A DNA stretch of 61,923 nucleotides from Verrucomicrobiaceae bacterium (GTDB lineage Bacteria; Verrucomicrobiota; Verrucomicrobiia; Chthoniobacterales; Chthoniobacteraceae). The stretch spans positions 1 to 61,923 of the forward strand of contig SXWH01000131.1 of NCBI GenBank assembly GCA_005791535.1, written 5' to 3'. This document shows positions 1-61,923 of the stretch, one piece after another (within the stretch, counting starts at the first letter, position 1; every line of letters starts with the position of its first letter). Below the pieces are notes generated by a model. That model saw nothing but the letters and a program-made list of their open reading frames with translations. It was not told where the DNA came from and ran no database searches. The position numbers and the translations under genes were made by a program.

Positions 1-304
1 GCAGCCCGTGGCAGTCCCAGCCCGGCACGAACGGCGCGCGAAAGCCGAGCATCGAGCGCGACTTCACGATGAGGTCTTTCAGGATTTTGTTCAGCGCCGT
101 GCCCATGTGGACATCGCCATTCGCGAACGGCGGCCCGTCGTGCAGGACGAAAAGCGGCGCACCGATGCGCGCATCGAGAATCTGCTGGTAGAGCCCCGCG
201 GCCTCCCATTTCGCAAGCCGCTCCGGCTCGCGCTTCACGAGGTCGGCCTTCATCGGGAAGTCCGTCTTTGGCAACAACAGTGTATCTTTGAAATTCGCGC
301 TCAT
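1..304 (-). CDS. ileS: isoleucyl-tRNA synthetase, N-terminal part (cut by window edge)
   Basis: Charges tRNA-Ile with isoleucine in the cytoplasm. Reading leftward from an ATG at 304, the first 101 residues carry the class I synthetase landmarks of Ile[21 protein letters not shown], in which HMGT is the HIGH-type ATP motif, and further on PGWDCHGL, the IleS editing/catalytic-domain signature. The gene continues beyond position 1, so the KMSKS motif and the C-terminus are not visible. It is divergent from the peptidase gene at 421, leaving 116 bp for both promoters. Confidence 0.95.
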
Positions 305-420
305 TCGTAAAAGGGCGCGAAACCTAGCCTCCACACCGCAGGACGCAAAGTCAAAGTGCCGGCCGGCTTCCAAATCAGCCGCTCCGATGGCAGGGTTCTT
401 TCTTTTACGGGTGCGATACC

Positions 421-1341
421 ATGAGATTTCACGCGCCAAGCTTTAAGCTCTTTCCCGCCCGCTTGCGGAGTATCGCCGCGGGAGTTTTGTTTACGAGCTG
501 CGCGTTCGCACAGTCGCCGGAATCAGCATTCAAGCCAATCGAAGCAGAAAAGCTCAACCGCGCCGCGATGACACCGCTGGAGATCATCGCACTGGATCAT
601 CCCGCGCAAAAATGGTCACACGCCGAAAGCACCAACTTCGTCTTTCATTTCACTGACCCCGTCACCGCCGCGGCGGTATCCACGGAGGCGGAGTTTTTCT
701 ACCGCGTCATCGCGAAGGAACTCGAGCGCGACACAAGCCAGTGGGAACGAAAGGCGCACATCTTTCTGTTTGATACCGATGAATCCTGGAAGGCCTTTCA
801 GCGCGCAGGGGAAATTGATCCACGCACCGGCGGCATCCATTCCGCGGGCGCACTTTTTTTAAAGCGGCACGGGGCAGGCGTCTTGAATGACGAGACTCTT
901 GCGCATGAAATTGCCCACCTCGTCGTGGGCCGTTTCTTCGGCGGAGGGGTGCCGCTGTGGCTGAGCGAAGGATTTGCGGAAAACTCGGCCATCCGTTGCA
1001 GGGCCGCATTTTACAGGGCGCGCGGATTTGATTCGAAGCCGCGCTACCGGGCGGTCTCGGCGGAGTCCTACATTCCGCTCGCGGAACTTACGACCCTCGC
1101 ACGATACCCGGGAGATTCGCTGAAGATGCTTACGTTTTACGATGAATCGGAGAAACTGACGCGCTTCCTGATGTCGGTGAATCGCAAGGCGTTTGGCGCG
1201 CTGATGGACGCTCTGGCGAAGGGTAACCGCTTCGAGACCGCACTCGCCAAAGCGTACGGGAACCGATTTATGAACTTGGACGCGCTGGAGCGGGAGTTTA
1301 AGCCATTTGCGACCAGCAGCGTCGTGCCGTCGAACCCCTGA
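421..1341 (+). CDS. secreted zinc peptidase, peptidase-MA-like (gluzincin)
   Basis: 306 residues. An N-terminal signal peptide (hydrophobic stretch about residues 16-30, ending CAFAQ) implies export. The metal-binding motif HEIAH lies at 162-166, followed 17 residues later by the SEGFAE segment, where Glu183 is the likely third zinc ligand; this arrangement is typical of peptidase-MA-like gluzincins. Substrate is not predictable. The gene starts at an ATG with no Shine-Dalgarno motif and sits 24 bp before holA, so the two may be co-transcribed, although no functional link is evident. Confidence 0.75.
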
Positions 1342-1365
1342 CGCTCAGCGCTGCCGGGCCGCATC

Positions 1366-2481
1366 ATGCCAGCAGCAAAATCCGCAACACAGAAAGCAGC
1401 AATCCACGCAGTCCTCGGAACCGACGAGTTCGAGGTGAAGCGCGTCGCTCTGGAGCTTTCCCGCGAGCTGAATCCCGGCGGGGATTTCGGACTCGAAACG
1501 GTCGATTGCGCGGCAGACAACGTCGAGCAGGCCGTGCGCGCGATCAACAGCGCGCTCGACGCCCTGCAAACGTTCGGGATGTTTGGCGGCGAGAAACTGG
1601 TGTGGATGAAGAACGTGAATTTCCTCGCCGACTCAGTGGTGGGTCGCTCGGAGAACATTCTCGGCGGACTCGAAAAACTCCTCGGAGTGCTGCAATCGGG
1701 ACTACCGGAAGGCACGCGCTTTTTGCTCAGTGCCACGGATGTGGACAAACGACGCACCTTTTACAAATCGCTCATCAAGATCGCGGAGACGCAAACTTTC
1801 GACGGACTCGACAACTCAAAATCCGGCTGGGAAATGGATGCATCGATGCTCGTTCAAGACATGGGGAGAAAGCTCGGGCTTTCCATGGACGGCGACGCCG
1901 CGGAGCTATTCACCCTCTACACAGGCGGCGACCGGCGCATCATCATGAGCGAGCTCGAGAAGCTGGATCTTTACCTCGGAAAATCGCGCCGCAACGTGAC
2001 GAACGAGGACGTGCGGACGATAACCCCGCTTTCGCGCGCGGGGGTGATTTTCGAACTCGGAAACGCAATTTCGGCGCGTCAGCTTCCTCATGCTCTGGAA
2101 CTGCTGAAGCAGTTGCTTTTCCAAGGGGAGAACGAGATGGGCATCATCCTCGTCGCGATCATTCCGACGGTGCGAAACCTTTTGCTGGTGAAAGACCTCA
2201 TGGTCCGACACAAGCTCGCGAAACCCAGCCAGCCGTTCATGTTTGGAAAACAACTGGAACGACTTCCCGCGGATGCGATTTCCCATTTACCGCGAACGAA
2301 GGAAGGCAAACTGAATGCCTACCCGCTCGGCATCGCTGCCGGTAATGCGCACCGTTACACGATTCCTGAACTTCGGAATGCCCTCACGGCCTGCCTTGAG
2401 GCGAACGTAGCGCTGGTGACTTCCCCCACCGAGAAGGAGGTTGTCCTGAATCAACTGATCGTCAGGATAATCTCCGGGTAA
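1366..2481 (+). CDS. holA: DNA polymerase III delta subunit
   Basis: 371 residues, the usual HolA length. The delta subunit is the clamp-loader wrench that opens the beta sliding clamp. The protein starts with an AAA+-like fold without a functional Walker A, as expected for delta (AVLGTDEFEVKRVALEL near residues 15-31), and continues with the typical lid and collar regions (GDRRIIMSELEKLDLYLG; a long helical C-terminus). It is convergent with the L,D-transpeptidase gene, whose stop lies only 3 bp away. Confidence 0.88.
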   Translation: MPAAKSATQKAAIHAVLGTDEFEVKRVALELSRELNPGGDFGLETVDCAADNVEQAVRAINSALDALQTFGMFGGEKLVWMKNVNFLADSVVGRSENILGGLEKLLGVLQSGLPEGTRFLLSATDVDKRRTFYKSLIKIAETQTFDGLDNSKSGWEMDASMLVQDMGRKLGLSMDGDAAELFTLYTGGDRRIIMSELEKLDLYLGKSRRNVTNEDVRTITPLSRAGVIFELGNAISARQLPHALELLKQLLFQGENEMGIILVAIIPTVRNLLLVKDLMVRHKLAKPSQPFMFGKQLERLPADAISHLPRTKEGKLNAYPLGIAAGNAHRYTIPELRNALTACLEANVALVTSPTEKEVVLNQLIVRIISG

Positions 2482-2484
2482 CGG

Positions 2485-3093
2485 CTATTTTACCTTCGCG
2501 GCGATGACTGGCTTTGTCACCGCAGTCCGGGAAACGATGCCGAAAATACCGCCAATCCGCTTGTCGGTAATCTCCACCGAGGCACCCACGGGCACCATGT
2601 CGAACAGCCGCACAATGTCGCGGCTCTTCATCCGCACGCAACCGTAGCTGGCCGGATGGCCGATGTTTCGCTCGTCGGGCGTGCCGTGGATGTAGATGCC
2701 GCGTCCATAGGCGCGCTCATTCTGCTTCTCCAAACCACGCAAATGGAGAATTCGCGTGACGATCGGATCGCGGCCTTTCGCATTCACAGGGCAGATTTCA
2801 CCAGTACGCGAACGTCCCTTAAAAACAGTGCCGACAGGCGCGCCGGAACCCACTTTTGATGCAACTTCGAGATGTCCGAGCGGTGTCGCGTAGGTACCAC
2901 GACCGTCTCCGATCCCAAATGCGGACGTGGAGACCCGGTAGGATGCCAGCTTTTTGGTGCCGTCAAAAACGTAGAGTTTCTGTTCCGGCACGCTGACTTT
3001 GATTTGAATGTCCTCCGCGGCGAGAGCCGACGAGGAGATGGTGATACTGAGGAGAGAGGCGGCAGCGAGGAGGATTGTCCTCAAATCGCGCAC
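2485..3093 (-). CDS. L,D-transpeptidase (YkuD family), exported
   Basis: 202 residues with a signal peptide ending near SALA-AE at residue 26. The YkuD domain covers about residues 28-178; catalytic His136 is in IHGT and Cys152 in SYGCVRM. Family members make 3-3 peptidoglycan cross-links or attach proteins to the wall. The usual SHGC has become SYGC here. The start is uncertain: GTG at 3093 gives the full signal peptide, but a TTG at 3084 follows GAGG at a better spacing. Downstream of the GT2 gene on the same strand, 67 bp apart. Confidence 0.88.
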   Translation of the reverse strand: MRDLRTILLAAASLLSITISSSALAAEDIQIKVSVPEQKLYVFDGTKKLASYRVSTSAFGIGDGRGTYATPLGHLEVASKVGSGAPVGTVFKGRSRTGEICPVNAKGRDPIVTRILHLRGLEKQNERAYGRGIYIHGTPDERNIGHPASYGCVRMKSRDIVRLFDMVPVGASVEITDKRIGGIFGIVSRTAVTKPVIAAKVK

Positions 3094-3160
3094 CTCGCAA
3101 TCGATGGCTTGTTGGTTGGGCTCATTTTGTTGGAAACGAAACCCTCAACATCCGGAGGCG

Positions 3161-4693
3161 TTAGGCCGAAATCGTATCACCCGCGCTTTTCCACGGAGCG
3201 CGCAGTCCTGGGAACCACTGCACGAGCGAGCAAAAGGCGACATAGGTGAATCCGACGGCGAAAAGCACCAGAAACGGAACGGCGAACCAGTTCCCGAATC
3301 GGATTTCGTTGATGAGGAAATAATTGAAATACGCCGCGAAGCCAATCTCAATAAATGGCAAAATCGTCTTCATCGGAGAATACTTTGTCTTCTTCCAGCT
3401 ATTTGACTGGCTGTGGACGCCGTACTTCGGAGTACGGGTGAATTCACCCGTCTTTCCAACCATTCCTTGAATTACCGCCCACGCGTTGTTGACCGCCAGT
3501 CCGATGGTGAGGGCGAGGAGCGCAGGGAGATAGAGCACTTCGCGCCACCATGAACGCGGATAAAGCTCCCGCTGAGAAACGATGTAGAAAACGATAGCCG
3601 GGAACGACCCCGTGATGAAAATCGGGATGTTGATGAAAATCGTGCGCACCCACGAATGGGTACCATCCTCACCCACGAGCCCGCCAGCCATGCCGCCAGT
3701 GCTCGGGTGCATCAGCACGCAGATGCAAAAGAGCAGGAGAAAAGCGTAATTCGACGTCAGGTGAACGGTGCCTTCGAGTTTAATCTTGAGAGGAAGGTCC
3801 GAGTTCCAGACCGCAGGCAATAGTTTCCGGCAAGTCTGAATGCTACCCTTGGTCCAACGATGCTGCTGGCTCTTGAAGCCGTTCATATCGACCGGGAGTT
3901 CGGCTGGCGTGACAAGGTTCGGCAGGAACACAAAATTCCAGCCTTTCAGCTGCGCCCGATAGCTCAAGTCGAGATCCTCAGTAAGCGTATCGTGGTGCCA
4001 TCCGCCGGCATCGACGATGCACGACTTCCTCCACACTCCGGCAGTGCCGTTGAAATTGATGAAGCGCCCACTGCGATTGCGCCCGGTTTGCTCCAGAAGG
4101 AGGTGCCCGTCGAGGAACATGGCCTGCACTCGGGTCAAAAGCGAGTGCGTGCGGTTGAGATGCCCCCACCGCGTCTGAATCATGCCGACGCGCGGGTCGG
4201 TGAAATAATGCACCGTCTTCATCAGCACATCCGGCTCAGGCACGAAGTCGGCATCGAGAATGAGAATGTATTCGCCCTTTGCGATCTTCAGTCCATTTTC
4301 GAGTGCGCCCGCTTTGAACCCGGTTCGGTCCGTCCGGTGGATATGCACGATGTCGAGCCCGGTCGCCTGCAGTTCCTTCACGCGCTTCTCAGCAAGATCG
4401 CGCGTTTCATCGATGGAATCATCGAGAACCTGCACATCCAGAAGTTCGCGCGGATACTCGAGTTTTGCAACGGACTCCAGCAACCGTTCAACGACGTAAA
4501 GCTCATTGAACATGGGCAGCTGAACGGTGATCCGCGGAAGCTTCTCAAACTTGCTGGCGGGCACCGGCACGTTCTTTTTGTTCTTCAGATATAGATAGAC
4601 GATGACGTAGCGATGCAGGCCGTAAAGTGACAGGCCGACTAGCACCGCTGCATAACAGAGCGTCCAAACGATGTTTCCCAAGTTTTCGGGCAT
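3161..4693 (-). CDS. processive family 2 glycosyltransferase, cellulose-synthase-like membrane protein
   Basis: 510 residues from the ATG at 4693; an upstream in-frame extension to 4789 is not conserved-looking and is discarded. One N-terminal membrane helix (about 8-28) is followed by a cytosolic GT-A domain containing all processive-synthase motifs: DDS at 91-93, DAD at 148-150, TED at 238-240 and QQHRW at 276-280, then several C-terminal membrane helices. Such enzymes polymerise a beta-linked polysaccharide from a nucleotide sugar while exporting it. The polymer (glucan, mannan or other) cannot be told. No PilZ domain is visible in the C-terminus. Confidence 0.85.
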   Translation of the reverse strand: MPENLGNIVWTLCYAAVLVGLSLYGLHRYVIVYLYLKNKKNVPVPASKFEKLPRITVQLPMFNELYVVERLLESVAKLEYPRELLDVQVLDDSIDETRDLAEKRVKELQATGLDIVHIHRTDRTGFKAGALENGLKIAKGEYILILDADFVPEPDVLMKTVHYFTDPRVGMIQTRWGHLNRTHSLLTRVQAMFLDGHLLLEQTGRNRSGRFINFNGTAGVWRKSCIVDAGGWHHDTLTEDLDLSYRAQLKGWNFVFLPNLVTPAELPVDMNGFKSQQHRWTKGSIQTCRKLLPAVWNSDLPLKIKLEGTVHLTSNYAFLLLFCICVLMHPSTGGMAGGLVGEDGTHSWVRTIFINIPIFITGSFPAIVFYIVSQRELYPRSWWREVLYLPALLALTIGLAVNNAWAVIQGMVGKTGEFTRTPKYGVHSQSNSWKKTKYSPMKTILPFIEIGFAAYFNYFLINEIRFGNWFAVPFLVLFAVGFTYVAFCSLVQWFPGLRAPWKSAGDTISA

Positions 4694-4887
4694 AATAAAT
4701 GTCCGTTGCAGCCAGTTCCGGCGAACGAGGGGCGGATAGAAGCGGGGAGTATGAGGGGGGGTCAAGCTGGAAAACCGGAGATTTGCCACGGCTCAAAACT
4801 CCGCTGAACGCAAAATTCGCGTTAAATCTCGCTCACAATCGGGTCTGGGGTTGTAATTTCCCGCACTCCAAAACACCAATCATCATC

Positions 4888-5769
4888 ATGAGTGATCCCG
4901 CTCTCGACATCGTCCATCGCGCAGTCCAGTCGCTCGACCAAAGAAAAGCCGGCGTGCAAGCCTCTGCGGCTGCGCTCGCCCGACTCGCGAAAACCGCCGG
5001 AACGGAAACAGCGAAATCCCCTGCTCCAACTCCATCGCCGTCGCCCTCGCGGAAGGTTGAGCCGCCGGCAGCAAGGTCTCCCGCCATTACACAACCGCCG
5101 CAGGCTACCACGCCTGCAACCCGAACATCGCCCTCGGCGGGCTCCGGCAAAGCATCGCGGCTCGAAGCACTGCGCGGCCCGATCCTCGCGTGCATGAAAT
5201 GCGAGCACCTGGTGAAGTCCCGCGAGCAAGTCGTCTTCGGTGTCGGAAATCCGGACGCCGACCTCATGTTCGTCGGCGAAGCTCCGGGCGCGGATGAGGA
5301 CATGGTCGGCGAGCCGTTTGTGGGGAAAGCCGGTCAGCTCCTCACAAAAATCATCGAAACCATGGGCCTGCGTCGTAGCGATGTCTTCATCGCCAACGTA
5401 TTGAAATGCCGCCCGAACATGCCGCCGGGGGAAGCGGGAAACCGAAAACCGACTCCCGCGGAAATGGCCACGTGCAAACCGTACCTATTGCAACAAATCG
5501 AAATCATTCAGCCACGCGTGATCGTCGCACTCGGCGCGACTGCGGTTGAGGGCCTTCTGGATGAGGACAAAGTCTTCATCACCAAACTCCGTGGGAACTG
5601 GCGCGAGTTCCACGGCATCCCTGTCATGCCGACGTATCACCCGTCCTATCTTCTGCGGAATCAGGCGCTCTCTGAGAAACGCAATATCTGGGAAGACATG
5701 CTCGCCGTCCTGGAGCGTCTCGGCAGGCCCATCAGCGAAAAACAGCGCGGCTTTTTCCTGCAGAAGTAA
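4888..5769 (+). CDS. uracil-DNA glycosylase, family 4/5 (iron-sulfur)
   Basis: 293 residues from ATG 4888. The glycosylase removes uracil from DNA to start base-excision repair. The catalytic core (about 91-290) has GEAPGADED at 130-138 and HPSYLLRN at 251-258. Cys102, 105, 174 and 196 fit the four ligands of the [4Fe-4S] cluster of family 4 enzymes. Before it lies a helical N-terminus (1-40) and a Pro/Ala/Ser/Thr-rich linker (about 41-88), which makes the protein about 90 residues longer than minimal family 4 enzymes. Divergent from the GT2 gene across 194 bp. Confidence 0.9.
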
Positions 5770-5812
5770 ATTCCGCCTTCCGTCCCGCCGACTCCGCATT
5801 TATTCCAGCGCC

Positions 5813-6304
5813 ATGAGTGACATGAACGAAGCCATCATCGAGCAAGCCACGATGGAGGATCTGCCGCAAATGGCGGACCTTCTCTACGACCTTTTCAGCC
5901 ACGAGGGTGACTTCGTCCCCGATCGCCAGAAGAATCTTCGCGGACTCGAACTCATCCTAGAGCAGCCAAGCCGCGGAAGAATTTTTGTATACCGCTGGAA
6001 TGGTGAGATCCTCGGCATGATCAATCTGCTTTTCACCATCAGCACCGCAGAGGGCGGATTTGTCGTCCTGCTTGAAGACGTCATCGTTCATCACAACCAC
6101 CGCGGACGCGGAGTCGGCACCCAACTTCTCAACCACGCCATCGAGTACGCGAAAAAGAAGGATTTTCTCCGTCTCACGCTGCTTGCAGACCGCGTGAACG
6201 CCGAGGGACAGGAGTTTTTCCTGCGGCACGGTTTCTTCGTTTCGAAAATGATCCCGCTCCGCCTGCCGCTCACAAAAGAAGCGGCCACCCTGCCGAAAGC
6301 CTGA
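5813..6304 (+). CDS. GNAT family N-acetyltransferase
   Basis: 163 residues from the ATG at 5813 (the open frame extends upstream into the glycosylase gene but without homology). The acetyl-CoA-binding motif A is clear as RGRGVGTQLLNHAIEYA around residues 95-112, followed by the C-terminal FFLRHGF segment typical of GNAT proteins. The acetylated substrate is unknown. Starts 43 bp after the glycosylase stop and ends 3 bp before larB, suggesting one transcription unit of three genes. Confidence 0.85.
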   Translation: MSDMNEAIIEQATMEDLPQMADLLYDLFSHEGDFVPDRQKNLRGLELILEQPSRGRIFVYRWNGEILGMINLLFTISTAEGGFVVLLEDVIVHHNHRGRGVGTQLLNHAIEYAKKKDFLRLTLLADRVNAEGQEFFLRHGFFVSKMIPLRLPLTKEAATLPKA

Positions 6305-6307
6305 CCG

Positions 6308-6988
6308 ATGCCGGACGGCTTTACCGACATCGGGTTCGCCCGCATCGACACCGACCGCCGGCGTCGCTGCGGGTTCGCTGAGGTGATATTTGGCCATGGC
6401 AAGACGCCCGCTCAAGTGACGGCGATTGCGCGGGTGATTCTTGAAAAGGAACCCGTCCTCCTCGTCAGCCGCGCAACAGCGGAACAGTTCGCCGCAGTGG
6501 TCGCGGATATCCCTGACGCCAACTGGCACCCTGAGGCGCGTTGCATCACGGTCGAACGACAGAAACTGCCCGCGCTCCCCGGCAGCGTTGCCGTCGTCTG
6601 CGCCGGCACGAGTGACCTTCCGGTTGCCGACGAGGCGGCCGTGACGCTTCAAATATTCGGCGCGAAAGTGCAGCGCATTACCGATGTGGGTGTCGCGGGA
6701 ATCCACCGCCTTCTCGCTGCGCGACCACAACTAGACGCCGCCACCGTCATCATCGTCGTCGCCGGAATGGAAGGCGCGTTGCCGAGCGCAGTGGCTGGAC
6801 TTGTTGACAGCCCCGTCATCGCCGTGCCCACCAGCATCGGCTACGGCGCAAGTTTCGGCGGGCTCGCTGCGCTTCTGGGAATGCTGAACTCCTGCGGCAG
6901 TGGAGTCACAGTGGTGAATATCGATAACGGATTCGGCGCGGCCTACGCCGCAGCGCAAATCCTCCGCGCACTGCCCGCCGGAGCGTAA
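6308..6988 (+). CDS. larB: nickel-pincer cofactor biosynthesis protein LarB
   Basis: 226 residues. LarB carboxylates and hydrolyses nicotinic acid adenine dinucleotide in the first step of the nickel-pincer nucleotide cofactor used by LarA-type racemases. The N-terminal FARIDTDRRRRCGFAEVIFG and the PurE-like C-terminal half, with AGMEGALPSAVAGL and PVIAVPTSIGYGASFGG, are LarB signatures. No larC, larE or larA lies in the window, so partners must be elsewhere or absent. Only 3 bp separate it from the GNAT gene. Confidence 0.9.
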   Translation: MPDGFTDIGFARIDTDRRRRCGFAEVIFGHGKTPAQVTAIARVILEKEPVLLVSRATAEQFAAVVADIPDANWHPEARCITVERQKLPALPGSVAVVCAGTSDLPVADEAAVTLQIFGAKVQRITDVGVAGIHRLLAARPQLDAATVIIVVAGMEGALPSAVAGLVDSPVIAVPTSIGYGASFGGLAALLGMLNSCGSGVTVVNIDNGFGAAYAAAQILRALPAGA

Positions 6989-7048
6989 GGTCCCTCGGGA
7001 GCGAATGCGCGCTTGCTTTCGCATGCCCCGGCGTGCGACCTCGGCACC

Positions 7049-7462
7049 ATGCGCAAATACTGGATGGTCAAACAGGAACCCACATCTTACCCATGGTCGC
7101 AATTTGTTGCCGATAAAATCGCCGCGTGGACCGGCGTCCGCAATTTTCAGGCGCGAAACAATCTCCGTGCGATGAAGAAGGGCGACCTCGTTCTTTATTA
7201 CCACTCGGTCGAGGGGAAGGAGATCGTCGGAATCGCAAAAGTCGCCCGTGAAGCATATCCCGACTCGACGGCCGAGGAAGGAGACTGGAGTTGCGTAGAC
7301 CTTGCACCACACAAGGCCCTTAAGAATCCGGTTATTCTGGAAGCGATCAAAGCGCACCCGAAACTCAAAGACATCGCGCTCATCAAACAAAGCCGCCTTT
7401 CCGTAATGCCGCTCACCGAAGCGGAATTCGAAACCCTTCTCGAAATGAGCGGCACGGAATAG
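7049..7462 (+). CDS. EVE domain-containing protein
   Basis: 137 residues from the ATG at 7049. The whole protein is one EVE domain (PUA-like fold that reads modified bases in nucleic acids). Diagnostic segments are the N-terminal YWMVKQEPTSYPW, WTGVRNFQARNNLR near 27-40, and GDLVLYYHS. Bacterial EVE proteins of this short type resemble human thymocyte nuclear protein 1; the bound modification is unknown. Convergent with the glycine-zipper gene, 19 bp apart. Confidence 0.88.
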   Translation: MRKYWMVKQEPTSYPWSQFVADKIAAWTGVRNFQARNNLRAMKKGDLVLYYHSVEGKEIVGIAKVAREAYPDSTAEEGDWSCVDLAPHKALKNPVILEAIKAHPKLKDIALIKQSRLSVMPLTEAEFETLLEMSGTE

Positions 7463-7481
7463 CGCAGCGGCGCGTCTCTCG

Positions 7482-7901
7482 CTACGGATTAATGAAACTC
7501 CGCCGGCAGGATGGATCCATGACTTCCGCGCCGGAAGGGATTCCTCTGACATCGATCAGATTGTGCGGCGGATATGGACTCCTCACCAAGTCCTGCTGGT
7601 CTGTTGGGCGCGCGTAAGGCAGTCCGGAATAGCGCGGTTCCCCGCCGTAAACCTGCTGCTCGCGAAAACGCCGCTCCGCTGCGGCATTTCTTTCCGCTTG
7701 AAGTGCGTGTCCAGCGAGGAAGCCGGCACCTGCGCCAATCGCAGCACCTTTGAGCGCATCCTCGCCTCGACCGTGACGCAATCCGCCAATCGCCGCACCA
7801 GCAGCGGTTCCAAGCATCGTGTTACCAGCCACACTCTCGCACGAAGTGAGCAACGTCGCGATTGATAGGCTTACAGCAATAATCGGAATGATTTTCTTCA
7901 T
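7482..7901 (-). CDS. glycine-zipper lipoprotein
   Basis: 139 residues. A signal peptide ends in the lipobox LLTSC with Cys21 as the lipidated residue, so the protein should be membrane anchored. Residues about 27-67 form a glycine-zipper segment (GTAAGAAIGG and GAAIGAGAGFLAG), as in YMGG/SlyB-like outer-membrane proteins. The rest is polar and Pro/Tyr-rich. It begins 30 bp after the squalene-synthase-family gene and could be the last gene of the hprK operon. Confidence 0.75.
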   Translation of the reverse strand: MKKIIPIIAVSLSIATLLTSCESVAGNTMLGTAAGAAIGGLRHGRGEDALKGAAIGAGAGFLAGHALQAERNAAAERRFREQQVYGGEPRYSGLPYARPTDQQDLVRSPYPPHNLIDVRGIPSGAEVMDPSCRRSFINP

Positions 7902-7931
7902 GTCCTGAATGTGACCAAAATGCCGCCGGAT

Positions 7932-8759
7932 TCATTCAAAAAATACGCCGCGTATCACGAGCCATAGCTTTGTGAGCCGATGGAGCGAATATCGACGGTC
8001 GAACACACGCCAACGATCCTTCGCCATCTTCTCCAGCAGACGGCTGTAAACGGCACGCATGATCTCGGCGGCGATTAGTGACTTCCTGTCCGCCGCGGGC
8101 AGCCTTCGCATAGCCTCGTGGTAAAATTCCCTCGCCCGCTCCGCCTGAAAGTCCATGAGCGCGAGAAACCCATCGGTCCGCCGCCCGGCGGCGATGTCTG
8201 CCCGCGAGACCCCGAACCGCGCCAGTTCCTCCTCCGGCAGGTAAATGCGCCCGCCATTGGCGAAGTCCTGCCCCACGTCGCGGAGGATATTCGTGAGTTG
8301 CAATGCAAGTCCGAGATTCAGCGCATAATCACGCGCAGCCGGCTCGCGCGCGCCAAAAATACCGAGGCTCACAAGCCCCACCACACTTGCAACGCGATGG
8401 CAGTACAGACGCAGTCCTTCCCAAGTTCCATACCGCGCACCATCGAGGTCCATTTCGACACCCGCGATAATCTCGCGAAAATCCTCAACATTCAGCGCAT
8501 AGCGCGCGATGATCTCGCGAACCGGCGGGGCGAGAGATGATTCCGACTCAACCGGCGACTCGACCGCGCGTTTCCACTGTTCCAAGCCGGCCTGCCGCTC
8601 CTCGCGCGTTCTCCCGGGGTCATCGGCAATATCATCCACGACGCGGCAAAACGCGTAAAACACACTGATATCCTCCCTGCGCTGCCGCGGTAGTGCGATA
8701 AATGCGAGGGCAAGATTTGAGCGGCTCGCCTTCGTGATTTGCTGCGCTTCCGTGCTCAC
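7932..8759 (-). CDS. squalene/phytoene synthase family protein
   Basis: 275 residues from a GTG at 8759 whose first bases form GTGA with the upstream gene's stop. The family condenses two prenyl diphosphates head-to-head. Aspartate-rich motifs are present: DDIAD at 42-46 and DVGQD at 161-165, followed by GRIYLP. The sequence resembles hopanoid-pathway HpnC/HpnD proteins, but no other hopanoid or carotenoid gene is nearby, so squalene synthesis is the likeliest but not certain role. Translational coupling links it to the ABC-like gene. Confidence 0.82.
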   Translation of the reverse strand: MSTEAQQITKASRSNLALAFIALPRQRREDISVFYAFCRVVDDIADDPGRTREERQAGLEQWKRAVESPVESESSLAPPVREIIARYALNVEDFREIIAGVEMDLDGARYGTWEGLRLYCHRVASVVGLVSLGIFGAREPAARDYALNLGLALQLTNILRDVGQDFANGGRIYLPEEELARFGVSRADIAAGRRTDGFLALMDFQAERAREFYHEAMRRLPAADRKSLIAAEIMRAVYSRLLEKMAKDRWRVFDRRYSLHRLTKLWLVIRGVFFE

Positions 8760-9475
8760 AGCATCACGTCGCAAACGATGCGACCTCCGGCACACTCGAT
8801 TCTTCGCTCACCGTGAAAACTCGGAATCTCCGCGCCGATGCTGACGGCAATTGCGCAACCGAACTCGGATGCCGCACCGGCCAGCAATTTCCGAAAAGAG
8901 TTCAGTTCTGCACCGTGAAGAATGCGATCCGGCTCCTCCACAATCACCAATGGCGGCATGGAACCGAGCGCGCGGGCCAGACCGACACGCAATTGAAGAC
9001 CCGGACTCAATCGCTCGATCTTCACCGTTGAAAATGGAGAAAGCCCGACAAAATCCAACAGCTTCTCCGTCCGCTCCTGAGCATCGATCGGACGCATTTC
9101 CAGAACCTTGAAAAGCGGCATCGCGATATTCTCGAGCACCGTGAATCCGGGAAGTAGGAACGGCGGCGCGAAGAGATACCCGCAAGCCGCAGCGCGGAGA
9201 TCGAGCACTTCCTCCGGCGTCATCCCGGAAACAGGGGAGCCTTCAAAAATCACCTCCCCAACATCGGGCACCTCGAGCAGGCCGAGGATTCGAAGGATAA
9301 GATTCTTCCCGCAACCACGGTCACCTGCAAAGAGGGTAACAGTGGAAGGTCGCAACTCCACGGAGACATCGTGAACCGACGACGAAATACCGGTCTCTGT
9401 GCGCGCGCACGAGACATGGCGAAGTTCAATCACGGAGTTCGTTCCAAGGCTCACAACGCGATGGAAAGCGGGCAT
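8756..9475 (-). CDS. degenerate ABC-transporter ATPase-like protein
   Basis: 239 residues from ATG 9475 (a TTG at 9490 is an alternative). The overall ABC fold is recognisable (VIELRHVS start, GFTVLENIAMP, ARALGSMPPLVIVEEPD), closest to the LolD/MacB type, but every catalytic motif is altered: Walker A ends GCGKN with Asn58 instead of Ser/Thr; the Q-loop Gln is replaced by Ala (LFAPP); the signature is LSPGLQ; Walker B has Glu for Asp; and no H-loop His is found. Inference: it may bind nucleotide weakly and act as a regulatory or structural subunit. No permease gene adjoins it. It lies 30 bp after ptsI. Confidence 0.75.
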   Translation of the reverse strand: MPAFHRVVSLGTNSVIELRHVSCARTETGISSSVHDVSVELRPSTVTLFAGDRGCGKNLILRILGLLEVPDVGEVIFEGSPVSGMTPEEVLDLRAAACGYLFAPPFLLPGFTVLENIAMPLFKVLEMRPIDAQERTEKLLDFVGLSPFSTVKIERLSPGLQLRVGLARALGSMPPLVIVEEPDRILHGAELNSFRKLLAGAASEFGCAIAVSIGAEIPSFHGERRIECAGGRIVCDVML

Positions 9476-9505
9476 GGAGGGGAAGCGCAAGCGGCGATTC
9501 GCACG

Positions 9506-11254
9506 CTACAAAAGATCGCCGTAGTGCGTTCTCGCAACCGCCTCGCACCGCGCAAGGATCTCCGAGCCATCGGCGCATTCCAGCGCTTCGGCGGCAAGCT
9601 TGCGGCAAGCGGCAGCATCGAGGCTGCGAACAGCGCGCTTCACACGGGGAAGCACAGCGCTACCACAACTGAGCTCATCGATTCCAAGCCCCACGAGCAG
9701 CGGTGTGAGCACGATGTCGCCGCCCATTTCGCCGCACACGCCGACCCAGATTCCGGCGGCATTCGCGGCCTCCACCGTCTTCCGGATGAGCCTGAGAACG
9801 GCTGGATGAGTGGGCTCGTAGAGGTGGGCAATGTGTTCATTTCCGCGATCCGCCGCGACGGTGTACTGCACGAGGTCGTTCGTCCCGAGGCTGAAGAAAT
9901 CCACCTCCTTTGCGAAGATATCCGCGATCATCGCGGCGCTCGGGATTTCAATCATCATCCCGATCTCCATTTCGCGGTCAAACGGGACTCCTTCCCGCTC
10001 AAGTTCCCCGCGGCACTCTTCGAGAATTGCCTTCGCCTGGCGGAGTTCGGGCATTCCCGAGATCATTGGGAACATAATCTTGATGCTGCCATGCACGCTG
10101 GCGCGAAGAATTGCCCGAAGCTGCGTTTTGAAAATATCCGTCCGCTCCAGACACACCCGAATCGCACGCCAGCCGAGAAAGGGGTTTTCCTCGGTTTCCG
10201 TGTGCAGCGTGTCGTGCAGCTTGTCTCCTCCCAGATCGAGCGTGCGAATGATGACCGCGTGAGGCCGGGCCGCGGCGGCGACGCTGATGTAAGCGGCGGT
10301 TTGCTCTTCCTCCGAAGGCAAATCCTCGCGCCCCAGATACAGAAACTCCGTCCGGAAAAGCCCGACACCCTCCGCACCGCTGGACTGTGCCTGCTCGATG
10401 TCCTCGGGCTGTTCGATGTTTGCGGAGAGGATGATGTGCCTTCCGTCCTGCGTGGTCGAAGCCGTCTCGCGGAGCTCGGTCAGGCGCATTTCCATCGCAG
10501 CCTTGCTGGCTTGCAGCGCCCCGTACTGCGAGAGGGTCTCCTCGGAGGGATGCACGATCAGCACGCCACTGTAGCCGTCAACAAGCACATCGGCGCCGTT
10601 TTCGACGGAAGCGAGAAGCTCATGAAGTCCAACAATCGCCGGAATGTTCAGCGACCGGGCCATGATGGCCGTGTGCGAAGTTTTTCCGCCAGCCTCGGTG
10701 CAGAAGCCGATAACGATGTCGCGGTCGATCTGCGCCGTATCACTCGGCGTGAGATTGTGCGCGATGACCACATGCGGCGTCTTCAGTTCCGAAAGCCCGC
10801 CCGTCGTGCGACCGAGAAGATTGCGGACGATGCGGCGGGAAATGTCGTGAATATCCGCAGCCCTCTCGCGAAAATACGGATCCTCAAGCGCCGCGAGACT
10901 TTTTGCGTAGCGATGTGCAACCGTGTGAAATGCATGCTCCGCATTGCACAGTTCACGCTTCAGCGTCTTCTGCACTTCATCGATAAGCACACCGTCCTCG
11001 ACGACCATGAGATGCGCCTCGAAGATTTCGGCATCGTTTGCTCCGAGGGACTCACGGACGCGGTCGTGCAGCTCGATTATCTGCCTCCGGGTCAGCGCGA
11101 GCGCTTCCTGCAATCTCGCGATCTCCCCCGCGACCTGATCGTCGCGAATCGTCGTCCGCGGAGGCAAATCCTCATCGGGGCGGTAAACATAGGCGGTTCC
11201 TCGAACGATTCCCGGCGAAACAGCTACGCCCTGAAATCGAAGCTCACTCTTCAT
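9506..11254 (-). CDS. ptsI: PTS enzyme I (phosphoenolpyruvate-protein phosphotransferase)
   Basis: 582 residues from ATG 11254, overlapping the ptsH stop by 11 bp. Enzyme I takes phosphate from PEP and passes it to His of HPr. Visible: the swivelling domain with active-site His194 in GGKTSHTAIMARS, and the PEP-binding TIM barrel with RTLDLGGDK, FRTEFLY and the conserved GVCGEMGGD cysteine motif. No EIIA/B/C gene is present in the window, so it may serve a regulatory PTS rather than sugar import. Confidence 0.95.
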   Translation of the reverse strand: MKSELRFQGVAVSPGIVRGTAYVYRPDEDLPPRTTIRDDQVAGEIARLQEALALTRRQIIELHDRVRESLGANDAEIFEAHLMVVEDGVLIDEVQKTLKRELCNAEHAFHTVAHRYAKSLAALEDPYFRERAADIHDISRRIVRNLLGRTTGGLSELKTPHVVIAHNLTPSDTAQIDRDIVIGFCTEAGGKTSHTAIMARSLNIPAIVGLHELLASVENGADVLVDGYSGVLIVHPSEETLSQYGALQASKAAMEMRLTELRETASTTQDGRHIILSANIEQPEDIEQAQSSGAEGVGLFRTEFLYLGREDLPSEEEQTAAYISVAAAARPHAVIIRTLDLGGDKLHDTLHTETEENPFLGWRAIRVCLERTDIFKTQLRAILRASVHGSIKIMFPMISGMPELRQAKAILEECRGELEREGVPFDREMEIGMMIEIPSAAMIADIFAKEVDFFSLGTNDLVQYTVAADRGNEHIAHLYEPTHPAVLRLIRKTVEAANAAGIWVGVCGEMGGDIVLTPLLVGLGIDELSCGSAVLPRVKRAVRSLDAAACRKLAAEALECADGSEILARCEAVARTHYGDLL

Positions 11255-11537
11255 CAAACTTGGAGACGATGAGTTTCTCGAGGGCCGCGAGCGACTCCGC
11301 CGCATCCGGGCCTTCGCACGTGATCTTCAATTTCGATCCGTTTCCGGCTGCGAGCATCATGAGGCCCATGATGCTTTTGCCGTTCACCTGCTCCCCGTCC
11401 TTCTCCACCCAAACCTCGGATTTGAACATCGCCGCCAGCTTCACGAATTTTGAGCACGGACGAGCATGAAGTCCCATCTTGTTGGTGACTTCCATCACTT
11501 TTGTAACTGTCGTGTCCGGCTTGTTCCAGAGTCCCAT
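11244..11537 (-). CDS. ptsH: phosphocarrier protein HPr
   Basis: 97 residues. Both regulatory residues are present: the enzyme I-phosphorylated His in GLHARP (residue 25) and the HprK-phosphorylated Ser in NGKSIMGLMML. The protein is slightly longer than Firmicutes HPr because of a ten-residue N-terminal extension. It lies between hprK and ptsI, 33 bp after hprK, consistent with one operon in which HPr is the shared substrate. Confidence 0.95.
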   Translation of the reverse strand: MGLWNKPDTTVTKVMEVTNKMGLHARPCSKFVKLAAMFKSEVWVEKDGEQVNGKSIMGLMMLAAGNGSKLKITCEGPDAAESLAALEKLIVSKFDEE

Positions 11538-11570
11538 GCGGTAGTTCTTTTAAATACTTTTCGATCGGGT

Positions 11571-12533
11571 TCAGCGGTCCTTCTTTTTCTGCATCGCAGA
11601 CATCAGTCGGTCGTTGAACTCCACGGCACTATTGTATCCAAGGCTTTTGAGCTTCTGATCCATCGCTGCGACCTCCACCAACCGGGCCAGATCGCGCCCC
11701 GGCCGGACGGGAATCGTAACGTGCGGAATGTAAAACCCGAGAATCTCGTAATACTCCTGTTCCAAGCCCGTTCTATCGATGGATTCAATCTCCTGCCAAT
11801 CCTTTAGTGTGACAACCAGATCGAGCCTCTTTTCAATTCGCAGCGCGCTGACTCCGAAAACCGCCGTGACATTGATAACGCCCAGCCCGCGAATCTCCAT
11901 GTGCCCGCGGCCGAGTTCCGAAGCGGTGCCCATGAGTTCGCGCCCATCAAGAACGCGGAAATGCGTAATGTCGTCCGCGACCAGCGAGCAGCCACGCTCG
12001 ATCAAACCGAGGCCCACTTCGCTTTTGCCAATGCCGCTGCTTCCGCGAATGAGCACTCCCATTCCCTGAATATCGACCATGCTGCCGTACTCGCTCTTTC
12101 TCGGAGCGAAGTCGAACTCGAGCGCAAGCGTGGCCGCGTTGATGAACCGCATCGTGACCATCGGTGACAAAAACACCGCAATTTCGTGCATTCGCGCAGC
12201 CTCAAGGAGCGCCGGCGGCACCTGCAGTTCGCGCGCGACGACGATGCACGGAATCGGGTGCGAACAGAGTTCCGCCACGCGCCTGGATACCTCCTCCACA
12301 GTGATACTGTTGAGGTAGGCCAGCTCCGCAGAACCGAGAACCTGAATGCGCTTGTCGGCGAAATATGCGAAGAATCCGCACAGTGCGAGACCCGGCCGGT
12401 TGATCGTCGGCTCCAGAATCGTGCGCCCGAATCCGACACCCGTCTCGGTCAGCGGCTTCAACTGCAACGCCTCCGAGTGACGGGTAAAAAACTCCCCCAC
12501 GGTAATCGTTGGATGTTTTACAGGCGAAGTCAT
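11571..12533 (-). CDS. hprK: HPr kinase/phosphorylase
   Basis: 320 residues, normal length. HprK phosphorylates or dephosphorylates the regulatory serine of HPr in response to metabolites. The C-terminal kinase domain has Walker A GSSGIGKS at 164-171, the acidic pair in LVADD, and the HprK signature GHMEIRGLGVINV. The residue that is His in Firmicutes enzymes (H in HGxLVDxYG just before the P-loop) is Tyr here (EYGSMVDIQG), which may alter the kinase/phosphorylase balance. First gene of the minus-strand operon running to about 7.5 kb. Confidence 0.93.
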   Translation of the reverse strand: MTSPVKHPTITVGEFFTRHSEALQLKPLTETGVGFGRTILEPTINRPGLALCGFFAYFADKRIQVLGSAELAYLNSITVEEVSRRVAELCSHPIPCIVVARELQVPPALLEAARMHEIAVFLSPMVTMRFINAATLALEFDFAPRKSEYGSMVDIQGMGVLIRGSSGIGKSEVGLGLIERGCSLVADDITHFRVLDGRELMGTASELGRGHMEIRGLGVINVTAVFGVSALRIEKRLDLVVTLKDWQEIESIDRTGLEQEYYEILGFYIPHVTIPVRPGRDLARLVEVAAMDQKLKSLGYNSAVEFNDRLMSAMQKKKDR

Positions 12534-12651
12534 CGGCCTTCTGTAAATCCGGTGTCGCCCTCCATGGCAAGCGGTTCGTTCCCTTTATCCCGCAAACCTT
12601 CCTGCTTGCGAACGAGCGCACGCCTCAGCATCTTCCGCCCCCTTAATTTTT

Positions 12652-14400
12652 ATGAGCCAGACCAAAGAAACGCCGTTGATGGAAAAAATCGTGAGCCTCT
12701 GCAAACGCCGGGGCTTCATATTTCAATCGTCCGAGATCTACGGCGGGATCAACGGGTTCTGGGACTACGGCCCGCTTGGCGCGGAACTGAAACGCAATCT
12801 CCGCGACACGTGGTGGCGTGCGATGACCCGCGAACGCGAGGACGTCGCGGGCCTCGATGCCACGATCATCATGCACCCCGCGATCTGGAAGGCCTCGGGA
12901 CACGTGGATACATTCAGCGACCCGATGAGCGACTGCCTCGTCACGCAGAAGCGCTTCCGCTCCGACCATGTCGAACCGCAGAGCGGCGTCGTGTATAAGT
13001 GGACCGGTGCCACGGGCGATGGCGGCGCTTCGAATTCCGACTCATTCAGCGTCCTGCTCCCGCCCGGCAAACCGCCGGAGAGCGCGCGCAAAGTCGGCAT
13101 GCAGTTCTACACCAACCGCGGACTCGTAAATCCCGTCCTTCAGGGCGAGACGACCTCGAAGGTCGAGAACTCCCGCGCATTCAATCCCGAGAACGGCGCA
13201 CAGCTCACCGAACCGGTTCCGTTCAATCTGATGTTCCATACCTTCGTCGGCGCGACCGCGAAGGCCGAGGACAAGGCGTATCTCCGCCCCGAGACTGCGC
13301 AGGCCATCTTCGCGCAATTCAAGAATGTCGTGGATTCCTCGCGTCAGGCTGTGCCGTTTGGCATCTGCCAGATCGGAAAAGCATTTCGCAACGAAGTCAC
13401 GCCTCGCAATTTCACCTTCCGCTCCCGTGAGTTCGAGCAGATGGAGCTCGAGTTTTTCATCAAGCCCGATGAAGCCATCGAAGCCGTCTGCGGCACCGTC
13501 GCGAAATGGAGCGAGAGCGCGGACCTTTCCACACCGCAGCCAAACTGGGGCTGGGAAATGTGGCACCGTTACTGGGTCGCGCAGCGCACGGCATATTACG
13601 CCGGCATCGGACTCGGCACGGACGTGCTCGATTACTACTGGCAAAAGCCCGAGGAACTCGCGCACTACGCCCGCGCTTGCGTGGACATCCTTTGCAAATT
13701 CCCATTCGGCACCGAGGAGCTCGAAGGCATCGCAGCGCGGGGAGATTTCGATCTTTCGCAGCATCAGAAGCACTCCGGGAAATCACAGGAGGTCTTCGAC
13801 GACGAAGTGCGACAGGCATTCGCGAAATGGAGCGACGAACAACGCGCCGCACTGGTCGAACGCAAGAAACAGGAGAACGCCGCGTCCGCCTGCCAAAAGC
13901 CGGAGGCCGACGTCGTGGCTTGGTGCGAGCGCCTTTTCAAAGGCAACTACGTCCCGCATGTCATCGAGCCTTCCGCCGGTCTGGACCGTCTCGCACTCGC
14001 AGTTCTCGCGCTCGCCTACACGGAGGTGGAGAAGACCGACCCGAAGGGCAAAGTGGAGACATTCACCGTGATGAAGTTCCACCCGCGCATCGCGCCGGTG
14101 AAAGTGGGCATTTTCCCGCTGCTGAAAAACAAGCCGGAGCTCGTCGCCAAGGCCCGCGAGATCTACAGCTCGCTCAAAGGCCTCATGAACTGCTTCTACG
14201 ACGAAACCGGAGCCATCGGCCGACGCTATGCGCGTCAGGACGAAGCCGGCACGCCTTTCTGCGTCACCGTCGATTTCGACACGCTCGGAGAAAACCCGGA
14301 GTTGCTCGACACCGTCACCCTCCGCCATCGAGATGACGGCAGTCAGGAACGCGTGAAAATCGCCGACCTCGCCGCGAAGCTGCTTCCGCTCATCCAGTAG
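12652..14400 (+). CDS. glyS: glycyl-tRNA synthetase, single-chain (alpha2) type
   Basis: 582 residues. Class IIa synthetase charging tRNA-Gly. Recognised from the N-terminal RRGFIFQSSEIYGGINGFWD, the motif 2 region FRNEVTPRNFTFRSREFEQ, and motif 3 in HVIEPSAGLDRLALA, followed by the anticodon-binding domain. It belongs to the archaeal/eukaryotic-like alpha2 form rather than the alpha2beta2 form of many bacteria; at 582 residues it is longer than the roughly 460 of compact bacterial forms. Divergent from hprK; 118 bp between them. Confidence 0.93.
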   Translation: MSQTKETPLMEKIVSLCKRRGFIFQSSEIYGGINGFWDYGPLGAELKRNLRDTWWRAMTREREDVAGLDATIIMHPAIWKASGHVDTFSDPMSDCLVTQKRFRSDHVEPQSGVVYKWTGATGDGGASNSDSFSVLLPPGKPPESARKVGMQFYTNRGLVNPVLQGETTSKVENSRAFNPENGAQLTEPVPFNLMFHTFVGATAKAEDKAYLRPETAQAIFAQFKNVVDSSRQAVPFGICQIGKAFRNEVTPRNFTFRSREFEQMELEFFIKPDEAIEAVCGTVAKWSESADLSTPQPNWGWEMWHRYWVAQRTAYYAGIGLGTDVLDYYWQKPEELAHYARACVDILCKFPFGTEELEGIAARGDFDLSQHQKHSGKSQEVFDDEVRQAFAKWSDEQRAALVERKKQENAASACQKPEADVVAWCERLFKGNYVPHVIEPSAGLDRLALAVLALAYTEVEKTDPKGKVETFTVMKFHPRIAPVKVGIFPLLKNKPELVAKAREIYSSLKGLMNCFYDETGAIGRRYARQDEAGTPFCVTVDFDTLGENPELLDTVTLRHRDDGSQERVKIADLAAKLLPLIQ

Positions 14401-14493
14401 CCGTCCGACTTACCGGCCAGCATCGAAGCCTCGGAAAACGCGAGGTCGACCACGGATTTAACAACTATCGTCTCAAGAGGAAGTCCGGCTGGC

Positions 14494-16782
14494 CTAGTTG
14501 CCCGCCGCTTCCACCGGGAGCGACGGCGTTGTGATATCGAACACCTCGAAATCGGGTCCACTTCCGACGAGTTGCGATTCGCGCCAATCCTGCTCCCCTG
14601 CTCCATATTCGCTCTGCTCGCGGCGGCCCCAAAAAAGATGGTGCGCACCGAGTTCGGCGGCGAGGATCCGCCAATCCCACGCGCCTCGCATGATCGCCGT
14701 GATGTGATTTTGGTGCCGCGTCGGACTCATCCCGTGGCTCGCAATGTGGCCGGGGTAGCCCAGCGCAACCCGCCGCCCGATGAGAATCAGCGGATGATCG
14801 TGCGTGGGGTGCGCCAGAATCGGCTCCGTAATCGGAATGCCGCGAACGGCCCGCTCGACTGTCTCGAGTTCAGAGCGCGAAGCCACGGTGCGGTAGGGCA
14901 TTTCGGGCCGGAGTGCGCCCGTGAGCGTGATGAAACCGGAAAAGAAAAGCAGTTCACAAACAACGACCCGCGACCAGAAGCGAAACCTCGAAATCACAAA
15001 GTCCCACACGAAAGGAAGAACGATGAGATACGGCCAAATCATCACTTTGGTGTTATCCCACTCCCACGGTGCAAACTTCACGAAACAGCACAGGAAAAAG
15101 ATATACACAGCGGGCAGCACAAAGACAGCGGGCCAGAGCGGCGCATGCCAGTCGCTGCCCACGCGAAGCAGGAGCCAGACCGTAACAACCATCGCGGCAA
15201 GCAGCGGAAGCGCATTCACCGGGACACTGCGCAACGCGGCAAACGCGGGCGGCAGACTCGCGCCAACGGCAAACAGCGCGGCAACCGCGAAAAGCCAGCC
15301 GCGCATCATTCGGGAATTGCGATCCTTCGGCTGCATCGCCCCCGCGATCGCCGCGAGCACGGCCGCAAGCAGGGGCGTCATGGAAATTCCGTCCACCGCG
15401 CGAGGATCACCAAACAACTCCCCAGTCCGGTAGTGCTCCCATCCATTCAAAAACGAGCAGAGTAATAAGGTGCCGCCGCACCATAAAAATGCCCGGCGAA
15501 TGCGGATGTTTCGCCGCAAAACCATGCGGAGCATCATCACAATCAGCGCCACGACGAGGAACGGAAGCACACCGAAATTAAGCAGCCAGAAGTAGGCGAA
15601 TCTGGCGACCCACGCCCCCGCAGTGGGCACGGCTGGGTCACCGCCCAATGCGGTAACCCCACTCCGTGTGACCTCGTCATCGATCATCCATCCGGGCTTC
15701 CATCCCATCACGTTCGAGGCCGGACTCGGCGGCGGGTTATCCACCTCGGACATATCGTACACCATTGGCGGCGGCGACGATTGGAGCATCCCCATCGGAA
15801 GCCACACGAGCGCCGTAGCCGGCAAAAGCGCTAGACCGACAAAGCGAAAGAGCGGATTCCGAAGATCGGGACGCGCGAGGAAGAAAGCGCCGAGCATCAA
15901 CGAGAGAGCGATGAAGCTGTGGACGTGAAAAATGGGCATCGCGACGTATAGCAGATACTCGCCCCAAAACGGCATCCGCCATTCATCCGCGCCCTGCCCG
16001 CCAAAAAACCGCGCCCGCCACGAGCACAGCAGCAGGAGCCCCGCGGGGAGCGCGAAAAGAAATCCGCGCTGCGTGATGAACATGGAAACCGGGATGCTCT
16101 TCCACGCGATCGCGCCCTGCAAATCCACCACCGTCGGCCAACCCTCAGCTGCCGGGAAACCCACCGGCGAACCCGTGACCGCCTCAGCAATAGAATGCGG
16201 CAGGAACAAGACGAGCGCGACGAATCCGCCGTTGCACAAAAAGCCGGCCATCGTGAATGCGCGTCCCCATCGCCACAGCGCGACGCCCGAAATTGCGCAA
16301 CAGATGATTCCAACGACAACGAGCCCGCGGTAAACGTCGATTCCCGCAAGGACGAGCAGGCTGTTGAACAGATCGGAGCCAAGCGCATACGTGAGTTTCC
16401 CGCCTGCGAATATCGGGCTTTCCGGCCAGAACGGCGCGCCATTCGCGAGGTAACGGATGAAGCCAAGGTGCAGCGAAAGGTCGCCGACGTTGTTCCAGAC
16501 GACCGTCTTGATCTCGTCGCCCTCCACCGTGACGAGCCACAGAAACGCCCGAACGGTAAACCATGCGAACAGCGCAACCGCGCACCATTCCCACCCGCGC
16601 GGACCGCGGCCCGGCGCACAAGGCCGGCGACGCAGAAGCGAGAAAAGACCGACACACGCACCGCCACTGAGAGACACCAATGCGGCGGCCGTATTCAGTC
16701 CCCCGCACGCAAAGCCGAGCACGATCGCGAGCAGCACCGAACTGCTCATCGCATAAAGAAAAGCCGCCGCGCACTGAATCAT
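14494..16782 (-). CDS. large polytopic membrane protein, GT-C-like
   Basis: 762 residues with a dozen or more hydrophobic segments through residue ~620 and a soluble C-terminal domain (about 640-762). A conserved-looking extracytoplasmic loop after the first helices contains VEGDEIKTVVWNNVGDLSLH; acidic residues in such a loop are typical of GT-C glycosyltransferases that use lipid-linked sugars. A WEWDNTKV segment near the last helices resembles other bacterial GT-C-like proteins. I cannot assign a named family. Its ATG overlaps the stop of the upstream gene (ATGA), so it is translationally coupled to a second GT-C-like protein. Confidence 0.6.
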   Translation of the reverse strand: MIQCAAAFLYAMSSSVLLAIVLGFACGGLNTAAALVSLSGGACVGLFSLLRRRPCAPGRGPRGWEWCAVALFAWFTVRAFLWLVTVEGDEIKTVVWNNVGDLSLHLGFIRYLANGAPFWPESPIFAGGKLTYALGSDLFNSLLVLAGIDVYRGLVVVGIICCAISGVALWRWGRAFTMAGFLCNGGFVALVLFLPHSIAEAVTGSPVGFPAAEGWPTVVDLQGAIAWKSIPVSMFITQRGFLFALPAGLLLLCSWRARFFGGQGADEWRMPFWGEYLLYVAMPIFHVHSFIALSLMLGAFFLARPDLRNPLFRFVGLALLPATALVWLPMGMLQSSPPPMVYDMSEVDNPPPSPASNVMGWKPGWMIDDEVTRSGVTALGGDPAVPTAGAWVARFAYFWLLNFGVLPFLVVALIVMMLRMVLRRNIRIRRAFLWCGGTLLLCSFLNGWEHYRTGELFGDPRAVDGISMTPLLAAVLAAIAGAMQPKDRNSRMMRGWLFAVAALFAVGASLPPAFAALRSVPVNALPLLAAMVVTVWLLLRVGSDWHAPLWPAVFVLPAVYIFFLCCFVKFAPWEWDNTKVMIWPYLIVLPFVWDFVISRFRFWSRVVVCELLFFSGFITLTGALRPEMPYRTVASRSELETVERAVRGIPITEPILAHPTHDHPLILIGRRVALGYPGHIASHGMSPTRHQNHITAIMRGAWDWRILAAELGAHHLFWGRREQSEYGAGEQDWRESQLVGSGPDFEVFDITTPSLPVEAAGN

Positions 16783-18503
16783 GGCTCGAGTTCCTCCAGC
16801 CGCACACGGCGATGAAACTCCGGCGTTCGACCGGTGTCCTTCACCGGCGCGAACACTGACGCCCGGAAATAAAGCCGATGCTCTTCATCAACGGAAAAAA
16901 AGCGGAACCGGCTGCGATAATAGATATCGAGAAGCACCGATTCGACCTCATTCACCCTGGATTCGTGAACGAGCAAAAAGTCCGCATCGGTGATATCGAA
17001 CTGGCTTCGATGGCTGACCAGCGCGACGTTTGGAAGGTCAGGCAACGCCCACGGAAGCGGCTGCGGCGATTCGTAAATGATCAAGCCGGTCATCTTTCGC
17101 ATCAAAGGCTCGCGCTCAATCAAGCGCTCCACCGGCCCCGTGAGCTTCATCAAATCGGGCAGTTGCTGCACATAGATGTACGGCTCGCGAGGAGAAGTGG
17201 GATTCACGAAATTGATTCGCCATGAATCCATTACCGGAGCAGCAGCCAGCGCAAAACCGAGCAAGGCAACGACGCTCCAATGGCTGTAGCGAACCAGACG
17301 CTCGAAGCAGTGCCCGAGCACGAGAAAGAGAGGCGGCAGAAAACCGATCACACACCATGGCGTCTTATATGACACGAGCGAATACGCCGAAACCGATGCG
17401 AGCGCGTAGAGCGCCAAAAAGCGCATGAGCCGGCACTTCACAGGACTCGCGAACACGGCGCAAACACCGACGAAAACGAAACACACGCCTGCCGAGAATG
17501 CTGTGTTCCATGGAATCCCGGCTGTTTGCAGAACCGGCTCCACTGCCTGAATCGGCCGCTCCGACGGCGGAAGTGCCGCTGTGAACAACCACCCCGCAAT
17601 CGCCAGAATCACTCCGAGGCCAATCGAAAACGCCCCGACGATTACCGACCGACGCAACGCCAGCACCGGAACCACCGCGAGCCCGGCGAGCGCAGGCCAC
17701 TCATAGCGCCACAGCAATTTCACGAAATAGAGCAACTCCTTGTGATGCCCCTCCTCGCTCGGCGACCATCCCTTCGCAGCCATCGCGCCGAACGTCTTGA
17801 AAATTCCCACCACGCCGGGCCAGTAATAGAACAAACCGGAATAAAACGCGATCAGCACCGCCCCGCAAACCGCGGCAACCCGGACGATTTCTGCGCGGGA
17901 GAATGCCGACTGCGCGCCGGTTTGCTCATCGCCACTCGTGCGCATGAACAGCCAAGCGAAGAACGCCGCCACGAAATGCAGGACGTAGGTTTCCTTCGTA
18001 AGCACCATTCCAGCGAGGCCCGCTCCCACGGCCCACAGGTCCCCCGTCCGCCGCTCGCTGCGTGCTATTCCAAAGGCGCCGTATATTGCGAGCATGCTGA
18101 AGAATGGCAGCCACGCCTCGTGAATGGCGTAGCGCGAGTAGAAGGTCATCGCCGGGGATATCGCACACGCAATCGCCGCCACCCAAACCACCCACGCTGA
18201 GAAGAACCGGCGAAAGGCGAAAAGTAACGCGACAGTCGCCGCACCGACAATCGCAGTCGGTAAACGCAACGCCCAAACTCCGCGTCCGAAAATCTGCTCC
18301 GACGCAAACATCGCGTAGAAATGCAGCGGCCCGTGAAAGTTCTCCGGGTTGTAGCGATAGGCAGGGTCACTGCGCATGGCATCCACAAACGCTCCGTTCA
18401 CCCCCTCATCGAAATGCGGTGGTTTCCAGTCGAGCATCCACAACCGCACAACCAGCGCGAACAAGACCACCACAACCGCAGGGATCCACCACGCGTGTTT
18501 CAT
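16779..18503 (-). CDS. TIGR03663-like / PMT_2-type GT-C glycosyltransferase
   Basis: 574 residues, about 10-12 membrane helices. The first periplasmic loop has HFDEGVNGAFVDAM with the Asp32-Glu33 pair expected of the catalytic acidic motif in the ArnT/PMT group, and PAYRYNPENFHGPLHFY follows, as in TIGR03663 proteins. Role inferred: transfer of a sugar from a polyprenyl-phosphate donor to a lipid, glycan or protein outside the membrane. Coupled to the 14494-16782 gene and divergent from a GT2 gene that could make the lipid-linked donor. Confidence 0.72.
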   Translation of the reverse strand: MKHAWWIPAVVVVLFALVVRLWMLDWKPPHFDEGVNGAFVDAMRSDPAYRYNPENFHGPLHFYAMFASEQIFGRGVWALRLPTAIVGAATVALLFAFRRFFSAWVVWVAAIACAISPAMTFYSRYAIHEAWLPFFSMLAIYGAFGIARSERRTGDLWAVGAGLAGMVLTKETYVLHFVAAFFAWLFMRTSGDEQTGAQSAFSRAEIVRVAAVCGAVLIAFYSGLFYYWPGVVGIFKTFGAMAAKGWSPSEEGHHKELLYFVKLLWRYEWPALAGLAVVPVLALRRSVIVGAFSIGLGVILAIAGWLFTAALPPSERPIQAVEPVLQTAGIPWNTAFSAGVCFVFVGVCAVFASPVKCRLMRFLALYALASVSAYSLVSYKTPWCVIGFLPPLFLVLGHCFERLVRYSHWSVVALLGFALAAAPVMDSWRINFVNPTSPREPYIYVQQLPDLMKLTGPVERLIEREPLMRKMTGLIIYESPQPLPWALPDLPNVALVSHRSQFDITDADFLLVHESRVNEVESVLLDIYYRSRFRFFSVDEEHRLYFRASVFAPVKDTGRTPEFHRRVRLEELEP

Positions 18504-18563
18504 GGCTCCGCCGAGAGGGCGTCAGAATGTGCATCGTCATGGATGCGGTGCGGAATTGCATTC

Positions 18564-19373
18564 ATGTCTTTTGACCGGAACACCGCGAAACTGGTAGGCT
18601 CGCGGAATCTGAATCCCAACACAACAGACGACGAACCGCCATTCATATCGATCGTTATCCCTGCGTATAACGAAGCGAGTCGCATCGGGGCCTGCATCGC
18701 CGCGTTTCAGAACTGCAGCGAACTTTCTAGCTACCGGCACGAGGTGATAATCGTCGTGGAAAAAAGCTCGGACGACACCCTCGCGATCGCCGAACGCATG
18801 ACGACCGGGCACGGATCGTTCAAAGTGATCGGCAATCGGGACCATCGGGGCAAGGGACACGCCGTTCGCACAGGAATGCTGGCCGCCCGCGGAGACATTG
18901 CGTTTTTCATGGACGCCGACCTTTCCACGCCGCTGAAGGAAATCACGCCATTCCTTGCGCGATTCGAATCAGTTCCCGAGGTCGATATTATCATCGGAAA
19001 TCGGCAGCATCCAGACAGTGCGATTGTCAGACGGCAGAGCGCGCTGCGGCAAGGCCTTGGTCAGTGCTTTAACTTTGTGTTGAGACGGCTCACCGGCATC
19101 CGGGTGAGAGACACGCAATGCGGCTTCAAGGCGTTCCGTCGCCGCGCACGCGAAACGATTTTTCCGCTTCAAACCATCAGCGGCTTCGCATTCGACGTCG
19201 AGCTCCTGCTGCTTGCGACGCAACTCGGATTTCGCGTCGAAGATCGCCCCGTAGAATGGCGAAACGCGGATGGAAGCAAGGTTCACATCGTCCGCGATTC
19301 GGTACGGATGCTCCGCGATGCGCTTCGCGTCCGGGCCGCGGTCGCGCGTACGCTGGAACGCGCAAAAAACTAG
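18564..19373 (+). CDS. family 2 glycosyltransferase, polyprenyl-phosphate sugar synthase type
   Basis: 269 residues from ATG 18564 (ATG 18543 is an alternative). A soluble GT-A domain begins at residue 27 with ISIVIPAYNEASRIG; the metal-binding DAD motif is at 117-119 within FFMDADLSTPL, and RDTQCGFKAFRR follows. This matches dolichyl/undecaprenyl-phosphate glucosyl- or mannosyltransferases. It lacks the C-terminal membrane helices some members have. The divergent neighbours are GT-C-like proteins that use such donors. Its TAG stop shares the tetranucleotide CTAG with the purU stop. Confidence 0.82.
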   Translation: MSFDRNTAKLVGSRNLNPNTTDDEPPFISIVIPAYNEASRIGACIAAFQNCSELSSYRHEVIIVVEKSSDDTLAIAERMTTGHGSFKVIGNRDHRGKGHAVRTGMLAARGDIAFFMDADLSTPLKEITPFLARFESVPEVDIIIGNRQHPDSAIVRRQSALRQGLGQCFNFVLRRLTGIRVRDTQCGFKAFRRRARETIFPLQTISGFAFDVELLLLATQLGFRVEDRPVEWRNADGSKVHIVRDSVRMLRDALRVRAAVARTLERAKN

Positions 19374-20224
19374 TCGCGGAAAACGACCGTCCGTTTTCCA
19401 TGAAGGAGAACGCGGTCGGACAAATGCCAGCGCACGCCGCGGGCGAGAGCCTGGCGTTCGCAATCGCGACCGAGCCGCAACAGGTCCGCAGGTTCGTGGA
19501 AGTGCTCGGCTCGAATCACCTCCTGCTCGACGATGGGTCCCTGATCGAGATCCGCCGTCACATAATGACACGTGGCACCAATGAGTTTCACACCACGCTC
19601 CCAAGCACGTTGATACGGGTTTGCACCGACAAACGACGGCAGAAACGAATGGTGGATATTCATGATACGCCCCTCCCACCGCTCACAGACAGCGGCCGGC
19701 ACGACCTGCATGTAGCGGGCGAGCACTATCAAATCAGCGCCGGCGTCACCCCATATTCGCTCCATTTCCGCAAACGCGGCGTCCTTGTTTGTTGCATCGA
19801 CCGGAATGTAGTGAAAGGGCAGTCCCTCGCGCTCCACGGTGGAGCGGAAGTCTTCGTGATTGCCGATGACGCAGGCCACATCGCAGCCGAGTTCACCGGC
19901 GCGCCAACGCCAAAGCAAATCCGCAAGGCAATGGCCGAGTCGGGAAACCATCAGCACGACACGCATGCGATCTGATTCACGCCGGATGCTCCACTGCGCC
20001 TGAAGGTCGGCGGCAAGCGGAGCGAACTCGGCCCGCAAATCCGCAAGCGGAAGTCTCAGCGTCTCGGCCTCAATCGCCATCCGGGTGAAAAACCACCCAG
20101 CCTGCGAGTCGGTGAATTGGTGAACCTCATCGAGGTTTCCGCCGTTTTCGGCGATGAATGCCGTGATTCGGGATAGGAGGCCGACCCGATCCGGGCACGA
20201 AAGTTTGAGCAGTGTTTTTGGCAT
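19370..20224 (-). CDS. purU: formyltetrahydrofolate deformylase
   Basis: 284 residues, the normal PurU length. Hydrolyses 10-formyl-THF to THF and formate, balancing one-carbon pools. An N-terminal ACT domain (LSCPDRVGLLSRITAFIAENG, residues 8-28) is followed by a formyltransferase domain with MNIHHSFLPSF and DLDQGPIVEQ, which carry the catalytic Asn, His and Asp. It lies downstream of the histidine kinase on the same strand, 14 bp apart. Confidence 0.93.
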   Translation of the reverse strand: MPKTLLKLSCPDRVGLLSRITAFIAENGGNLDEVHQFTDSQAGWFFTRMAIEAETLRLPLADLRAEFAPLAADLQAQWSIRRESDRMRVVLMVSRLGHCLADLLWRWRAGELGCDVACVIGNHEDFRSTVEREGLPFHYIPVDATNKDAAFAEMERIWGDAGADLIVLARYMQVVPAAVCERWEGRIMNIHHSFLPSFVGANPYQRAWERGVKLIGATCHYVTADLDQGPIVEQEVIRAEHFHEPADLLRLGRDCERQALARGVRWHLSDRVLLHGKRTVVFRD

Positions 20225-20238
20225 GACTGAAACTTGGA

Positions 20239-21594
20239 TTACGCTGTGACTGGCGCCAGGGGAAGCACGAGCTCGAACTCCGTGCCTTCGGCATCCGAGC
20301 GTTTCAGGCGGAGATCACCGCTGTGCGCTCGGGCGAGTTCGCGAGCGATGCTCAAACCCAACCCATGGCCCTTGTGATTTTCCTCGGCCAATCCGCGATT
20401 GAAGCGCTCGAATATCCGCTCCGCATCGGCAGGAGGAACACATTGGCCGCTGTTTGTAATCGAGATCACTGCTTTGCCCCCCGCGGAACTGGCGAAGATT
20501 TTGATGAAGCCGTCAGGGCGGTTGTACTTCACAGCATTCTCGCAGATGTTTTGCAGAATCACCGCGAGCCGCCGCGAGTCTGCGAGGACGAGCAGCTCCC
20601 CGGGAAGGCTTTGTTCGATGACAATCCGCCGCTCCATTCCGAGAACCTCCGCATCATCGATTGCCCCACTCAAAAGCGGCACCACATCCACCGGCTCTGC
20701 TGCGATGTCCAGACGCCCAGCATCAGCCTGCGCGAGGAGCAGCAGGTCATCGCAAAGCGTGGTGAGCCTTCGCGTCTGCTGCAAAAGCGATTCAACCATT
20801 TCACGCTCGGATGGCTTCAGGTAGTCGCAACTGCGGAGTTCACCGAGCCCGGCCCGGAGGATCGTCAGCGGCGTTTTAAATTGATGCGACGCAGCAGAAG
20901 AGAAGCGCTCCGCCGCAGCATAAGCCTTCTCCAGCCGGTCAAAAGACGCATTCAAAACGTGGGAAAGCCGCTCGATTTCGTCACCGGAATCCGGCACGGG
21001 AAGACGTTCATCCGGTCGCTTCACATTGATCCGTTCCGCGGCAGCGGTCATCTCCGCAACCGGTCGCAGGGCCCGCCGCGCAACCCAGAGCGCGCCAGCG
21101 AGCGTGAGCAAGAAAACCGCGGGCAGGGCGACCGCGAAAGCGAATCGGAGGTCCTGCTGCATGCCTTCGATGGTTCCCAGCCGCGTGCCCATATTGACGA
21201 CATGAGTGCCGTTCTGCACCGTCACGATGCGCGAGTTCCGATCAGAAATCCGAATGGTCGCGCCTCCTTGCTGGAGTGTTCGCGGCTCGAAATCCTTCCA
21301 GTTCCCGGAGCGATAAAGCTCGGAGCCATCGGCATTCGCGACTCGGATGAAGCGAGCGCGCAGAGACTGGGGAATGGATTCACGTGTAAGCGGTTTTCTC
21401 GGATCGACGCCGCGTTCGATCCTGGCACTCAGGACTTCAAAGATCTCATCCGCATCCCGGCGCATCTCCGTGTCCAGTTCCTGCACCTGCCGGTGGTAAA
21501 TGAAGGGCTGGATAATGGACGGCGTGAGGGCAAGGGCGAGACCCGAGATGATGGCCGCATAAAGCCCGATCTTGAACTTGAGCGGAAATCCCAT
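20239..21594 (-). CDS. two-component sensor histidine kinase
   Basis: 451 residues. Two membrane helices (about 10-32 and 150-172) flank a ~115-residue periplasmic sensor region, followed by HAMP (173-225), a HisKA domain with phospho-acceptor His237 in SHQFKTPL, and a HATPase domain with the N-box NICENAVKYN and GHGLGLSIARELA. The signal is unknown. Its response regulator gene ends 15 bp upstream, so both form a pair. Confidence 0.92.
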   Translation of the reverse strand: MGFPLKFKIGLYAAIISGLALALTPSIIQPFIYHRQVQELDTEMRRDADEIFEVLSARIERGVDPRKPLTRESIPQSLRARFIRVANADGSELYRSGNWKDFEPRTLQQGGATIRISDRNSRIVTVQNGTHVVNMGTRLGTIEGMQQDLRFAFAVALPAVFLLTLAGALWVARRALRPVAEMTAAAERINVKRPDERLPVPDSGDEIERLSHVLNASFDRLEKAYAAAERFSSAASHQFKTPLTILRAGLGELRSCDYLKPSEREMVESLLQQTRRLTTLCDDLLLLAQADAGRLDIAAEPVDVVPLLSGAIDDAEVLGMERRIVIEQSLPGELLVLADSRRLAVILQNICENAVKYNRPDGFIKIFASSAGGKAVISITNSGQCVPPADAERIFERFNRGLAEENHKGHGLGLSIARELARAHSGDLRLKRSDAEGTEFELVLPLAPVTA

Positions 21595-21609
21595 GAATTC
21601 CGCGGCCTA

Positions 21610-22293
21610 CTACGCTGTCGCAGCCGGATGAAGCACGTAACCGACACCGCGAACGGTTTCGATCAGCGTCTCGTCACGTTCGCCACTGAGTTTCTTGCGT
21701 AGGCGCATGATGAATATCTCGACGGTCCGAGTGTCATACTCGTGTTCCCGCTCCCAGATTCGCTCGCAAATCTCCTCCCGTGAAAATGTCCGCCCGGGTT
21801 CCTGCATGAAGATCTGGAGCAGTTCGAATTCGCGCGGCGAAAGACTGATGGGAACTCCCGCACGGGTCACACGATGCCGACGAATATCCATGCGGATGTC
21901 TCCGACGTCGATGATGTCTCCCTGCGTCGGCGATGGCGCCCGGCGGCCGATGACTTCCACGCGCGCCAGCAGTTCCTCCATTGAGAACGGCTTCGTCAAA
22001 TAATCATCCGCTCCGGCGCGAAGCCCTGTTACCCGATCTGCGATGGCATCGCGGGCTGTAAGGAGCATCACGCGGGTGTGGTTGTGAGCCTCCCGTAGTT
22101 TCTGAAGCACCGTGAAGCCGTCCATCACAGGAAGGTTCACGTCGAGAATCACGAGGTCGAAATTGTTGCTGGAAATCGCCGAAAGCGCGAGAGCCCCGTC
22201 GGAACGGGACTCTGCCTGGTGGCCGGCTTTTTGAAGGGCGCGCGTGACGAGCGCGGCGATCTTTTCTTCGTCTTCAACTACGAGAATTCGCAT
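21610..22293 (-). CDS. OmpR-family response regulator
   Basis: 227 residues. Canonical receiver: acidic residues in VVEDEE, phospho-acceptor Asp51 in VILDVNLP, and Lys102 in DYLTKPF; then a winged-helix DNA-binding domain (about 130-222) with RTVEIFIMRLRKKL. Cognate kinase follows at once. The upstream sequence AAAGGTAA about 6 bp before the ATG is one of the few possible Shine-Dalgarno-like motifs in this window. Confidence 0.93.
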   Translation of the reverse strand: MRILVVEDEEKIAALVTRALQKAGHQAESRSDGALALSAISSNNFDLVILDVNLPVMDGFTVLQKLREAHNHTRVMLLTARDAIADRVTGLRAGADDYLTKPFSMEELLARVEVIGRRAPSPTQGDIIDVGDIRMDIRRHRVTRAGVPISLSPREFELLQIFMQEPGRTFSREEICERIWEREHEYDTRTVEIFIMRLRKKLSGERDETLIETVRGVGYVLHPAATA

Positions 22294-22351
22294 GGCTTAC
22301 CTTTGACACCGAACACGAATTTACGCCAGCCCGAAAGACTCGACGGACGCG

Positions 22352-23074
22352 TCATGCGGCTTCCGCGGGCACGAGGGTGGTTCTGCGTCCGCGAGGGATA
22401 GTCCGTTCTCCTTCGCGCTCCATGATGTAGCCCGCGCGCGGAACCGTGTGGATCAATTTCGTTTCGAATTCATCGTCTATCTTCTTTCTGAGCCGCATGA
22501 TGAATACCTGCACAACGTTTGAATCCGGATCGAAGTGAAACTTCCAAACCTGTTCGCACAGTTCGAGAGGCGAGATGACTCGTCCGGTATTGCGGATGAA
22601 ATACTCCAGCGTGCGGAACTCCCGCTCCGTGAGCCGGACGGAACGCCCAGCCCGGGTCACTGAGCGCGCAACGCGGTCGAGGACGACATCGGCAAATCTT
22701 ACGATCGCCTGTTCCGAGGTCTGCCGGCGCCGGAGCAGCGCCTGGACTCTGAGTGCAATCTCGACCGCTGGGAAATCTTCGGTCACGCAGTCGTCGAACC
22801 CCGCACGGAATGCGTTGATTCGTCCCGCCGCAACAGTCCCTTCCGCAATCCCGAAGGTCGGCACACCTCCGCCGCATGTGTCTGCAAGTTCAAGAATTGC
22901 ATCGAGCTTGCCGTCGACCGAAGCAAGATCAACAGCGAGCAAGTCCTGACCGGAAATTACACCGGACAAAGACTGAAAGTTATCAGTGAGTGTGATACCG
23001 AATCCAGCGCCGTGGAGAGCGTGCTTCAATTCGGCTGCGAGGGTCGGGTTTTTGGTGAATAGGGCAATATGCAT
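22352..23074 (-). CDS. OmpR-like regulator with atypical receiver domain
   Basis: 240 residues. The C-terminal winged helix is intact (VRLTEREFRTLEYFI, VVQVFIMRLRKKIDD). The N-terminal receiver keeps an Asp at the phosphorylation position (Asp49 in LLAVDLASVDG), but the acidic pair after strand 1 is missing (LFTKNP) and the invariant Lys is Glu99 (CVTEDFP). It is therefore probably not phosphorylated in the usual way. No kinase of its own is adjacent; the standard regulator lies 58 bp downstream and the symporter 116 bp downstream in coordinates, both same strand. Confidence 0.85.
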   Translation of the reverse strand: MHIALFTKNPTLAAELKHALHGAGFGITLTDNFQSLSGVISGQDLLAVDLASVDGKLDAILELADTCGGGVPTFGIAEGTVAAGRINAFRAGFDDCVTEDFPAVEIALRVQALLRRRQTSEQAIVRFADVVLDRVARSVTRAGRSVRLTEREFRTLEYFIRNTGRVISPLELCEQVWKFHFDPDSNVVQVFIMRLRKKIDDEFETKLIHTVPRAGYIMEREGERTIPRGRRTTLVPAEAA

Positions 23075-23190
23075 TTAGGGCGATTAGCACAAGATGAGTA
23101 AAGCGCTCCACGTCAAGGGAAGAGCGCGTAACAATCCTGCAGGGTTTTCGGGAAATGGGAGCTTCCGGCAAGTCGCCGAAGCCGAGGTGA

Positions 23191-24783
23191 CTAGTGCCCT
23201 CCGCCAGTCTCCGCACCGAGACCTGTTTGAGCGCGGACACTCAGTTCAGCAAACTTCGCCTCCGCCTGAGGGTCACGCGCGGTGAGCAATGTACCCAGCC
23301 ATGCCGACAGGAAGCCGACCGGGATGCTGACGATACCCGGATTCTCGAGCGGGAAAATTGCACCTTCCTTCCCGAACATCCCAACCGGACTGATTAGAAT
23401 CAGACCAATGGACGAGACGAGACCTCCCACCAACCCGGACACTGCGCCGGCAGTGTTGAAACGACTCCAGAACACGCTGAACAAAATGACCGGCAGGTTC
23501 GCGCTCGCCGCAACAGCAAATGCGAGACCGACGAGGAAAGCGGCGTTCACTCCGGGGCCAAGGTAGATGGCAAGCCCTATACTGGCGGCACCCACTACGG
23601 CCGCCGTGATTCGTGCAACACGGACTTCCTCGCCAGGCGACTGCTCTTTTCCGTGATGGATTACGTTCGTATAAAAGTCGTGGGCAAAGCTCGTGCTCGC
23701 GCTCATTGTCAGCCCCGCGACCACGGCGAGAATCGTCGCGAACGCGACGGCGCTGATGAACGCGAAAAACAGTTCACCCCCCAGTTTCTGCGCGAGCAAC
23801 GGAGCGACCATGTTCGTGTTCTCCTTCGCACCTGCCATAATCTCAGACTTCGCCATGATCGTCGCGGCCCCGAAGCCGAAGAAGGTCGTGAGAATGTAAA
23901 ACACCCCGATGATGGCCATCGCCCAGATTACACTGACACGGGCGGTTTTCGCGTCCGGGACGGTGTAAAACCGAACCAGAATGTGCGGGAGTCCGGCCGT
24001 TCCAAGAACAAGGCCGAGGCCGAGGGAAACGAGGTCCAACGGCCCCCAAGGTCCCGCCGCGGCAGTCCCGTATTTCATTCCGGGTTCGAGCAGGTTCTTC
24101 GCAGGTGCGGTTCCGGCGTAGTCGGCATGAGACACGGCATCGAAGAATGCACCGAACGAATAGCCGTGATGCTTCAGCACGAGCACACTCAGTGTGATGG
24201 CACCAGCCATGAGCAGGATGGCCTTGATGATTTGAACCCAGGTCGTCGCGAGCATCCCGCCAAACACAACGTAAACGAGCATCAGCACGCCGACTCCGAT
24301 GACGGCAGGCGCGAACTCGATTCCGATGAGCCCCTTAATAATGCCACCAGCGCCAACCATCTGCGCGATCATGTAAAATGTGGACACCGTGAGCGTGCTC
24401 AACGAGGCCATGGCCCGCACCGGCCGCGGACTCATCCGGTAGGCCAGCAGGTCCGCCATCGTGTATTTACCAGCATTGCGGAGCGGCTCGGCCACGAAGA
24501 AGAGCACGGTGAGGTAAGCGACGAGGAAGCCGACCGAATACATGAAGCCATCGTAGCCCTTGAAGCAAATCATCCCGGAAATCCCGAGGAAGCTCGCTGC
24601 ACTCATGTAATCGCCCGCAACCGCGAGACCATTCTGCCAGCCTTTGATTGAGCGGCCTGCGGCGAAGTATGCCGCGCTTCCGGTCGCCTTCTGCGCGCTG
24701 AAGTAGGTGATGACGAGCGTTACCGCGACGAACGCAACGAACATGCCGAGGGCCGGCGTAAAGGTGAAAGCAGCGAGTAACAT
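23191..24783 (-). CDS. actP: sodium/solute symporter, acetate permease type
   Basis: 530 residues, about 13 membrane helices, of the SSF family. N-terminal FSAQKATGSAAYFAAGRSIKGWQNGLAVAGDYMSAASFLG carries the conserved ActP features split over helix 2-3. ActP moves acetate or other short carboxylates with a cation. The preceding gene encodes a DUF485 protein, the normal partner of ActP. No acs gene is present here. Confidence 0.88.
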   Translation of the reverse strand: MLLAAFTFTPALGMFVAFVAVTLVITYFSAQKATGSAAYFAAGRSIKGWQNGLAVAGDYMSAASFLGISGMICFKGYDGFMYSVGFLVAYLTVLFFVAEPLRNAGKYTMADLLAYRMSPRPVRAMASLSTLTVSTFYMIAQMVGAGGIIKGLIGIEFAPAVIGVGVLMLVYVVFGGMLATTWVQIIKAILLMAGAITLSVLVLKHHGYSFGAFFDAVSHADYAGTAPAKNLLEPGMKYGTAAAGPWGPLDLVSLGLGLVLGTAGLPHILVRFYTVPDAKTARVSVIWAMAIIGVFYILTTFFGFGAATIMAKSEIMAGAKENTNMVAPLLAQKLGGELFFAFISAVAFATILAVVAGLTMSASTSFAHDFYTNVIHHGKEQSPGEEVRVARITAAVVGAASIGLAIYLGPGVNAAFLVGLAFAVAASANLPVILFSVFWSRFNTAGAVSGLVGGLVSSIGLILISPVGMFGKEGAIFPLENPGIVSIPVGFLSAWLGTLLTARDPQAEAKFAELSVRAQTGLGAETGGGH

Positions 24784-24789
24784 GATGAC

Positions 24790-25095
24790 TTAGCGGTGTC
24801 CGAGTTTCGCGAGGAGTGCGTGTTCCATTTTATCCCATTTCGCGGCCGCGCGGATGTAGAGCCATGCGAGAATCCAGGACATCAGGAATTGCGAAAGCGC
24901 AAATAAGTAGGCCCAGTTCACCCTCCCAAAAACCTCCTGCTTCATCGTCGCGGGCATGAAGCCGACAAGCACCGGTAGTGCGATGTAATAAGCGAGGAAG
25001 AACAGTGATGCGGGAATCAGGAAGCGCTTCTTCGCGCGTTTCAGTGCGGCAAAATCGGGGTCTGCGGCGATTCGGTTCCAGTCTGGTTGGCTCAT
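24790..25095 (-). CDS. yjcH: DUF485 membrane protein (YjcH-like)
   Basis: 101 residues with two membrane helices (about 25-47 and 61-84). The DPDFAALKRAKKRFLIP segment is the DUF485 start. Genes of this family almost always precede actP, as here (6 bp gap). Function is not established; an accessory role for the symporter is the usual assumption. Confidence 0.85.
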   Translation of the reverse strand: MSQPDWNRIAADPDFAALKRAKKRFLIPASLFFLAYYIALPVLVGFMPATMKQEVFGRVNWAYLFALSQFLMSWILAWLYIRAAAKWDKMEHALLAKLGHR

Positions 25096-25174
25096 GGCGC
25101 GCGGACGCTACTTTGGAAGCGCTGTCGGTAGCAAGAGCGGACACTCCCATAATATGGGACGCGTCCCGAGCCGA

Positions 25175-25540
25175 CTATCTCGCCGGCTTCCCTTTGACCG
25201 GCACATTCGGCTGCACATCTTCCGCGGCGAGTCGCGCGGTGACTTCCGCCGCTGTAAGGGTCCGCATGTTCAGAATCTCCGCCTGCGCGGGGTCGAGGTC
25301 GGCGCCGCATTGGTGAAAGAGGCCCTTCACGGCGCGGGGAAAGCACGCCGCAATCTTCACGCAACCGGCGGCGAGTTCCTTCAATGCCGGATCCTTCCGC
25401 GCGGACATTTCGCAAAGATCCGCCACGGCGTCAAACGCGGTGCCGCTGTCGCAGAGCGCCTGAAGCACGGCGGCTTTGGTTTCCTTCGGGACGACCTGCG
25501 CGTACTGGCAATGGCAATAGAGGATGCGTGGTGCGGACAT
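25175..25540 (-). CDS. small seven-cysteine protein, unknown function
   Basis: 121 residues with Cys at 9, 11, 30, 43, 60, 66 and 78. The N-terminal ILYCHCQYAQVVP with its CxC, the middle DLCEMSA and IAACFPRAVKGLF resemble stretches of iron-sulfur proteins related to heterodisulfide-reductase/MvhD domains, but I cannot place it in a named family. An Fe-S or metal-binding role is inferred from the cysteines only. No signal peptide. It is 54 bp after the CobW-type GTPase gene on the same strand. Confidence 0.6.
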   Translation of the reverse strand: MSAPRILYCHCQYAQVVPKETKAAVLQALCDSGTAFDAVADLCEMSARKDPALKELAAGCVKIAACFPRAVKGLFHQCGADLDPAQAEILNMRTLTAAEVTARLAAEDVQPNVPVKGKPAR

Positions 25541-25559
25541 GGGCTAAGGTATCATTCGA

Positions 25560-25619
25560 GTTGGCAGTGGGCAGTTGGCAGTGGGCAGTCTGATCTACTG
25601 ACCTACTGTCCTACTGCTT
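25560..25619. repeat. short tandem repeats (14 bp and CTACTG units)
   Basis: Two perfect copies of GTTGGCAGTGGGCA occupy 25560-25587. Right next to them, 25595-25616 repeats CTACTG three times with two-base spacers. The array overlaps the last few codons and stop of the CobW-type gene, so the C-terminal residues of that protein come from repeat DNA. GGCAGT-based arrays like this occur between genes in many unrelated bacterial genomes. Confidence 0.8.
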
Positions 25620-26749
25620 ACTTCAGAATCCCTGCAAGTTGCCTGTGAAACTCGCACCACTTCGTCGCGATGCGTCGGCTGCGGTTTGCCGGGGCGGAAA
25701 AACTCCAGATGCTCGACCGTCGCGGAAACTCCCGTCGCTCGAATCGTCGCCACCGCGCTCTCCAGCGCATCGCGAATTGCCTCGGGCGAGGCTTCCGCGC
25801 GGCAATTGAGAATGACCTGCGCGCTCTCCACCGGCTCCTCCAGCCGCAGCGAGAGCTCCGGCACGAAGTCGCTCCTCACGAGATTGATTGCCGCCACGTC
25901 GCCGAGGCCCGAGTCGGGGCTCAGCGTCATTTTCAAATGCGCGATCTCGCCGGTCAGCACGCGCTGCATTTCAGCCGCGAGTCCCTTGAGCACGGTATCC
26001 GCGTCGAAAGGCGTCGCGGCGCTCACCTGCACAGTAGCATTCAGCCAGCCGAGCAACGCTTCGCCTTCCGCGTAAATGCCGTAGTCCACCTCCATCGTCG
26101 CGCGCTCCACCTGCTCGCCGCCGGTCATCTTCGCGAACCATTCGTCGAGCCCCGCGCCGGTTCTCACGCTGACCGCGAGCACCTCGGCTTTCGGAAATTC
26201 CTTCGCCAGCGCCGCCTTCAACCGCTCCATCCGCGCTGCATCCACGAGGTCAGATTTCGTCACCACGAGAATATCCGCCTCCTCGAGTTGCTTGCGGAAA
26301 ATATACGTAACCTTCGCGGAGAACTGCCCGCCCTCCGCGAGCCCGAGTACACGCTCGGCGCGAATCGGATCGACCAGCACGCTCAGCGGCGCGATGGCGA
26401 ACGAATCGCCGTAAATCCTCCGCAGCGGATACGTCACCGTCGCTACCAAATCCGTGCAACTCCCCACCGGCTCGGCGATGAACACATCCGGACGCGTGCT
26501 CTCCGTGAGCCGCTTTGCCGCATCGGTGAGCGTGTTAAAGCGGCAGCAAAAACACCCGCCGGTGATCTCCTCCGTCTCGAATCCCTTCGCGCGCAGCATC
26601 GCCGTATCCACGAGTTCGCTGCCCTGGTCGTTGGTGATCAAACCCACGCGCATCCCCTGCCCCGCGAGCCGCTGGGCGAGCGCCGCGACCGCCGTCGTCT
26701 TCCCCGCGCCGAGGAATCCGCCAATCATGATGTAGCGTGCCTTGGCCAT
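25595..26749 (-). CDS. CobW/P47K (COG0523, G3E) GTPase
   Basis: 384 residues. Walker A GGFLGAGKTT at 10-19; the COG0523 metal-binding motif GGCFCC with Cys66, Cys68 and Cys69; base-recognition VTKSDLVD. Such GTPases deliver metal ions (Zn, Co, Ni, Fe) to client proteins. A CobW C-terminal domain is not obvious; the C-terminal 100 residues are divergent. Its ATG follows the stop of the GcvH-like gene without a gap, so the two are surely co-expressed. The last residues derive from tandem-repeat DNA. Confidence 0.85.
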   Translation of the reverse strand: MAKARYIMIGGFLGAGKTTAVAALAQRLAGQGMRVGLITNDQGSELVDTAMLRAKGFETEEITGGCFCCRFNTLTDAAKRLTESTRPDVFIAEPVGSCTDLVATVTYPLRRIYGDSFAIAPLSVLVDPIRAERVLGLAEGGQFSAKVTYIFRKQLEEADILVVTKSDLVDAARMERLKAALAKEFPKAEVLAVSVRTGAGLDEWFAKMTGGEQVERATMEVDYGIYAEGEALLGWLNATVQVSAATPFDADTVLKGLAAEMQRVLTGEIAHLKMTLSPDSGLGDVAAINLVRSDFVPELSLRLEEPVESAQVILNCRAEASPEAIRDALESAVATIRATGVSATVEHLEFFRPGKPQPTHRDEVVRVSQATCRDSEVSSRTVGQ

Positions 26750-27208
26750 TCAGTGTTCCTCCGCGTCTTGCTTTTCCAAAATCTTATCAATCGTCGCATC
26801 GAGCATCCCGCGATACACGTCGAGCGACACGCACTTCGCATCGGGCTTCCCCGTGAATTCATACAGCCAGCCCGCTCCGTACGGGTCTTCGCCCACGGTC
26901 TCGACATTCGTCGCCAGCGCCGGATTGCCTGTGTCAAACACCCCGTCGCCGCAGCAGTAGAGGTCGCTGATTGCCTTGAAGCCCTCGATGCTCCCGACGA
27001 TGTCGCCGCTCGCCAGCGCGTCGCCCGCGGCCTTCTCGAATCGCACCTCCACCATCTCGCCCAGCATTCGCGTGGCGAACTTCGTGAACCCCACGCGCCA
27101 CTTCCCGCCGCCGAGATCCATCAGCCAGAAATGCGACGGACTGTACAGGCAGTCCACCGGCAGATGCGTGACGAAATTGCTCCGCTTGTAAAATGACGTG
27201 CCGGGCAT
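26750..27208 (-). CDS. GcvH-like lipoyl-domain protein
   Basis: 152 residues. Matches the glycine-cleavage H-protein fold: YSPSHFWL (strand after the N-terminal extension), WRVGFTKFATRMLGEMVEV, the lipoylation site IEGFKAISDLY with Lys78, and EDPYGAGWLYEF. It differs from true GcvH by a 20-residue N-terminal extension, the VESVKA to IEGFKA change and a CysCys pair (85-86) just after the lipoyl turn. No gcvT or gcvP is near. More like the lipoate-carrier proteins (LbpA group) used outside glycine cleavage; that is inference. Confidence 0.75.
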   Translation of the reverse strand: MPGTSFYKRSNFVTHLPVDCLYSPSHFWLMDLGGGKWRVGFTKFATRMLGEMVEVRFEKAAGDALASGDIVGSIEGFKAISDLYCCGDGVFDTGNPALATNVETVGEDPYGAGWLYEFTGKPDAKCVSLDVYRGMLDATIDKILEKQDAEEH

Positions 27209-27212
27209 CGTG

Positions 27213-29504
27213 CTATTTTTTCTGCTGCGCCAGCGTGAACCAATCCTGCCCGCCAAACGGATTCCCCATTCCGCCGCCGCCGGGCTTTCCGGTGTGGCGC
27301 TCCGTATCCCGCTTGCCTGCTTCCTTCGGCGCGCCGGGCTTGCGTTGCGATTCCACCACCGCGTTCGACTTCATCGACAGCGCGATGCGCTTCCGCGGGA
27401 TGTCCACTTCCATCACCGTCACGTTCACCTTCTGCCCCGGCTTCACCACCTCCGCCGGGTCCTTCACGAAATTATCCGACAGCGCGCTGATGTGCACCAG
27501 CCCGTCCTGATGCACCCCGATGTCCACGAAGCACCCGAACGCCGTCACGTTCGTCACGATCCCCGGCAGCTTCTGGCCGGGCTTCAGGTCGTTCATCGTA
27601 TGCACATCCGCAAACGAGAACGTCTCAAACTGCGCACGCGGATCGCGTCCCGGCTTCGCCAGCTCCTTCACGATGTCCGTTAAAGTCGGCAGCCCCACGT
27701 CCTCCGTCACGTATTTCTTCAAATCAATCTTCGCCCGCTTTCCGGCGTCCGCGATGAGGTCCGGCACGGAGCAGCCCACGTCCTTCGCCATCCGCTCCAC
27801 CAGCTCGTAGCGCTCGGGATGAACTGCGCTGCCATCGAGCGGATGCTCGCCGCCCCGGATGCGCAGGAATCCCGCCGCCTGCTCAAACGCCTTCGGTCCC
27901 AGCGCCGCCACCTTCAGCAGTTCCTTGCGCGATTTAAACGGACCGTTCTCATCGCGATGCGCGATAATGTTCCCCGCCACCCGGCTGTTCAGGCCCGCCA
28001 CGTAGGAGAGCAGGTGCTTGCTCGCCGTGTTCAGCTCCACGCCCACACTGTTCACACACGAAGTCACCACGTCATCCAGTTGCTTCTTCAGCGCGGTCTG
28101 ATCCACGTCATGCTGATACTGCCCGACGCCGATGCTCTTCGGGTCTAGCTTCACCAGCTCCGCCAGCGGATCCATCAAGCGCCGCCCGATGCTCACCGCG
28201 CCGCGCACCGTGATGTCGTGATTCGGGAACTCCTCCCGCGCCGCCTCGCTCGCCGAGTAAATCGACGCACCGCTCTCGTTCACCACCACCACCGGGATGT
28301 TCGACGGCAGCTTCAGCGAGCGGATGAACGTCTCCGTCTCCCTCGACGCCGTCCCATTCCCAATCGCGATCGCCTCCACCTTGAACTTCTCCACTGCGAG
28401 CGTGATCATCCGCTTCGCCAGCGCCTCGTCGCGCTCGGGATAAATCACATCGTTGCCGAGCAGCTTCCCCTGCTTGTCCAGCAGCACAATCTTGCACCCC
28501 GTGCGAAAGCCCGGATCGATCCCCAGCACCGCCTTCTGCCCCAGCGGCGCCGCCAGAAGCACCTCGCGGATGTTTTGCGCAAACACCCGGATCGCCTCCT
28601 CGTCCGCCTTCTTCTTAAAAGTGATGCGCGCCTCGCCCTCCATCGCAAAACCCAGCAGCCGCTTGTAGCAATCCTGCGCCGCCTCGTGCACCTGCATCGC
28701 CGCCGGCGATTTCCCCTTCACAAACATCGAGTCCAGCAACGCCAGCGCCTCGTCCTCATCCGGGGTCAGCCTGCAAATCAAAAAGCCCTCGCTCTCCCCG
28801 CGCCGCATCGCCAGCACCCGGTGCGATGGCGCCGTCGCCGCCGGCTCGCTCCAGTCGAAGTAATCCTTAAACTTCGCCGCCTCCGCCTCCTTCCCGCTCA
28901 GCACCTTCGAGCGCAGCATCCCCTTCTCCATATAAAGAGCACGCATCCTCGCCCGCGCCGTCGCATCCTCCGAAATCCGCTCCGCAATAATATCCCGCGC
29001 CCCCGCCAGCGCCTCCTCGGCATTCTTGAACACATCCTTCTTGTCCTCGATCTGCCACTCCCGCCCCACATACTCCTTCGCCGCCGCCATCACATCCGTC
29101 GCCGGGTCCTGCGCCCAAATCAAATCCGCCAGCGGCTCCAGCCCCTTCTCCTTCGCCGTCGTCGCACGCGTCCGCTTCTTCGGACGGAACGGCGCATAAA
29201 TATCCTCCAGCGCATTCATCGTCTCCGCCGCCTCGATCTTATGCGCCAGAATCTCCGTGAGAAGCTTCCGCTCCGTCAGCGACTCCAAAATACTCGCCCG
29301 CCGCTTATCCAGCTCCTCCAGTTGCTCCAGCCGGTCCCGGATGCTCGTGATTTTCACCTCATCCAGCTCCCCCGTCCGCTCCTTGCGATACCGCGCGATA
29401 AAAGGCACCGTCCCACCCTCCTCCAGCAACACCGCCGTAGCGGCCACCTGTCGGGGTTGAATCGCGAGTTCCTTGGCAATTTTGAGGACGTGTTGTTCGA
29501 GCAT
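27213..29504 (-). CDS. tex: Tex family RNA-binding S1 protein
   Basis: 763 residues from ATG 29504; upstream in-frame codons run into repeat DNA and are discarded. Domain order as in Tex: N-terminal helical region with VPFIARYRKERTGELDE, YqgF/RNase H-like domain (ILGIDPGFRTGCK-like segment near residues 340-440), helix-hairpin-helix repeats, and a C-terminal S1 domain (GQKLPGIVTNVTAFGCFVDIGVHQDGLVH). The C-terminal tail is Gly/Lys-rich. Tex binds RNA and affects transcription and translation. It ends 4 bp before the GcvH-like ATG. Confidence 0.93.
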   Translation of the reverse strand: MLEQHVLKIAKELAIQPRQVAATAVLLEEGGTVPFIARYRKERTGELDEVKITSIRDRLEQLEELDKRRASILESLTERKLLTEILAHKIEAAETMNALEDIYAPFRPKKRTRATTAKEKGLEPLADLIWAQDPATDVMAAAKEYVGREWQIEDKKDVFKNAEEALAGARDIIAERISEDATARARMRALYMEKGMLRSKVLSGKEAEAAKFKDYFDWSEPAATAPSHRVLAMRRGESEGFLICRLTPDEDEALALLDSMFVKGKSPAAMQVHEAAQDCYKRLLGFAMEGEARITFKKKADEEAIRVFAQNIREVLLAAPLGQKAVLGIDPGFRTGCKIVLLDKQGKLLGNDVIYPERDEALAKRMITLAVEKFKVEAIAIGNGTASRETETFIRSLKLPSNIPVVVVNESGASIYSASEAAREEFPNHDITVRGAVSIGRRLMDPLAELVKLDPKSIGVGQYQHDVDQTALKKQLDDVVTSCVNSVGVELNTASKHLLSYVAGLNSRVAGNIIAHRDENGPFKSRKELLKVAALGPKAFEQAAGFLRIRGGEHPLDGSAVHPERYELVERMAKDVGCSVPDLIADAGKRAKIDLKKYVTEDVGLPTLTDIVKELAKPGRDPRAQFETFSFADVHTMNDLKPGQKLPGIVTNVTAFGCFVDIGVHQDGLVHISALSDNFVKDPAEVVKPGQKVNVTVMEVDIPRKRIALSMKSNAVVESQRKPGAPKEAGKRDTERHTGKPGGGGMGNPFGGQDWFTLAQQKK

Positions 29505-29586
29505 GAAGATGGAAAAGGCTGCGCATCCTGCAAACCCCGCGACAGACCGCAATGCCGAAACCAAAAAAACATCCACCGCACAGCGC

Positions 29587-29691
29587 AACGTAGGCGAGAT
29601 TTCCAATCTCGCTCTGGACGCCCGCCGAAGCCCGACAACGCCCCCGCTCCGGCAGACGCTCCAAAGCGAGGTTACAAACCTCGCCTACGTT
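29587..29691. repeat. REP-like double-hairpin palindromic element
   Basis: A perfect 12-bp inverted repeat, AACGTAGGCGAG at 29587-29598 and CTCGCCTACGTT at 29680-29691, bounds a 105-bp element. Each end also forms its own hairpin: GCGAGA/TCTCGC at 29594-29612 and GCGAGGTT/AACCTCGC at 29666-29684. This mirrored pair is the layout of REP/BIME-type elements. It sits in the spacer between the TPR gene and tex. Confidence 0.8.
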
Positions 29692-29732
29692 GGCCCGCTC
29701 GCCGCCTTGGACCCGCCCCGCCGCACGTGATC

Positions 29733-29765
29733 GCGACGGCTAAAGCCGCTAACTCTTTTGCAAAA
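29733..29765. repeat. small palindromes between the TPR gene and tex
   Basis: CGGCTAAAGCCG (29737-29748) forms a short hairpin, and CTTTTGCAAAAG (29754-29765) is a perfect 12-bp palindrome 18 bp beyond the TPR gene's stop. They could form a weak terminator for that gene on the minus strand, or be part of an intergenic repeat family. Confidence 0.45.
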
Positions 29766-29782
29766 GCGCCGCCCAAAGACCT

Positions 29783-31366
29783 TCATTTCTTGCCGGCGTC
29801 CGAATCTCCATCAGCGAGGCCATCGAGGTATTTCTGATACTTCATGGTGCGTCCGTGCTCGGCGCCTTCGGCATCGGTGGAGATTTCGATGGCTTTGCGT
29901 GCCTCGTCTTTTGCGTCTTCGATGCGTCCGTTGCGCTGGTGCCAGCGGGCGAGGGACCAGTGCCCCTCGGCGAGGTAGAAGCGGTCGCTTTTTTTGCGAT
30001 CTTTGAGGCCCTCGATTCCCTGGCGGATGAGGTCGCCGGCTTCTTGCTGGCGCTCGGGAGCGCGGAGAACGTCGCCGAGACGGTAGAGATCGATGGCGAG
30101 ATCCGGGTGAGGACCACCGGGGGCGTTTTGGTGAATGTCGCGGGCCCGTGCGAAATGGGCGGCGGCCTCTTCGGTATTGCCCATCTCCGCGAGTAGCCCG
30201 CCGAGGGAACCGAGCGTCTCGGCGAGGACGCTCGTGTCGGGCAACGGTTGGTTTTTGAGGCAGGAAAGAGCGTCTTCCAGATAGTTTCTTGCGACTATGA
30301 AGTGTTTGTTAGCCCAAGCATGGCGATCATCGTCCCGGAACTGACATGCTCTCCGCCAATTGAAACGGCCAATGATTCCCAGCAGCCTGGCTAAGTCCTC
30401 GGGCTTGGATTCGGGGCGGTCCGTGAATCTTTTCAAAGCGTCGTGTGCGTAGCGAAGTGCCTCTTCTTCGTATCCGTTGTCTTCGAGCAGGGAAACGATC
30501 AGCACGCGATCATTCAGACTGCGGGGCCGGGCGAGTAGGGATTTGTGTTTATCGAAAACGGGTGGCTGCCGCATGATGGGCTCGGCTTCCTCGTATTGGC
30601 CGGCTTCCCATAGCATCGTGGCGAGCCAGCGCTTCGCGTTGACGGTATAGGGGTTTTCGGAGTGGGTGTCCTGAATGCGGTAGGCTACAATTTCCCGCCA
30701 GATTTTGGCGGATTTTTCGGGGTGCCTGACGCGGTCGTACACGATGGCGAGCCGAACGTGTGCTTGTTCCCAAAGGTCGCCCCGTCGTTCGCCGATCTTT
30801 TCACATGCTTCGATGTATGCTGGCAGAGCGCCGGCAGGGTTTTCGCTGACGTATTGTGCATCGCCGATGAGGATGAGCATTTCGACAGCGGCTTCTGTAT
30901 CCTCGCTTACGATGGGGTGTTTTTGCGGCGGGATGACGGGGTATTTTCCGAGCGCAAATTGGAGGTGAGGCACGGCGGCGAGTCCTCCATCGATACAAAC
31001 AGCGTCACGGAGCGCGCCAGCGAACTTTTGAAAAAGCTTGTCTTCATCCATCTTAAACCTGACGGCGAGCAAGCGCCTGGCTCGTTCAAGGTGCTCGATG
31101 ATGTCTGGGTCATCATCAGGCTCAAACGAAGCGAACGCATCATTGCGGATGCTCTTTGCAAAGCGGACGGCGTCGCGGAAATCCGTCTGCTGTTTTTCGC
31201 GAGCAGCGATGGCGTTTCGTTCCGCGCGCCAATCGCAGACAAGGCTGACCGTGCCTGCGGTGATGACGACGAGTAGGATCTGGAATGCGACTCGATACCG
31301 ATGGAGAAAGCCGATGCGCTTTTCGCCGGAGTCCGGGATGCCCTGCGGTGAAACGGGCGCGCTCAT
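29783..31366 (-). CDS. TPR-containing membrane-anchored protein
   Basis: 527 residues. One membrane helix near residues 28-45 (FQILLVVITAGTVSLV) then a long helical region with tetratricopeptide-like repeats, for example AVEMLILIGDAQYVSENPAGALPAYIEACEK and the segments at 370-500. Likely a protein-interaction scaffold facing the periplasm. No catalytic domain is seen. The N-terminal region resembles the part following the kinase domain in verrucomicrobial and planctomycete Ser/Thr kinases with TPRs, but no kinase is present here. Confidence 0.65.
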   Translation of the reverse strand: MSAPVSPQGIPDSGEKRIGFLHRYRVAFQILLVVITAGTVSLVCDWRAERNAIAAREKQQTDFRDAVRFAKSIRNDAFASFEPDDDPDIIEHLERARRLLAVRFKMDEDKLFQKFAGALRDAVCIDGGLAAVPHLQFALGKYPVIPPQKHPIVSEDTEAAVEMLILIGDAQYVSENPAGALPAYIEACEKIGERRGDLWEQAHVRLAIVYDRVRHPEKSAKIWREIVAYRIQDTHSENPYTVNAKRWLATMLWEAGQYEEAEPIMRQPPVFDKHKSLLARPRSLNDRVLIVSLLEDNGYEEEALRYAHDALKRFTDRPESKPEDLARLLGIIGRFNWRRACQFRDDDRHAWANKHFIVARNYLEDALSCLKNQPLPDTSVLAETLGSLGGLLAEMGNTEEAAAHFARARDIHQNAPGGPHPDLAIDLYRLGDVLRAPERQQEAGDLIRQGIEGLKDRKKSDRFYLAEGHWSLARWHQRNGRIEDAKDEARKAIEISTDAEGAEHGRTMKYQKYLDGLADGDSDAGKK

Positions 31367-31486
31367 TTTTCGAAAAGCGAGGCGGCGCGGTGGTTGTGGG
31401 AATCGCTCATGCGGGTGGATGGTGTGCCATTTTCCGCCGATGGCTGCACGCCTTTTCCCGATGCGCCCGGCGGTGCGGGGGATGCG

Positions 31487-32017
31487 CTATTTGATGCCGC
31501 GGCGGAGGTATTCGCGGGAGAGTTGCACGTAGCGCTCGGCCCAGACTTTGATGCCGGCTTGTTCTTCGTGCGTGAGTTCGCGGACGACTTTTGCGGGGGA
31601 GCCGAGGATGAGCGAGCCGGGCGGGAATTTTTTGTGTCCGGTGACGAGGGCGCCGGCGCCGACGATGCAGCGATCGCCGATGACTGCGCCGTCGAGGATC
31701 ACTGCATTCATGCCGACGAGGACTTCGTTGCCGACGGTGCATGCGTGGAGGATGGCTTTGTGGCCGACGGTGACGAGCTCGCCGATTTCCACGCCGAAAT
31801 CGTCCGCGAGATGGACGACGGCGCCGTCCTGAATATTGGAGCGCGGGCCGACGCGGATGCTGTGGATATCGGCACGGAGGACGCATTGATACCACACGCT
31901 GGATTCGTCGCCGAGGGTGACGTCGCCGATGAGTGTGGCGTTATTCGCAACGAATGCGGAGGGTGCGAGCGCCGGGACTTTTTCGAGGAAGTTGTCAATA
32001 CGTGAGTTGAAGTTCAT
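31487..32017 (-). CDS. gamma-class carbonic anhydrase family protein
   Basis: 176 residues from ATG 32017. Left-handed beta-helix hexapeptide repeats run through the protein (for example SVWYQCVLRADIHSIRVG). The three zinc-binding histidines are at 69, 86 and 91 in VVHLAD and GHKAILHACTVG. This short CamH/PaaY/YrdA-like type hydrates CO2 or has related unknown activity. Monocistronic and divergent from HU across about 200 bp. Confidence 0.88.
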   Translation of the reverse strand: MNFNSRIDNFLEKVPALAPSAFVANNATLIGDVTLGDESSVWYQCVLRADIHSIRVGPRSNIQDGAVVHLADDFGVEIGELVTVGHKAILHACTVGNEVLVGMNAVILDGAVIGDRCIVGAGALVTGHKKFPPGSLILGSPAKVVRELTHEEQAGIKVWAERYVQLSREYLRRGIK

Positions 32018-32107
32018 GATGGAAATTGTGCCCGGTGGAAAAAGAGACATCAACCGCGAAGGCTGACGAATAAAGGGTTTGAGACGAAAAAATTTTCAAA
32101 ATGTCCG

Positions 32108-32140
32108 TTGACTATGGCGAAGACCGCTGACAATTAGGGT
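32108..32140 (+). promoter_or_regulatory. possible promoter of the HU gene
   Basis: TTGACT at 32108-32113 follows an A/T-rich stretch (AAAAAATTTTCAAAAT, like an UP element). The matching -10 is poor: ACAATT (16 bp spacer) or TAGGGT (21 bp spacer). The downstream leader is A/C-rich up to the ATG at 32216. Confidence 0.35.
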
Positions 32141-32215
32141 GCCGTTGCGGTCAATGACAGCACACTCAAAAACAAACAGAAACCAACCCAAGAACAGAAC
32201 ACGAAAAACATCATT

Positions 32216-32494
32216 ATGAACAAAGCAGAACTCGTAGCATCCGTCGCCAAGGCACTCGGAAAAGACACCTCGAAAGCAGCCGCTGAAAAAGCAGTGGCAG
32301 CCACGATCGACTCGATCGCCGGCGCGCTGAAGAAAGGCCAGAGCGTGCAGCTCATCGGCTTCGGCACCTTCAAGGTCGTCGCCCGCAAGGCCCGCACGGG
32401 TGTGAACCCGAAGACCGGCGAGAAGATCAAGATCAAGGCTTCGAAGGCCGTGAAGTTTGGTGCCGGCAAGGAGCTCAAGTCGAAGCTCAAGTAA
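32216..32494 (+). CDS. HU family DNA-binding protein
   Basis: 92 residues, a typical HU monomer: MNKAELVASVAKALGKD at the dimer interface and the DNA-binding arm region GFGTFKVVARKARTGVNPKTG. A nucleoid protein that bends and compacts DNA. The 60 bases before the ATG are A/C-rich with no Shine-Dalgarno motif. A strong intrinsic terminator follows 19 bp after the stop. Confidence 0.95.
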   Translation: MNKAELVASVAKALGKDTSKAAAEKAVAATIDSIAGALKKGQSVQLIGFGTFKVVARKARTGVNPKTGEKIKIKASKAVKFGAGKELKSKLK

Positions 32495-32513
32495 GCATTC
32501 GTCTTTCATGAAG

Positions 32514-32550
32514 AGCCCCGCCTTCTGACCGAGGGCGGGGCTTTTTCTTT
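32514..32550 (+). terminator. intrinsic terminator of the HU gene
   Basis: AGCCCCGCC (32514-32522) pairs with GGCGGGGCT (32534-32542) across an 11-base loop, followed directly by TTTTCTTTT. Good rho-independent terminator for the HU transcript. Confidence 0.9.
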
Positions 32551-32566
32551 TCGCGAGGGAATAGTC

Positions 32567-32902
32567 ATGCCCGTGGAATATGTGTGCCAGCGCTGCACGA
32601 ATTGCTGCAAGTGGCCCGGTGTGGTGAAGGTGGAACCGGACGAGATCGCGGCAATTGCGGCGTTTGTGGGGATGGCGGAGGAGGAGTTCATCGAGCAGCA
32701 CACGCGGCTGAGGCCGGACCGCAGGGGGCTGTCGCTGCTGGAGCGGGAGGATCATTCGTGCGCATGGCTGGATGGACGCGACTGTGCGCTGCAGTCGGTG
32801 AAGCCGAGGCAGTGCCGGGCTTTCCCGAACGGGTGGAACTTCCCGGGCTGGCGGGAGATGTGCGAGGCGGTGCCGGTGCTGGTTTCGGACAAAGCCAAAT
32901 AA
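32567..32902 (+). CDS. YkgJ family cysteine-cluster protein
   Basis: 111 residues. CQRCTNCCKWPG at 7-18 and the later CAWLDGRDCALQSVKPRQCRAFP (split here: CAWL, DCAL, RQCRAFP) form the conserved CxxCxxCC plus Cys pattern of the YkgJ family, thought to bind zinc or an Fe-S cluster. Function unknown. Notably it has one of the few Shine-Dalgarno-like sequences in the window, GAGGGA about 8 bp before the ATG. Confidence 0.88.
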   Translation: MPVEYVCQRCTNCCKWPGVVKVEPDEIAAIAAFVGMAEEEFIEQHTRLRPDRRGLSLLEREDHSCAWLDGRDCALQSVKPRQCRAFPNGWNFPGWREMCEAVPVLVSDKAK

Positions 32903-32996
32903 AAACCGGGCCGCGGCGGTTGTTCCGGTGCTTGACGGAAGGCTCGGGGCCGCACAAATAGCGCGCTCCCGCGGTTTGACGCGGGCATTTCACGAT

Positions 32997-34445
32997 ATGA
33001 TACATCACTCCATTCTCACGGCGTCCATCATGGGCGCGGCCACTCTCATCTGCACCACGTCGCCGGGTTCGGCGGCTGTTGATTTCGTCAAGGACGTGCA
33101 GCCGATTCTCGAGCTCAACTGCGTGCGCTGCCATATTCCCGGCACGACGGCGGTGGAGAAAGCCGAGACGGAATACCTGATGGACAACCGGGAGAATTCG
33201 ATGCGCGACAAGGGCGTCATCCCCGGCGACGGCGCGAAGTCGAAGGTGTACAAGACGACGATTCTGCCAGATGACGACGACAAGCTGATGCCACCTTTCA
33301 AGGAGATCGAAAAGAAGAGCAGCCGCCGCCTCACGAAGGATGAGAGCGAAACGCTGAAGAAGTGGATCGACGAAGGCGCGAAGTGGCCCGACGGCGTTAA
33401 GCTTGTCGCCCGCAAGCAGGAGGGCGGCAAGGAGGACATCTCAGCCGTGGCGGCAGCGGTGCACAAGCGCATCGTGGCAAACACGAAGGAGAAGACGGAG
33501 GCAGACATGCAGCCGTACACCGCGACGATTATCGGCACCGACGTGACGTTTGACATGGTGCCGATCAAGGGCGGGAAATTTAAGATGGGCTCGCCGGAGA
33601 ATGAGGCCGGCCGCAACAAGGACGAAGGCCCGCAGAAGGAAATCACCGTGGAGCCATTCTGGATGGGCAAGCACGAGGTGACGTGGAACGAGTTCCAGCT
33701 CTTCATGTATCCCGAGGAGGAAAAGAAGGCGCGTGCTCCGAAGAATCTGCCTGCCGATTTGAACGCGCTGACGGACTCGGTTTCGCACCCGACGCAGCCG
33801 TATGTGGAGATGAGCTTCGGCATGGGCACCGACGGCTTCCCGGCGATCTCGATGACGCAGCACGCCGCGAACAAGTACTGCCAGTGGCTGAGCGCAAAGA
33901 CGGGGCATTTCTACCGCCTGCCGACCGAGGCGGAGTGGGAATACGCAGCCCGCGCGGGAACCACGACGGCTTATTACTGGGGCGACGATGCTTCGCAAAT
34001 CGGCACCTACGAATGGTGGGGAAAAAATGCGGACTTCAAGTATCAGAAGGTCGGCAAAAAGAAGCCGAACCCGTGGGGACTTTACGACGTCCTCGGCAAC
34101 GTGGCGGAGTGGACGCTCGATCAATACGACGCCGGCTTCTACGCAAAGATGCCGGCAGCGAATCCATGGAACAAAGCGTCGGCGCCTTATCCACACGCGG
34201 TCCGCGGCGGATCGTGGGATGATGAGAATCCAGCCAAGCTCCGCAGCGCAGTGCGCCGTGCGAGCGCGCCGGAGTGGAAACGCCAGGACCCGCAGCTCCC
34301 GAAGAGCATCTGGTATCACACGGACGCGCAGTTCCTCGGAATGCGCATCATCCGCACGCTGAAAACACCAACGGCCGAGGAGATGAAGGCCTACTGGAAC
34401 AGCGGCGTGGAAAAGGATGATCCGCGCCTGAGCAAGGCCGAGTAA
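32997..34445 (+). CDS. exported fusion: planctomycete-type cytochrome c domain + FGE/SUMF1-like domain
   Basis: 482 residues from ATG 32997. A signal peptide (1-26) is followed by a PSCyt-type cytochrome domain with one heme site CVRCH (Cys42, Cys45, His46) and a possible Met ligand in KLMPPF, then from about residue 175 an FGE-sulfatase-like fold: MVPIKGGKFKMGSPENEAG, FYRLPTEAEWEYAARAG, PWGLYDVLGNVAEW, AVRGGSWDDENPAK. The two active-site cysteines of true formylglycine-generating enzymes after RGGS are missing, so it should not make formylglycine. No sulfatase is nearby. Confidence 0.85.
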   Translation: MIHHSILTASIMGAATLICTTSPGSAAVDFVKDVQPILELNCVRCHIPGTTAVEKAETEYLMDNRENSMRDKGVIPGDGAKSKVYKTTILPDDDDKLMPPFKEIEKKSSRRLTKDESETLKKWIDEGAKWPDGVKLVARKQEGGKEDISAVAAAVHKRIVANTKEKTEADMQPYTATIIGTDVTFDMVPIKGGKFKMGSPENEAGRNKDEGPQKEITVEPFWMGKHEVTWNEFQLFMYPEEEKKARAPKNLPADLNALTDSVSHPTQPYVEMSFGMGTDGFPAISMTQHAANKYCQWLSAKTGHFYRLPTEAEWEYAARAGTTTAYYWGDDASQIGTYEWWGKNADFKYQKVGKKKPNPWGLYDVLGNVAEWTLDQYDAGFYAKMPAANPWNKASAPYPHAVRGGSWDDENPAKLRSAVRRASAPEWKRQDPQLPKSIWYHTDAQFLGMRIIRTLKTPTAEEMKAYWNSGVEKDDPRLSKAE

Positions 34446-34470
34446 ATCAGCCGGGCAATCGCTCTACAAA

Positions 34471-34502
34471 AAAGGCTCCGCATCGCTGCGGAGCCTTTTT
34501 TT
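34471..34502. terminator. bidirectional intrinsic terminator
   Basis: A perfect 12-bp stem, AAAGGCTCCGCA at 34471-34482 and TGCGGAGCCTTT at 34487-34498, with a TCGC loop. An A-run lies on the left and a T-run on the right, so it can end both the plus-strand cytochrome/FGE gene and the minus-strand lactonase gene that converge here. Confidence 0.92.
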
Positions 34503-34523
34503 GTGCACTGGTGAAGGCGCGAG

Positions 34524-35621
34524 TTACTTCACGAACTCTACATTCACCGGAGCGCCGACCTTTCCGATGATGCTCTTGAACGTGAGCTTCCCCCTCGCAG
34601 CGTCGATGGCGTGCAACGCGAGATCGTTGCTCGACTGCCCCGCCGCGATGAGCCACTTGCCGTCCGGCGAAATCCCGAAGCCACGCGGCACTTTCACTTT
34701 CGCGTCCGCGATCTCGACTTTCGTGAGCTTTCCGTCCGCGCCAACGGCAAAGACCGCGATGCTGTCGTGGCCGCGATTCGAGACGTAAACGAACTTGCCG
34801 TCGGGCCGGCAGTGAATCTCCGCGGTCGAGCTGTTCTTCGGCGTGGCGTAGTCCTCGGGAAGCGTGCTGAGCGTCTGCACCGGGTCGAGCGTCCCCTTCT
34901 CCGCATCGTGGACAAAGGTCGTGACCGCGCTCGTCATCTCGCTGTTCACGTAAGCGAAGCCGCCCTTCGGATGGAATGCGAGGTGCCGGGGGCCACCGCC
35001 CGCGGGAACGCGACCGCTCTTCGGCGTGTGCGGCGTGAGCGTGCCTTTGTCCGCGTCGAACTTGTAGATGAACACGTCGTCCGTACCGAGGTCGCAGGCA
35101 TACACGAAGGCGCCGTTTTGATAAATCGCATGAGCATGCGGCTTCTCCTGCCGGCTCTTGTCCGGACCGCTTCCCACATGCTGAATGATGGCTGTCGCCT
35201 CGCCGAGCGAGCCGTCCTCTTTAATCGGGAGCGATGCAATCGTGCCGCTGCCATAGCTCGCAGCGAGGGCGTTTTTTCCGGTGGAGTCGACCCACACATG
35301 GCAGTTACCGGAATGCTTGGTGGACCCGGTATTCAGCTTCCTGAGCGTGCCGTCCTTTTCGATCGCGAACGCGCCGACTGCTCCGCCGTTGTCTTCCACT
35401 ACGGCGTACAGGAATTTCCGGTTTGGATGAATCGCGACAAACGAAGGATTCTCCGCTTTGCCAGCCAGACCGAGCAACTTCGCCTCGCCAGTCTCGGTAT
35501 TTAGTGTGCCGTGGTAGATGCCCTCACTCGCGCCCCCCTTGGTGTAGGTTCCGACGTAAAAGGACAGGTCTGCAGCGATGAGTGGTGTGGACATAAGCAT
35601 GGAAAGGATGACGTTCTTCAT
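34524..35621 (-). CDS. exported lactonase-family beta-propeller protein
   Basis: 365 residues from ATG 35621. A signal peptide ends near residue 17 (STPLIAA-DLS). The rest is a seven-bladed propeller of the 6-phosphogluconolactonase/YbhE-like family: FYVGTYTKGGASEGIYHG, NPSFVAIHPNRKFLYAV, GPRHLAFHPKGGFAYV, FVYVSNRGHDSIAVF. Export argues against the cytosolic pentose-phosphate role; substrate unknown. Confidence 0.85.
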   Translation of the reverse strand: MKNVILSMLMSTPLIAADLSFYVGTYTKGGASEGIYHGTLNTETGEAKLLGLAGKAENPSFVAIHPNRKFLYAVVEDNGGAVGAFAIEKDGTLRKLNTGSTKHSGNCHVWVDSTGKNALAASYGSGTIASLPIKEDGSLGEATAIIQHVGSGPDKSRQEKPHAHAIYQNGAFVYACDLGTDDVFIYKFDADKGTLTPHTPKSGRVPAGGGPRHLAFHPKGGFAYVNSEMTSAVTTFVHDAEKGTLDPVQTLSTLPEDYATPKNSSTAEIHCRPDGKFVYVSNRGHDSIAVFAVGADGKLTKVEIADAKVKVPRGFGISPDGKWLIAAGQSSNDLALHAIDAARGKLTFKSIIGKVGAPVNVEFVK

Positions 35622-35761
35622 GGTGGAGCACGCTGCGTATTCCAACGCCGGGAAAATGCAAACACGGACGCGGACGGATAATTACTTTGTTACATTTTGA
35701 ATACACTCGCCGCTTTCCGGACCGCAAATTGGCTGTATGTTCCCGCGACTCACCCGTCCAC

Positions 35762-38700
35762 ATGCTACTCCGTTACCTCTCATTTCTAGCCGCCTGCTCG
35801 GTCGTCCACAGCCAGGTCGTCATCAATGAATTCGCGGCCGCGTCAAGCGATCGTCTCCTGACATGGACCGCGAATGGCACGCCGCGAATGGGCACGGGAA
35901 TCCCATGGTACGATTTGCAGTACTCCGATTCGTTCTGGCAGACGGGCGCATTGCCCGCGGGATACGGTTCGACCGTCTCAACGAATCTCCAGACGGCGAT
36001 GGTGAACAAGACGCAGACGTGCTACTTCCGGAAGACATTCACGGTCTCGCAGGCGCAGTCGGAGATGACGCAACCGCTTACGCTTCAGGTCGATTGCAAC
36101 GACGGATTCATCGCGTTCATCAACGGCGTGGAAGTCGCACGCGCAAACGCGGGTGCGCCCCAGCACTTCATGTATGCCGGGCAACCCGCGTACAACAACG
36201 TGACGGGCGCTGGCGTCGTGGAATTCACACTTCCCACCACGAACACACTGCTCGTTCCCGGAACAAACATCCTGTCGATTCAGGCGATGAACGCGCTGGT
36301 GAATCCCGCCGGAAACAACTTTGCGCCTTCGGCAAACTTCCGCCTAAACGCCGGGCTGAAGATTATTACTTCTTCGACGCCGGTCGAATTGACGAAGGCA
36401 TTCTACGACCACAATTCAGCAACAGGCGCCACCCGGACACGGCAGCGCACCGGGACAACGGATACAAATTCGAGCAGCGGCACGCCGGTCGCCGGCGGCT
36501 GGCTCGCATCGGCTACGGACCCGACCACCACCGGAACATGGACAAGCCTCAACATGGTCACCGGCGAAATCCCGGGCGCAGGCTTGGGCGGCTCGGGCGG
36601 CCTGCGCTATACGATATCGCAAACTGGGACAAACGGCACGGCCGCGTGGCTGCGTGCGCCTTCGGTAAATATGGTGAACGCTTGGGCGGTGAATTCGCTG
36701 AGCCTCGCTTCACTTGGACAAACCACGGTGAGTTTCCGCTACCGCACGACGGGAGATTTGCAATTCGGCCTGCGCATGGATCCCGCGATCGGACAGGAAG
36801 CAAACAGCGCGGACGGATTTCCCGTCATCGGCCTTCCGATTGGCGGTGCGGCGGATTACAACTGGGCAACCGCCGCGGGCGGCTATAGCGGAAAGTCCAT
36901 CTCCGCGGCCGGCGTACAAAGCTCGGTGCTGGGTGGGAGTATCAACATCGGCAACTACGAGGTGATGGTTAACAGCGGCGCAACCAATGGACTCATCACG
37001 ATGCTTGAGGACAATACTGCAGCCGCCGGCCCGGGCGGCAGCACCGGAATCATGACCGGGCGCTTCGAGACCTGGCCCACCGGCGTGACATCGATGAGTC
37101 TATCGGTAAGAAACATCGCGCAGACGGATTGGACAGCGGGCTCGATTTCCGCGGCTCAGTTTCAAAATGCGCGCCTCGCTTTCCGCTGGAAGATTCCGGT
37201 AGGCCGGCAACTCCATTTCGCACTCGAACCCAACACTGCCACGACCGCAACAGGCGCGGCGGACCGCGCTAACATTGGCGTGCTGAATGGTACAGGAAAC
37301 TGGGAGGCATTCACGGCAAGCCTTTCGGACCTAAACAACTCCGCCGCACTCCGGACGAAGCTGAATACGACGTTCAGCACAACGATGAAGCTGTCGTTGA
37401 TCTACACCGGCACGCCATTTGTCACCGGCGAGAAAGTGTATCTCGATGACGTCAGCCTTTACACGGAGATCGCCGGGCAAACGCTGGACGAAAACCTTCC
37501 AAACACCTTCTCGCTCGCATCCGGAGGAACCCTGACTCGCACCATTTCAGGTGCCGGCGCGGGAAGCAACGCGACCAGCGGAACGCTGCAGAACGTGCTC
37601 ACCGCTTTCAACGATCCCGGCGTCACGGGCATGGCATTCCGGATGGTCGAAGACTCAGCCGCAGGTTCCGACGGTACTCCCGGTTACCTCCGCTGCGAAG
37701 TGACCGACGCACCTGATATCGGCGCGCCGTGGGGCTTCAGTCTCACGGGTCCGACAATTCGCAACTGGACCAAGGGCGCCATCACCGTGGCGCAACTCAG
37801 CGAGGTCTCGCTCATGATGAGCACGAAGATTCCGAACGGCGTGACCGTCCAGCTCTACGGCGAGCGCATCGGCGGCTCGGTGAGCAATCGCGTGAACCTT
37901 GGAACACTGACTGGCAATGGCACATGGCAGAGCGTGACCAAGGAATTTGCCGGAGCCACGAACGTGGAAGCATTCCGGACGGATATGAACGCTGCGAACA
38001 GCACGCAGTTTCAACTGACCTTTGTGTTTCCATCCAATCCCTCAGTCGGCGAGCAAATGGCCATCGACGATATTCGCATCCTACCGTGGCGACTCTACAC
38101 GACGCCGCTTTCGGGCGGCACGGCGGCTAACCAGCAACGCTTCGTCGATTATCTCAATTCAAATTCGCTCATTTCATTCATCCCGACGTTCATCAAAAAC
38201 ACCGTTGCTCCCGCGACAGGCGGCACGTTGTCGATCGACAACTTCCAGGTCACCTACTTCGGCCCGGACCCGAATGCGTTGCAGCAGATCGTAGGGCTCG
38301 GTGAATCCGGCTGGAAATACTTTGTCGGTCTCGCGGAGCCGAGCGGCGGCTTGTTCGATCCGATCCTGCTAGCCGGCTTCCCGACACCACCCGGACAGGA
38401 GGACGAGTACGACAGCCCGCAAAATTTCCGCGACTGGGTCGAGCTCTACAATACCGGCGCCAGTCCGGTGAACATCGGCGGTTGGGGCCTCAGCGACGAG
38501 AAAGACACACCGATGAAATGGACGTTCCCGGCGAACACGACAATTCCGGCCGGCGGCTATCTGGTGGTCATGTGCGACGGTCGCGAGGAGGCGAACGGGT
38601 CATCCACATATCTGCACGCGGGCTTTTCGCTTTCCGCGAATGGCGAGGCGATCCGGCTCTATGATGCGGGCGGTGTTCTACAATCCGCTGTCACGAATGT

Positions 38701-41602
38701 TCCGACGCAGGATTCTTTTCACACCTGGGGACGGAATCCAAACGGCGATGGCTCCTACGGGTTCCTCGATACCGCGACGCCCGGAATCGCGAATATTGGC
38801 TCGTTCTACTCGGCACGGGTGAAGACTCCCGACTACTTCGCAGCCGACGGGATTACCCCGTTGCCGGGCGGATTTTACTCCGCCGCGCAAACACTGATTC
38901 TCCGCTCCGAGACATTCGATGCCACGATTCGCTATACACTCGATGGCACCGAACCAACGGAGGCGAACGGTACTGTGTATACCGGCCCTATTTCCGTTAC
39001 CGCGCCTGGCGATGGGAAATCCGCACGGAGCTTCCGTGCGAGAGCGTTCAAGGCCGGCCTCGTATCGTCGGACACGAAGGTTCACAGCTATCTCATCAGC
39101 GTGAATGCGAACCTCTCCGGCGTTCCCGCGTTACTGTTCACGGCCGATGCTGGACGAAACTTCTACGCGCCGCACGGCATCATGGCGATAAATGGCGGAA
39201 CCTATCCGGGTTCGTGGGCGCCAAACGGTCCGCAGAGTTACAACATCCCAATCAATCGCGGCGACGCTTACGAGCGGGTGACTTCCGCAGAGTTATATTA
39301 CCCCGATGGTCGCGACGGATGGAGGGACGACGTCGGCATCCGCGTTTCCTCCAGCCCCTACTCGCGCCCACTGCTCCGTCTTACCAATCGCGAAGCCTCT
39401 CCGTGGGTCAGCGATCACACGCAGAAGCCATCCTTCAACCTCAAGTGGCGCGACGATTACGGCTCCGCAGAAGTCACAGACCCGAGTCTCATTCCAGCCA
39501 ACGACACGAATACCTACAACGAACTCCGCATTCGCGCTGGAAAGAACGACATCCTCGATCCGTTCATCATCGACGAGGTGAGCCGCCGACTCTACCGCGA
39601 CATGGGCTGGTTCTCGCCCATCGGAACTATCGGGACCGTCTATTTCAACGGCTCATTCAAAGGGATGTACAACCCCACCGAGCGCGTCCGCTCGAAGATG
39701 TTCAAGCAACATTACCGGACCGACAATGACTTCGACGTGCGCTACATTGGCGAGCAGGTGGACGGCGACACCGTGTTCTGGAATGCGATGGTCGCGGCCC
39801 TGAATACACACAATACCAGCCCCACTGCGGCCAACTACGCAACAGCCCTCAATTACATCGATCCCGTAAACGTCGCCGACTACTTCCTCACAAACATTTA
39901 CATCAACACCGAGGATTGGCCCGGCAACAACTGGGCTGCCCAGCGTGAGCGCAGTCCATCCGGCCGGTATCGCTTGGTGATGTGGGACGCGGAAGGCGCG
40001 TTCGGGCGTTTTGGACAGGCGGTGAATTACAACACCATCGACAACAAATGCCTCGCAAACACAGAATGTTCGAATTGCTTCCGGCTGCTCTTTCCAAATC
40101 CGGAGTTCAAGCTCCTCGTCGCGGATCGGATCAACAAACACTTCTTCAACAACGGACTGCTGGACGACCGCGATACCGTAAACAGCCCGATTGCAAAGCA
40201 CATCAACTTCTTCAAAGCGAAGGTGGATCCGCTCATTCGCTTCGTCACCAACAATCCAAATGAGAGCGCCGACCTTGGCTGGTACACCAGCCATCAGAAT
40301 CCCACCACCGGACGCCGCGCTTATCTTTTCGGGACAGCCGCGGGAAGTTTCTCGAATAAAGGCCTGTGGCCCGCCACGCAACCCGCGACCTTCAGCCAGC
40401 ACGGCGGAATCGTCTCCGCGAACTACCCTCTGACCATCACGTCGCCAAGCGGCGGAACCGTTTATTTTACGCTCGATGGAAGTGACCCCCGCCTCACCGG
40501 CGGCGCGGTCTCACCGACGGCACAGATTTACACGAGCGCGATCAATTTGAACTCGCTGACGACCGTGAAAGTCCGCGTGCGCAGCGCGGGTGGAGAGTGG
40601 AGCGCACTCACCGAAGCGTATTTCCAACCCGGCGCTGTGCTCCCATCACCTTCGTCACTTGTCATTTCGGAAATCAACTATCACCCGCCGGCACCGACGG
40701 CCACGGAAACGGCCCTCGGGTTTACCGATGCAGACGACTTCGAATTCATCCGCCTGACAAACGTCAGCGGAAACCCGATTGACCTTCGCACAACCGAGTT
40801 CACCGGCGGCATCACGTTTATCTTCGGCACGGGCGACATTCTCGCGCTTCCCGCCGGCGGCCAGCTTCTGCTCGTAAAACGGAAGGCGGCGTTTGAGGCG
40901 AGATACGGGACTACGTTCAGCTCGCTCATCGCGGGCGAGTATGGCGGCGGGCTTAGCAATAGCGGCGAGTCGTTGAGACTCGATATTGTCGCTCCATCCG
41001 TCGTCAACATCGCTTTCTTCTCCTACAAGGACGACGGCGATCCGAGCTGGCCGGCAACTCCAGACGGCTACGGGCCCTCGCTCGTGCTCTTGAATCCGGA
41101 GTTCGCGCCAAATCCGGCCCTCGGGATGAACTGGGCCGCGAGCGCACAGCCTGGAGGACTGCCGGGCGGCGTAGTCCGGCTTTTGAACTACACGTCCTGG
41201 AAGAACCTCTCTTTTGATCCCGCCGACGCAGCGGACAACTCAATTTCGGGTCTCACGGCGGATCCGGATCTCGACGGCATCCCCAATCTCATCGAATACG
41301 GGCTCGGTGGAAATCCGCTCTTTAACGACCGTGCGTTACTGCTGCTTCAGCCAACCATTTCAAACAGCGGCGGCACAGACTACCTCACCTACCAATACCG
41401 AACGAATGCCGGCGCGAGCGATGCCACGATCACACCGCAGGTCTCGAGCAACCTCACCAATTGGTTCAGCGGCGCGGGAAATGTAATCACGCTCGGCGGA
41501 CCCTCACTCAGGAACGATGGCATCAACATCTTCCTCGTTCGAGACACCGTGCCGGCCGCAAATGGAAACCGCTACATCCGGCTCCAGGTCGTGGCGCCGT
41601 AA
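35762..41602 (+). CDS. giant secreted CotH-kinase / lamin-tail-domain protein
   Basis: 1946 residues from ATG 35762, with a signal peptide (LLRYLSFLAACSVVHS). N-terminal half (about 30-850) consists of jelly-roll-like modules, two of them clearly similar (near residues 500-570 and 710-780: GNWEAFTASLSDL versus GTWQSVTKEFAG, each ending in DDVSLY or DDIRIL). Then a lamin-tail domain (~860-1020), a chitobiase C-terminal-like domain (~1036-1110), a CotH-like region (~1150-1510; YRLVMWDAEGAFG), a second chitobiase-like domain (~1550-1625) and a second lamin-tail domain (~1630-1775). Probably surface exposed; function unknown. Confidence 0.85.
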   Translation: MLLRYLSFLAACSVVHSQVVINEFAAASSDRLLTWTANGTPRMGTGIPWYDLQYSDSFWQTGALPAGYGSTVSTNLQTAMVNKTQTCYFRKTFTVSQAQSEMTQPLTLQVDCNDGFIAFINGVEVARANAGAPQHFMYAGQPAYNNVTGAGVVEFTLPTTNTLLVPGTNILSIQAMNALVNPAGNNFAPSANFRLNAGLKIITSSTPVELTKAFYDHNSATGATRTRQRTGTTDTNSSSGTPVAGGWLASATDPTTTGTWTSLNMVTGEIPGAGLGGSGGLRYTISQTGTNGTAAWLRAPSVNMVNAWAVNSLSLASLGQTTVSFRYRTTGDLQFGLRMDPAIGQEANSADGFPVIGLPIGGAADYNWATAAGGYSGKSISAAGVQSSVLGGSINIGNYEVMVNSGATNGLITMLEDNTAAAGPGGSTGIMTGRFETWPTGVTSMSLSVRNIAQTDWTAGSISAAQFQNARLAFRWKIPVGRQLHFALEPNTATTATGAADRANIGVLNGTGNWEAFTASLSDLNNSAALRTKLNTTFSTTMKLSLIYTGTPFVTGEKVYLDDVSLYTEIAGQTLDENLPNTFSLASGGTLTRTISGAGAGSNATSGTLQNVLTAFNDPGVTGMAFRMVEDSAAGSDGTPGYLRCEVTDAPDIGAPWGFSLTGPTIRNWTKGAITVAQLSEVSLMMSTKIPNGVTVQLYGERIGGSVSNRVNLGTLTGNGTWQSVTKEFAGATNVEAFRTDMNAANSTQFQLTFVFPSNPSVGEQMAIDDIRILPWRLYTTPLSGGTAANQQRFVDYLNSNSLISFIPTFIKNTVAPATGGTLSIDNFQVTYFGPDPNALQQIVGLGESGWKYFVGLAEPSGGLFDPILLAGFPTPPGQEDEYDSPQNFRDWVELYNTGASPVNIGGWGLSDEKDTPMKWTFPANTTIPAGGYLVVMCDGREEANGSSTYLHAGFSLSANGEAIRLYDAGGVLQSAVTNVPTQDSFHTWGRNPNGDGSYGFLDTATPGIANIGSFYSARVKTPDYFAADGITPLPGGFYSAAQTLILRSETFDATIRYTLDGTEPTEANGTVYTGPISVTAPGDGKSARSFRARAFKAGLVSSDTKVHSYLISVNANLSGVPALLFTADAGRNFYAPHGIMAINGGTYPGSWAPNGPQSYNIPINRGDAYERVTSAELYYPDGRDGWRDDVGIRVSSSPYSRPLLRLTNREASPWVSDHTQKPSFNLKWRDDYGSAEVTDPSLIPANDTNTYNELRIRAGKNDILDPFIIDEVSRRLYRDMGWFSPIGTIGTVYFNGSFKGMYNPTERVRSKMFKQHYRTDNDFDVRYIGEQVDGDTVFWNAMVAALNTHNTSPTAANYATALNYIDPVNVADYFLTNIYINTEDWPGNNWAAQRERSPSGRYRLVMWDAEGAFGRFGQAVNYNTIDNKCLANTECSNCFRLLFPNPEFKLLVADRINKHFFNNGLLDDRDTVNSPIAKHINFFKAKVDPLIRFVTNNPNESADLGWYTSHQNPTTGRRAYLFGTAAGSFSNKGLWPATQPATFSQHGGIVSANYPLTITSPSGGTVYFTLDGSDPRLTGGAVSPTAQIYTSAINLNSLTTVKVRVRSAGGEWSALTEAYFQPGAVLPSPSSLVISEINYHPPAPTATETALGFTDADDFEFIRLTNVSGNPIDLRTTEFTGGITFIFGTGDILALPAGGQLLLVKRKAAFEARYGTTFSSLIAGEYGGGLSNSGESLRLDIVAPSVVNIAFFSYKDDGDPSWPATPDGYGPSLVLLNPEFAPNPALGMNWAASAQPGGLPGGVVRLLNYTSWKNLSFDPADAADNSISGLTADPDLDGIPNLIEYGLGGNPLFNDRALLLLQPTISNSGGTDYLTYQYRTNAGASDATITPQVSSNLTNWFSGAGNVITLGGPSLRNDGINIFLVRDTVPAANGNRYIRLQVVAP

Positions 41603-41670
41603 GACAAGGTCGGACGTAGAAAAATATTTCAAATATCGCCACGCGCCGGAGACTCCCATCTCCTGCACAC

Positions 41671-43146
41671 ATGAATCTTTCGAATGAAGCGCGGCTCGAA
41701 CACTTCCGGCAGATCACACGCCGGCATTTCCTCGGCAATTGCACGACCGGGCTCGGTGCCGCGTGGCTTGCCGCGCAAGGACTCGCATTCGGCTCCGCAC
41801 CTTCAGTCCAGCGTGACATGGCACGCCCGCTGGCACCGCTTCAGCCGCATTTTCCCGCGAAGGCAAAGCGCGTCATTTTTCTCCACATGGCTGGAGCGCC
41901 GAGTCATCTGGAGCTTTTCGATTACAAGCCGGAGCTCGCAAAATTCGATGGCCAGACGTGCCCGGAGAAATACCTCGAAGGCAAGCGATTCGCCTTCATT
42001 CAAGGCATTCCAAAGCTTCTGGGTCCACGGTTTCCGTTCAAGCAACACGGAGCGACCGGCGCATGGTTGAGCGATCGTCTCCCGCATTTTTCAACAGTCG
42101 TGGACAACGTGTGCTTCATAAAGAGCCTGCATACCGATCAGTTCAACCACGCTCCCGCGCAACTCGCGATGCACACCGGTTATTCCACGCTCGGCTATCC
42201 GTCGATGGGCTCATGGGTCACTTACGGACTCGGCTCCACGAACGAGAATTTGCCCGGGTTCATCGTGCTCCTCAGCGGCGGAAAAACGCCCGATGCCGGC
42301 AAGTCCGCGTGGGGCTCGGGCTTTCTGCCGAGCGTTTATCAGGGCGTGCAATGCCGCAGCAAAGGCGAGCCTGTGCTTTATCTCGGAAATCCGGAGGGCG
42401 TGAACCGCGATCTTCGGCGCATGTCGCTCGACGCGCTGAATGACATGAATCGCCGTGCACACGCGGACGCGGGCGACCCGGAAACACTCACGCGCATCGT
42501 GCAGTACGAAACGGCATTCAACATGCAGGTCAGCGCAAGCGAGGCTTTCGACATCAGCAAGGAATCCGAGGAAACGCGAACGGCTTACGGCGTGAAACCC
42601 GGGCAGGAATCATTCGCCAACAACTGCCTGCTCGCGCGCCGTCTTGCCGAGCGCGGCGTACGATACATCCAGCTTTTCCATTGGGGATGGGACTCTCATG
42701 GCGCCAACGAAAAGGAGGCTCTCGAAACGGGATTCATCGGCCAGTGCAAGGATGTGGATCAACCGATGACAGCCTTGATCAACGACCTCAAACAGCGAGG
42801 TATGCTTGAGGATACGCTCATTGTTTGGGGTGGCGAATTTGGCCGCACGCCAATGCGCGAGAATCGGGGCGGCGTCGAAATGCGCTGGGCCGGCCGCGAC
42901 CACAATCCCGGCGCATTTACAATGTGGATGGCAGGCGGTGGCGTTAAGCCCGGAACCTACGGCGAAAGCGATGATCTCGGCTACGAGGCCGTAGTCGACC
43001 GGGTCAGTGTCCACGACCTGAAGGCTACGATGCTCCATCTGCTCGGCTTTGACCACAAGCGCCTCACCTACCCAAACCAGGGACTCGACCAGCGTGTGAC
43101 CAACGTCACCAAGCCCTCCAAGGTCGTAAAAGGTCTTATCGCCTGA
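41671..43146 (+). CDS. DUF1501 protein, exported, sulfatase-like fold
   Basis: 491 residues. A Tat-like N-terminus (TRRHFLGN, residues 16-23, followed by a hydrophobic stretch) suggests folded export. DUF1501 features: KRVIFLHMAGAPSHLELFDYKP, GWDSHGANE, DTLIVWGGEFGRTPM, GRDHNPGAFTMWMAGGGVKPG. The family has an alkaline-phosphatase/sulfatase-like fold and is expanded in Planctomycetes and Verrucomicrobia, usually next to PSD1 cytochrome proteins; here the neighbours are the CotH protein and a DUF1080 protein. Starts 68 bp after the CotH gene. Confidence 0.9.
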   Translation: MNLSNEARLEHFRQITRRHFLGNCTTGLGAAWLAAQGLAFGSAPSVQRDMARPLAPLQPHFPAKAKRVIFLHMAGAPSHLELFDYKPELAKFDGQTCPEKYLEGKRFAFIQGIPKLLGPRFPFKQHGATGAWLSDRLPHFSTVVDNVCFIKSLHTDQFNHAPAQLAMHTGYSTLGYPSMGSWVTYGLGSTNENLPGFIVLLSGGKTPDAGKSAWGSGFLPSVYQGVQCRSKGEPVLYLGNPEGVNRDLRRMSLDALNDMNRRAHADAGDPETLTRIVQYETAFNMQVSASEAFDISKESEETRTAYGVKPGQESFANNCLLARRLAERGVRYIQLFHWGWDSHGANEKEALETGFIGQCKDVDQPMTALINDLKQRGMLEDTLIVWGGEFGRTPMRENRGGVEMRWAGRDHNPGAFTMWMAGGGVKPGTYGESDDLGYEAVVDRVSVHDLKATMLHLLGFDHKRLTYPNQGLDQRVTNVTKPSKVVKGLIA

Positions 43147-43284
43147 TTCGGAGCCGCGGGAGCACGCTCGAAAAAAGCCTGCTTCCGGCACTGGACTAGC
43201 TTGCGCTTCGAAGGCATGTTTCGCGGCCTTTCCGTCCATCCGTCTAATTTTAAACAATCCCGCACGTATTACGTCAGACACTTC

Positions 43285-44226
43285 ATGCACACACTCCGTC
43301 CGCTCATTGCCGCATCGATTCTGGGAGCATCAGCTTTCGCACAAAATGGCGTCATTCCCCCGCCACCATCGCTGACTCCGGCCGCCCCCGCAGACGCCGC
43401 CGCGCCCGCCGCTGAACTCGGAATTTCCGCGCCCAATTCCTTGAGCGCTGAGGAAAAAGCTCAGGGCTGGCGGCTGCTTTTCGACGGAATGAAACTGATT
43501 GGCATGCGCGGCGTGCAGCGCTCCGACCCGCTGTCCTCCGGTTGGAAAATCCAGGCCGGCGAACTGAACTTGCCGAAGGAAATCAGGGACATGGACCGCA
43601 TCACCGGCGGCGACCTGATTACCAGCGAGCAGTATTACGACTTCGACTTCCGCTTCGAATGGAGGACGAGCGCCTCCTCGGAAAGTGGCGTGCGCTATCT
43701 TGTCACCGAGCAAATCGGCAAATCGCCGGAGGGCCTTGAGTACCAGATTATCGATGACGTCCACAATTCCCGCGGGCTCAAAGGGGGCGGAAAAATGCGC
43801 TCAAGCTCGCTCGAAGGCGTCCTTCCGCCCGGTGCCAACGCTAAGCTCCGAACCGCCGACCCGCTTGAACGTCGCGGCGATCCATGGAACGAGGGCCGGA
43901 TTCTTGTCCAAGGCAACAAAGTCCAGCACTGGATGAACGGCGAAATGGTGCTGGAGTTCGAACTCGGGCCGACCCTCCGTAATGCCGCCGCTGCTGAAGG
44001 ACTGCGAGTTGGTCCCGCTTGGGGCGGCAAAAAGCTCACCCGTATCGCGCTTCTCGATCAAGGAACGGAAGTAGCCTACCGGAATCTGAAAATCCGCGTC
44101 CTCACGCCCACTCCGGCAGTCACCGCACGCCCCGGAGTTCCTGCTGCAACTCCCAGTGTCGCCCGCCCGCCGGCACCTCCCGTGAATCCCTATCTTCTTC
44201 CAAAGCGGACCACGGTGCCGAAGTAA
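43285..44226 (+). CDS. secreted DUF1080 (3-keto-disaccharide hydrolase-like) protein
   Basis: 313 residues from ATG 43285, signal peptide ending ASAFAQ. After a Pro/Ala-rich linker the DUF1080 domain (about 55-270) shows GWRLLFDGMKLIGMRG, DFDFRFEWRTSASSESGVRY, LEYQIIDD and NKVQHWMNGEMVLEFE, a concanavalin-like fold found in 3-keto-glucoside hydrolases and many PVC proteins. A Pro-rich tail follows. Probably acts on sugars outside the cell. Confidence 0.88.
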   Translation: MHTLRPLIAASILGASAFAQNGVIPPPPSLTPAAPADAAAPAAELGISAPNSLSAEEKAQGWRLLFDGMKLIGMRGVQRSDPLSSGWKIQAGELNLPKEIRDMDRITGGDLITSEQYYDFDFRFEWRTSASSESGVRYLVTEQIGKSPEGLEYQIIDDVHNSRGLKGGGKMRSSSLEGVLPPGANAKLRTADPLERRGDPWNEGRILVQGNKVQHWMNGEMVLEFELGPTLRNAAAAEGLRVGPAWGGKKLTRIALLDQGTEVAYRNLKIRVLTPTPAVTARPGVPAATPSVARPPAPPVNPYLLPKRTTVPK

Positions 44227-44245
44227 TCGGCGCGGGCACTTGACG

Positions 44246-44893
44246 CTATCCGCGTAAAGCTCGGATAGCCGAAGCCATGTCCGCCGCTCCAAATACGCTG
44301 CTGCCTGCAACGAGCGTATCAGCGCCTGCGTCACGGCTCTTTGCACCGGTTACAGCGTTGATTCCGCCATCGACTTCGATGCGGTAGGCGAGATTTCGCG
44401 CGGCACGAATGTCGCGCGCCATGCTCACCTTCTCCATTTGCGATTCCATGAATGACTGGCCGCCAAATCCCGGCTCCACCGTCATCACGAGAACCAAATC
44501 CACATCCGCGAGGAACGGCTCGATCGCGGAAAACGGTGTTCCCGGTTTGAGCGAGATGCCCGCGCCTACGCCCGCCGCACGGATGTCGCGGAGCGTGGCT
44601 GCCACATCGCATTCAGCTTCCACATGAATCGTGATGTTGCGCGAAAGCTTCGCAAAGCGCGACCAGTAATGGTCGGGACGGGAAATCATGAGGTGCGAAT
44701 CGAGCGGCTTTGTTGCGACCTTCGCCACGCTCTCGCAGAATGCAGGGCCAAAGCTGATGTTGTCCACCAAGCGACCATCCATGACGTCGAGATGCAGCCA
44801 GTCGGCTCCTGCGGCTTCCACAGCGCGAATTTGATCATGAAGCCGGCCCCAGTCGGCTGCGAGAACGGATGGTGCGATAACGATGGGATGCAT
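44246..44893 (-). CDS. rpe: ribulose-phosphate 3-epimerase
   Basis: 215 residues, normal length. Interconverts ribulose 5-phosphate and xylulose 5-phosphate in the pentose-phosphate pathway. Signatures: IAPSVLAADWGRL, DWLHLDVMDGRLVDNISFGP with catalytic Asp and metal ligands, HLMISRPDHYW, VMTVEPGFGGQSFM, VDGGINAVTG. It starts 15 bp after the ABC permease stop, so it is probably transcribed with the two permeases. Confidence 0.95.
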   Translation of the reverse strand: MHPIVIAPSVLAADWGRLHDQIRAVEAAGADWLHLDVMDGRLVDNISFGPAFCESVAKVATKPLDSHLMISRPDHYWSRFAKLSRNITIHVEAECDVAATLRDIRAAGVGAGISLKPGTPFSAIEPFLADVDLVLVMTVEPGFGGQSFMESQMEKVSMARDIRAARNLAYRIEVDGGINAVTGAKSRDAGADTLVAGSSVFGAADMASAIRALRG

Positions 44894-44908
44894 ATGCGAA
44901 AGGATGGT

Positions 44909-45814
44909 TTAACGCCGCGCCCGCGGATCAAGCGCATCGCGCAGCGCGTCGCCTAAAAAGTTGAGCGAAAGGAGCGTGAGCGACATCGCGGCCGCTGGAA
45001 ATACAAGCAGCCACCAGTAGCTGCGGACCGGATTGATGGCGTTCTTTCCATCGCTCAAAAGACTGCCCCAACTCGCCTGCGGGTCGCTGATTCCCAGACC
45101 GAGGAAACTCAGGAAAGATTCATCCAGAATCACCGCGGGAATCGTGAGCGTGAGATAAACGACGACCACGCCGATGAGATTTGGCAGCAAATGCCGCAAG
45201 AGAATCCGCACGTGGCTCTGTCCCAAAGCGCGCGCAGCAAGCACGAATTGCTGCTCTTTCAATGCAAGCACCTGACCGCGCACGATGCGCGCCATCGACA
45301 GCCACTCGATGAGTCCGAGGCTGAGAATAATCAGCACCACCTTCGCGTAGCCCTTCATTTCCGGCCAGACTTGATGAAGGAGCGCTTCCATTCGCGGCGC
45401 AAAAGTGAAGATCGCCACGATGATGATAATCAATCGGGGCACGCTGTGCAGCACTTCCACAAGGCGCATCATGATGTTGTCCGTCCGTCCGCCCACGTAG
45501 CCCGAAACCAGGCCGTAGGCTGTGCCGACGATAAAACTGACGAGCGCTCCGCAGAGTCCCACAATCAGCGAAACCCGCGCGCCCTGCAGCACCCGCGAAA
45601 AGACATCGCGCCCATTCATGTCGGTGCCGAACCAGTTTGCGGCGGTCGGTGCCGACAGCTTCACCGGCGATGTAGCCTCGGGCGCGTAACGAAAAATCCA
45701 CGGCCCTGCGACGGCCATGAACACGATGAACCCGAGAACCGCGAGCGCCACGATGGCTTTCGGGTTCTTCATCAATCGCGCAAACGCGCCGGGATGGGTT
45801 ACGGCTTTACTCAT
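44909..45814 (-). CDS. peptide-type ABC transporter permease (OppC/DppC-like)
   Basis: 301 residues with six membrane helices. OppC-type start (ATSPVKLSAPTAANWFGTDMNGRDVFSRVLQGARVSL) and the EAA loop AARALGQSHVRILLRHLLPNLIG. Overlaps the upstream permease by 8 bp. No periplasmic binding protein and no ATPase gene is found next to the pair. Confidence 0.9.
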   Translation of the reverse strand: MSKAVTHPGAFARLMKNPKAIVALAVLGFIVFMAVAGPWIFRYAPEATSPVKLSAPTAANWFGTDMNGRDVFSRVLQGARVSLIVGLCGALVSFIVGTAYGLVSGYVGGRTDNIMMRLVEVLHSVPRLIIIIVAIFTFAPRMEALLHQVWPEMKGYAKVVLIILSLGLIEWLSMARIVRGQVLALKEQQFVLAARALGQSHVRILLRHLLPNLIGVVVVYLTLTIPAVILDESFLSFLGLGISDPQASWGSLLSDGKNAINPVRSYWWLLVFPAAAMSLTLLSLNFLGDALRDALDPRARR

Positions 45815-46760
45815 CGAGTTTGATCCGCGGATCGAGGAACTTGTACGCCACGTCCACGACGAGATTCAGGAGCACGAGCAGTGTGCAGTAAATGACAACG
45901 GTCCCGCAGCACAGGAATACATCGCGATTGAGCACGGAATTCACAAAGAATCCGCCCATTCCGGGCAGATTGAAAACCGACTCAATCACCAGTGAACCGG
46001 TGACGAGATTCGCCGCGAGTGGTCCGATGAAACTTACAACTGGAAGGATGCCGACCTTCAACGCGTGCCGGTATATGACCGAGCGCTCGGCAAGCCCCTT
46101 CGCCCGCGCAGTGCGGACAAAATCCTGCCCGAGCACTTCAAGCATGCTCGTGCGCGTGAGCCGGCTGATGTACGCGATAAATGGCCCTGCAAGAGTCAGT
46201 GCAGGCAGGAGCAGACTAGACGCACCATTCCACCCGCCGACCGGCAGCCAGCCGAGCCACAGTGCGAAGACGAGGATGAGCGTCGGCCCCACAACAAACG
46301 TCGGAAGCGAAACAGCGAACAGCGCGAAGAACATTGTGCCCGCATCCATGAAGCTGTCCTTTTTTAAAGCCGCCATGCTTCCGAGGAAAATGCCGATGGT
46401 CGTCGCAAGAAGCAGCGCGACCGCTCCGATGGTGGCTGAAACCGGGACGGTCTGGTCGATCAGTTCGCGAACATCGCGGTCCTTGTATTTCAGACACGAT
46501 TGAAAGTCCCACTGGAGGATGCCGGAATACTCGCCCTCGTTATTGCGCATGATTCCGAGGTAGCGCGCGAGCTGCGACGCGATGCTGCCGTCGAGGTTGT
46601 GTTTCCGCTCCATGGCCGCGAACTGTTCTTTGCTGATGGCCTTCTCGCCCTGTGCAAACGGATTTCCCGGCGCAAGCCGGAGCAGGCAGAAAGTCGCGGA
46701 GACTGCGATAAGCAGCACCACAAAAAGCGAAATTATGCGCCTGACTATGAACGTGAACAT
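45807..46760 (-). CDS. peptide-type ABC transporter permease (OppB/DppB-like)
   Basis: 317 residues, six membrane helices. N-terminal RRIISLFVVLLIAVSATFCLLRLAPGNPF is typical of OppB, as is the EAA loop RTARAKGLAERSVIYRHALK. It forms the heteromeric channel with the downstream OppC-like protein. Likely substrate: oligopeptides or related solutes. Confidence 0.9.
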   Translation of the reverse strand: MFTFIVRRIISLFVVLLIAVSATFCLLRLAPGNPFAQGEKAISKEQFAAMERKHNLDGSIASQLARYLGIMRNNEGEYSGILQWDFQSCLKYKDRDVRELIDQTVPVSATIGAVALLLATTIGIFLGSMAALKKDSFMDAGTMFFALFAVSLPTFVVGPTLILVFALWLGWLPVGGWNGASSLLLPALTLAGPFIAYISRLTRTSMLEVLGQDFVRTARAKGLAERSVIYRHALKVGILPVVSFIGPLAANLVTGSLVIESVFNLPGMGGFFVNSVLNRDVFLCCGTVVIYCTLLVLLNLVVDVAYKFLDPRIKLDE

Positions 46761-46912
46761 GAGGCGGCGCAGATAGGCGCGAAACCAGCCCGCTCCGGCA
46801 AGCCATTTGTCCGGTTAATGAGCCCGCCGCCGGCTCGTGCATAAAAAAGCCCTCAAAAGCGGCTTGCCACTTCTGCGGAGTTTACTATTGTCCGCGGCCC
46901 GCAACCGGAAAC

Positions 46913-46984
46913 GCCAGGGTAGCTCAGAGGTAGAGCAGGGGACTCATAAGCCCTTGGTCGGGAGTTCAATTCTCCCCCCTGGCA
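46913..46984 (+). tRNA. tRNA-Met (anticodon CAT)
   Basis: 72 nt cloverleaf: acceptor GCCAGGG/CCCTGGC (46913-46919 with 46977-46983), D-arm GCTC...GAGC, anticodon loop CTCATAA with CAT at 46945-46947, T-arm GGGAGTTCAATTCTCCC. The 3' CCA is not encoded. The anticodon stem has one A-G mismatch at the loop end. Probably elongator Met, or possibly the Ile-CAU type; the acceptor stem G1-C72 pairs, which argues against initiator tRNA. Its 3' 19 bases overlap the end of maf on the other strand. Confidence 0.92.
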
Positions 46985-47604
46985 CTTTCGGCTACTTGCG
47001 GTCTCTCCCCCTGCCCCAGTTCCCGCTCGAGTGCCTCCATCGGGAGACCGATGACGTTGGTAAAACTCCCCTCGAAATGCGCGATCATTTCGCCGTTGTC
47101 GTCCTGTGCAGCATACGCACCGGCCTTATCGAGCGGGCCGATTCGTGCGTGGTAGGCGCGGAGTTCATCGGGGGTGCGGTGGTGAAAATGGACGCGCGTA
47201 ATCTCCACGAACGTTCGTTCCCTACCCTGCTCAATCAAGCAGCAGCCGGAATAGACCTCGTGCACCCGACCGTTCAGACGCGAAATCATCGCGAAGGCGT
47301 CCTCCATATCCCGTGGTTTACCGAGGACTCGGCCTTCAAAAAAAACCTCGGTATCCACGCCCAGCACCAGCGAATCGGGACGCATACGCGCCACCGCACG
47401 GGCTTTCGCGCAGGCATTGGCGAGCACCGTGTCGGCAGGAGAAAGATCCGGCGGCGCGATTTCCTCCACACCTTCCGGGGCCACGACCTCAAAACGGTAG
47501 CCGTGCTCCTGAAGCAATGCCCGCCGCCGCGGCGAGGTGGATGCCAGAACGAGAAGAGGCCGGGCATCGAGCCCGGCCTCCTTAAAATTCTCTGATTGCG
47601 CCAC
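46966..47604 (-). CDS. maf: Maf-like nucleoside triphosphate pyrophosphatase
   Basis: 212 residues from GTG 47604, which is 2 bp after the upstream gene's stop. Maf proteins hydrolyse dTTP/UTP or modified nucleotides. Signatures: LVLASTSPRRRALLQEHGY, LGVDTEVFFEGRVLGKP, YSGCCLI, GAYAAQDDNGEMIAHFEGSF. The segment before LVLAST spells a hairpin (47556-47580) in the DNA. The TGA stop lies inside the opposite-strand tRNA-Met gene. Confidence 0.92.
   Translation of the reverse strand: MAQSENFKEAGLDARPLLVLASTSPRRRALLQEHGYRFEVVAPEGVEEIAPPDLSPADTVLANACAKARAVARMRPDSLVLGVDTEVFFEGRVLGKPRDMEDAFAMISRLNGRVHEVYSGCCLIEQGRERTFVEITRVHFHHRTPDELRAYHARIGPLDKAGAYAAQDDNGEMIAHFEGSFTNVIGLPMEALERELGQGERPQVAESARGEN
47556..47580 (-). 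promoter_or_regulatory. 10-bp hairpin with a Shine-Dalgarno sequence in the start of maf
   Basis: GAGGCCGGGC (47556-47565) and GCCCGGCCTC (47571-47580) form a perfect 10-bp stem with a 5-base loop within the first 17 codons of maf. On the minus strand the left side contains AAGGAGG (47583-47577), a full Shine-Dalgarno sequence, 9 nt ahead of an out-of-frame ATG at 47567. It may act as an attenuator or terminator of the upstream gene or control translation; it may also be chance. Confidence 0.4.
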
Positions 47605-47606
47605 GC

Positions 47607-48266
47607 CTATTTCGGAAGCGTCGGAAGGTTCATCGTCTGATAATCCTTCGGAACCTCAAACTCCTTCGCGTCGACTGCCTCTTCAACCGCCTTGGTGACC
47701 GTCGTGGTCATTTTGCCCTGACCGCCCGGCAGCGTCGCTTCCGTCTTCACTGGGAAACCGGGGACATCCATTGCTGCAGCATCAGCGGGATTCTGGCCCA
47801 TCGCCTTGGACAATTTCAGCATCTCCGCTTTCACTTTGTCGGCATTCGGAAAGTCTTTCGCGACCCAGATCTTGGATGTCATTCCACCCATTGTGACTTC
47901 GAAGATTTCCGTATTCCAGTCACCGACCTTCTCCGTCTTGCCGGTGGCCTTTGGCTTTGCCTGCGCGGTATCTCCGGCGACTTTCTTCGCCTGCTCCGCT
48001 GCCTGCTTCAGCATCTTGGAATCGGCCTTCATCACCATTTTCTGACCGTGCATGATGGTCGACATTTCGCCCGTCGTGCCATCGATGATCATCGACATCG
48101 CGCCCGCCGGTCCCGAAGGCATGTCGACGCGGCTCTTGTCGCCTTTAACCTTCATGGTCACCTCGCCGGTGATGATCGGGCTTTCCATTTTCTGGACGAT
48201 GACAACGTCCGCGCGTGCGGAGATGACGGTGAAGAGGATCGGTGTAATAAGAAGGAGCTTTTTCAT
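47607..48266 (-). CDS. exported DUF4412-like protein
   Basis: 219 residues; signal peptide (KKLLLITPILFTVISARA). The body is a beta-rich domain with DUF4412-like segments: MKVKGDKSRVDMP, MSMIIDGTTGEMSTIMHGQKMVMKA and MGGMTSKIWVAKDFPNADKVK. The family appears in periplasmic or outer-membrane-associated proteins of unknown role. Maf follows 2 bp downstream. Confidence 0.7.
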   Translation of the reverse strand: MKKLLLITPILFTVISARADVVIVQKMESPIITGEVTMKVKGDKSRVDMPSGPAGAMSMIIDGTTGEMSTIMHGQKMVMKADSKMLKQAAEQAKKVAGDTAQAKPKATGKTEKVGDWNTEIFEVTMGGMTSKIWVAKDFPNADKVKAEMLKLSKAMGQNPADAAAMDVPGFPVKTEATLPGGQGKMTTTVTKAVEEAVDAKEFEVPKDYQTMNLPTLPK

Positions 48267-48378
48267 AGCATTGCGAGGCTGAGCGCGGAAACGCCTTTGG
48301 CAAGGCTATTTATCAGGAAATTGCGCAAATCCTGTTTCGGCTGGTTTTTCACGCATCACCTTCGGTAAACACACAGCC

Positions 48379-49839
48379 ATGGCACTGCCACTCGTCCTTG
48401 CAATCGACCTCGGTACATCGTCCACCCGGACGGCATTCTTTGATACCGAGGGCCGCCGCCTCGCGCACACAACGGCGCAGCAGACCTATCCGCTCCTCAC
48501 CTCGCCGGACGGCAAAGCTGAACTGGAGCCCGGCGCGCTGCTTGGCGCGGTCAAAATGTGCATCGCGGAGTCCCTTCGCCTCCGCCGTGCGGATCCATCT
48601 TTGAAGAACCTCGCCATCGCCGGCTTCGGCACATCGTGTTTCTGGCACAGCATGATCGGGTGCACCGCGAAGGGAGAGTCCATCACGCGAGTCATTACGT
48701 GGGCCGACTCCCGCTGCCGTGAGGACGCGGCGGCATTGCGCAAGCAATTCGATGAAAAGGAAACCCACGCCCGCACGGGCTGCATGCTTCGCGCGAGCTT
48801 CTGGCCGGCAAAATTGAAGTGGCTCAAGCGGATGGACGAGCGGCTCTTTCAGCGCGTCGCGCAATGGATGTCGCCAGCCGAGTGGCTCCAATTCCAGCTC
48901 ACCGGCGGTGCAAATTGCGCCATCGGCATGGCGACCGGCACGGGGCTTTTCAACCCGACGACGCTCACGTGGGACGCCGGGATGCTGAAGACAGTCGGCA
49001 TCACGGAAAAACACCTGCGCCCACTCGACGATGCGCCAATCGCTGTCGCTGGTGTGCTCGCGGTGGAACATCCGGAACTAAAAGGCGTGCCGTGGTTCCC
49101 CGGAATCGGTGACGGCGCAGCGAGCAATCTTGGCTGCGGAGCTACCAAACCCGGTCTCGCCGCGATTAACGTCGGCACCAGCGCCGCAATTCGCGTAATG
49201 CGCGAAGGCAAGGAAGCCCGCGCGCCATACGGACTTTTTTGTTATCGCGTGGACGCATCACGCATACTCGTCGGCGGCGCTGTTAGCAACGCGGGCAACC
49301 TTCGCGCGTGGTGCATGCGCGAGTTGAAGCTGACAGACGGCCCTGAAATCGAAGCAGCCCTCGCCGCACGCCCAGAACCGGCGCACGGACTCGTTGTGCT
49401 TCCGTTTTGGACCGCGGAGCGCGCGCCGACATGGAACGAAGATGCAACGGGCGCGATCCACGGAATCCGTCAAAGCACCACCGCGCTCGATATGCTGCAG
49501 GCAATCACCGAAGCAACCTACCACCGGATCGCCGGCATCTCCGAGCTCCTCTCCGCGGGTGAAAAATCAGCACCGAAGCTCATCGTGAGCGGAGGAATCC
49601 AGAAATCGGCGAGCGCACTCCAGCGGCTTTCCAACGTTCTCGGGCAGACGGTCTACCCCAACGACGAACCCGAGGCTTCGCTCCGCGGCGGTGCCGTGTA
49701 CGCACTCGAAAAACTCGGCTACCCGATTCCGCAATCCAAACTCACCCAAGGTGTGCGACCATCCGGAAAATGCACGCGCCTTTACGCCGCCGAGCGTGAA
49801 AAACAAAGGCGCCTCGAAGCTGCGCTCGCTGCACTGTGA
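48379..49839 (+). CDS. FGGY-family carbohydrate kinase (gluconokinase-like)
   Basis: 486 residues. N-terminal FGGY phosphate-binding loop AIDLGTSSTRTAFFD and TWADSRCRED, central GGAVSNAGNLRAW, C-terminal ASLRGGAVYALEKLG. Phosphorylates a sugar or sugar acid; similarity in GTSCFWHSMIG and WADSR favours a gluconate/xylulose-type substrate, not certain. Its TGA overlaps a GTG start of apbE (GTGA). Confidence 0.85.
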   Translation: MALPLVLAIDLGTSSTRTAFFDTEGRRLAHTTAQQTYPLLTSPDGKAELEPGALLGAVKMCIAESLRLRRADPSLKNLAIAGFGTSCFWHSMIGCTAKGESITRVITWADSRCREDAAALRKQFDEKETHARTGCMLRASFWPAKLKWLKRMDERLFQRVAQWMSPAEWLQFQLTGGANCAIGMATGTGLFNPTTLTWDAGMLKTVGITEKHLRPLDDAPIAVAGVLAVEHPELKGVPWFPGIGDGAASNLGCGATKPGLAAINVGTSAAIRVMREGKEARAPYGLFCYRVDASRILVGGAVSNAGNLRAWCMRELKLTDGPEIEAALAARPEPAHGLVVLPFWTAERAPTWNEDATGAIHGIRQSTTALDMLQAITEATYHRIAGISELLSAGEKSAPKLIVSGGIQKSASALQRLSNVLGQTVYPNDEPEASLRGGAVYALEKLGYPIPQSKLTQGVRPSGKCTRLYAAEREKQRRLEAALAAL

Positions 49840-50858
49840 GAGCGATGCGCGCACTGCTTCTGCTGATTGCCTGCACTGCCATGCTCCGCGCGGAGACGCA
49901 GAAATTTGCCTACGAGAAAGCGGAAATGGGCATCCGCTTTACCGTGACCCTCTTCGCCGAAAACGAGGAGACGGCAAAACGGCTGGCCGACGGAGCCTTC
50001 GCAAGAATCGCGGAACTGAACAAAATCTTCAGCGACTACGAGGACGACAGCGAACTCTCCCGGCTCTCCCGAACATCTGGCACCGACGCGAAAGTTCCGC
50101 TTAGCGCCCCGCTCTGGCACGTGCTCGAACGCAGCATCCGCCTCGCGGAGGAATCCGGCGGCGCTTTCGATCCCACCTGCGGCCCCCTCACAGCCACGTG
50201 GCGACGCGCACGCCGAAAAGGCGAACTCCCCTCGCCTGCGCTGGTTGAAGAAATGAAGGCTCGCTGCGGATGGCGGAAGCTTCGCCTTTTACCGGATGAA
50301 AAGAGCGCACTTCTCGCATCGCCCGACATGCGACTCGACCTCGGCGCAATCGCTAAAGGATACGCGTGCGACGAAGCGCTCCGGTTTCTTCGCGAGAAAG
50401 GCCACGGCGTCGCGCTGGTGGCCGGCGCCGGCGACATGGCGGCAGGCGAACCACCACCCGGACGCAAGGGCTGGCGAATCGCTATCGACGCGCTGGACAC
50501 CGCAGACGGCATCGCGAAACCTGACACTGTCATCGTCGAAATCGCGAACTGCGGCATCGCCACGAGCGGCGACCGCTTTCAGCGACTCGAAATCGAAGGA
50601 AAGCGCTACTCGCATATACTCGATCTCCGAACCGGCGTTCCTGTCACCGACCATAGTCTCGTTTCTGTAATCGCGCCGGATTGCATGACGGCGGACTCCC
50701 TCTCCACAACACTGAGTGTGCTTGGCCCGAAGGACGGTTCCGTGCTCGCGGCAAAATACAACGCCGTCGCCCGATGGCAGCGCCAGCCTGCTCAGGAGGT
50801 CGAAATCATCGCGACGCCGGGCTGGGAAAAGTGGATCTTCCCCGAGCCTTCAAAGTAA
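49836..50858 (+). CDS. apbE: FAD:protein FMN transferase (ApbE family), exported
   Basis: 340 residues from GTG 49836; an ATG at 49845 is equally possible. A signal peptide (MRALLLLIACTAMLRA) points to periplasmic action. ApbE domain: SDYEDDSELSRLSR, FDPTCGPLTATWR, DLGAIAKGYACDEAL, YSHILDLRTGVPVTDHSLVSV with the flavin-binding and metal-binding residues. It attaches FMN covalently to Thr/Ser of partner proteins (NqrB/C or RnfG types); no such partner is in the window. Translationally coupled to the kinase. Confidence 0.93.
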   Translation: MRAMRALLLLIACTAMLRAETQKFAYEKAEMGIRFTVTLFAENEETAKRLADGAFARIAELNKIFSDYEDDSELSRLSRTSGTDAKVPLSAPLWHVLERSIRLAEESGGAFDPTCGPLTATWRRARRKGELPSPALVEEMKARCGWRKLRLLPDEKSALLASPDMRLDLGAIAKGYACDEALRFLREKGHGVALVAGAGDMAAGEPPPGRKGWRIAIDALDTADGIAKPDTVIVEIANCGIATSGDRFQRLEIEGKRYSHILDLRTGVPVTDHSLVSVIAPDCMTADSLSTTLSVLGPKDGSVLAAKYNAVARWQRQPAQEVEIIATPGWEKWIFPEPSK

Positions 50859-50906
50859 TAACACTTACCGATTGCCCGACTGCGCCCCACACGCTTTCTG
50901 TAAGCC

Positions 50907-51926
50907 ATGCCACGTCCCACCCAACCGGTCCGCAATTCGCCGAAAGGAAGCGACCCGCTCCGCTCACGACCTCCCCTCGAACGCATGCTTCAACTCCATC
51001 GGCAGATTCAGGCCGGGCGTTTCCCAAATTGTCGTAAACTCGCCGAAGAACTCGAGGTCTCCGCAAAAACCATCCAGCGCGACATCGACTTCATGCGCGA
51101 CCGCCTTGGACTCCCTATCGAATACGACCAGCTACATTTCGGCTTCATCTACACGGAGCCGGTGACGCACTTCCCGAGCGTCGAAGTTTCCGAAGGCGAA
51201 ATCGTCGCGCTGTTCGTCGCGCAAAAAGCCCTTGAACAATACCGCGGCACACCATTCGAGAAGCCGCTCCGAACTGCGTTTGAAAAGATTTCGAGCGGAC
51301 TCCGCGATCAGATCGGCTTCCAATGGAATGAAGTGGACTCCTCCATCTCATTTCGCGGTATTGGGACGAGCGTCGCCGATTTGGAGCTTTTCGACACGGT
51401 GAGCCGCGCGGTCATGGAATCCACCGAATTGGAATTGGATTACAAAAAGCTCGGCGGCACACGCCACGAGTCGCGCCGAGTCCAACCCTACCACCTCGGC
51501 TGCGTAGAGAATCAGTGGTATCTCTTCGCATTCGATCTCGCCCGCAAACAGCTCCGCACTTTCGCGCTACCGCGCATGAGAAACGTCCGAGACACCCGCG
51601 AGCCCTTTCTGCGCCCCCCGGACTTTTCGATCAACAGCCACCTCAGCGGGAGCTTCGGCGTTTTTACCGGCACGGGCAGTCACAACATCTGCGTGCGATT
51701 CGATGCATTTGCCGCACAGCTCATCGCCGAGCGCCAGTGGCATCCTTCACAGAAAATCGAATGGCTTGGAGACGGATCGCTCGAACTGAAAATGACCATC
51801 GCAACGCTTGAGGAAATCACCCGTTGGATTTTGAGTTGGGGCACACACGCGACCGTCGTCGCGCCCGCCGAACTGAAAAAGGCGCTCGCGGACACAGCTC
51901 GCGAGTTGGCATCCCGTTACGCATAA
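50907..51926 (+). CDS. WYL-domain transcriptional regulator
   Basis: 339 residues. N-terminal HTH of the HTH_11/DeoR type (CRKLAEELEVSAKTIQRDIDFMRDRLGLP, about 43-71), then a WYL domain (ELDYKKLGGTRHESRRVQPYH, ENQWYLFAFDLARK) and the WCX C-terminal extension (VRFDAFAAQLIAERQWH). WYL domains bind ligands or nucleic acids. Its neighbours give no clear target. Confidence 0.9.
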   Translation: MPRPTQPVRNSPKGSDPLRSRPPLERMLQLHRQIQAGRFPNCRKLAEELEVSAKTIQRDIDFMRDRLGLPIEYDQLHFGFIYTEPVTHFPSVEVSEGEIVALFVAQKALEQYRGTPFEKPLRTAFEKISSGLRDQIGFQWNEVDSSISFRGIGTSVADLELFDTVSRAVMESTELELDYKKLGGTRHESRRVQPYHLGCVENQWYLFAFDLARKQLRTFALPRMRNVRDTREPFLRPPDFSINSHLSGSFGVFTGTGSHNICVRFDAFAAQLIAERQWHPSQKIEWLGDGSLELKMTIATLEEITRWILSWGTHATVVAPAELKKALADTARELASRYA

Positions 51927-51989
51927 ATCTGCGGGATTCACGTTCGCGCCCACTCGACAAAGCGGCGCACAAATCCGTACATTTACGCT

Positions 51990-52508
51990 ATGAATGGCCC
52001 AAACCGCACGCCGACGCCCGATGACTCGCCGGACGGAAAATCCTACTACATCCTCCGACGCGGAGAGATTCTTGGTCCATTCCATCGTTCGTCACTTGAG
52101 GATCTCGTGAAGGAAGGCCGCATCGAATACGACGACTTTGCCCAGGAAGTCGGTGATTCCGAGTGGTCGCCACTCCGCTGGGTTCTAAAACCCGCAAGTG
52201 CCGAGGATCTCAAAGGCGCACACGCACCAACTTGGCGAACCCTGATAAAATGGGCCTGGCTCCGATTGCGTTACAGCCTCGATGAGAACTCTTTGTCGTC
52301 CGGCTGGGTCTGCCTCGGTATCGCCCTCGGCGGACTATTTCTCTCTCGGTGGCCGGCAGTGCTCTGGGCACCTTGGGCGGTGCTGGCATTCTTTGGCGGA
52401 ATCGCACTCTATCGCCACGAACGGACGACCGCCGGCATCTCACTCATGCTGGCGTCGGCGATTGTTCCGGGTGCACTGTGGGCTTACTTCTGGAAGAACG
52501 CCGTTTGA
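51990..52508 (+). CDS. GYF_2 (DUF4339) domain membrane protein
   Basis: 172 residues. The GYF_2 domain is at about 16-70 (SYYILRRGEILGPFHRSSL, EYDDFAQEVGDSEWSPLRW), a protein-interaction fold common in Verrucomicrobia. The C-terminal half has three hydrophobic segments (VCLGIALGGLFL, VLWAPWAVLAFFGGIAL, SLMLASAIVPGALWAYF). Function unknown. Confidence 0.82.
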   Translation: MNGPNRTPTPDDSPDGKSYYILRRGEILGPFHRSSLEDLVKEGRIEYDDFAQEVGDSEWSPLRWVLKPASAEDLKGAHAPTWRTLIKWAWLRLRYSLDENSLSSGWVCLGIALGGLFLSRWPAVLWAPWAVLAFFGGIALYRHERTTAGISLMLASAIVPGALWAYFWKNAV

Positions 52509-52544
52509 AATCCCACGTGAGTGAAACCACATTGAGGAATCGGG

Positions 52545-53399
52545 CTACACGTCACAAATCCGCACGCCCTGCGCGAGCGATGCGACTTTGTCCGGGATGG
52601 TCGGGATGAACTCCTGTCCGACGAAGCCGTCGTACTTGATTTCGATGAGCGCCCTCATCAATGCCGGGTAGTTCAGCTCCTGCGTGCCGTCAATTTCGTT
52701 CCGTCCCGGAACGCCGGCGGTGTGGATGTGGCCGATGAAATCCTTGTACTGATGCACGCGCGAGATGCAGTCGCCGTGCATGATTTGCACATGGTAGAAA
52801 TCGAACAGCACCTTGCATCGCGGTGAGCCCACTTGTCTGCAAATCTCGACGGTCCGCTCCATCGAATCGCAGAAATAATCCGGGTGTCCTTTCATCTGGG
52901 TCGCGACACGACTGTTGAGCATTTCCACGCAAAGCGTGACTTTCTTCTCCTCGGCAAATCCCACGATTTCCTTGAGCCCGGCGACCATGTTCTTGATTCC
53001 CTCGTCGTCGGAAAGCCCACGGCGGAACCCGCTGAATGTGATGATTCTCTCGACTCCCGCGGCCGACGCGGCTTCGATGTTTTGACGCAGTTTCGCGTGG
53101 CACTCGGCCCATTCGTCGCGGTGCGCGAAACCTTTGGCAAAGCCGTGACTGCCTGCGATTGCACACGTGAGTCCGAGCTCCTTCAACATCGGCCAGTGCT
53201 TCGGGTCGCAGAGTTCCACGGATTTCAGACCCATCGCCGCGGCATGCTTCGCAAGTTCCTCGACGGGCATTGGATTGAAACACCAAGGGATGACCGATTG
53301 CCTGATGCGACCGTTTTGGATTTTATACGGCGCATCCTGCGCGACAGCGGTTGCTGCGACTCCGGTGGCGATAGTGGTGATTGCAGTGCGACGGTTCAT
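52545..53399 (-). CDS. exported sugar phosphate isomerase/epimerase-like TIM barrel (hydroxypyruvate-isomerase-like)
   Basis: 284 residues. NRRTAITTIATGVAATAVAQ is a Tat-like signal peptide. The AP endonuclease 2/xylose isomerase-type barrel follows: LKSVELCDPKHWPML, CVEMLNSRV, VLFDFYHVQIMHGD, GHIHTAGVPGRNEIDGTQEL, VGQEFIPT; conserved Glu, His and Asp residues fit a metal site as in hydroxypyruvate isomerase. Acts in the periplasm on a sugar-like substrate. Confidence 0.85.
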   Translation of the reverse strand: MNRRTAITTIATGVAATAVAQDAPYKIQNGRIRQSVIPWCFNPMPVEELAKHAAAMGLKSVELCDPKHWPMLKELGLTCAIAGSHGFAKGFAHRDEWAECHAKLRQNIEAASAAGVERIITFSGFRRGLSDDEGIKNMVAGLKEIVGFAEEKKVTLCVEMLNSRVATQMKGHPDYFCDSMERTVEICRQVGSPRCKVLFDFYHVQIMHGDCISRVHQYKDFIGHIHTAGVPGRNEIDGTQELNYPALMRALIEIKYDGFVGQEFIPTIPDKVASLAQGVRICDV

Positions 53400-53450
53400 G
53401 GAATTCTTCTTCGTCGAAACCGCGCAGTAGCGGAAGCAGTTATTTCGGGC

Positions 53451-55499
53451 TCAATCCTTTCTGAACTCCAGCGCAGCACCCCGCCCCAACATGGCCGCGA
53501 CCTTCTTCGGAAAATCCCATGCGACACTCTCGCCACCGCGAATCAACACCCGCGTTCGTTCGGCGGCCATCGCTACAGCTTGCGGCACATCGAAAAAGCG
53601 AAGAATGCCGGGATAAACCGGACCGTCGGCATGCGATTCCGGCGGCGTTTTGAGTTCGATTTCGGAAATCCCATCCTCGAACTGTGAGGCATACAGCGCG
53701 TTGATTCCCATCCGCCCTTCACCCCGCAATCGCAAATTCGCCTTCGTATACGGAGTCTCGCGGAGCAGCGCGATGGCGCGGCGGATGTCGTAAGTTTGCA
53801 TGCCATCGAGCGTCTCACCGAGCAGATAAAAACGCCGCAAACGCTGCGTCTGCGTCTTTTTTGCGCCGCTCCATTCGGTAGATCCGACGCCGCGCGGACA
53901 GATAAATGCCAGCGCCTTTCCAGTTCCAATCAGTTCTTTGGAAACAGTGTTGAACACAGCGAGCGGAGGAACCTTGAGTTCGTTGAAGTTCGCGGGATTC
54001 CCCTCCGGCAGCAGACTGCTCATTTCCGCCCACCGCTTCGCATCAAGGACCTCCAGCGTCACTTCGCGAATATCCTCCGGTTTCACCGCCTCATCGCAAA
54101 GCACCCACATCCGAAGTCTCCACGGTTCCTGCGGCGTGAAATCCCAGAATTGGACCGCCACTCCGTTGACTGACACTCCACTTCGCGGTGCTGTCACCAA
54201 TTCACACGGTTTTGCCGGCCAGGCCGCAAACACGGTTCGCTGGAGTTCCTTCATGAAAGTCGCGCGCTGTTCATTCCACGCGGCGGCGCTCTCCGGAGAT
54301 TTCACGAGCGCGCGCGGAACGAAGGTTTCATCGGCAACGGTGTTGATCTGGTCCTTTGGATTTTCTGCGAGGACCCGCAGCGATTCCGGCTCGGAACGCT
54401 TCTTTGCGGGTTCATCGATCAACGCCATGGCGTCCGCGCCTTTTAGAAAACGCTCAAACCAAGCAAACGCGCCGATATTCAGCGGCTGCAAATCCTTGTG
54501 CGGTCCCTCCGCGATCTGAAGGCCAAGTTTTTCATCCGCGCCCAGCGCCTTATAGACTTGCCGCACACGCGCGTGCAGCGAAATGACACCATCCAGCGGA
54601 AAAATGGAATCCTTGTCGGTGTTGGAAATCAGAAGCGGACGCGGGGCCACGAGCGCTGCGACGCGATCGTAATCCCATCGGCGATAATTCACCATGAACA
54701 TGCAGTCGCAGTGCCCTTCCACCGCACCATCAATCACATGGTTCCGCAACGTCGTGATACCCGCCGTCGGCGCCGCGACTTTGATGCGATCATCGAGCGC
54801 GGCAATCCACCAGGAATACGCGCCGCCGCCGCTGCGTCCCGTGACGCCAAACTTCGCCGGATCCACGTCCGACCGCGTCTCGAGGTAATCCAGAGCACGA
54901 ATCCCGCTCCATGCCTCCAGCCCCGCGGGCGTGTATCCACGCGACACCCACCACCAGCGGTCGAAGCTGTATGTCCCGTGATGCTCGCCACGGATTTCGC
55001 CGAGCTGGACCGTATCGAGAATCAGACATACGTATCCATGCCGCGCAAACCAGGCGCCGTGGTGCTCGTAGCCCGTTTTGTTACCAAGGCTGCCGCCGTC
55101 CTTCGCCTTCATGTTACTATGACCGCAGACGTACAGGATCGCCGGCAATCTGCCCTGCGGCTGCGGGGGACGGTAAAGGTTTGCCGTCACATAAAGCCCG
55201 GGCTTTGTGTGAAAGTGCAGCTTTTCGACGACGAAACCATCGCCGGCAACTTCACCAGTCGTCACGACGTTCAGCGGTGTTCGCTCCGGCATCGGCGACA
55301 GACCGAGCATCTCTGCCAGTTCCGCTTTTCCCGCAGCGCGCATCCGCTCCCATTCCGCGCCGTTTGACGGCACGGGCTGTGGTCGCTTTTCGATATCGGC
55401 GACGCGGAGTTCAAAATAGCGCGCGAGCGTCGAGGCGGAGTCCGGCTCGGCAGCGAAGGAAGCGAAGGCGAGGATCTGGAAGAGCGTGAGCAGGCGCAT
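53451..55499 (-). CDS. secreted alpha/beta hydrolase, acetyl xylan esterase-like
   Basis: 682 residues; signal peptide ends near residue 17 (FASFAAEP). The alpha/beta hydrolase core spans about 85-350: PAILYVCGHSNMKAKDG, catalytic Ser223 in GVTGRSGGGAYSWW, and PLLISNTDKDSIFPLDG with the acid. This fits the AXE1/Abhydrolase_7-like esterases common in PVC bacteria. The second half (about 380-680) has no clear catalytic motif. Likely deacetylates or cleaves polysaccharide esters outside the cell. 51 bp from the TIM-barrel gene on the same strand. Confidence 0.8.
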   Translation of the reverse strand: MRLLTLFQILAFASFAAEPDSASTLARYFELRVADIEKRPQPVPSNGAEWERMRAAGKAELAEMLGLSPMPERTPLNVVTTGEVAGDGFVVEKLHFHTKPGLYVTANLYRPPQPQGRLPAILYVCGHSNMKAKDGGSLGNKTGYEHHGAWFARHGYVCLILDTVQLGEIRGEHHGTYSFDRWWWVSRGYTPAGLEAWSGIRALDYLETRSDVDPAKFGVTGRSGGGAYSWWIAALDDRIKVAAPTAGITTLRNHVIDGAVEGHCDCMFMVNYRRWDYDRVAALVAPRPLLISNTDKDSIFPLDGVISLHARVRQVYKALGADEKLGLQIAEGPHKDLQPLNIGAFAWFERFLKGADAMALIDEPAKKRSEPESLRVLAENPKDQINTVADETFVPRALVKSPESAAAWNEQRATFMKELQRTVFAAWPAKPCELVTAPRSGVSVNGVAVQFWDFTPQEPWRLRMWVLCDEAVKPEDIREVTLEVLDAKRWAEMSSLLPEGNPANFNELKVPPLAVFNTVSKELIGTGKALAFICPRGVGSTEWSGAKKTQTQRLRRFYLLGETLDGMQTYDIRRAIALLRETPYTKANLRLRGEGRMGINALYASQFEDGISEIELKTPPESHADGPVYPGILRFFDVPQAVAMAAERTRVLIRGGESVAWDFPKKVAAMLGRGAALEFRKD

Positions 55500-55552
55500 A
55501 CAGGCGCGAACCTGTCAGGTCCACGCAGCGCGCTCAACCCGCAAGTCGCAGC

Positions 55553-57748
55553 TTAAAAAGGCAGCGGGAACTTCTTCGTGAAGCCCTTCACTTCATCGCG
55601 AATTTTTGCGAGTTCAGCGGGATTCTCACGAGCTTCGAGGGCGCGGTGGATGAAGTCGGCGATGTCCATCATCTCTTCTTCCTTCATGCCCCGTGTCGTC
55701 ACCGCCGGTGTGCCGACGCGGATGCCGCCGCCCTTGCTAATCGGTTCCGTATCAAACGGGATGCCGTTCTTGGTCACCGTGATTCCGGCGTGGTCGAGTG
55801 TCGTGCTCGCGAGCGCGCCGTTCAGGCCTTTCGGACGCAGGTCGACCAGCATGAGGTGATTATCCGTGCCGCCGCTGACAATCCGGTAACCGTGGTGCGC
55901 AAGGCGCGCGCTGAGTGCTTTAGCATTCGAAACGATTTGCTGCGTGTAGGTCTTGAATGAAGGTTGCAGAGCCTCGTGGAAGCAGACGGCTTTCGCCGCG
56001 ATGACGTGCTCCAGCGGACCGCCCTGAATGCCAGGAAACACCTGACCGTCGATTGCCTTTGCATACTTCTCCTTGCAAATAATCAGGCCGCCACGCGGTC
56101 CCCGCAGGCTCTTGTGTGTGGTCGTTGTCGTAAAATCCGCAAGCGCACACGGGTTTGGATGCACGCCGCCCGCGACGAGGCCAGCGATGTGAGCCATATC
56201 CACAAACAGCAATGCACCCACCTTGTCCGCGATTGCGCGCATGCGCTCGAAATCGATGATTCGCGGATAAGCACTTGCGCCCGCGGTGATCATTTTCGGC
56301 TGAACTTCGATCGCCATCTTTTCGAGCGCATCGTAATCAATCCGCTCGTCCTTCTCGCTGACGCCGTAGTGCGTCACGGTGTAGAACCGTCCGCTGAAAT
56401 TCGCTTTGTGCCCGTGCGTGAGGTGGCCGCCATGCGCGAGGTTCATGGTCAGAATGCGGTCACCCGGCTGAAGCACGGAAAAATAAACCGCCGTGTTCGC
56501 CTGCGATCCGGAATGCGGTTGAACATTCACGTGTTCTGCTCCTGGAAACAGCTCCTTCGCGCGGTCGATCGCGAGTTGCTCGGTAACGTCCACATTCTCG
56601 CAACCGCCGTACCAGCGCTTACCGGGATAACCCTCGGCATATTTATTGGTGAGGCAGGAGCCCTGCGCTTCCATCACCGCGCGGCTCGTGAAGTTCTCCG
56701 AGGCAATCAATTCGATGCCTTCGAACTGCCGCTTGTGCTCTTCCTGAATCGAGTGAAACACCGCGCTGTCCACCTCGGCCAGCGAGCGCCCACCAGCACA
56801 GGAGCCGCCCGCCTCAATCTTCTGCACGCGCGCCTCGTGGCGTCCGCCTTCAAACTCGGTCGTGAGGAATGCCTCCACGATCGCCGCCGCCTGATTCGGC
56901 GCGACATTTGACGCGCCCATGCAAAGCACGTTGGCGTTATTGTGACGGCGGGTCGTTGCGGCATCGGAGGCATTGGTCACGAGCGCCGCCCGGATTCCTG
57001 CGTGGCGGTTCGCCGCGATGCTCATCCCGATGCCGGTCTTGCAGAACAGAACGCCAAAATCCGCTTCGCCCGCGAGCACCTGCTTGCACACCAGTCCGGC
57101 GTAATCCGGATAATCGACGGAATCCGCGGAGTTAGTTCCGAGGTCGTGCACGACAAGTCCCTTCGCTTTGAGAGCGTCGGCGACTGCGCGTTTCAGTTCC
57201 ACGCCGCCGTGGTCGGCGCCAAGCGCGATGCGGGTGGTCTGCTGCGTTCCGGATGGGGCCGTGGTTGTGGTCGTTTGGGTCATTTCGGTGGTGTCGATGT
57301 GCTTGATGATGCTTGGGATTGCTTTGGAAAGATGATCACGTGTGGCGATGTATGCGTGGATGCCCATTCCGATCGGGTCCGGCACTTCCGGACGCGCAGC
57401 CAGCGAAGGCTCGAATTCACAGGCGAGCCACGCCTTTTGCTCCGCCTCGGGGAAGAACGTGAGGATCGCATCGAGATGCGAGCGCGTCATGCCGTAGATG
57501 TGCGTGGCCCAGCGAACGAGCTCGTCCGTGAGCGGCTGTGAGCGGATGTCGCGAATGTCGACGCCGATTTGCCTGCAAGCTTCTACGCCGTTCTCACTCG
57601 GGCGTTGTCCGTAGCCCGTCGCCACACCGGCGCTGGCCACCTCCACATCCTTCCGGGCGCGCACGGCATGCCGGAAAAGCCCTTCGGCGATCGGGCTCCG
57701 GCAGATGTTTCCAGTGCAGACAAATAGGACGCGTTTTATTGTGGCCAC
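55553..57748 (-). CDS. glyA: three-domain fusion: LMW phosphatase / RpiB / serine hydroxymethyltransferase
   Basis: 731 residues from GTG 57748. Domain 1 (1-152): low-molecular-weight phosphotyrosine-phosphatase with Cys11-x5-Arg17 (VCTGNICRS) and the acid loop VPDPIGMG (about 122-129). A Thr-rich linker (156-172) leads to domain 2 (173-312): ribose-5-phosphate isomerase B, with GADHGG, Cys236 in FCKTGIGMS and [12 protein letters not shown]. Domain 3 (321-731): serine hydroxymethyltransferase with the PLP Lys546 in [12 protein letters not shown]. No stop codon separates them. An ATG at 57283 could give a second RpiB-GlyA product. Confidence 0.9.
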
Positions 57749-57872
57749 GGTTTTGAAAGCGGAAACGGTAGGGTTCCGAATCGGCGCGATCAACTGCCGA
57801 ATTGCCGGTGCATCACAAAATGTTTTTTTTCGCGCGCTTGCGCTTCCGTTTTGTTTCGGCGCACGTTCCGGC

Positions 57873-59039
57873 ATGGAAATGAAACTGCCAGCAAACTTCA
57901 CCGAACGAGTATTCCCCGCATTCAGCCTCAGCCGGCTGCTTCGCACGGTTTTCGCACCAAAAGGCGGCGAGCGCGTGTGCATTCTGATTGATCTGAAGAA
58001 TCCCCGCGAAGTCGAGGGCATGGGATTTTTAAAGGACCTCACGCTCACCATTCAACGCCACGCACATGACGTATTTTACCAGGGTCTGAAAAACGGCGTC
58101 CTCTCCGAACTAAATCTCCGCGGAGGCGAGCTGTACGCCTACGAGATTACCGGCGGAAGCAACCTTGATATGGCGGACGAGGTCTTCGCGCCGGATGGCC
58201 GTCAACTGAGCTTCGAAAAGGACATCTATCCGAACTACGACATCATCCTCTGCATTTCCACCTACTCAGCCACTGCGCCGCTCACTGCGTTTGCGAAAAA
58301 GTACGGTTTCCGCGGAGCCACGATGCACGGCATGAACCCCATCATCCTCGCGACTGGACTCGCCGTGAATTACGACGACGTCAGCGCCGAAGCAGAAAAG
58401 CTGCGCCTCGGAATGACGAACGCCGACTGGATTGAGATCGACCACGAGTTCGAAGGACAGCGCTCCACGTTGCACATCGACCTTGGTCGTCAGGACGCCC
58501 AGAAATCGCACGGCCTCTGCCGCGGCGGTCCGGACATCGCGAATCTTCCGGCCGGTGAAATCTACTACGTTCCGACGGGCGTCGAAGGCTCGTTCCCGAT
58601 GAAATACGAGGACGGCACGATAGGCCGCCAGCATGTAACGAAAGGCCGCGTCTTCCGCGCTGAACTGCTACGCGGAAATCCCGCCACGATCGAAGAACAC
58701 AACGCCCGGCTGCAAAGCGACCCGGTCACCGGCGAACTCGGCGAACTCGGTTTCGGCACGCAGCGCCTGCCCGTGAGCGGTAAGGATATTCAGGACGAGA
58801 AAATCCTCGGCACAATGCACGTCGCCACGGGCCGGAGCGATCACCTCGGCGGTAAACTCACTCCGGACCGATTTGCGAATCGCAAAAACGCCACGCACGA
58901 CGACATCCTGTTTTCACCAACCAAGACACCCGACATCCGGGTGCCTCAGGTCCGCATGAACCGCAATGGCGAGATCGTTGTCCTCATCGAGAACTACGCC
59001 CCTGCCGCCTACATGCGCGGGCTGCTCGGCGAAGCGTAG
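57873..59039 (+). CDS. M29-like aminopeptidase (COG2309-type)
   Basis: 388 residues from ATG 57873. Similarity to the M29 aminopeptidase group is seen in [19 protein letters not shown] N-terminal half ([17 protein letters not shown]), [19 protein letters not shown], and the C-terminal metal-ligand region [20 protein letters not shown]29 enzymes are metal-dependent exopeptidases. The match is moderate, so substrate is open. Divergent from the three-domain fusion across 124 bp. Confidence 0.65.
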
Positions 59040-59084
59040 AGATTTCTCTCGTCACACAGATTAATCCCCGCGAAAACGCGCGGC

Positions 59085-59639
59085 ATGACCGTAGAAGCGC
59101 GCATCACTCCCATTTGGAAAAAGCAGAAACTTCTGCTCGGACTTTTGATGCTCGGATTTGGAGCATGGTTTCTTTTCGACGGCCTCATCGGCTACCCGAA
59201 AAGCGACGAACGCTACCGGGCGCTCGAGAAACTCAGCGCGGACAAATCCGAGTGGCCGGCGCTGGCCAAGCAGCACAACATCGGACGGGTGCCGGAAAAG
59301 TTTCTGGGCCCCGGAAAGGTCATCGAGCAATTCGTCGCCGCTGGAATCACCGGATTGGTCGGACTCGGGATTCTGGCTTACTGGTTCTCGCAATTGAAAC
59401 GCACGGTCCGCATGGACGACGACGCAATCACTACCGCAGCGGGCGTTCGCGTCCCATTCAGCGCAATCACCGGCGTGGGGAAAAAGCTCTGGGAAAAAAA
59501 GGGGATCGCGAAAGTGCGCTACTCACTCGAAGGCAAGGATGGCGAATTCGTCGTGGACGACTACAAGTTCGACACCAAGCCATCGCGACAAATCCTCGAG
59601 GAAATCGAGCGCCGCCTGATCGAAAGCCACACGAAGTAG
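59085..59639 (+). CDS. small membrane protein, PH-like C-terminus, unknown function
   Basis: 184 residues. Two membrane helices (about 15-35 and 85-105) enclose a helical loop, then a ~70-residue C-terminal domain (RTVRMDDDAITTAAGVRVPFSAITGVGKKLWEKKGI) that resembles bacterial PH domains. No known family assigned. 45 bp after the M29-like gene, possibly co-transcribed. Confidence 0.6.
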   Translation: MTVEARITPIWKKQKLLLGLLMLGFGAWFLFDGLIGYPKSDERYRALEKLSADKSEWPALAKQHNIGRVPEKFLGPGKVIEQFVAAGITGLVGLGILAYWFSQLKRTVRMDDDAITTAAGVRVPFSAITGVGKKLWEKKGIAKVRYSLEGKDGEFVVDDYKFDTKPSRQILEEIERRLIESHTK

Positions 59640-59703
59640 CCTCGGCTTTCCGAGCCGTCACGCAGTCCGACGACTCACCGACGCCGCCACGGAGCACTTG
59701 GTC

Positions 59704-61014
59704 TCACTGTTCCTTCGCCAGCCGGATTGAACGCACCTTTACCCAATCTCCCTCCGCACCTTTCGCAACCGGATCGAAGCGCAACTGCGCCATGGGGCCC
59801 GCGTAGCTTTTTGAATCAGCGAGGCGCACTCGAACCGGGCGCATTTCCCCGTCGCCGGTGATTGGAAATGAAATCGCATCTTCACCCCGCGGCGCCGATT
59901 GGCCATGGCGCACCCAATAGACCGTCGCGTTCTTATCGGCCGTCTTGAATGCAGCTTCGATCGTCAGCACCGGCGCGTCCTCCGCATTCCAGAATGTGCG
60001 CGGGCTGAGGAGTTGCGGATCATTTCCCAGCGAGTTGACATTGAGCATCCCTGTCACCGGCCAGCCGGAATCCGACGCGTTTGCGTAATTCCATCCCATC
60101 CTCGAATTCTCGAAGCTCCAGGCAGGAGGCTCGCGTCGGGCTGTCTTTGCCGCGCGCTCACGGATTTCCGAAAGCGATCCCGGCACAACCTCGTAGCGGT
60201 ATTCATGAACGATGTTGAAATCGATAATCTCCGTCCCTAGTGGCGCCAGATAACCGGTGCTCGCACCACGGGGATCATTCGGACCCGGTTTCCCGGCGAA
60301 GCCGCCGGTGAACCGCACCACGCCCGGAGCGATGAGCCCCACACCACGGTCGTCTTTGTCGAGCAACGCAGACCATTGTTCCGTGGCATCCCAAAACGCC
60401 CACGGATGCTTTGTCTGCGGTTTCGGAATCACCTGAACCGCGTCGCCGGAAAACGGTTTGGCGCCCGTGTAGCTCACCACGCGGTGAAACGGCGCGTTTG
60501 CATAAAGCGCGGGCATTTCCTGATGCCGCGCCGGATAGCGCGTCTTATCGGCCCGCGCGTTTGTGAGTCGCGAACGTGCTTTCAGCGCGATGCCATCGAG
60601 TTCCAGCCACGACTCGAACACACACTCCGCGGGAATATTGTTCAGCGGCCACTGCAGCGGGATGCATTTCACGTAAAGTGTCCGTCCGTCGTTGCGATGT
60701 TCGAGCGTCTTCGAGCCATGCTTGAATTCATCGCCCGCCTGCACCGGATTCCATCCGAGATGACGCCAGTGGTCCGCGGGCTTTTGTCCGCCGGACTCAA
60801 AAGGAACCGGGCCCGAGTAATACGACATCTGAATCTGCCGGCCATAGTCGTAGCTGTTTACCAAGTTCTCCCCGCCATCGCGCGACAACCACGTGATCGC
60901 GCCCCCGAGCGAGAGATCCACCCCGACCTTCACCCGACCATTGTCGAGAAAGCTCATCTGCGGCTCCGCGAAAAGCGGCGTCGCAACCAGAGCAAGCAAC
61001 GCGACTCGCTTCAC
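59704..61014 (-). CDS. secreted protein of unknown function
   Basis: 436 residues if started at the GTG at 61014, which gives a clean signal peptide (VKRVALLALVATPLFA-EP) and a 5-bp gap to the upstream gene; a TTG at 61038 would overlap that gene. Body is beta-rich (NGRVKVGVDLSLGGAITWLSRDGG, IDGI-like LELDGIALKARSRL, PARHQEMPALYAN). It looks like a carbohydrate-related jelly-roll or glycosidase-like domain, but I cannot name a family. Confidence 0.6.
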   Translation of the reverse strand: MKRVALLALVATPLFAEPQMSFLDNGRVKVGVDLSLGGAITWLSRDGGENLVNSYDYGRQIQMSYYSGPVPFESGGQKPADHWRHLGWNPVQAGDEFKHGSKTLEHRNDGRTLYVKCIPLQWPLNNIPAECVFESWLELDGIALKARSRLTNARADKTRYPARHQEMPALYANAPFHRVVSYTGAKPFSGDAVQVIPKPQTKHPWAFWDATEQWSALLDKDDRGVGLIAPGVVRFTGGFAGKPGPNDPRGASTGYLAPLGTEIIDFNIVHEYRYEVVPGSLSEIRERAAKTARREPPAWSFENSRMGWNYANASDSGWPVTGMLNVNSLGNDPQLLSPRTFWNAEDAPVLTIEAAFKTADKNATVYWVRHGQSAPRGEDAISFPITGDGEMRPVRVRLADSKSYAGPMAQLRFDPVAKGAEGDWVKVRSIRLAKEQ

Positions 61015-61019
61015 GCCAC

Positions 61020-61760
61020 TCACTTCTTGAGTCCCCAAATCGTCTCCATCAGCGCGTAAATCTCCGGTTCGGCGCGTTTCAATTCTCCCGGCACAAACGG
61101 ATAAAAGTCATTCGAGCCGAAGAAACTCTCCGTCATTTCGGCAAAGAACTCCTTTTGATCCGTCATCCCATAATGCTCCCGATCGCCGCCCGTGGAGGTC
61201 GGCACCGACTTGTATTTTCCACTGTCGCGGAACTTCTTCCACACCTCCTTGATTCGCGGTTCCTCAAAACCGAGCACTTGATCGTGGTAAGCGTGCGCCA
61301 GCTCGTGCAACGCGACCCACGGCATCCGCCGCGTCTCGGAAGCGGACAGTAAATCCTTCGCTTCCGGAACGTGGACGCACTTTACAAGGTCGGCGCTGAA
61401 GCCCTTGGCGCGCAGCCAGTCCGCCCCGGGATGATACTGCATCGCCTTGAGCCCACCGTAATCGAGGTCCACCTGAATGACGACCTTCCGAAGCTCCGCC
61501 AGTGGCTTTTCCGGCATCACGAGCGTGATCATAACAAGGTGCGCCTCCAACGCCTTGAGCGCACGTTTCCCCATTTCCGCCTGCTCGCCGGAAAGGAGGC
61601 GATCATCGACACGCACCTTCCAGCCTTCAATCTCGCGAACGGTGTGCGCGGTCGGGAGATTTGGTTTTGGAATCTCCGTGATCGGCTCCTTCGCCATTAC
61701 AGAAGCGGAAGCGAAGATAGCCATGGAAGCATGAAGCAGAAAGCGCGTCGTTGTATTCAT
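61020..61760 (-). CDS. exported zinc metallopeptidase-like protein
   Basis: 246 residues from ATG 61760; signal peptide ends near SVMA-KEP. The zinc motif HELAH (followed by AYHD) is at about residues 154-158, and EFFAEMTESFFGSND later supplies the probable third ligand and catalytic region, as in the anthrax-lethal-factor-like/gluzincin group. Substrate unknown. It is followed 5 bp later by the beta-rich secreted protein gene, same strand. Confidence 0.78.
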   Translation of the reverse strand: MNTTTRFLLHASMAIFASASVMAKEPITEIPKPNLPTAHTVREIEGWKVRVDDRLLSGEQAEMGKRALKALEAHLVMITLVMPEKPLAELRKVVIQVDLDYGGLKAMQYHPGADWLRAKGFSADLVKCVHVPEAKDLLSASETRRMPWVALHELAHAYHDQVLGFEEPRIKEVWKKFRDSGKYKSVPTSTGGDREHYGMTDQKEFFAEMTESFFGSNDFYPFVPGELKRAEPEIYALMETIWGLKK

Positions 61761-61891
61761 CGTGCGGATAAGATTGCTTGAGCCCGCATCTTTGAACATT
61801 CGCACGGACTCCGCACCGCAAATCGCAAATCGAGACAAGATTCCGATTGCCGAAAGGCAAACGCCGCCATAATTTCCACGCCCTTCTAAAC

Positions 61892-61923
61892 GGCGCTATC
61901 GTCTAGAGGCCTAGGACACAGCC
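61892..61923 (+). tRNA. 5' part of a tRNA gene, probably tRNA-Glu (cut by window edge)
   Basis: GGCGCTA forms the 5' acceptor strand, followed by TCGTCTAGAGGCCTAGGACA, the D-arm typical of tRNA-Glu (also tRNA-Gln-like). The anticodon lies beyond position 61923 and cannot be read. Confidence 0.75.

Follow-up and report, generated by a model that had tools for sequence, protein, structure and literature searches.

A predicted three-domain protein of Verrucomicrobiota joining a YwlE-like phosphatase, RpiB and serine hydroxymethyltransferase, and a probable partnership of its phosphatase with McsB

The joining of a low-molecular-weight (LMW) phosphatase, the ribose 5-phosphate (R5P) isomerase RpiB and serine hydroxymethyltransferase (SHMT) in one protein is not new, having been in print since 2008. 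Hou et al. reported the three-domain protein Minf_1669 of Methylacidiphilum infernorum and called it unusual; the accessible parts of that paper link the serine and pentose phosphate pathways and are silent on arginine phosphorylation (PMC2474590). We found no other description of the triple protein in the open-licence literature searched. From species, length and domains, we take the database protein P0123 (736 aa), which is contained in the ORF of locus L104 (genome G118), to be Minf_1669. For the phosphatase domain, the closest described systems are the arginine phosphatases YwlE and PtpB, in which Thr at position PX5 of the P-loop gives selectivity for arginine and Ile gives selectivity for tyrosine (PMC8001253). 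The Methylacidiphilum McsB kinase (Minf_0242, named together with the Clp gene Minf_0241) is reported as upregulated on formic acid (PMC8024496).

One open frame with three predicted catalytic domains

The window, a stretch of 61,923 nucleotides from a Verrucomicrobiaceae bacterium (assembly GCA_005791535.1, contig SXWH01000131.1), contains a 731-residue minus-strand ORF that runs from a GTG to a TAA without an internal stop (Table 1). The open frame extends upstream of this GTG, to 832 residues; we prefer the GTG as the start because close homologues are mostly about 730 residues long. The original prediction, made from the sequence alone, was of a single frame with phosphatase, RpiB and SHMT domains, which is the order of Minf_1669, and the profile searches bear this out. 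All three domains pass their Pfam cut-offs: LMWPc (PF01451) at residues 7–144 with 83.1 bits against 23.2, LacAB_rpiB (PF02502) at residues 174–311 with 183 bits against 25, and SHMT (PF00464) at residues 323–700 with 544 bits against 27. The RpiB domain also passes the NCBIfam equivalog TIGR01120 (164.9 against 138.65) and the SHMT domain the NCBIfam subfamily PRK00011 (614.7 against 335).

Table 1. Features of the 61,923-nucleotide window that are discussed in the text.
Feature	Position in window	Strand	Basis
rpe	44249–44893	-	Pfam
Three-domain protein ORF, 731 residues	55556–57748; stop codon 55553–55555	-	GTG start at 57748; homologues
LMW phosphatase domain, YwlE-like; Cys11, Ile15, Arg17, Asp124	57317–57730	-	PF01451; best solved match 4pic YwlE
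Thr-rich linker, residues 157–169, pLDDT < 50; preceding ATG without Shine-Dalgarno core	57242–57280	-	
RpiB domain; Asp179-His180, Cys236, His269, Arg303, Arg307 present	56816–57229	-	PF02502
Gly-rich linker RpiB/SHMT, residues 312–322	56783–56815	-	
SHMT domain (Pfam match), PLP lysine Lys546	55649–56782	-	PF00464

The active-site residues Cys11/Arg17, Cys236 and Lys546 sit where they had been placed, and the predicted Thr-rich and Gly-rich linkers are present in the translation. In the phosphatase domain, Cys11, Arg17 and Ser18 belong to a CX5R(S/T) P-loop and Asp124-Pro125 supplies the acid. The RpiB domain has the Asp-His pair, Cys236, His269-Asn270, Arg303 and Arg307, residues to which we assign catalytic roles, and Lys546 is presumably the pyridoxal phosphate (PLP) lysine of SHMT; the PLP lysine is kept in all 302 SHMT sequences compared. 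Judged by sequence, one chain with three intact-looking active sites is thus supported. An AlphaFold model of the 731-residue chain (mean pLDDT 80, pTM 0.52) folds the phosphatase and RpiB domains with confidence, with low confidence in the linker between them (residues 157–169) and also at the start of SHMT (residues 313–385). The model gives nothing firm on how SHMT is placed relative to the other domains.

It had been foreseen that a sequencing error might hide a stop codon, or that all close relatives might encode the orthologues as separate genes. Neither is the case. Eight of the nine other genomes of the same genus show the frame free of stops at 77–89% identity to the window (the G003 copy starts at a contig end); in the remaining genome, G006, the contig stops after residue 300. 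The stop-free frame in the eight readable genomes rules out a chance open frame, a frameshift, a missed stop or an assembly error. In addition, a protein search with residues 1–330 returned 3438 proteins at E < 0.001; among the best 120 of these, which include the window's own cluster, 110 have lengths of 700–800 residues, and the full set of three Pfam domains is found in 119, of which one is named Chthoniobacter flavus.

We consider it highly improbable that the fusion is only apparent, with three enzymes made separately from one frame through internal starts or cleavage. The linker of the window does contain an in-frame ATG, and 64 of 103 triple proteins have a Met within the linker or beside it. 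Against this, no signal for internal initiation was found at the window's linker ATG, which has no Shine-Dalgarno core (four or more of AGGAGG), and the eight same-genus copies have no internal stop. Such a core occurs in 8 of the 103 triples compared with 74 of 115 genomes with an RpiB-SHMT frame, where it precedes a Met near the rpiB start, counts that used different windows and serve as a guide only. The argument is limited in that starts can work without a Shine-Dalgarno core and cleavage is invisible in DNA.

Two functionally related genes, rpe and purU, had also been placed in the window. The first was confirmed (Table 1); for the second, no formyltransferase was found by Pfam (E 1e-6) among the 47 largest weakly overlapping ORFs of at least 150 aa. 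The rpe gene lies directly downstream of two oligopeptide-type permease genes (44249–46760, minus strand). Elsewhere in the window are a 1971-residue ORF with lamin-tail, chitobiase C-terminal and CotH domains (35687–41599, plus strand) and an HPr serine kinase-type gene (11574–12533, minus strand).

Domain layouts at the SHMT locus across Verrucomicrobiota

The suggestion that the same architecture be sought in Verrucomicrobiota was followed with a census of 269 genomes by domain layout, using profiles built from triples; the window's own taxonomic order is oversampled. The triple fusion is present in 103 of the 269, namely 97 of 171 genomes of the window's class and 6 of 98 of other classes, and at least one triple occurs in 35 of the 51 families of the window's class. 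Unclassified are 5 of 103 other-class genomes (G240, G271 and G273 have no SHMT match; G258 and G277 are cut), and five loci with no full SHMT were dropped (L003, L036, L037, L196, L197). Four genomes entered the counts just as their sequences read: stops interrupt RpiB in G024, the frame of G101 breaks after phosphatase-RpiB and before SHMT, and the contigs of G087 and G099 end short of the phosphatase.

Apart from the 97 triples, the window's class has 25 genomes with phosphatase-SHMT and no RpiB, 23 with RpiB-SHMT (five of these with an upstream phosphatase frame) and 26 with SHMT alone (18 of these with a phosphatase upstream); RpiB and SHMT are therefore fused in 120 of the 171. In the other classes, RpiB and SHMT are in frame in all 98 genomes read, and the phosphatase is a separate frame just upstream in 55, fused in 6 and not at the locus in 37. 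Where a separate phosphatase frame precedes RpiB-SHMT (60 genomes), the open frames overlap in 29 and the ends lie within 50 bases in 43; one of the 60, G024, is rather a broken triple. At its locus (L209, G024:C53:176026-180819), from the same family as the window, the stretch coding for RpiB is scattered over several frames, through decay or assembly error.

Because RpiB and SHMT are joined in 98 of 98 other-class genomes and the phosphatase lies upstream in 55, the fusion seems to be an ancient gene cluster that is now translated as a single chain. The simplest reading of these layouts is that an old ptp-rpiB-glyA cluster joined first at rpiB-glyA and then at ptp. The joining of ptp probably happened more than once, since the SHMT tree places triples from families f55, f61 and f64 in the midst of relatives that lack the fusion. 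All three genes lie apart, in the same order, in two genomes (loci L186 and L192). A clade with split genes (f21, f24, f42, f46, f48, f51) is nested among triples in the best careful tree, and later fission there is likely but not shown; an AU test failed to reject the alternative to this nesting (p = 0.207). We take the gene order in Bacillus subtilis to be ywlE-rpiB-glyA, and a search of the open-licence literature for ywlE, ywlF and glyA together found nothing. The ptp and rpiB profiles had no match in the DNA examined around glyA in 23 named SHMT-only loci.

Two further observations concern individual loci. In G041 and G050, which are strongly reduced genomes of 0.9 Mb on a single contig, phosphatase and SHMT form one frame (L187, L193), RpiB is separate and McsB is kept. 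At equivalent places in G005 and G004, a short frame downstream of the fusion (L010:3413-3700, L011:7597-7827) repeats the last 47 residues of SHMT at 66–70% identity, resembling a partial duplication.

The phosphatase domain and its relation to McsB

The original prediction had called the N-terminal domain phosphotyrosine-type, and this description is weakened. Among solved structures the best match is 4pic, 'Arginine phosphatase Ywle' (81.4 bits), with other YwlE chains at 63.6–68.8 bits and the best phosphotyrosine LMW-PTP at 52.2 bits; the domain is thus closer to YwlE than to tyrosine-specific LMW-PTPs. Its orthologues also track McsB (see below). The P-loop reads CTGNxCRSP, and all 206 relatives compared retain the catalytic Cys, Arg and Asp, including those with RpiB degenerate or gone. 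What stands of the earlier description is position PX5, which is Ile15 and points to tyrosine. We do not claim membership of the YwlE family for the domain, because it has Ile at the position where YwlE owes its arginine selectivity to Thr.

This residue is the main ground for supposing that the domain is a tyrosine or small-molecule phosphatase, out of the arginine business, and that the fusion is an old cluster in one frame. Ile occupies PX5 in the window and in all eight readable same-genus genomes, and Ile or Val occupies it in 96 of 122 fused phosphatases of the class compared with 9 of 55 separate ones of other classes. Furthermore, the T11I substitution raises PtpB activity on pNPP (PMC8001253). 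However, the 27 genomes of the window's own family vary at PX5 (17 with Ile, 6 with Thr, 4 with Ser), and therefore the residue marks no separate kind there. The nearest solved relative is YwlE, and the motif after the acid Asp is DPIG, unlike the DPYY of a second, classical LMW phosphatase on another contig (C219) of the same assembly, which could share the work. These points, with the McsB evidence that follows, lead us to regard a phosphatase unconnected with arginine as unlikely and to prefer one that, by homology and co-occurrence, likely acts like an arginine phosphatase. Separately, G155 carries another phosphatase-like frame (L078:3690-4130) downstream of its triple; Asp replaces the catalytic Cys in the P-loop of this frame, and the product is likely dead.

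The window's assembly has a 373-residue mcsB ORF (L326) with an INEEDH stretch, so McsB is present in the same organism. This ORF passes the NCBIfam 'protein arginine kinase' equivalog NF002194 (427 bits against 385), and directly upstream of it is an McsA-like ORF with 145 bits, under the curated cut-off of 210. The McsB family (PF00217) was matched in 139 of 141 class genomes and 151 of 155 phylum genomes. It was also matched in none of 14 control genomes, Bacillus subtilis included, for which we have no explanation at hand, as we would expect the B. subtilis McsB to match. Scores fall in two groups, above 172 bits or below 148 bits, and 'weak' McsB is defined here by these profile scores alone.

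When the phosphatase was counted at the SHMT locus only (leaving out 6 genomes with too little upstream DNA), 2 of 172 genomes with the phosphatase had weak McsB or none, compared with 25 of 57 without it; this association was not significant on independent pairs. We then used a profile made from these phosphatases (A2; match, E < 1e-30) in 155 phylum genomes. A phosphatase was found elsewhere in 28 of 32 genomes with strong McsB and no local phosphatase, including nine Akkermansia-like genomes of family f15; none of the 25 weak-McsB genomes has the phosphatase. Overall, 121 genomes have both proteins, 27 have neither intact, and 2 + 5 are mismatched (Fisher 7e-23, kinship ignored). The phosphatase is weak and McsB strong in G220, G251, G261, G269 and G273 (the G273 match being partial), and the reverse holds in G271 and G278. 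Four of the 155 have no McsB match; the phosphatase is missing in two of them and present in these last two. The class sample adds one triple genome, G132, with no McsB match. Across eight independent pairs (starred branches; 8 of the 155 genomes, with no usable SHMT, left out), a mean of 5.5 differed the same way, 0 the opposite way and 2.5 not at all (median p = 0.031, range 0.031–0.125).

On the basis of the 121/2/5/27 table and the independent pairs, the phosphatase and McsB are likely partners. This tie across the phylum, together with mcsA-mcsB in the window's assembly, further argues against a tyrosine or small-molecule phosphatase. The clearest co-loss is in family f57, where the kept phosphatases all have Thr at PX5 (5 of 5), and therefore it speaks less directly for the Ile type. 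The weak McsB-family matches are in families f15, f57, f59, f66, f68, f69 and f72, some of them in frames of 360–420 codons; the weak matches suggest a diverged, possibly non-kinase relative of McsB in genomes where the YwlE-like phosphatase is missing.

RpiB decay and comparison with described systems

The only SHMT and the only RpiB found in the window's assembly are the domains of the fusion, and RpiA was not found, statements that are provisional for an assembly of 294 contigs that is 86.6% complete. As no other RpiB was found and this one is intact, it is likely the cell's R5P isomerase. We sorted 134 class genomes (7 of 141 left out) by the state of RpiB in the SHMT frame: 78 have an intact-looking domain, 19 have one in which catalytic residues are missing (G141 being classed as degenerate solely for Cys to Gly), and 37 have none there. 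A further R5P isomerase gene, either another RpiB or RpiA, is present in 25 of 78 intact genomes, 19 of 19 degenerate ones and 36 of 37 without RpiB in the SHMT frame; one PF02502 match per genome was taken as the in-frame domain itself, and for the 37 the count includes RpiB genes next to SHMT, the exception being G120. The raw association of decay with a second isomerase (19/19 versus 25/78, Fisher 2e-8) was not significant on independent pairs (4 pairs, of which 2–3 usually had the same sign). The pattern suggests that RpiB decays where it is spare.

These counts bear on the purpose of the fusion, which Hou et al. proposed for Minf_1669 to be the coupling of the serine and pentose phosphate pathways (PMC2474590); the original prediction likewise put phosphatase, R5P supply and folate metabolism on one polypeptide. 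Coupling or channelling would fit the fusion of RpiB and SHMT in 98/98 other-class and 120/171 same-class genomes, the complete set of catalytic residues in the window and the presence of rpe within it. However, the degeneration of RpiB in 19 and its absence from the SHMT frame in 37 of 134 genomes weaken the equation of fusion with coupled pathways, the genes lie apart in some lineages, and model confidence is low in the linker between phosphatase and RpiB. The argument fails for its own protein, because the RpiB of Minf_1669 lacks the catalytic Cys and His (66 bits on the RpiB profile compared with 244 for the window) and the M. infernorum genome has a separate, full-score RpiB in a 156-codon frame. 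We know of no intermediate shared between the RpiB and SHMT reactions. Coupling of these pathways as the function of the fusion is therefore improbable, and the proposed joining of three pathways is unsupported.

The explanation that we favour, and consider reasonably probable, is one chain of a phosphatase that likely removes protein arginine phosphates, an RpiB and an SHMT (all predicted), likely tethered but acting separately. The N-terminal domain would be the eraser answering the McsB kinase, RpiB would serve as the cell's R5P isomerase and SHMT as the glycine/serine and one-carbon enzyme. Neighbouring genes of the old cluster would have joined, rpiB-glyA first and ptp next, and the fusion could then be kept, cut back or re-split at little cost. 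A bolder possibility, which we hold to be doubtful, is that the eraser of the arginine-phosphate degradation mark has been built into the sole SHMT and sole R5P isomerase, with an abundant metabolic enzyme carrying it, so that the McsB-Clp quality-control switch would go up and down in step with one-carbon/pentose supply; McsB might, in addition, have SHMT or RpiB among its substrates. If true, protein-arginine dephosphorylation would be wired into the central metabolism of a Gram-negative phylum.

As far as the literature search reaches, three things are new: that all genomes read from other classes have RpiB fused to SHMT, that RpiB decays (in the published example too) and that the phosphatase is linked to McsB. 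If these readings are true, arginine phosphorylation with writer and eraser would be a general trait of Verrucomicrobiota, with an eraser that moves between a free gene and an SHMT fusion; the 2008 argument from domain content would fail for its own example, where RpiB looks dead; and the locus would offer a natural series (separate, two-domain, three-domain, dead, deleted) in which the formation and decay of enzyme fusions could be studied. All three implications could be tested in cultured species, e.g., Chthoniobacter flavus and Akkermansia.

Compared with described systems, the window's domain shares with YwlE/PtpB the P-loop, the acid Asp-Pro and the presence of McsB in the genome, and differs in its PX5 residue and in being fused to two metabolic enzymes. 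Its second best solved relative, the 180-residue 4egs chain (80.5 bits), was deposited as 'Ribose 5-phosphate isomerase RpiB' and aligns as phosphatase only; the deposit name suggests a phosphatase-RpiB join or neighbourhood elsewhere. Stand-alone RpiB (TIGR01120) and SHMT (PRK00011) proteins share the profile cut-offs and catalytic residues, whereas here they are parts of one chain. Minf_1669 has the same three domains in the same order and at the same length, and the window differs from it in an RpiB that is intact and the only one found.
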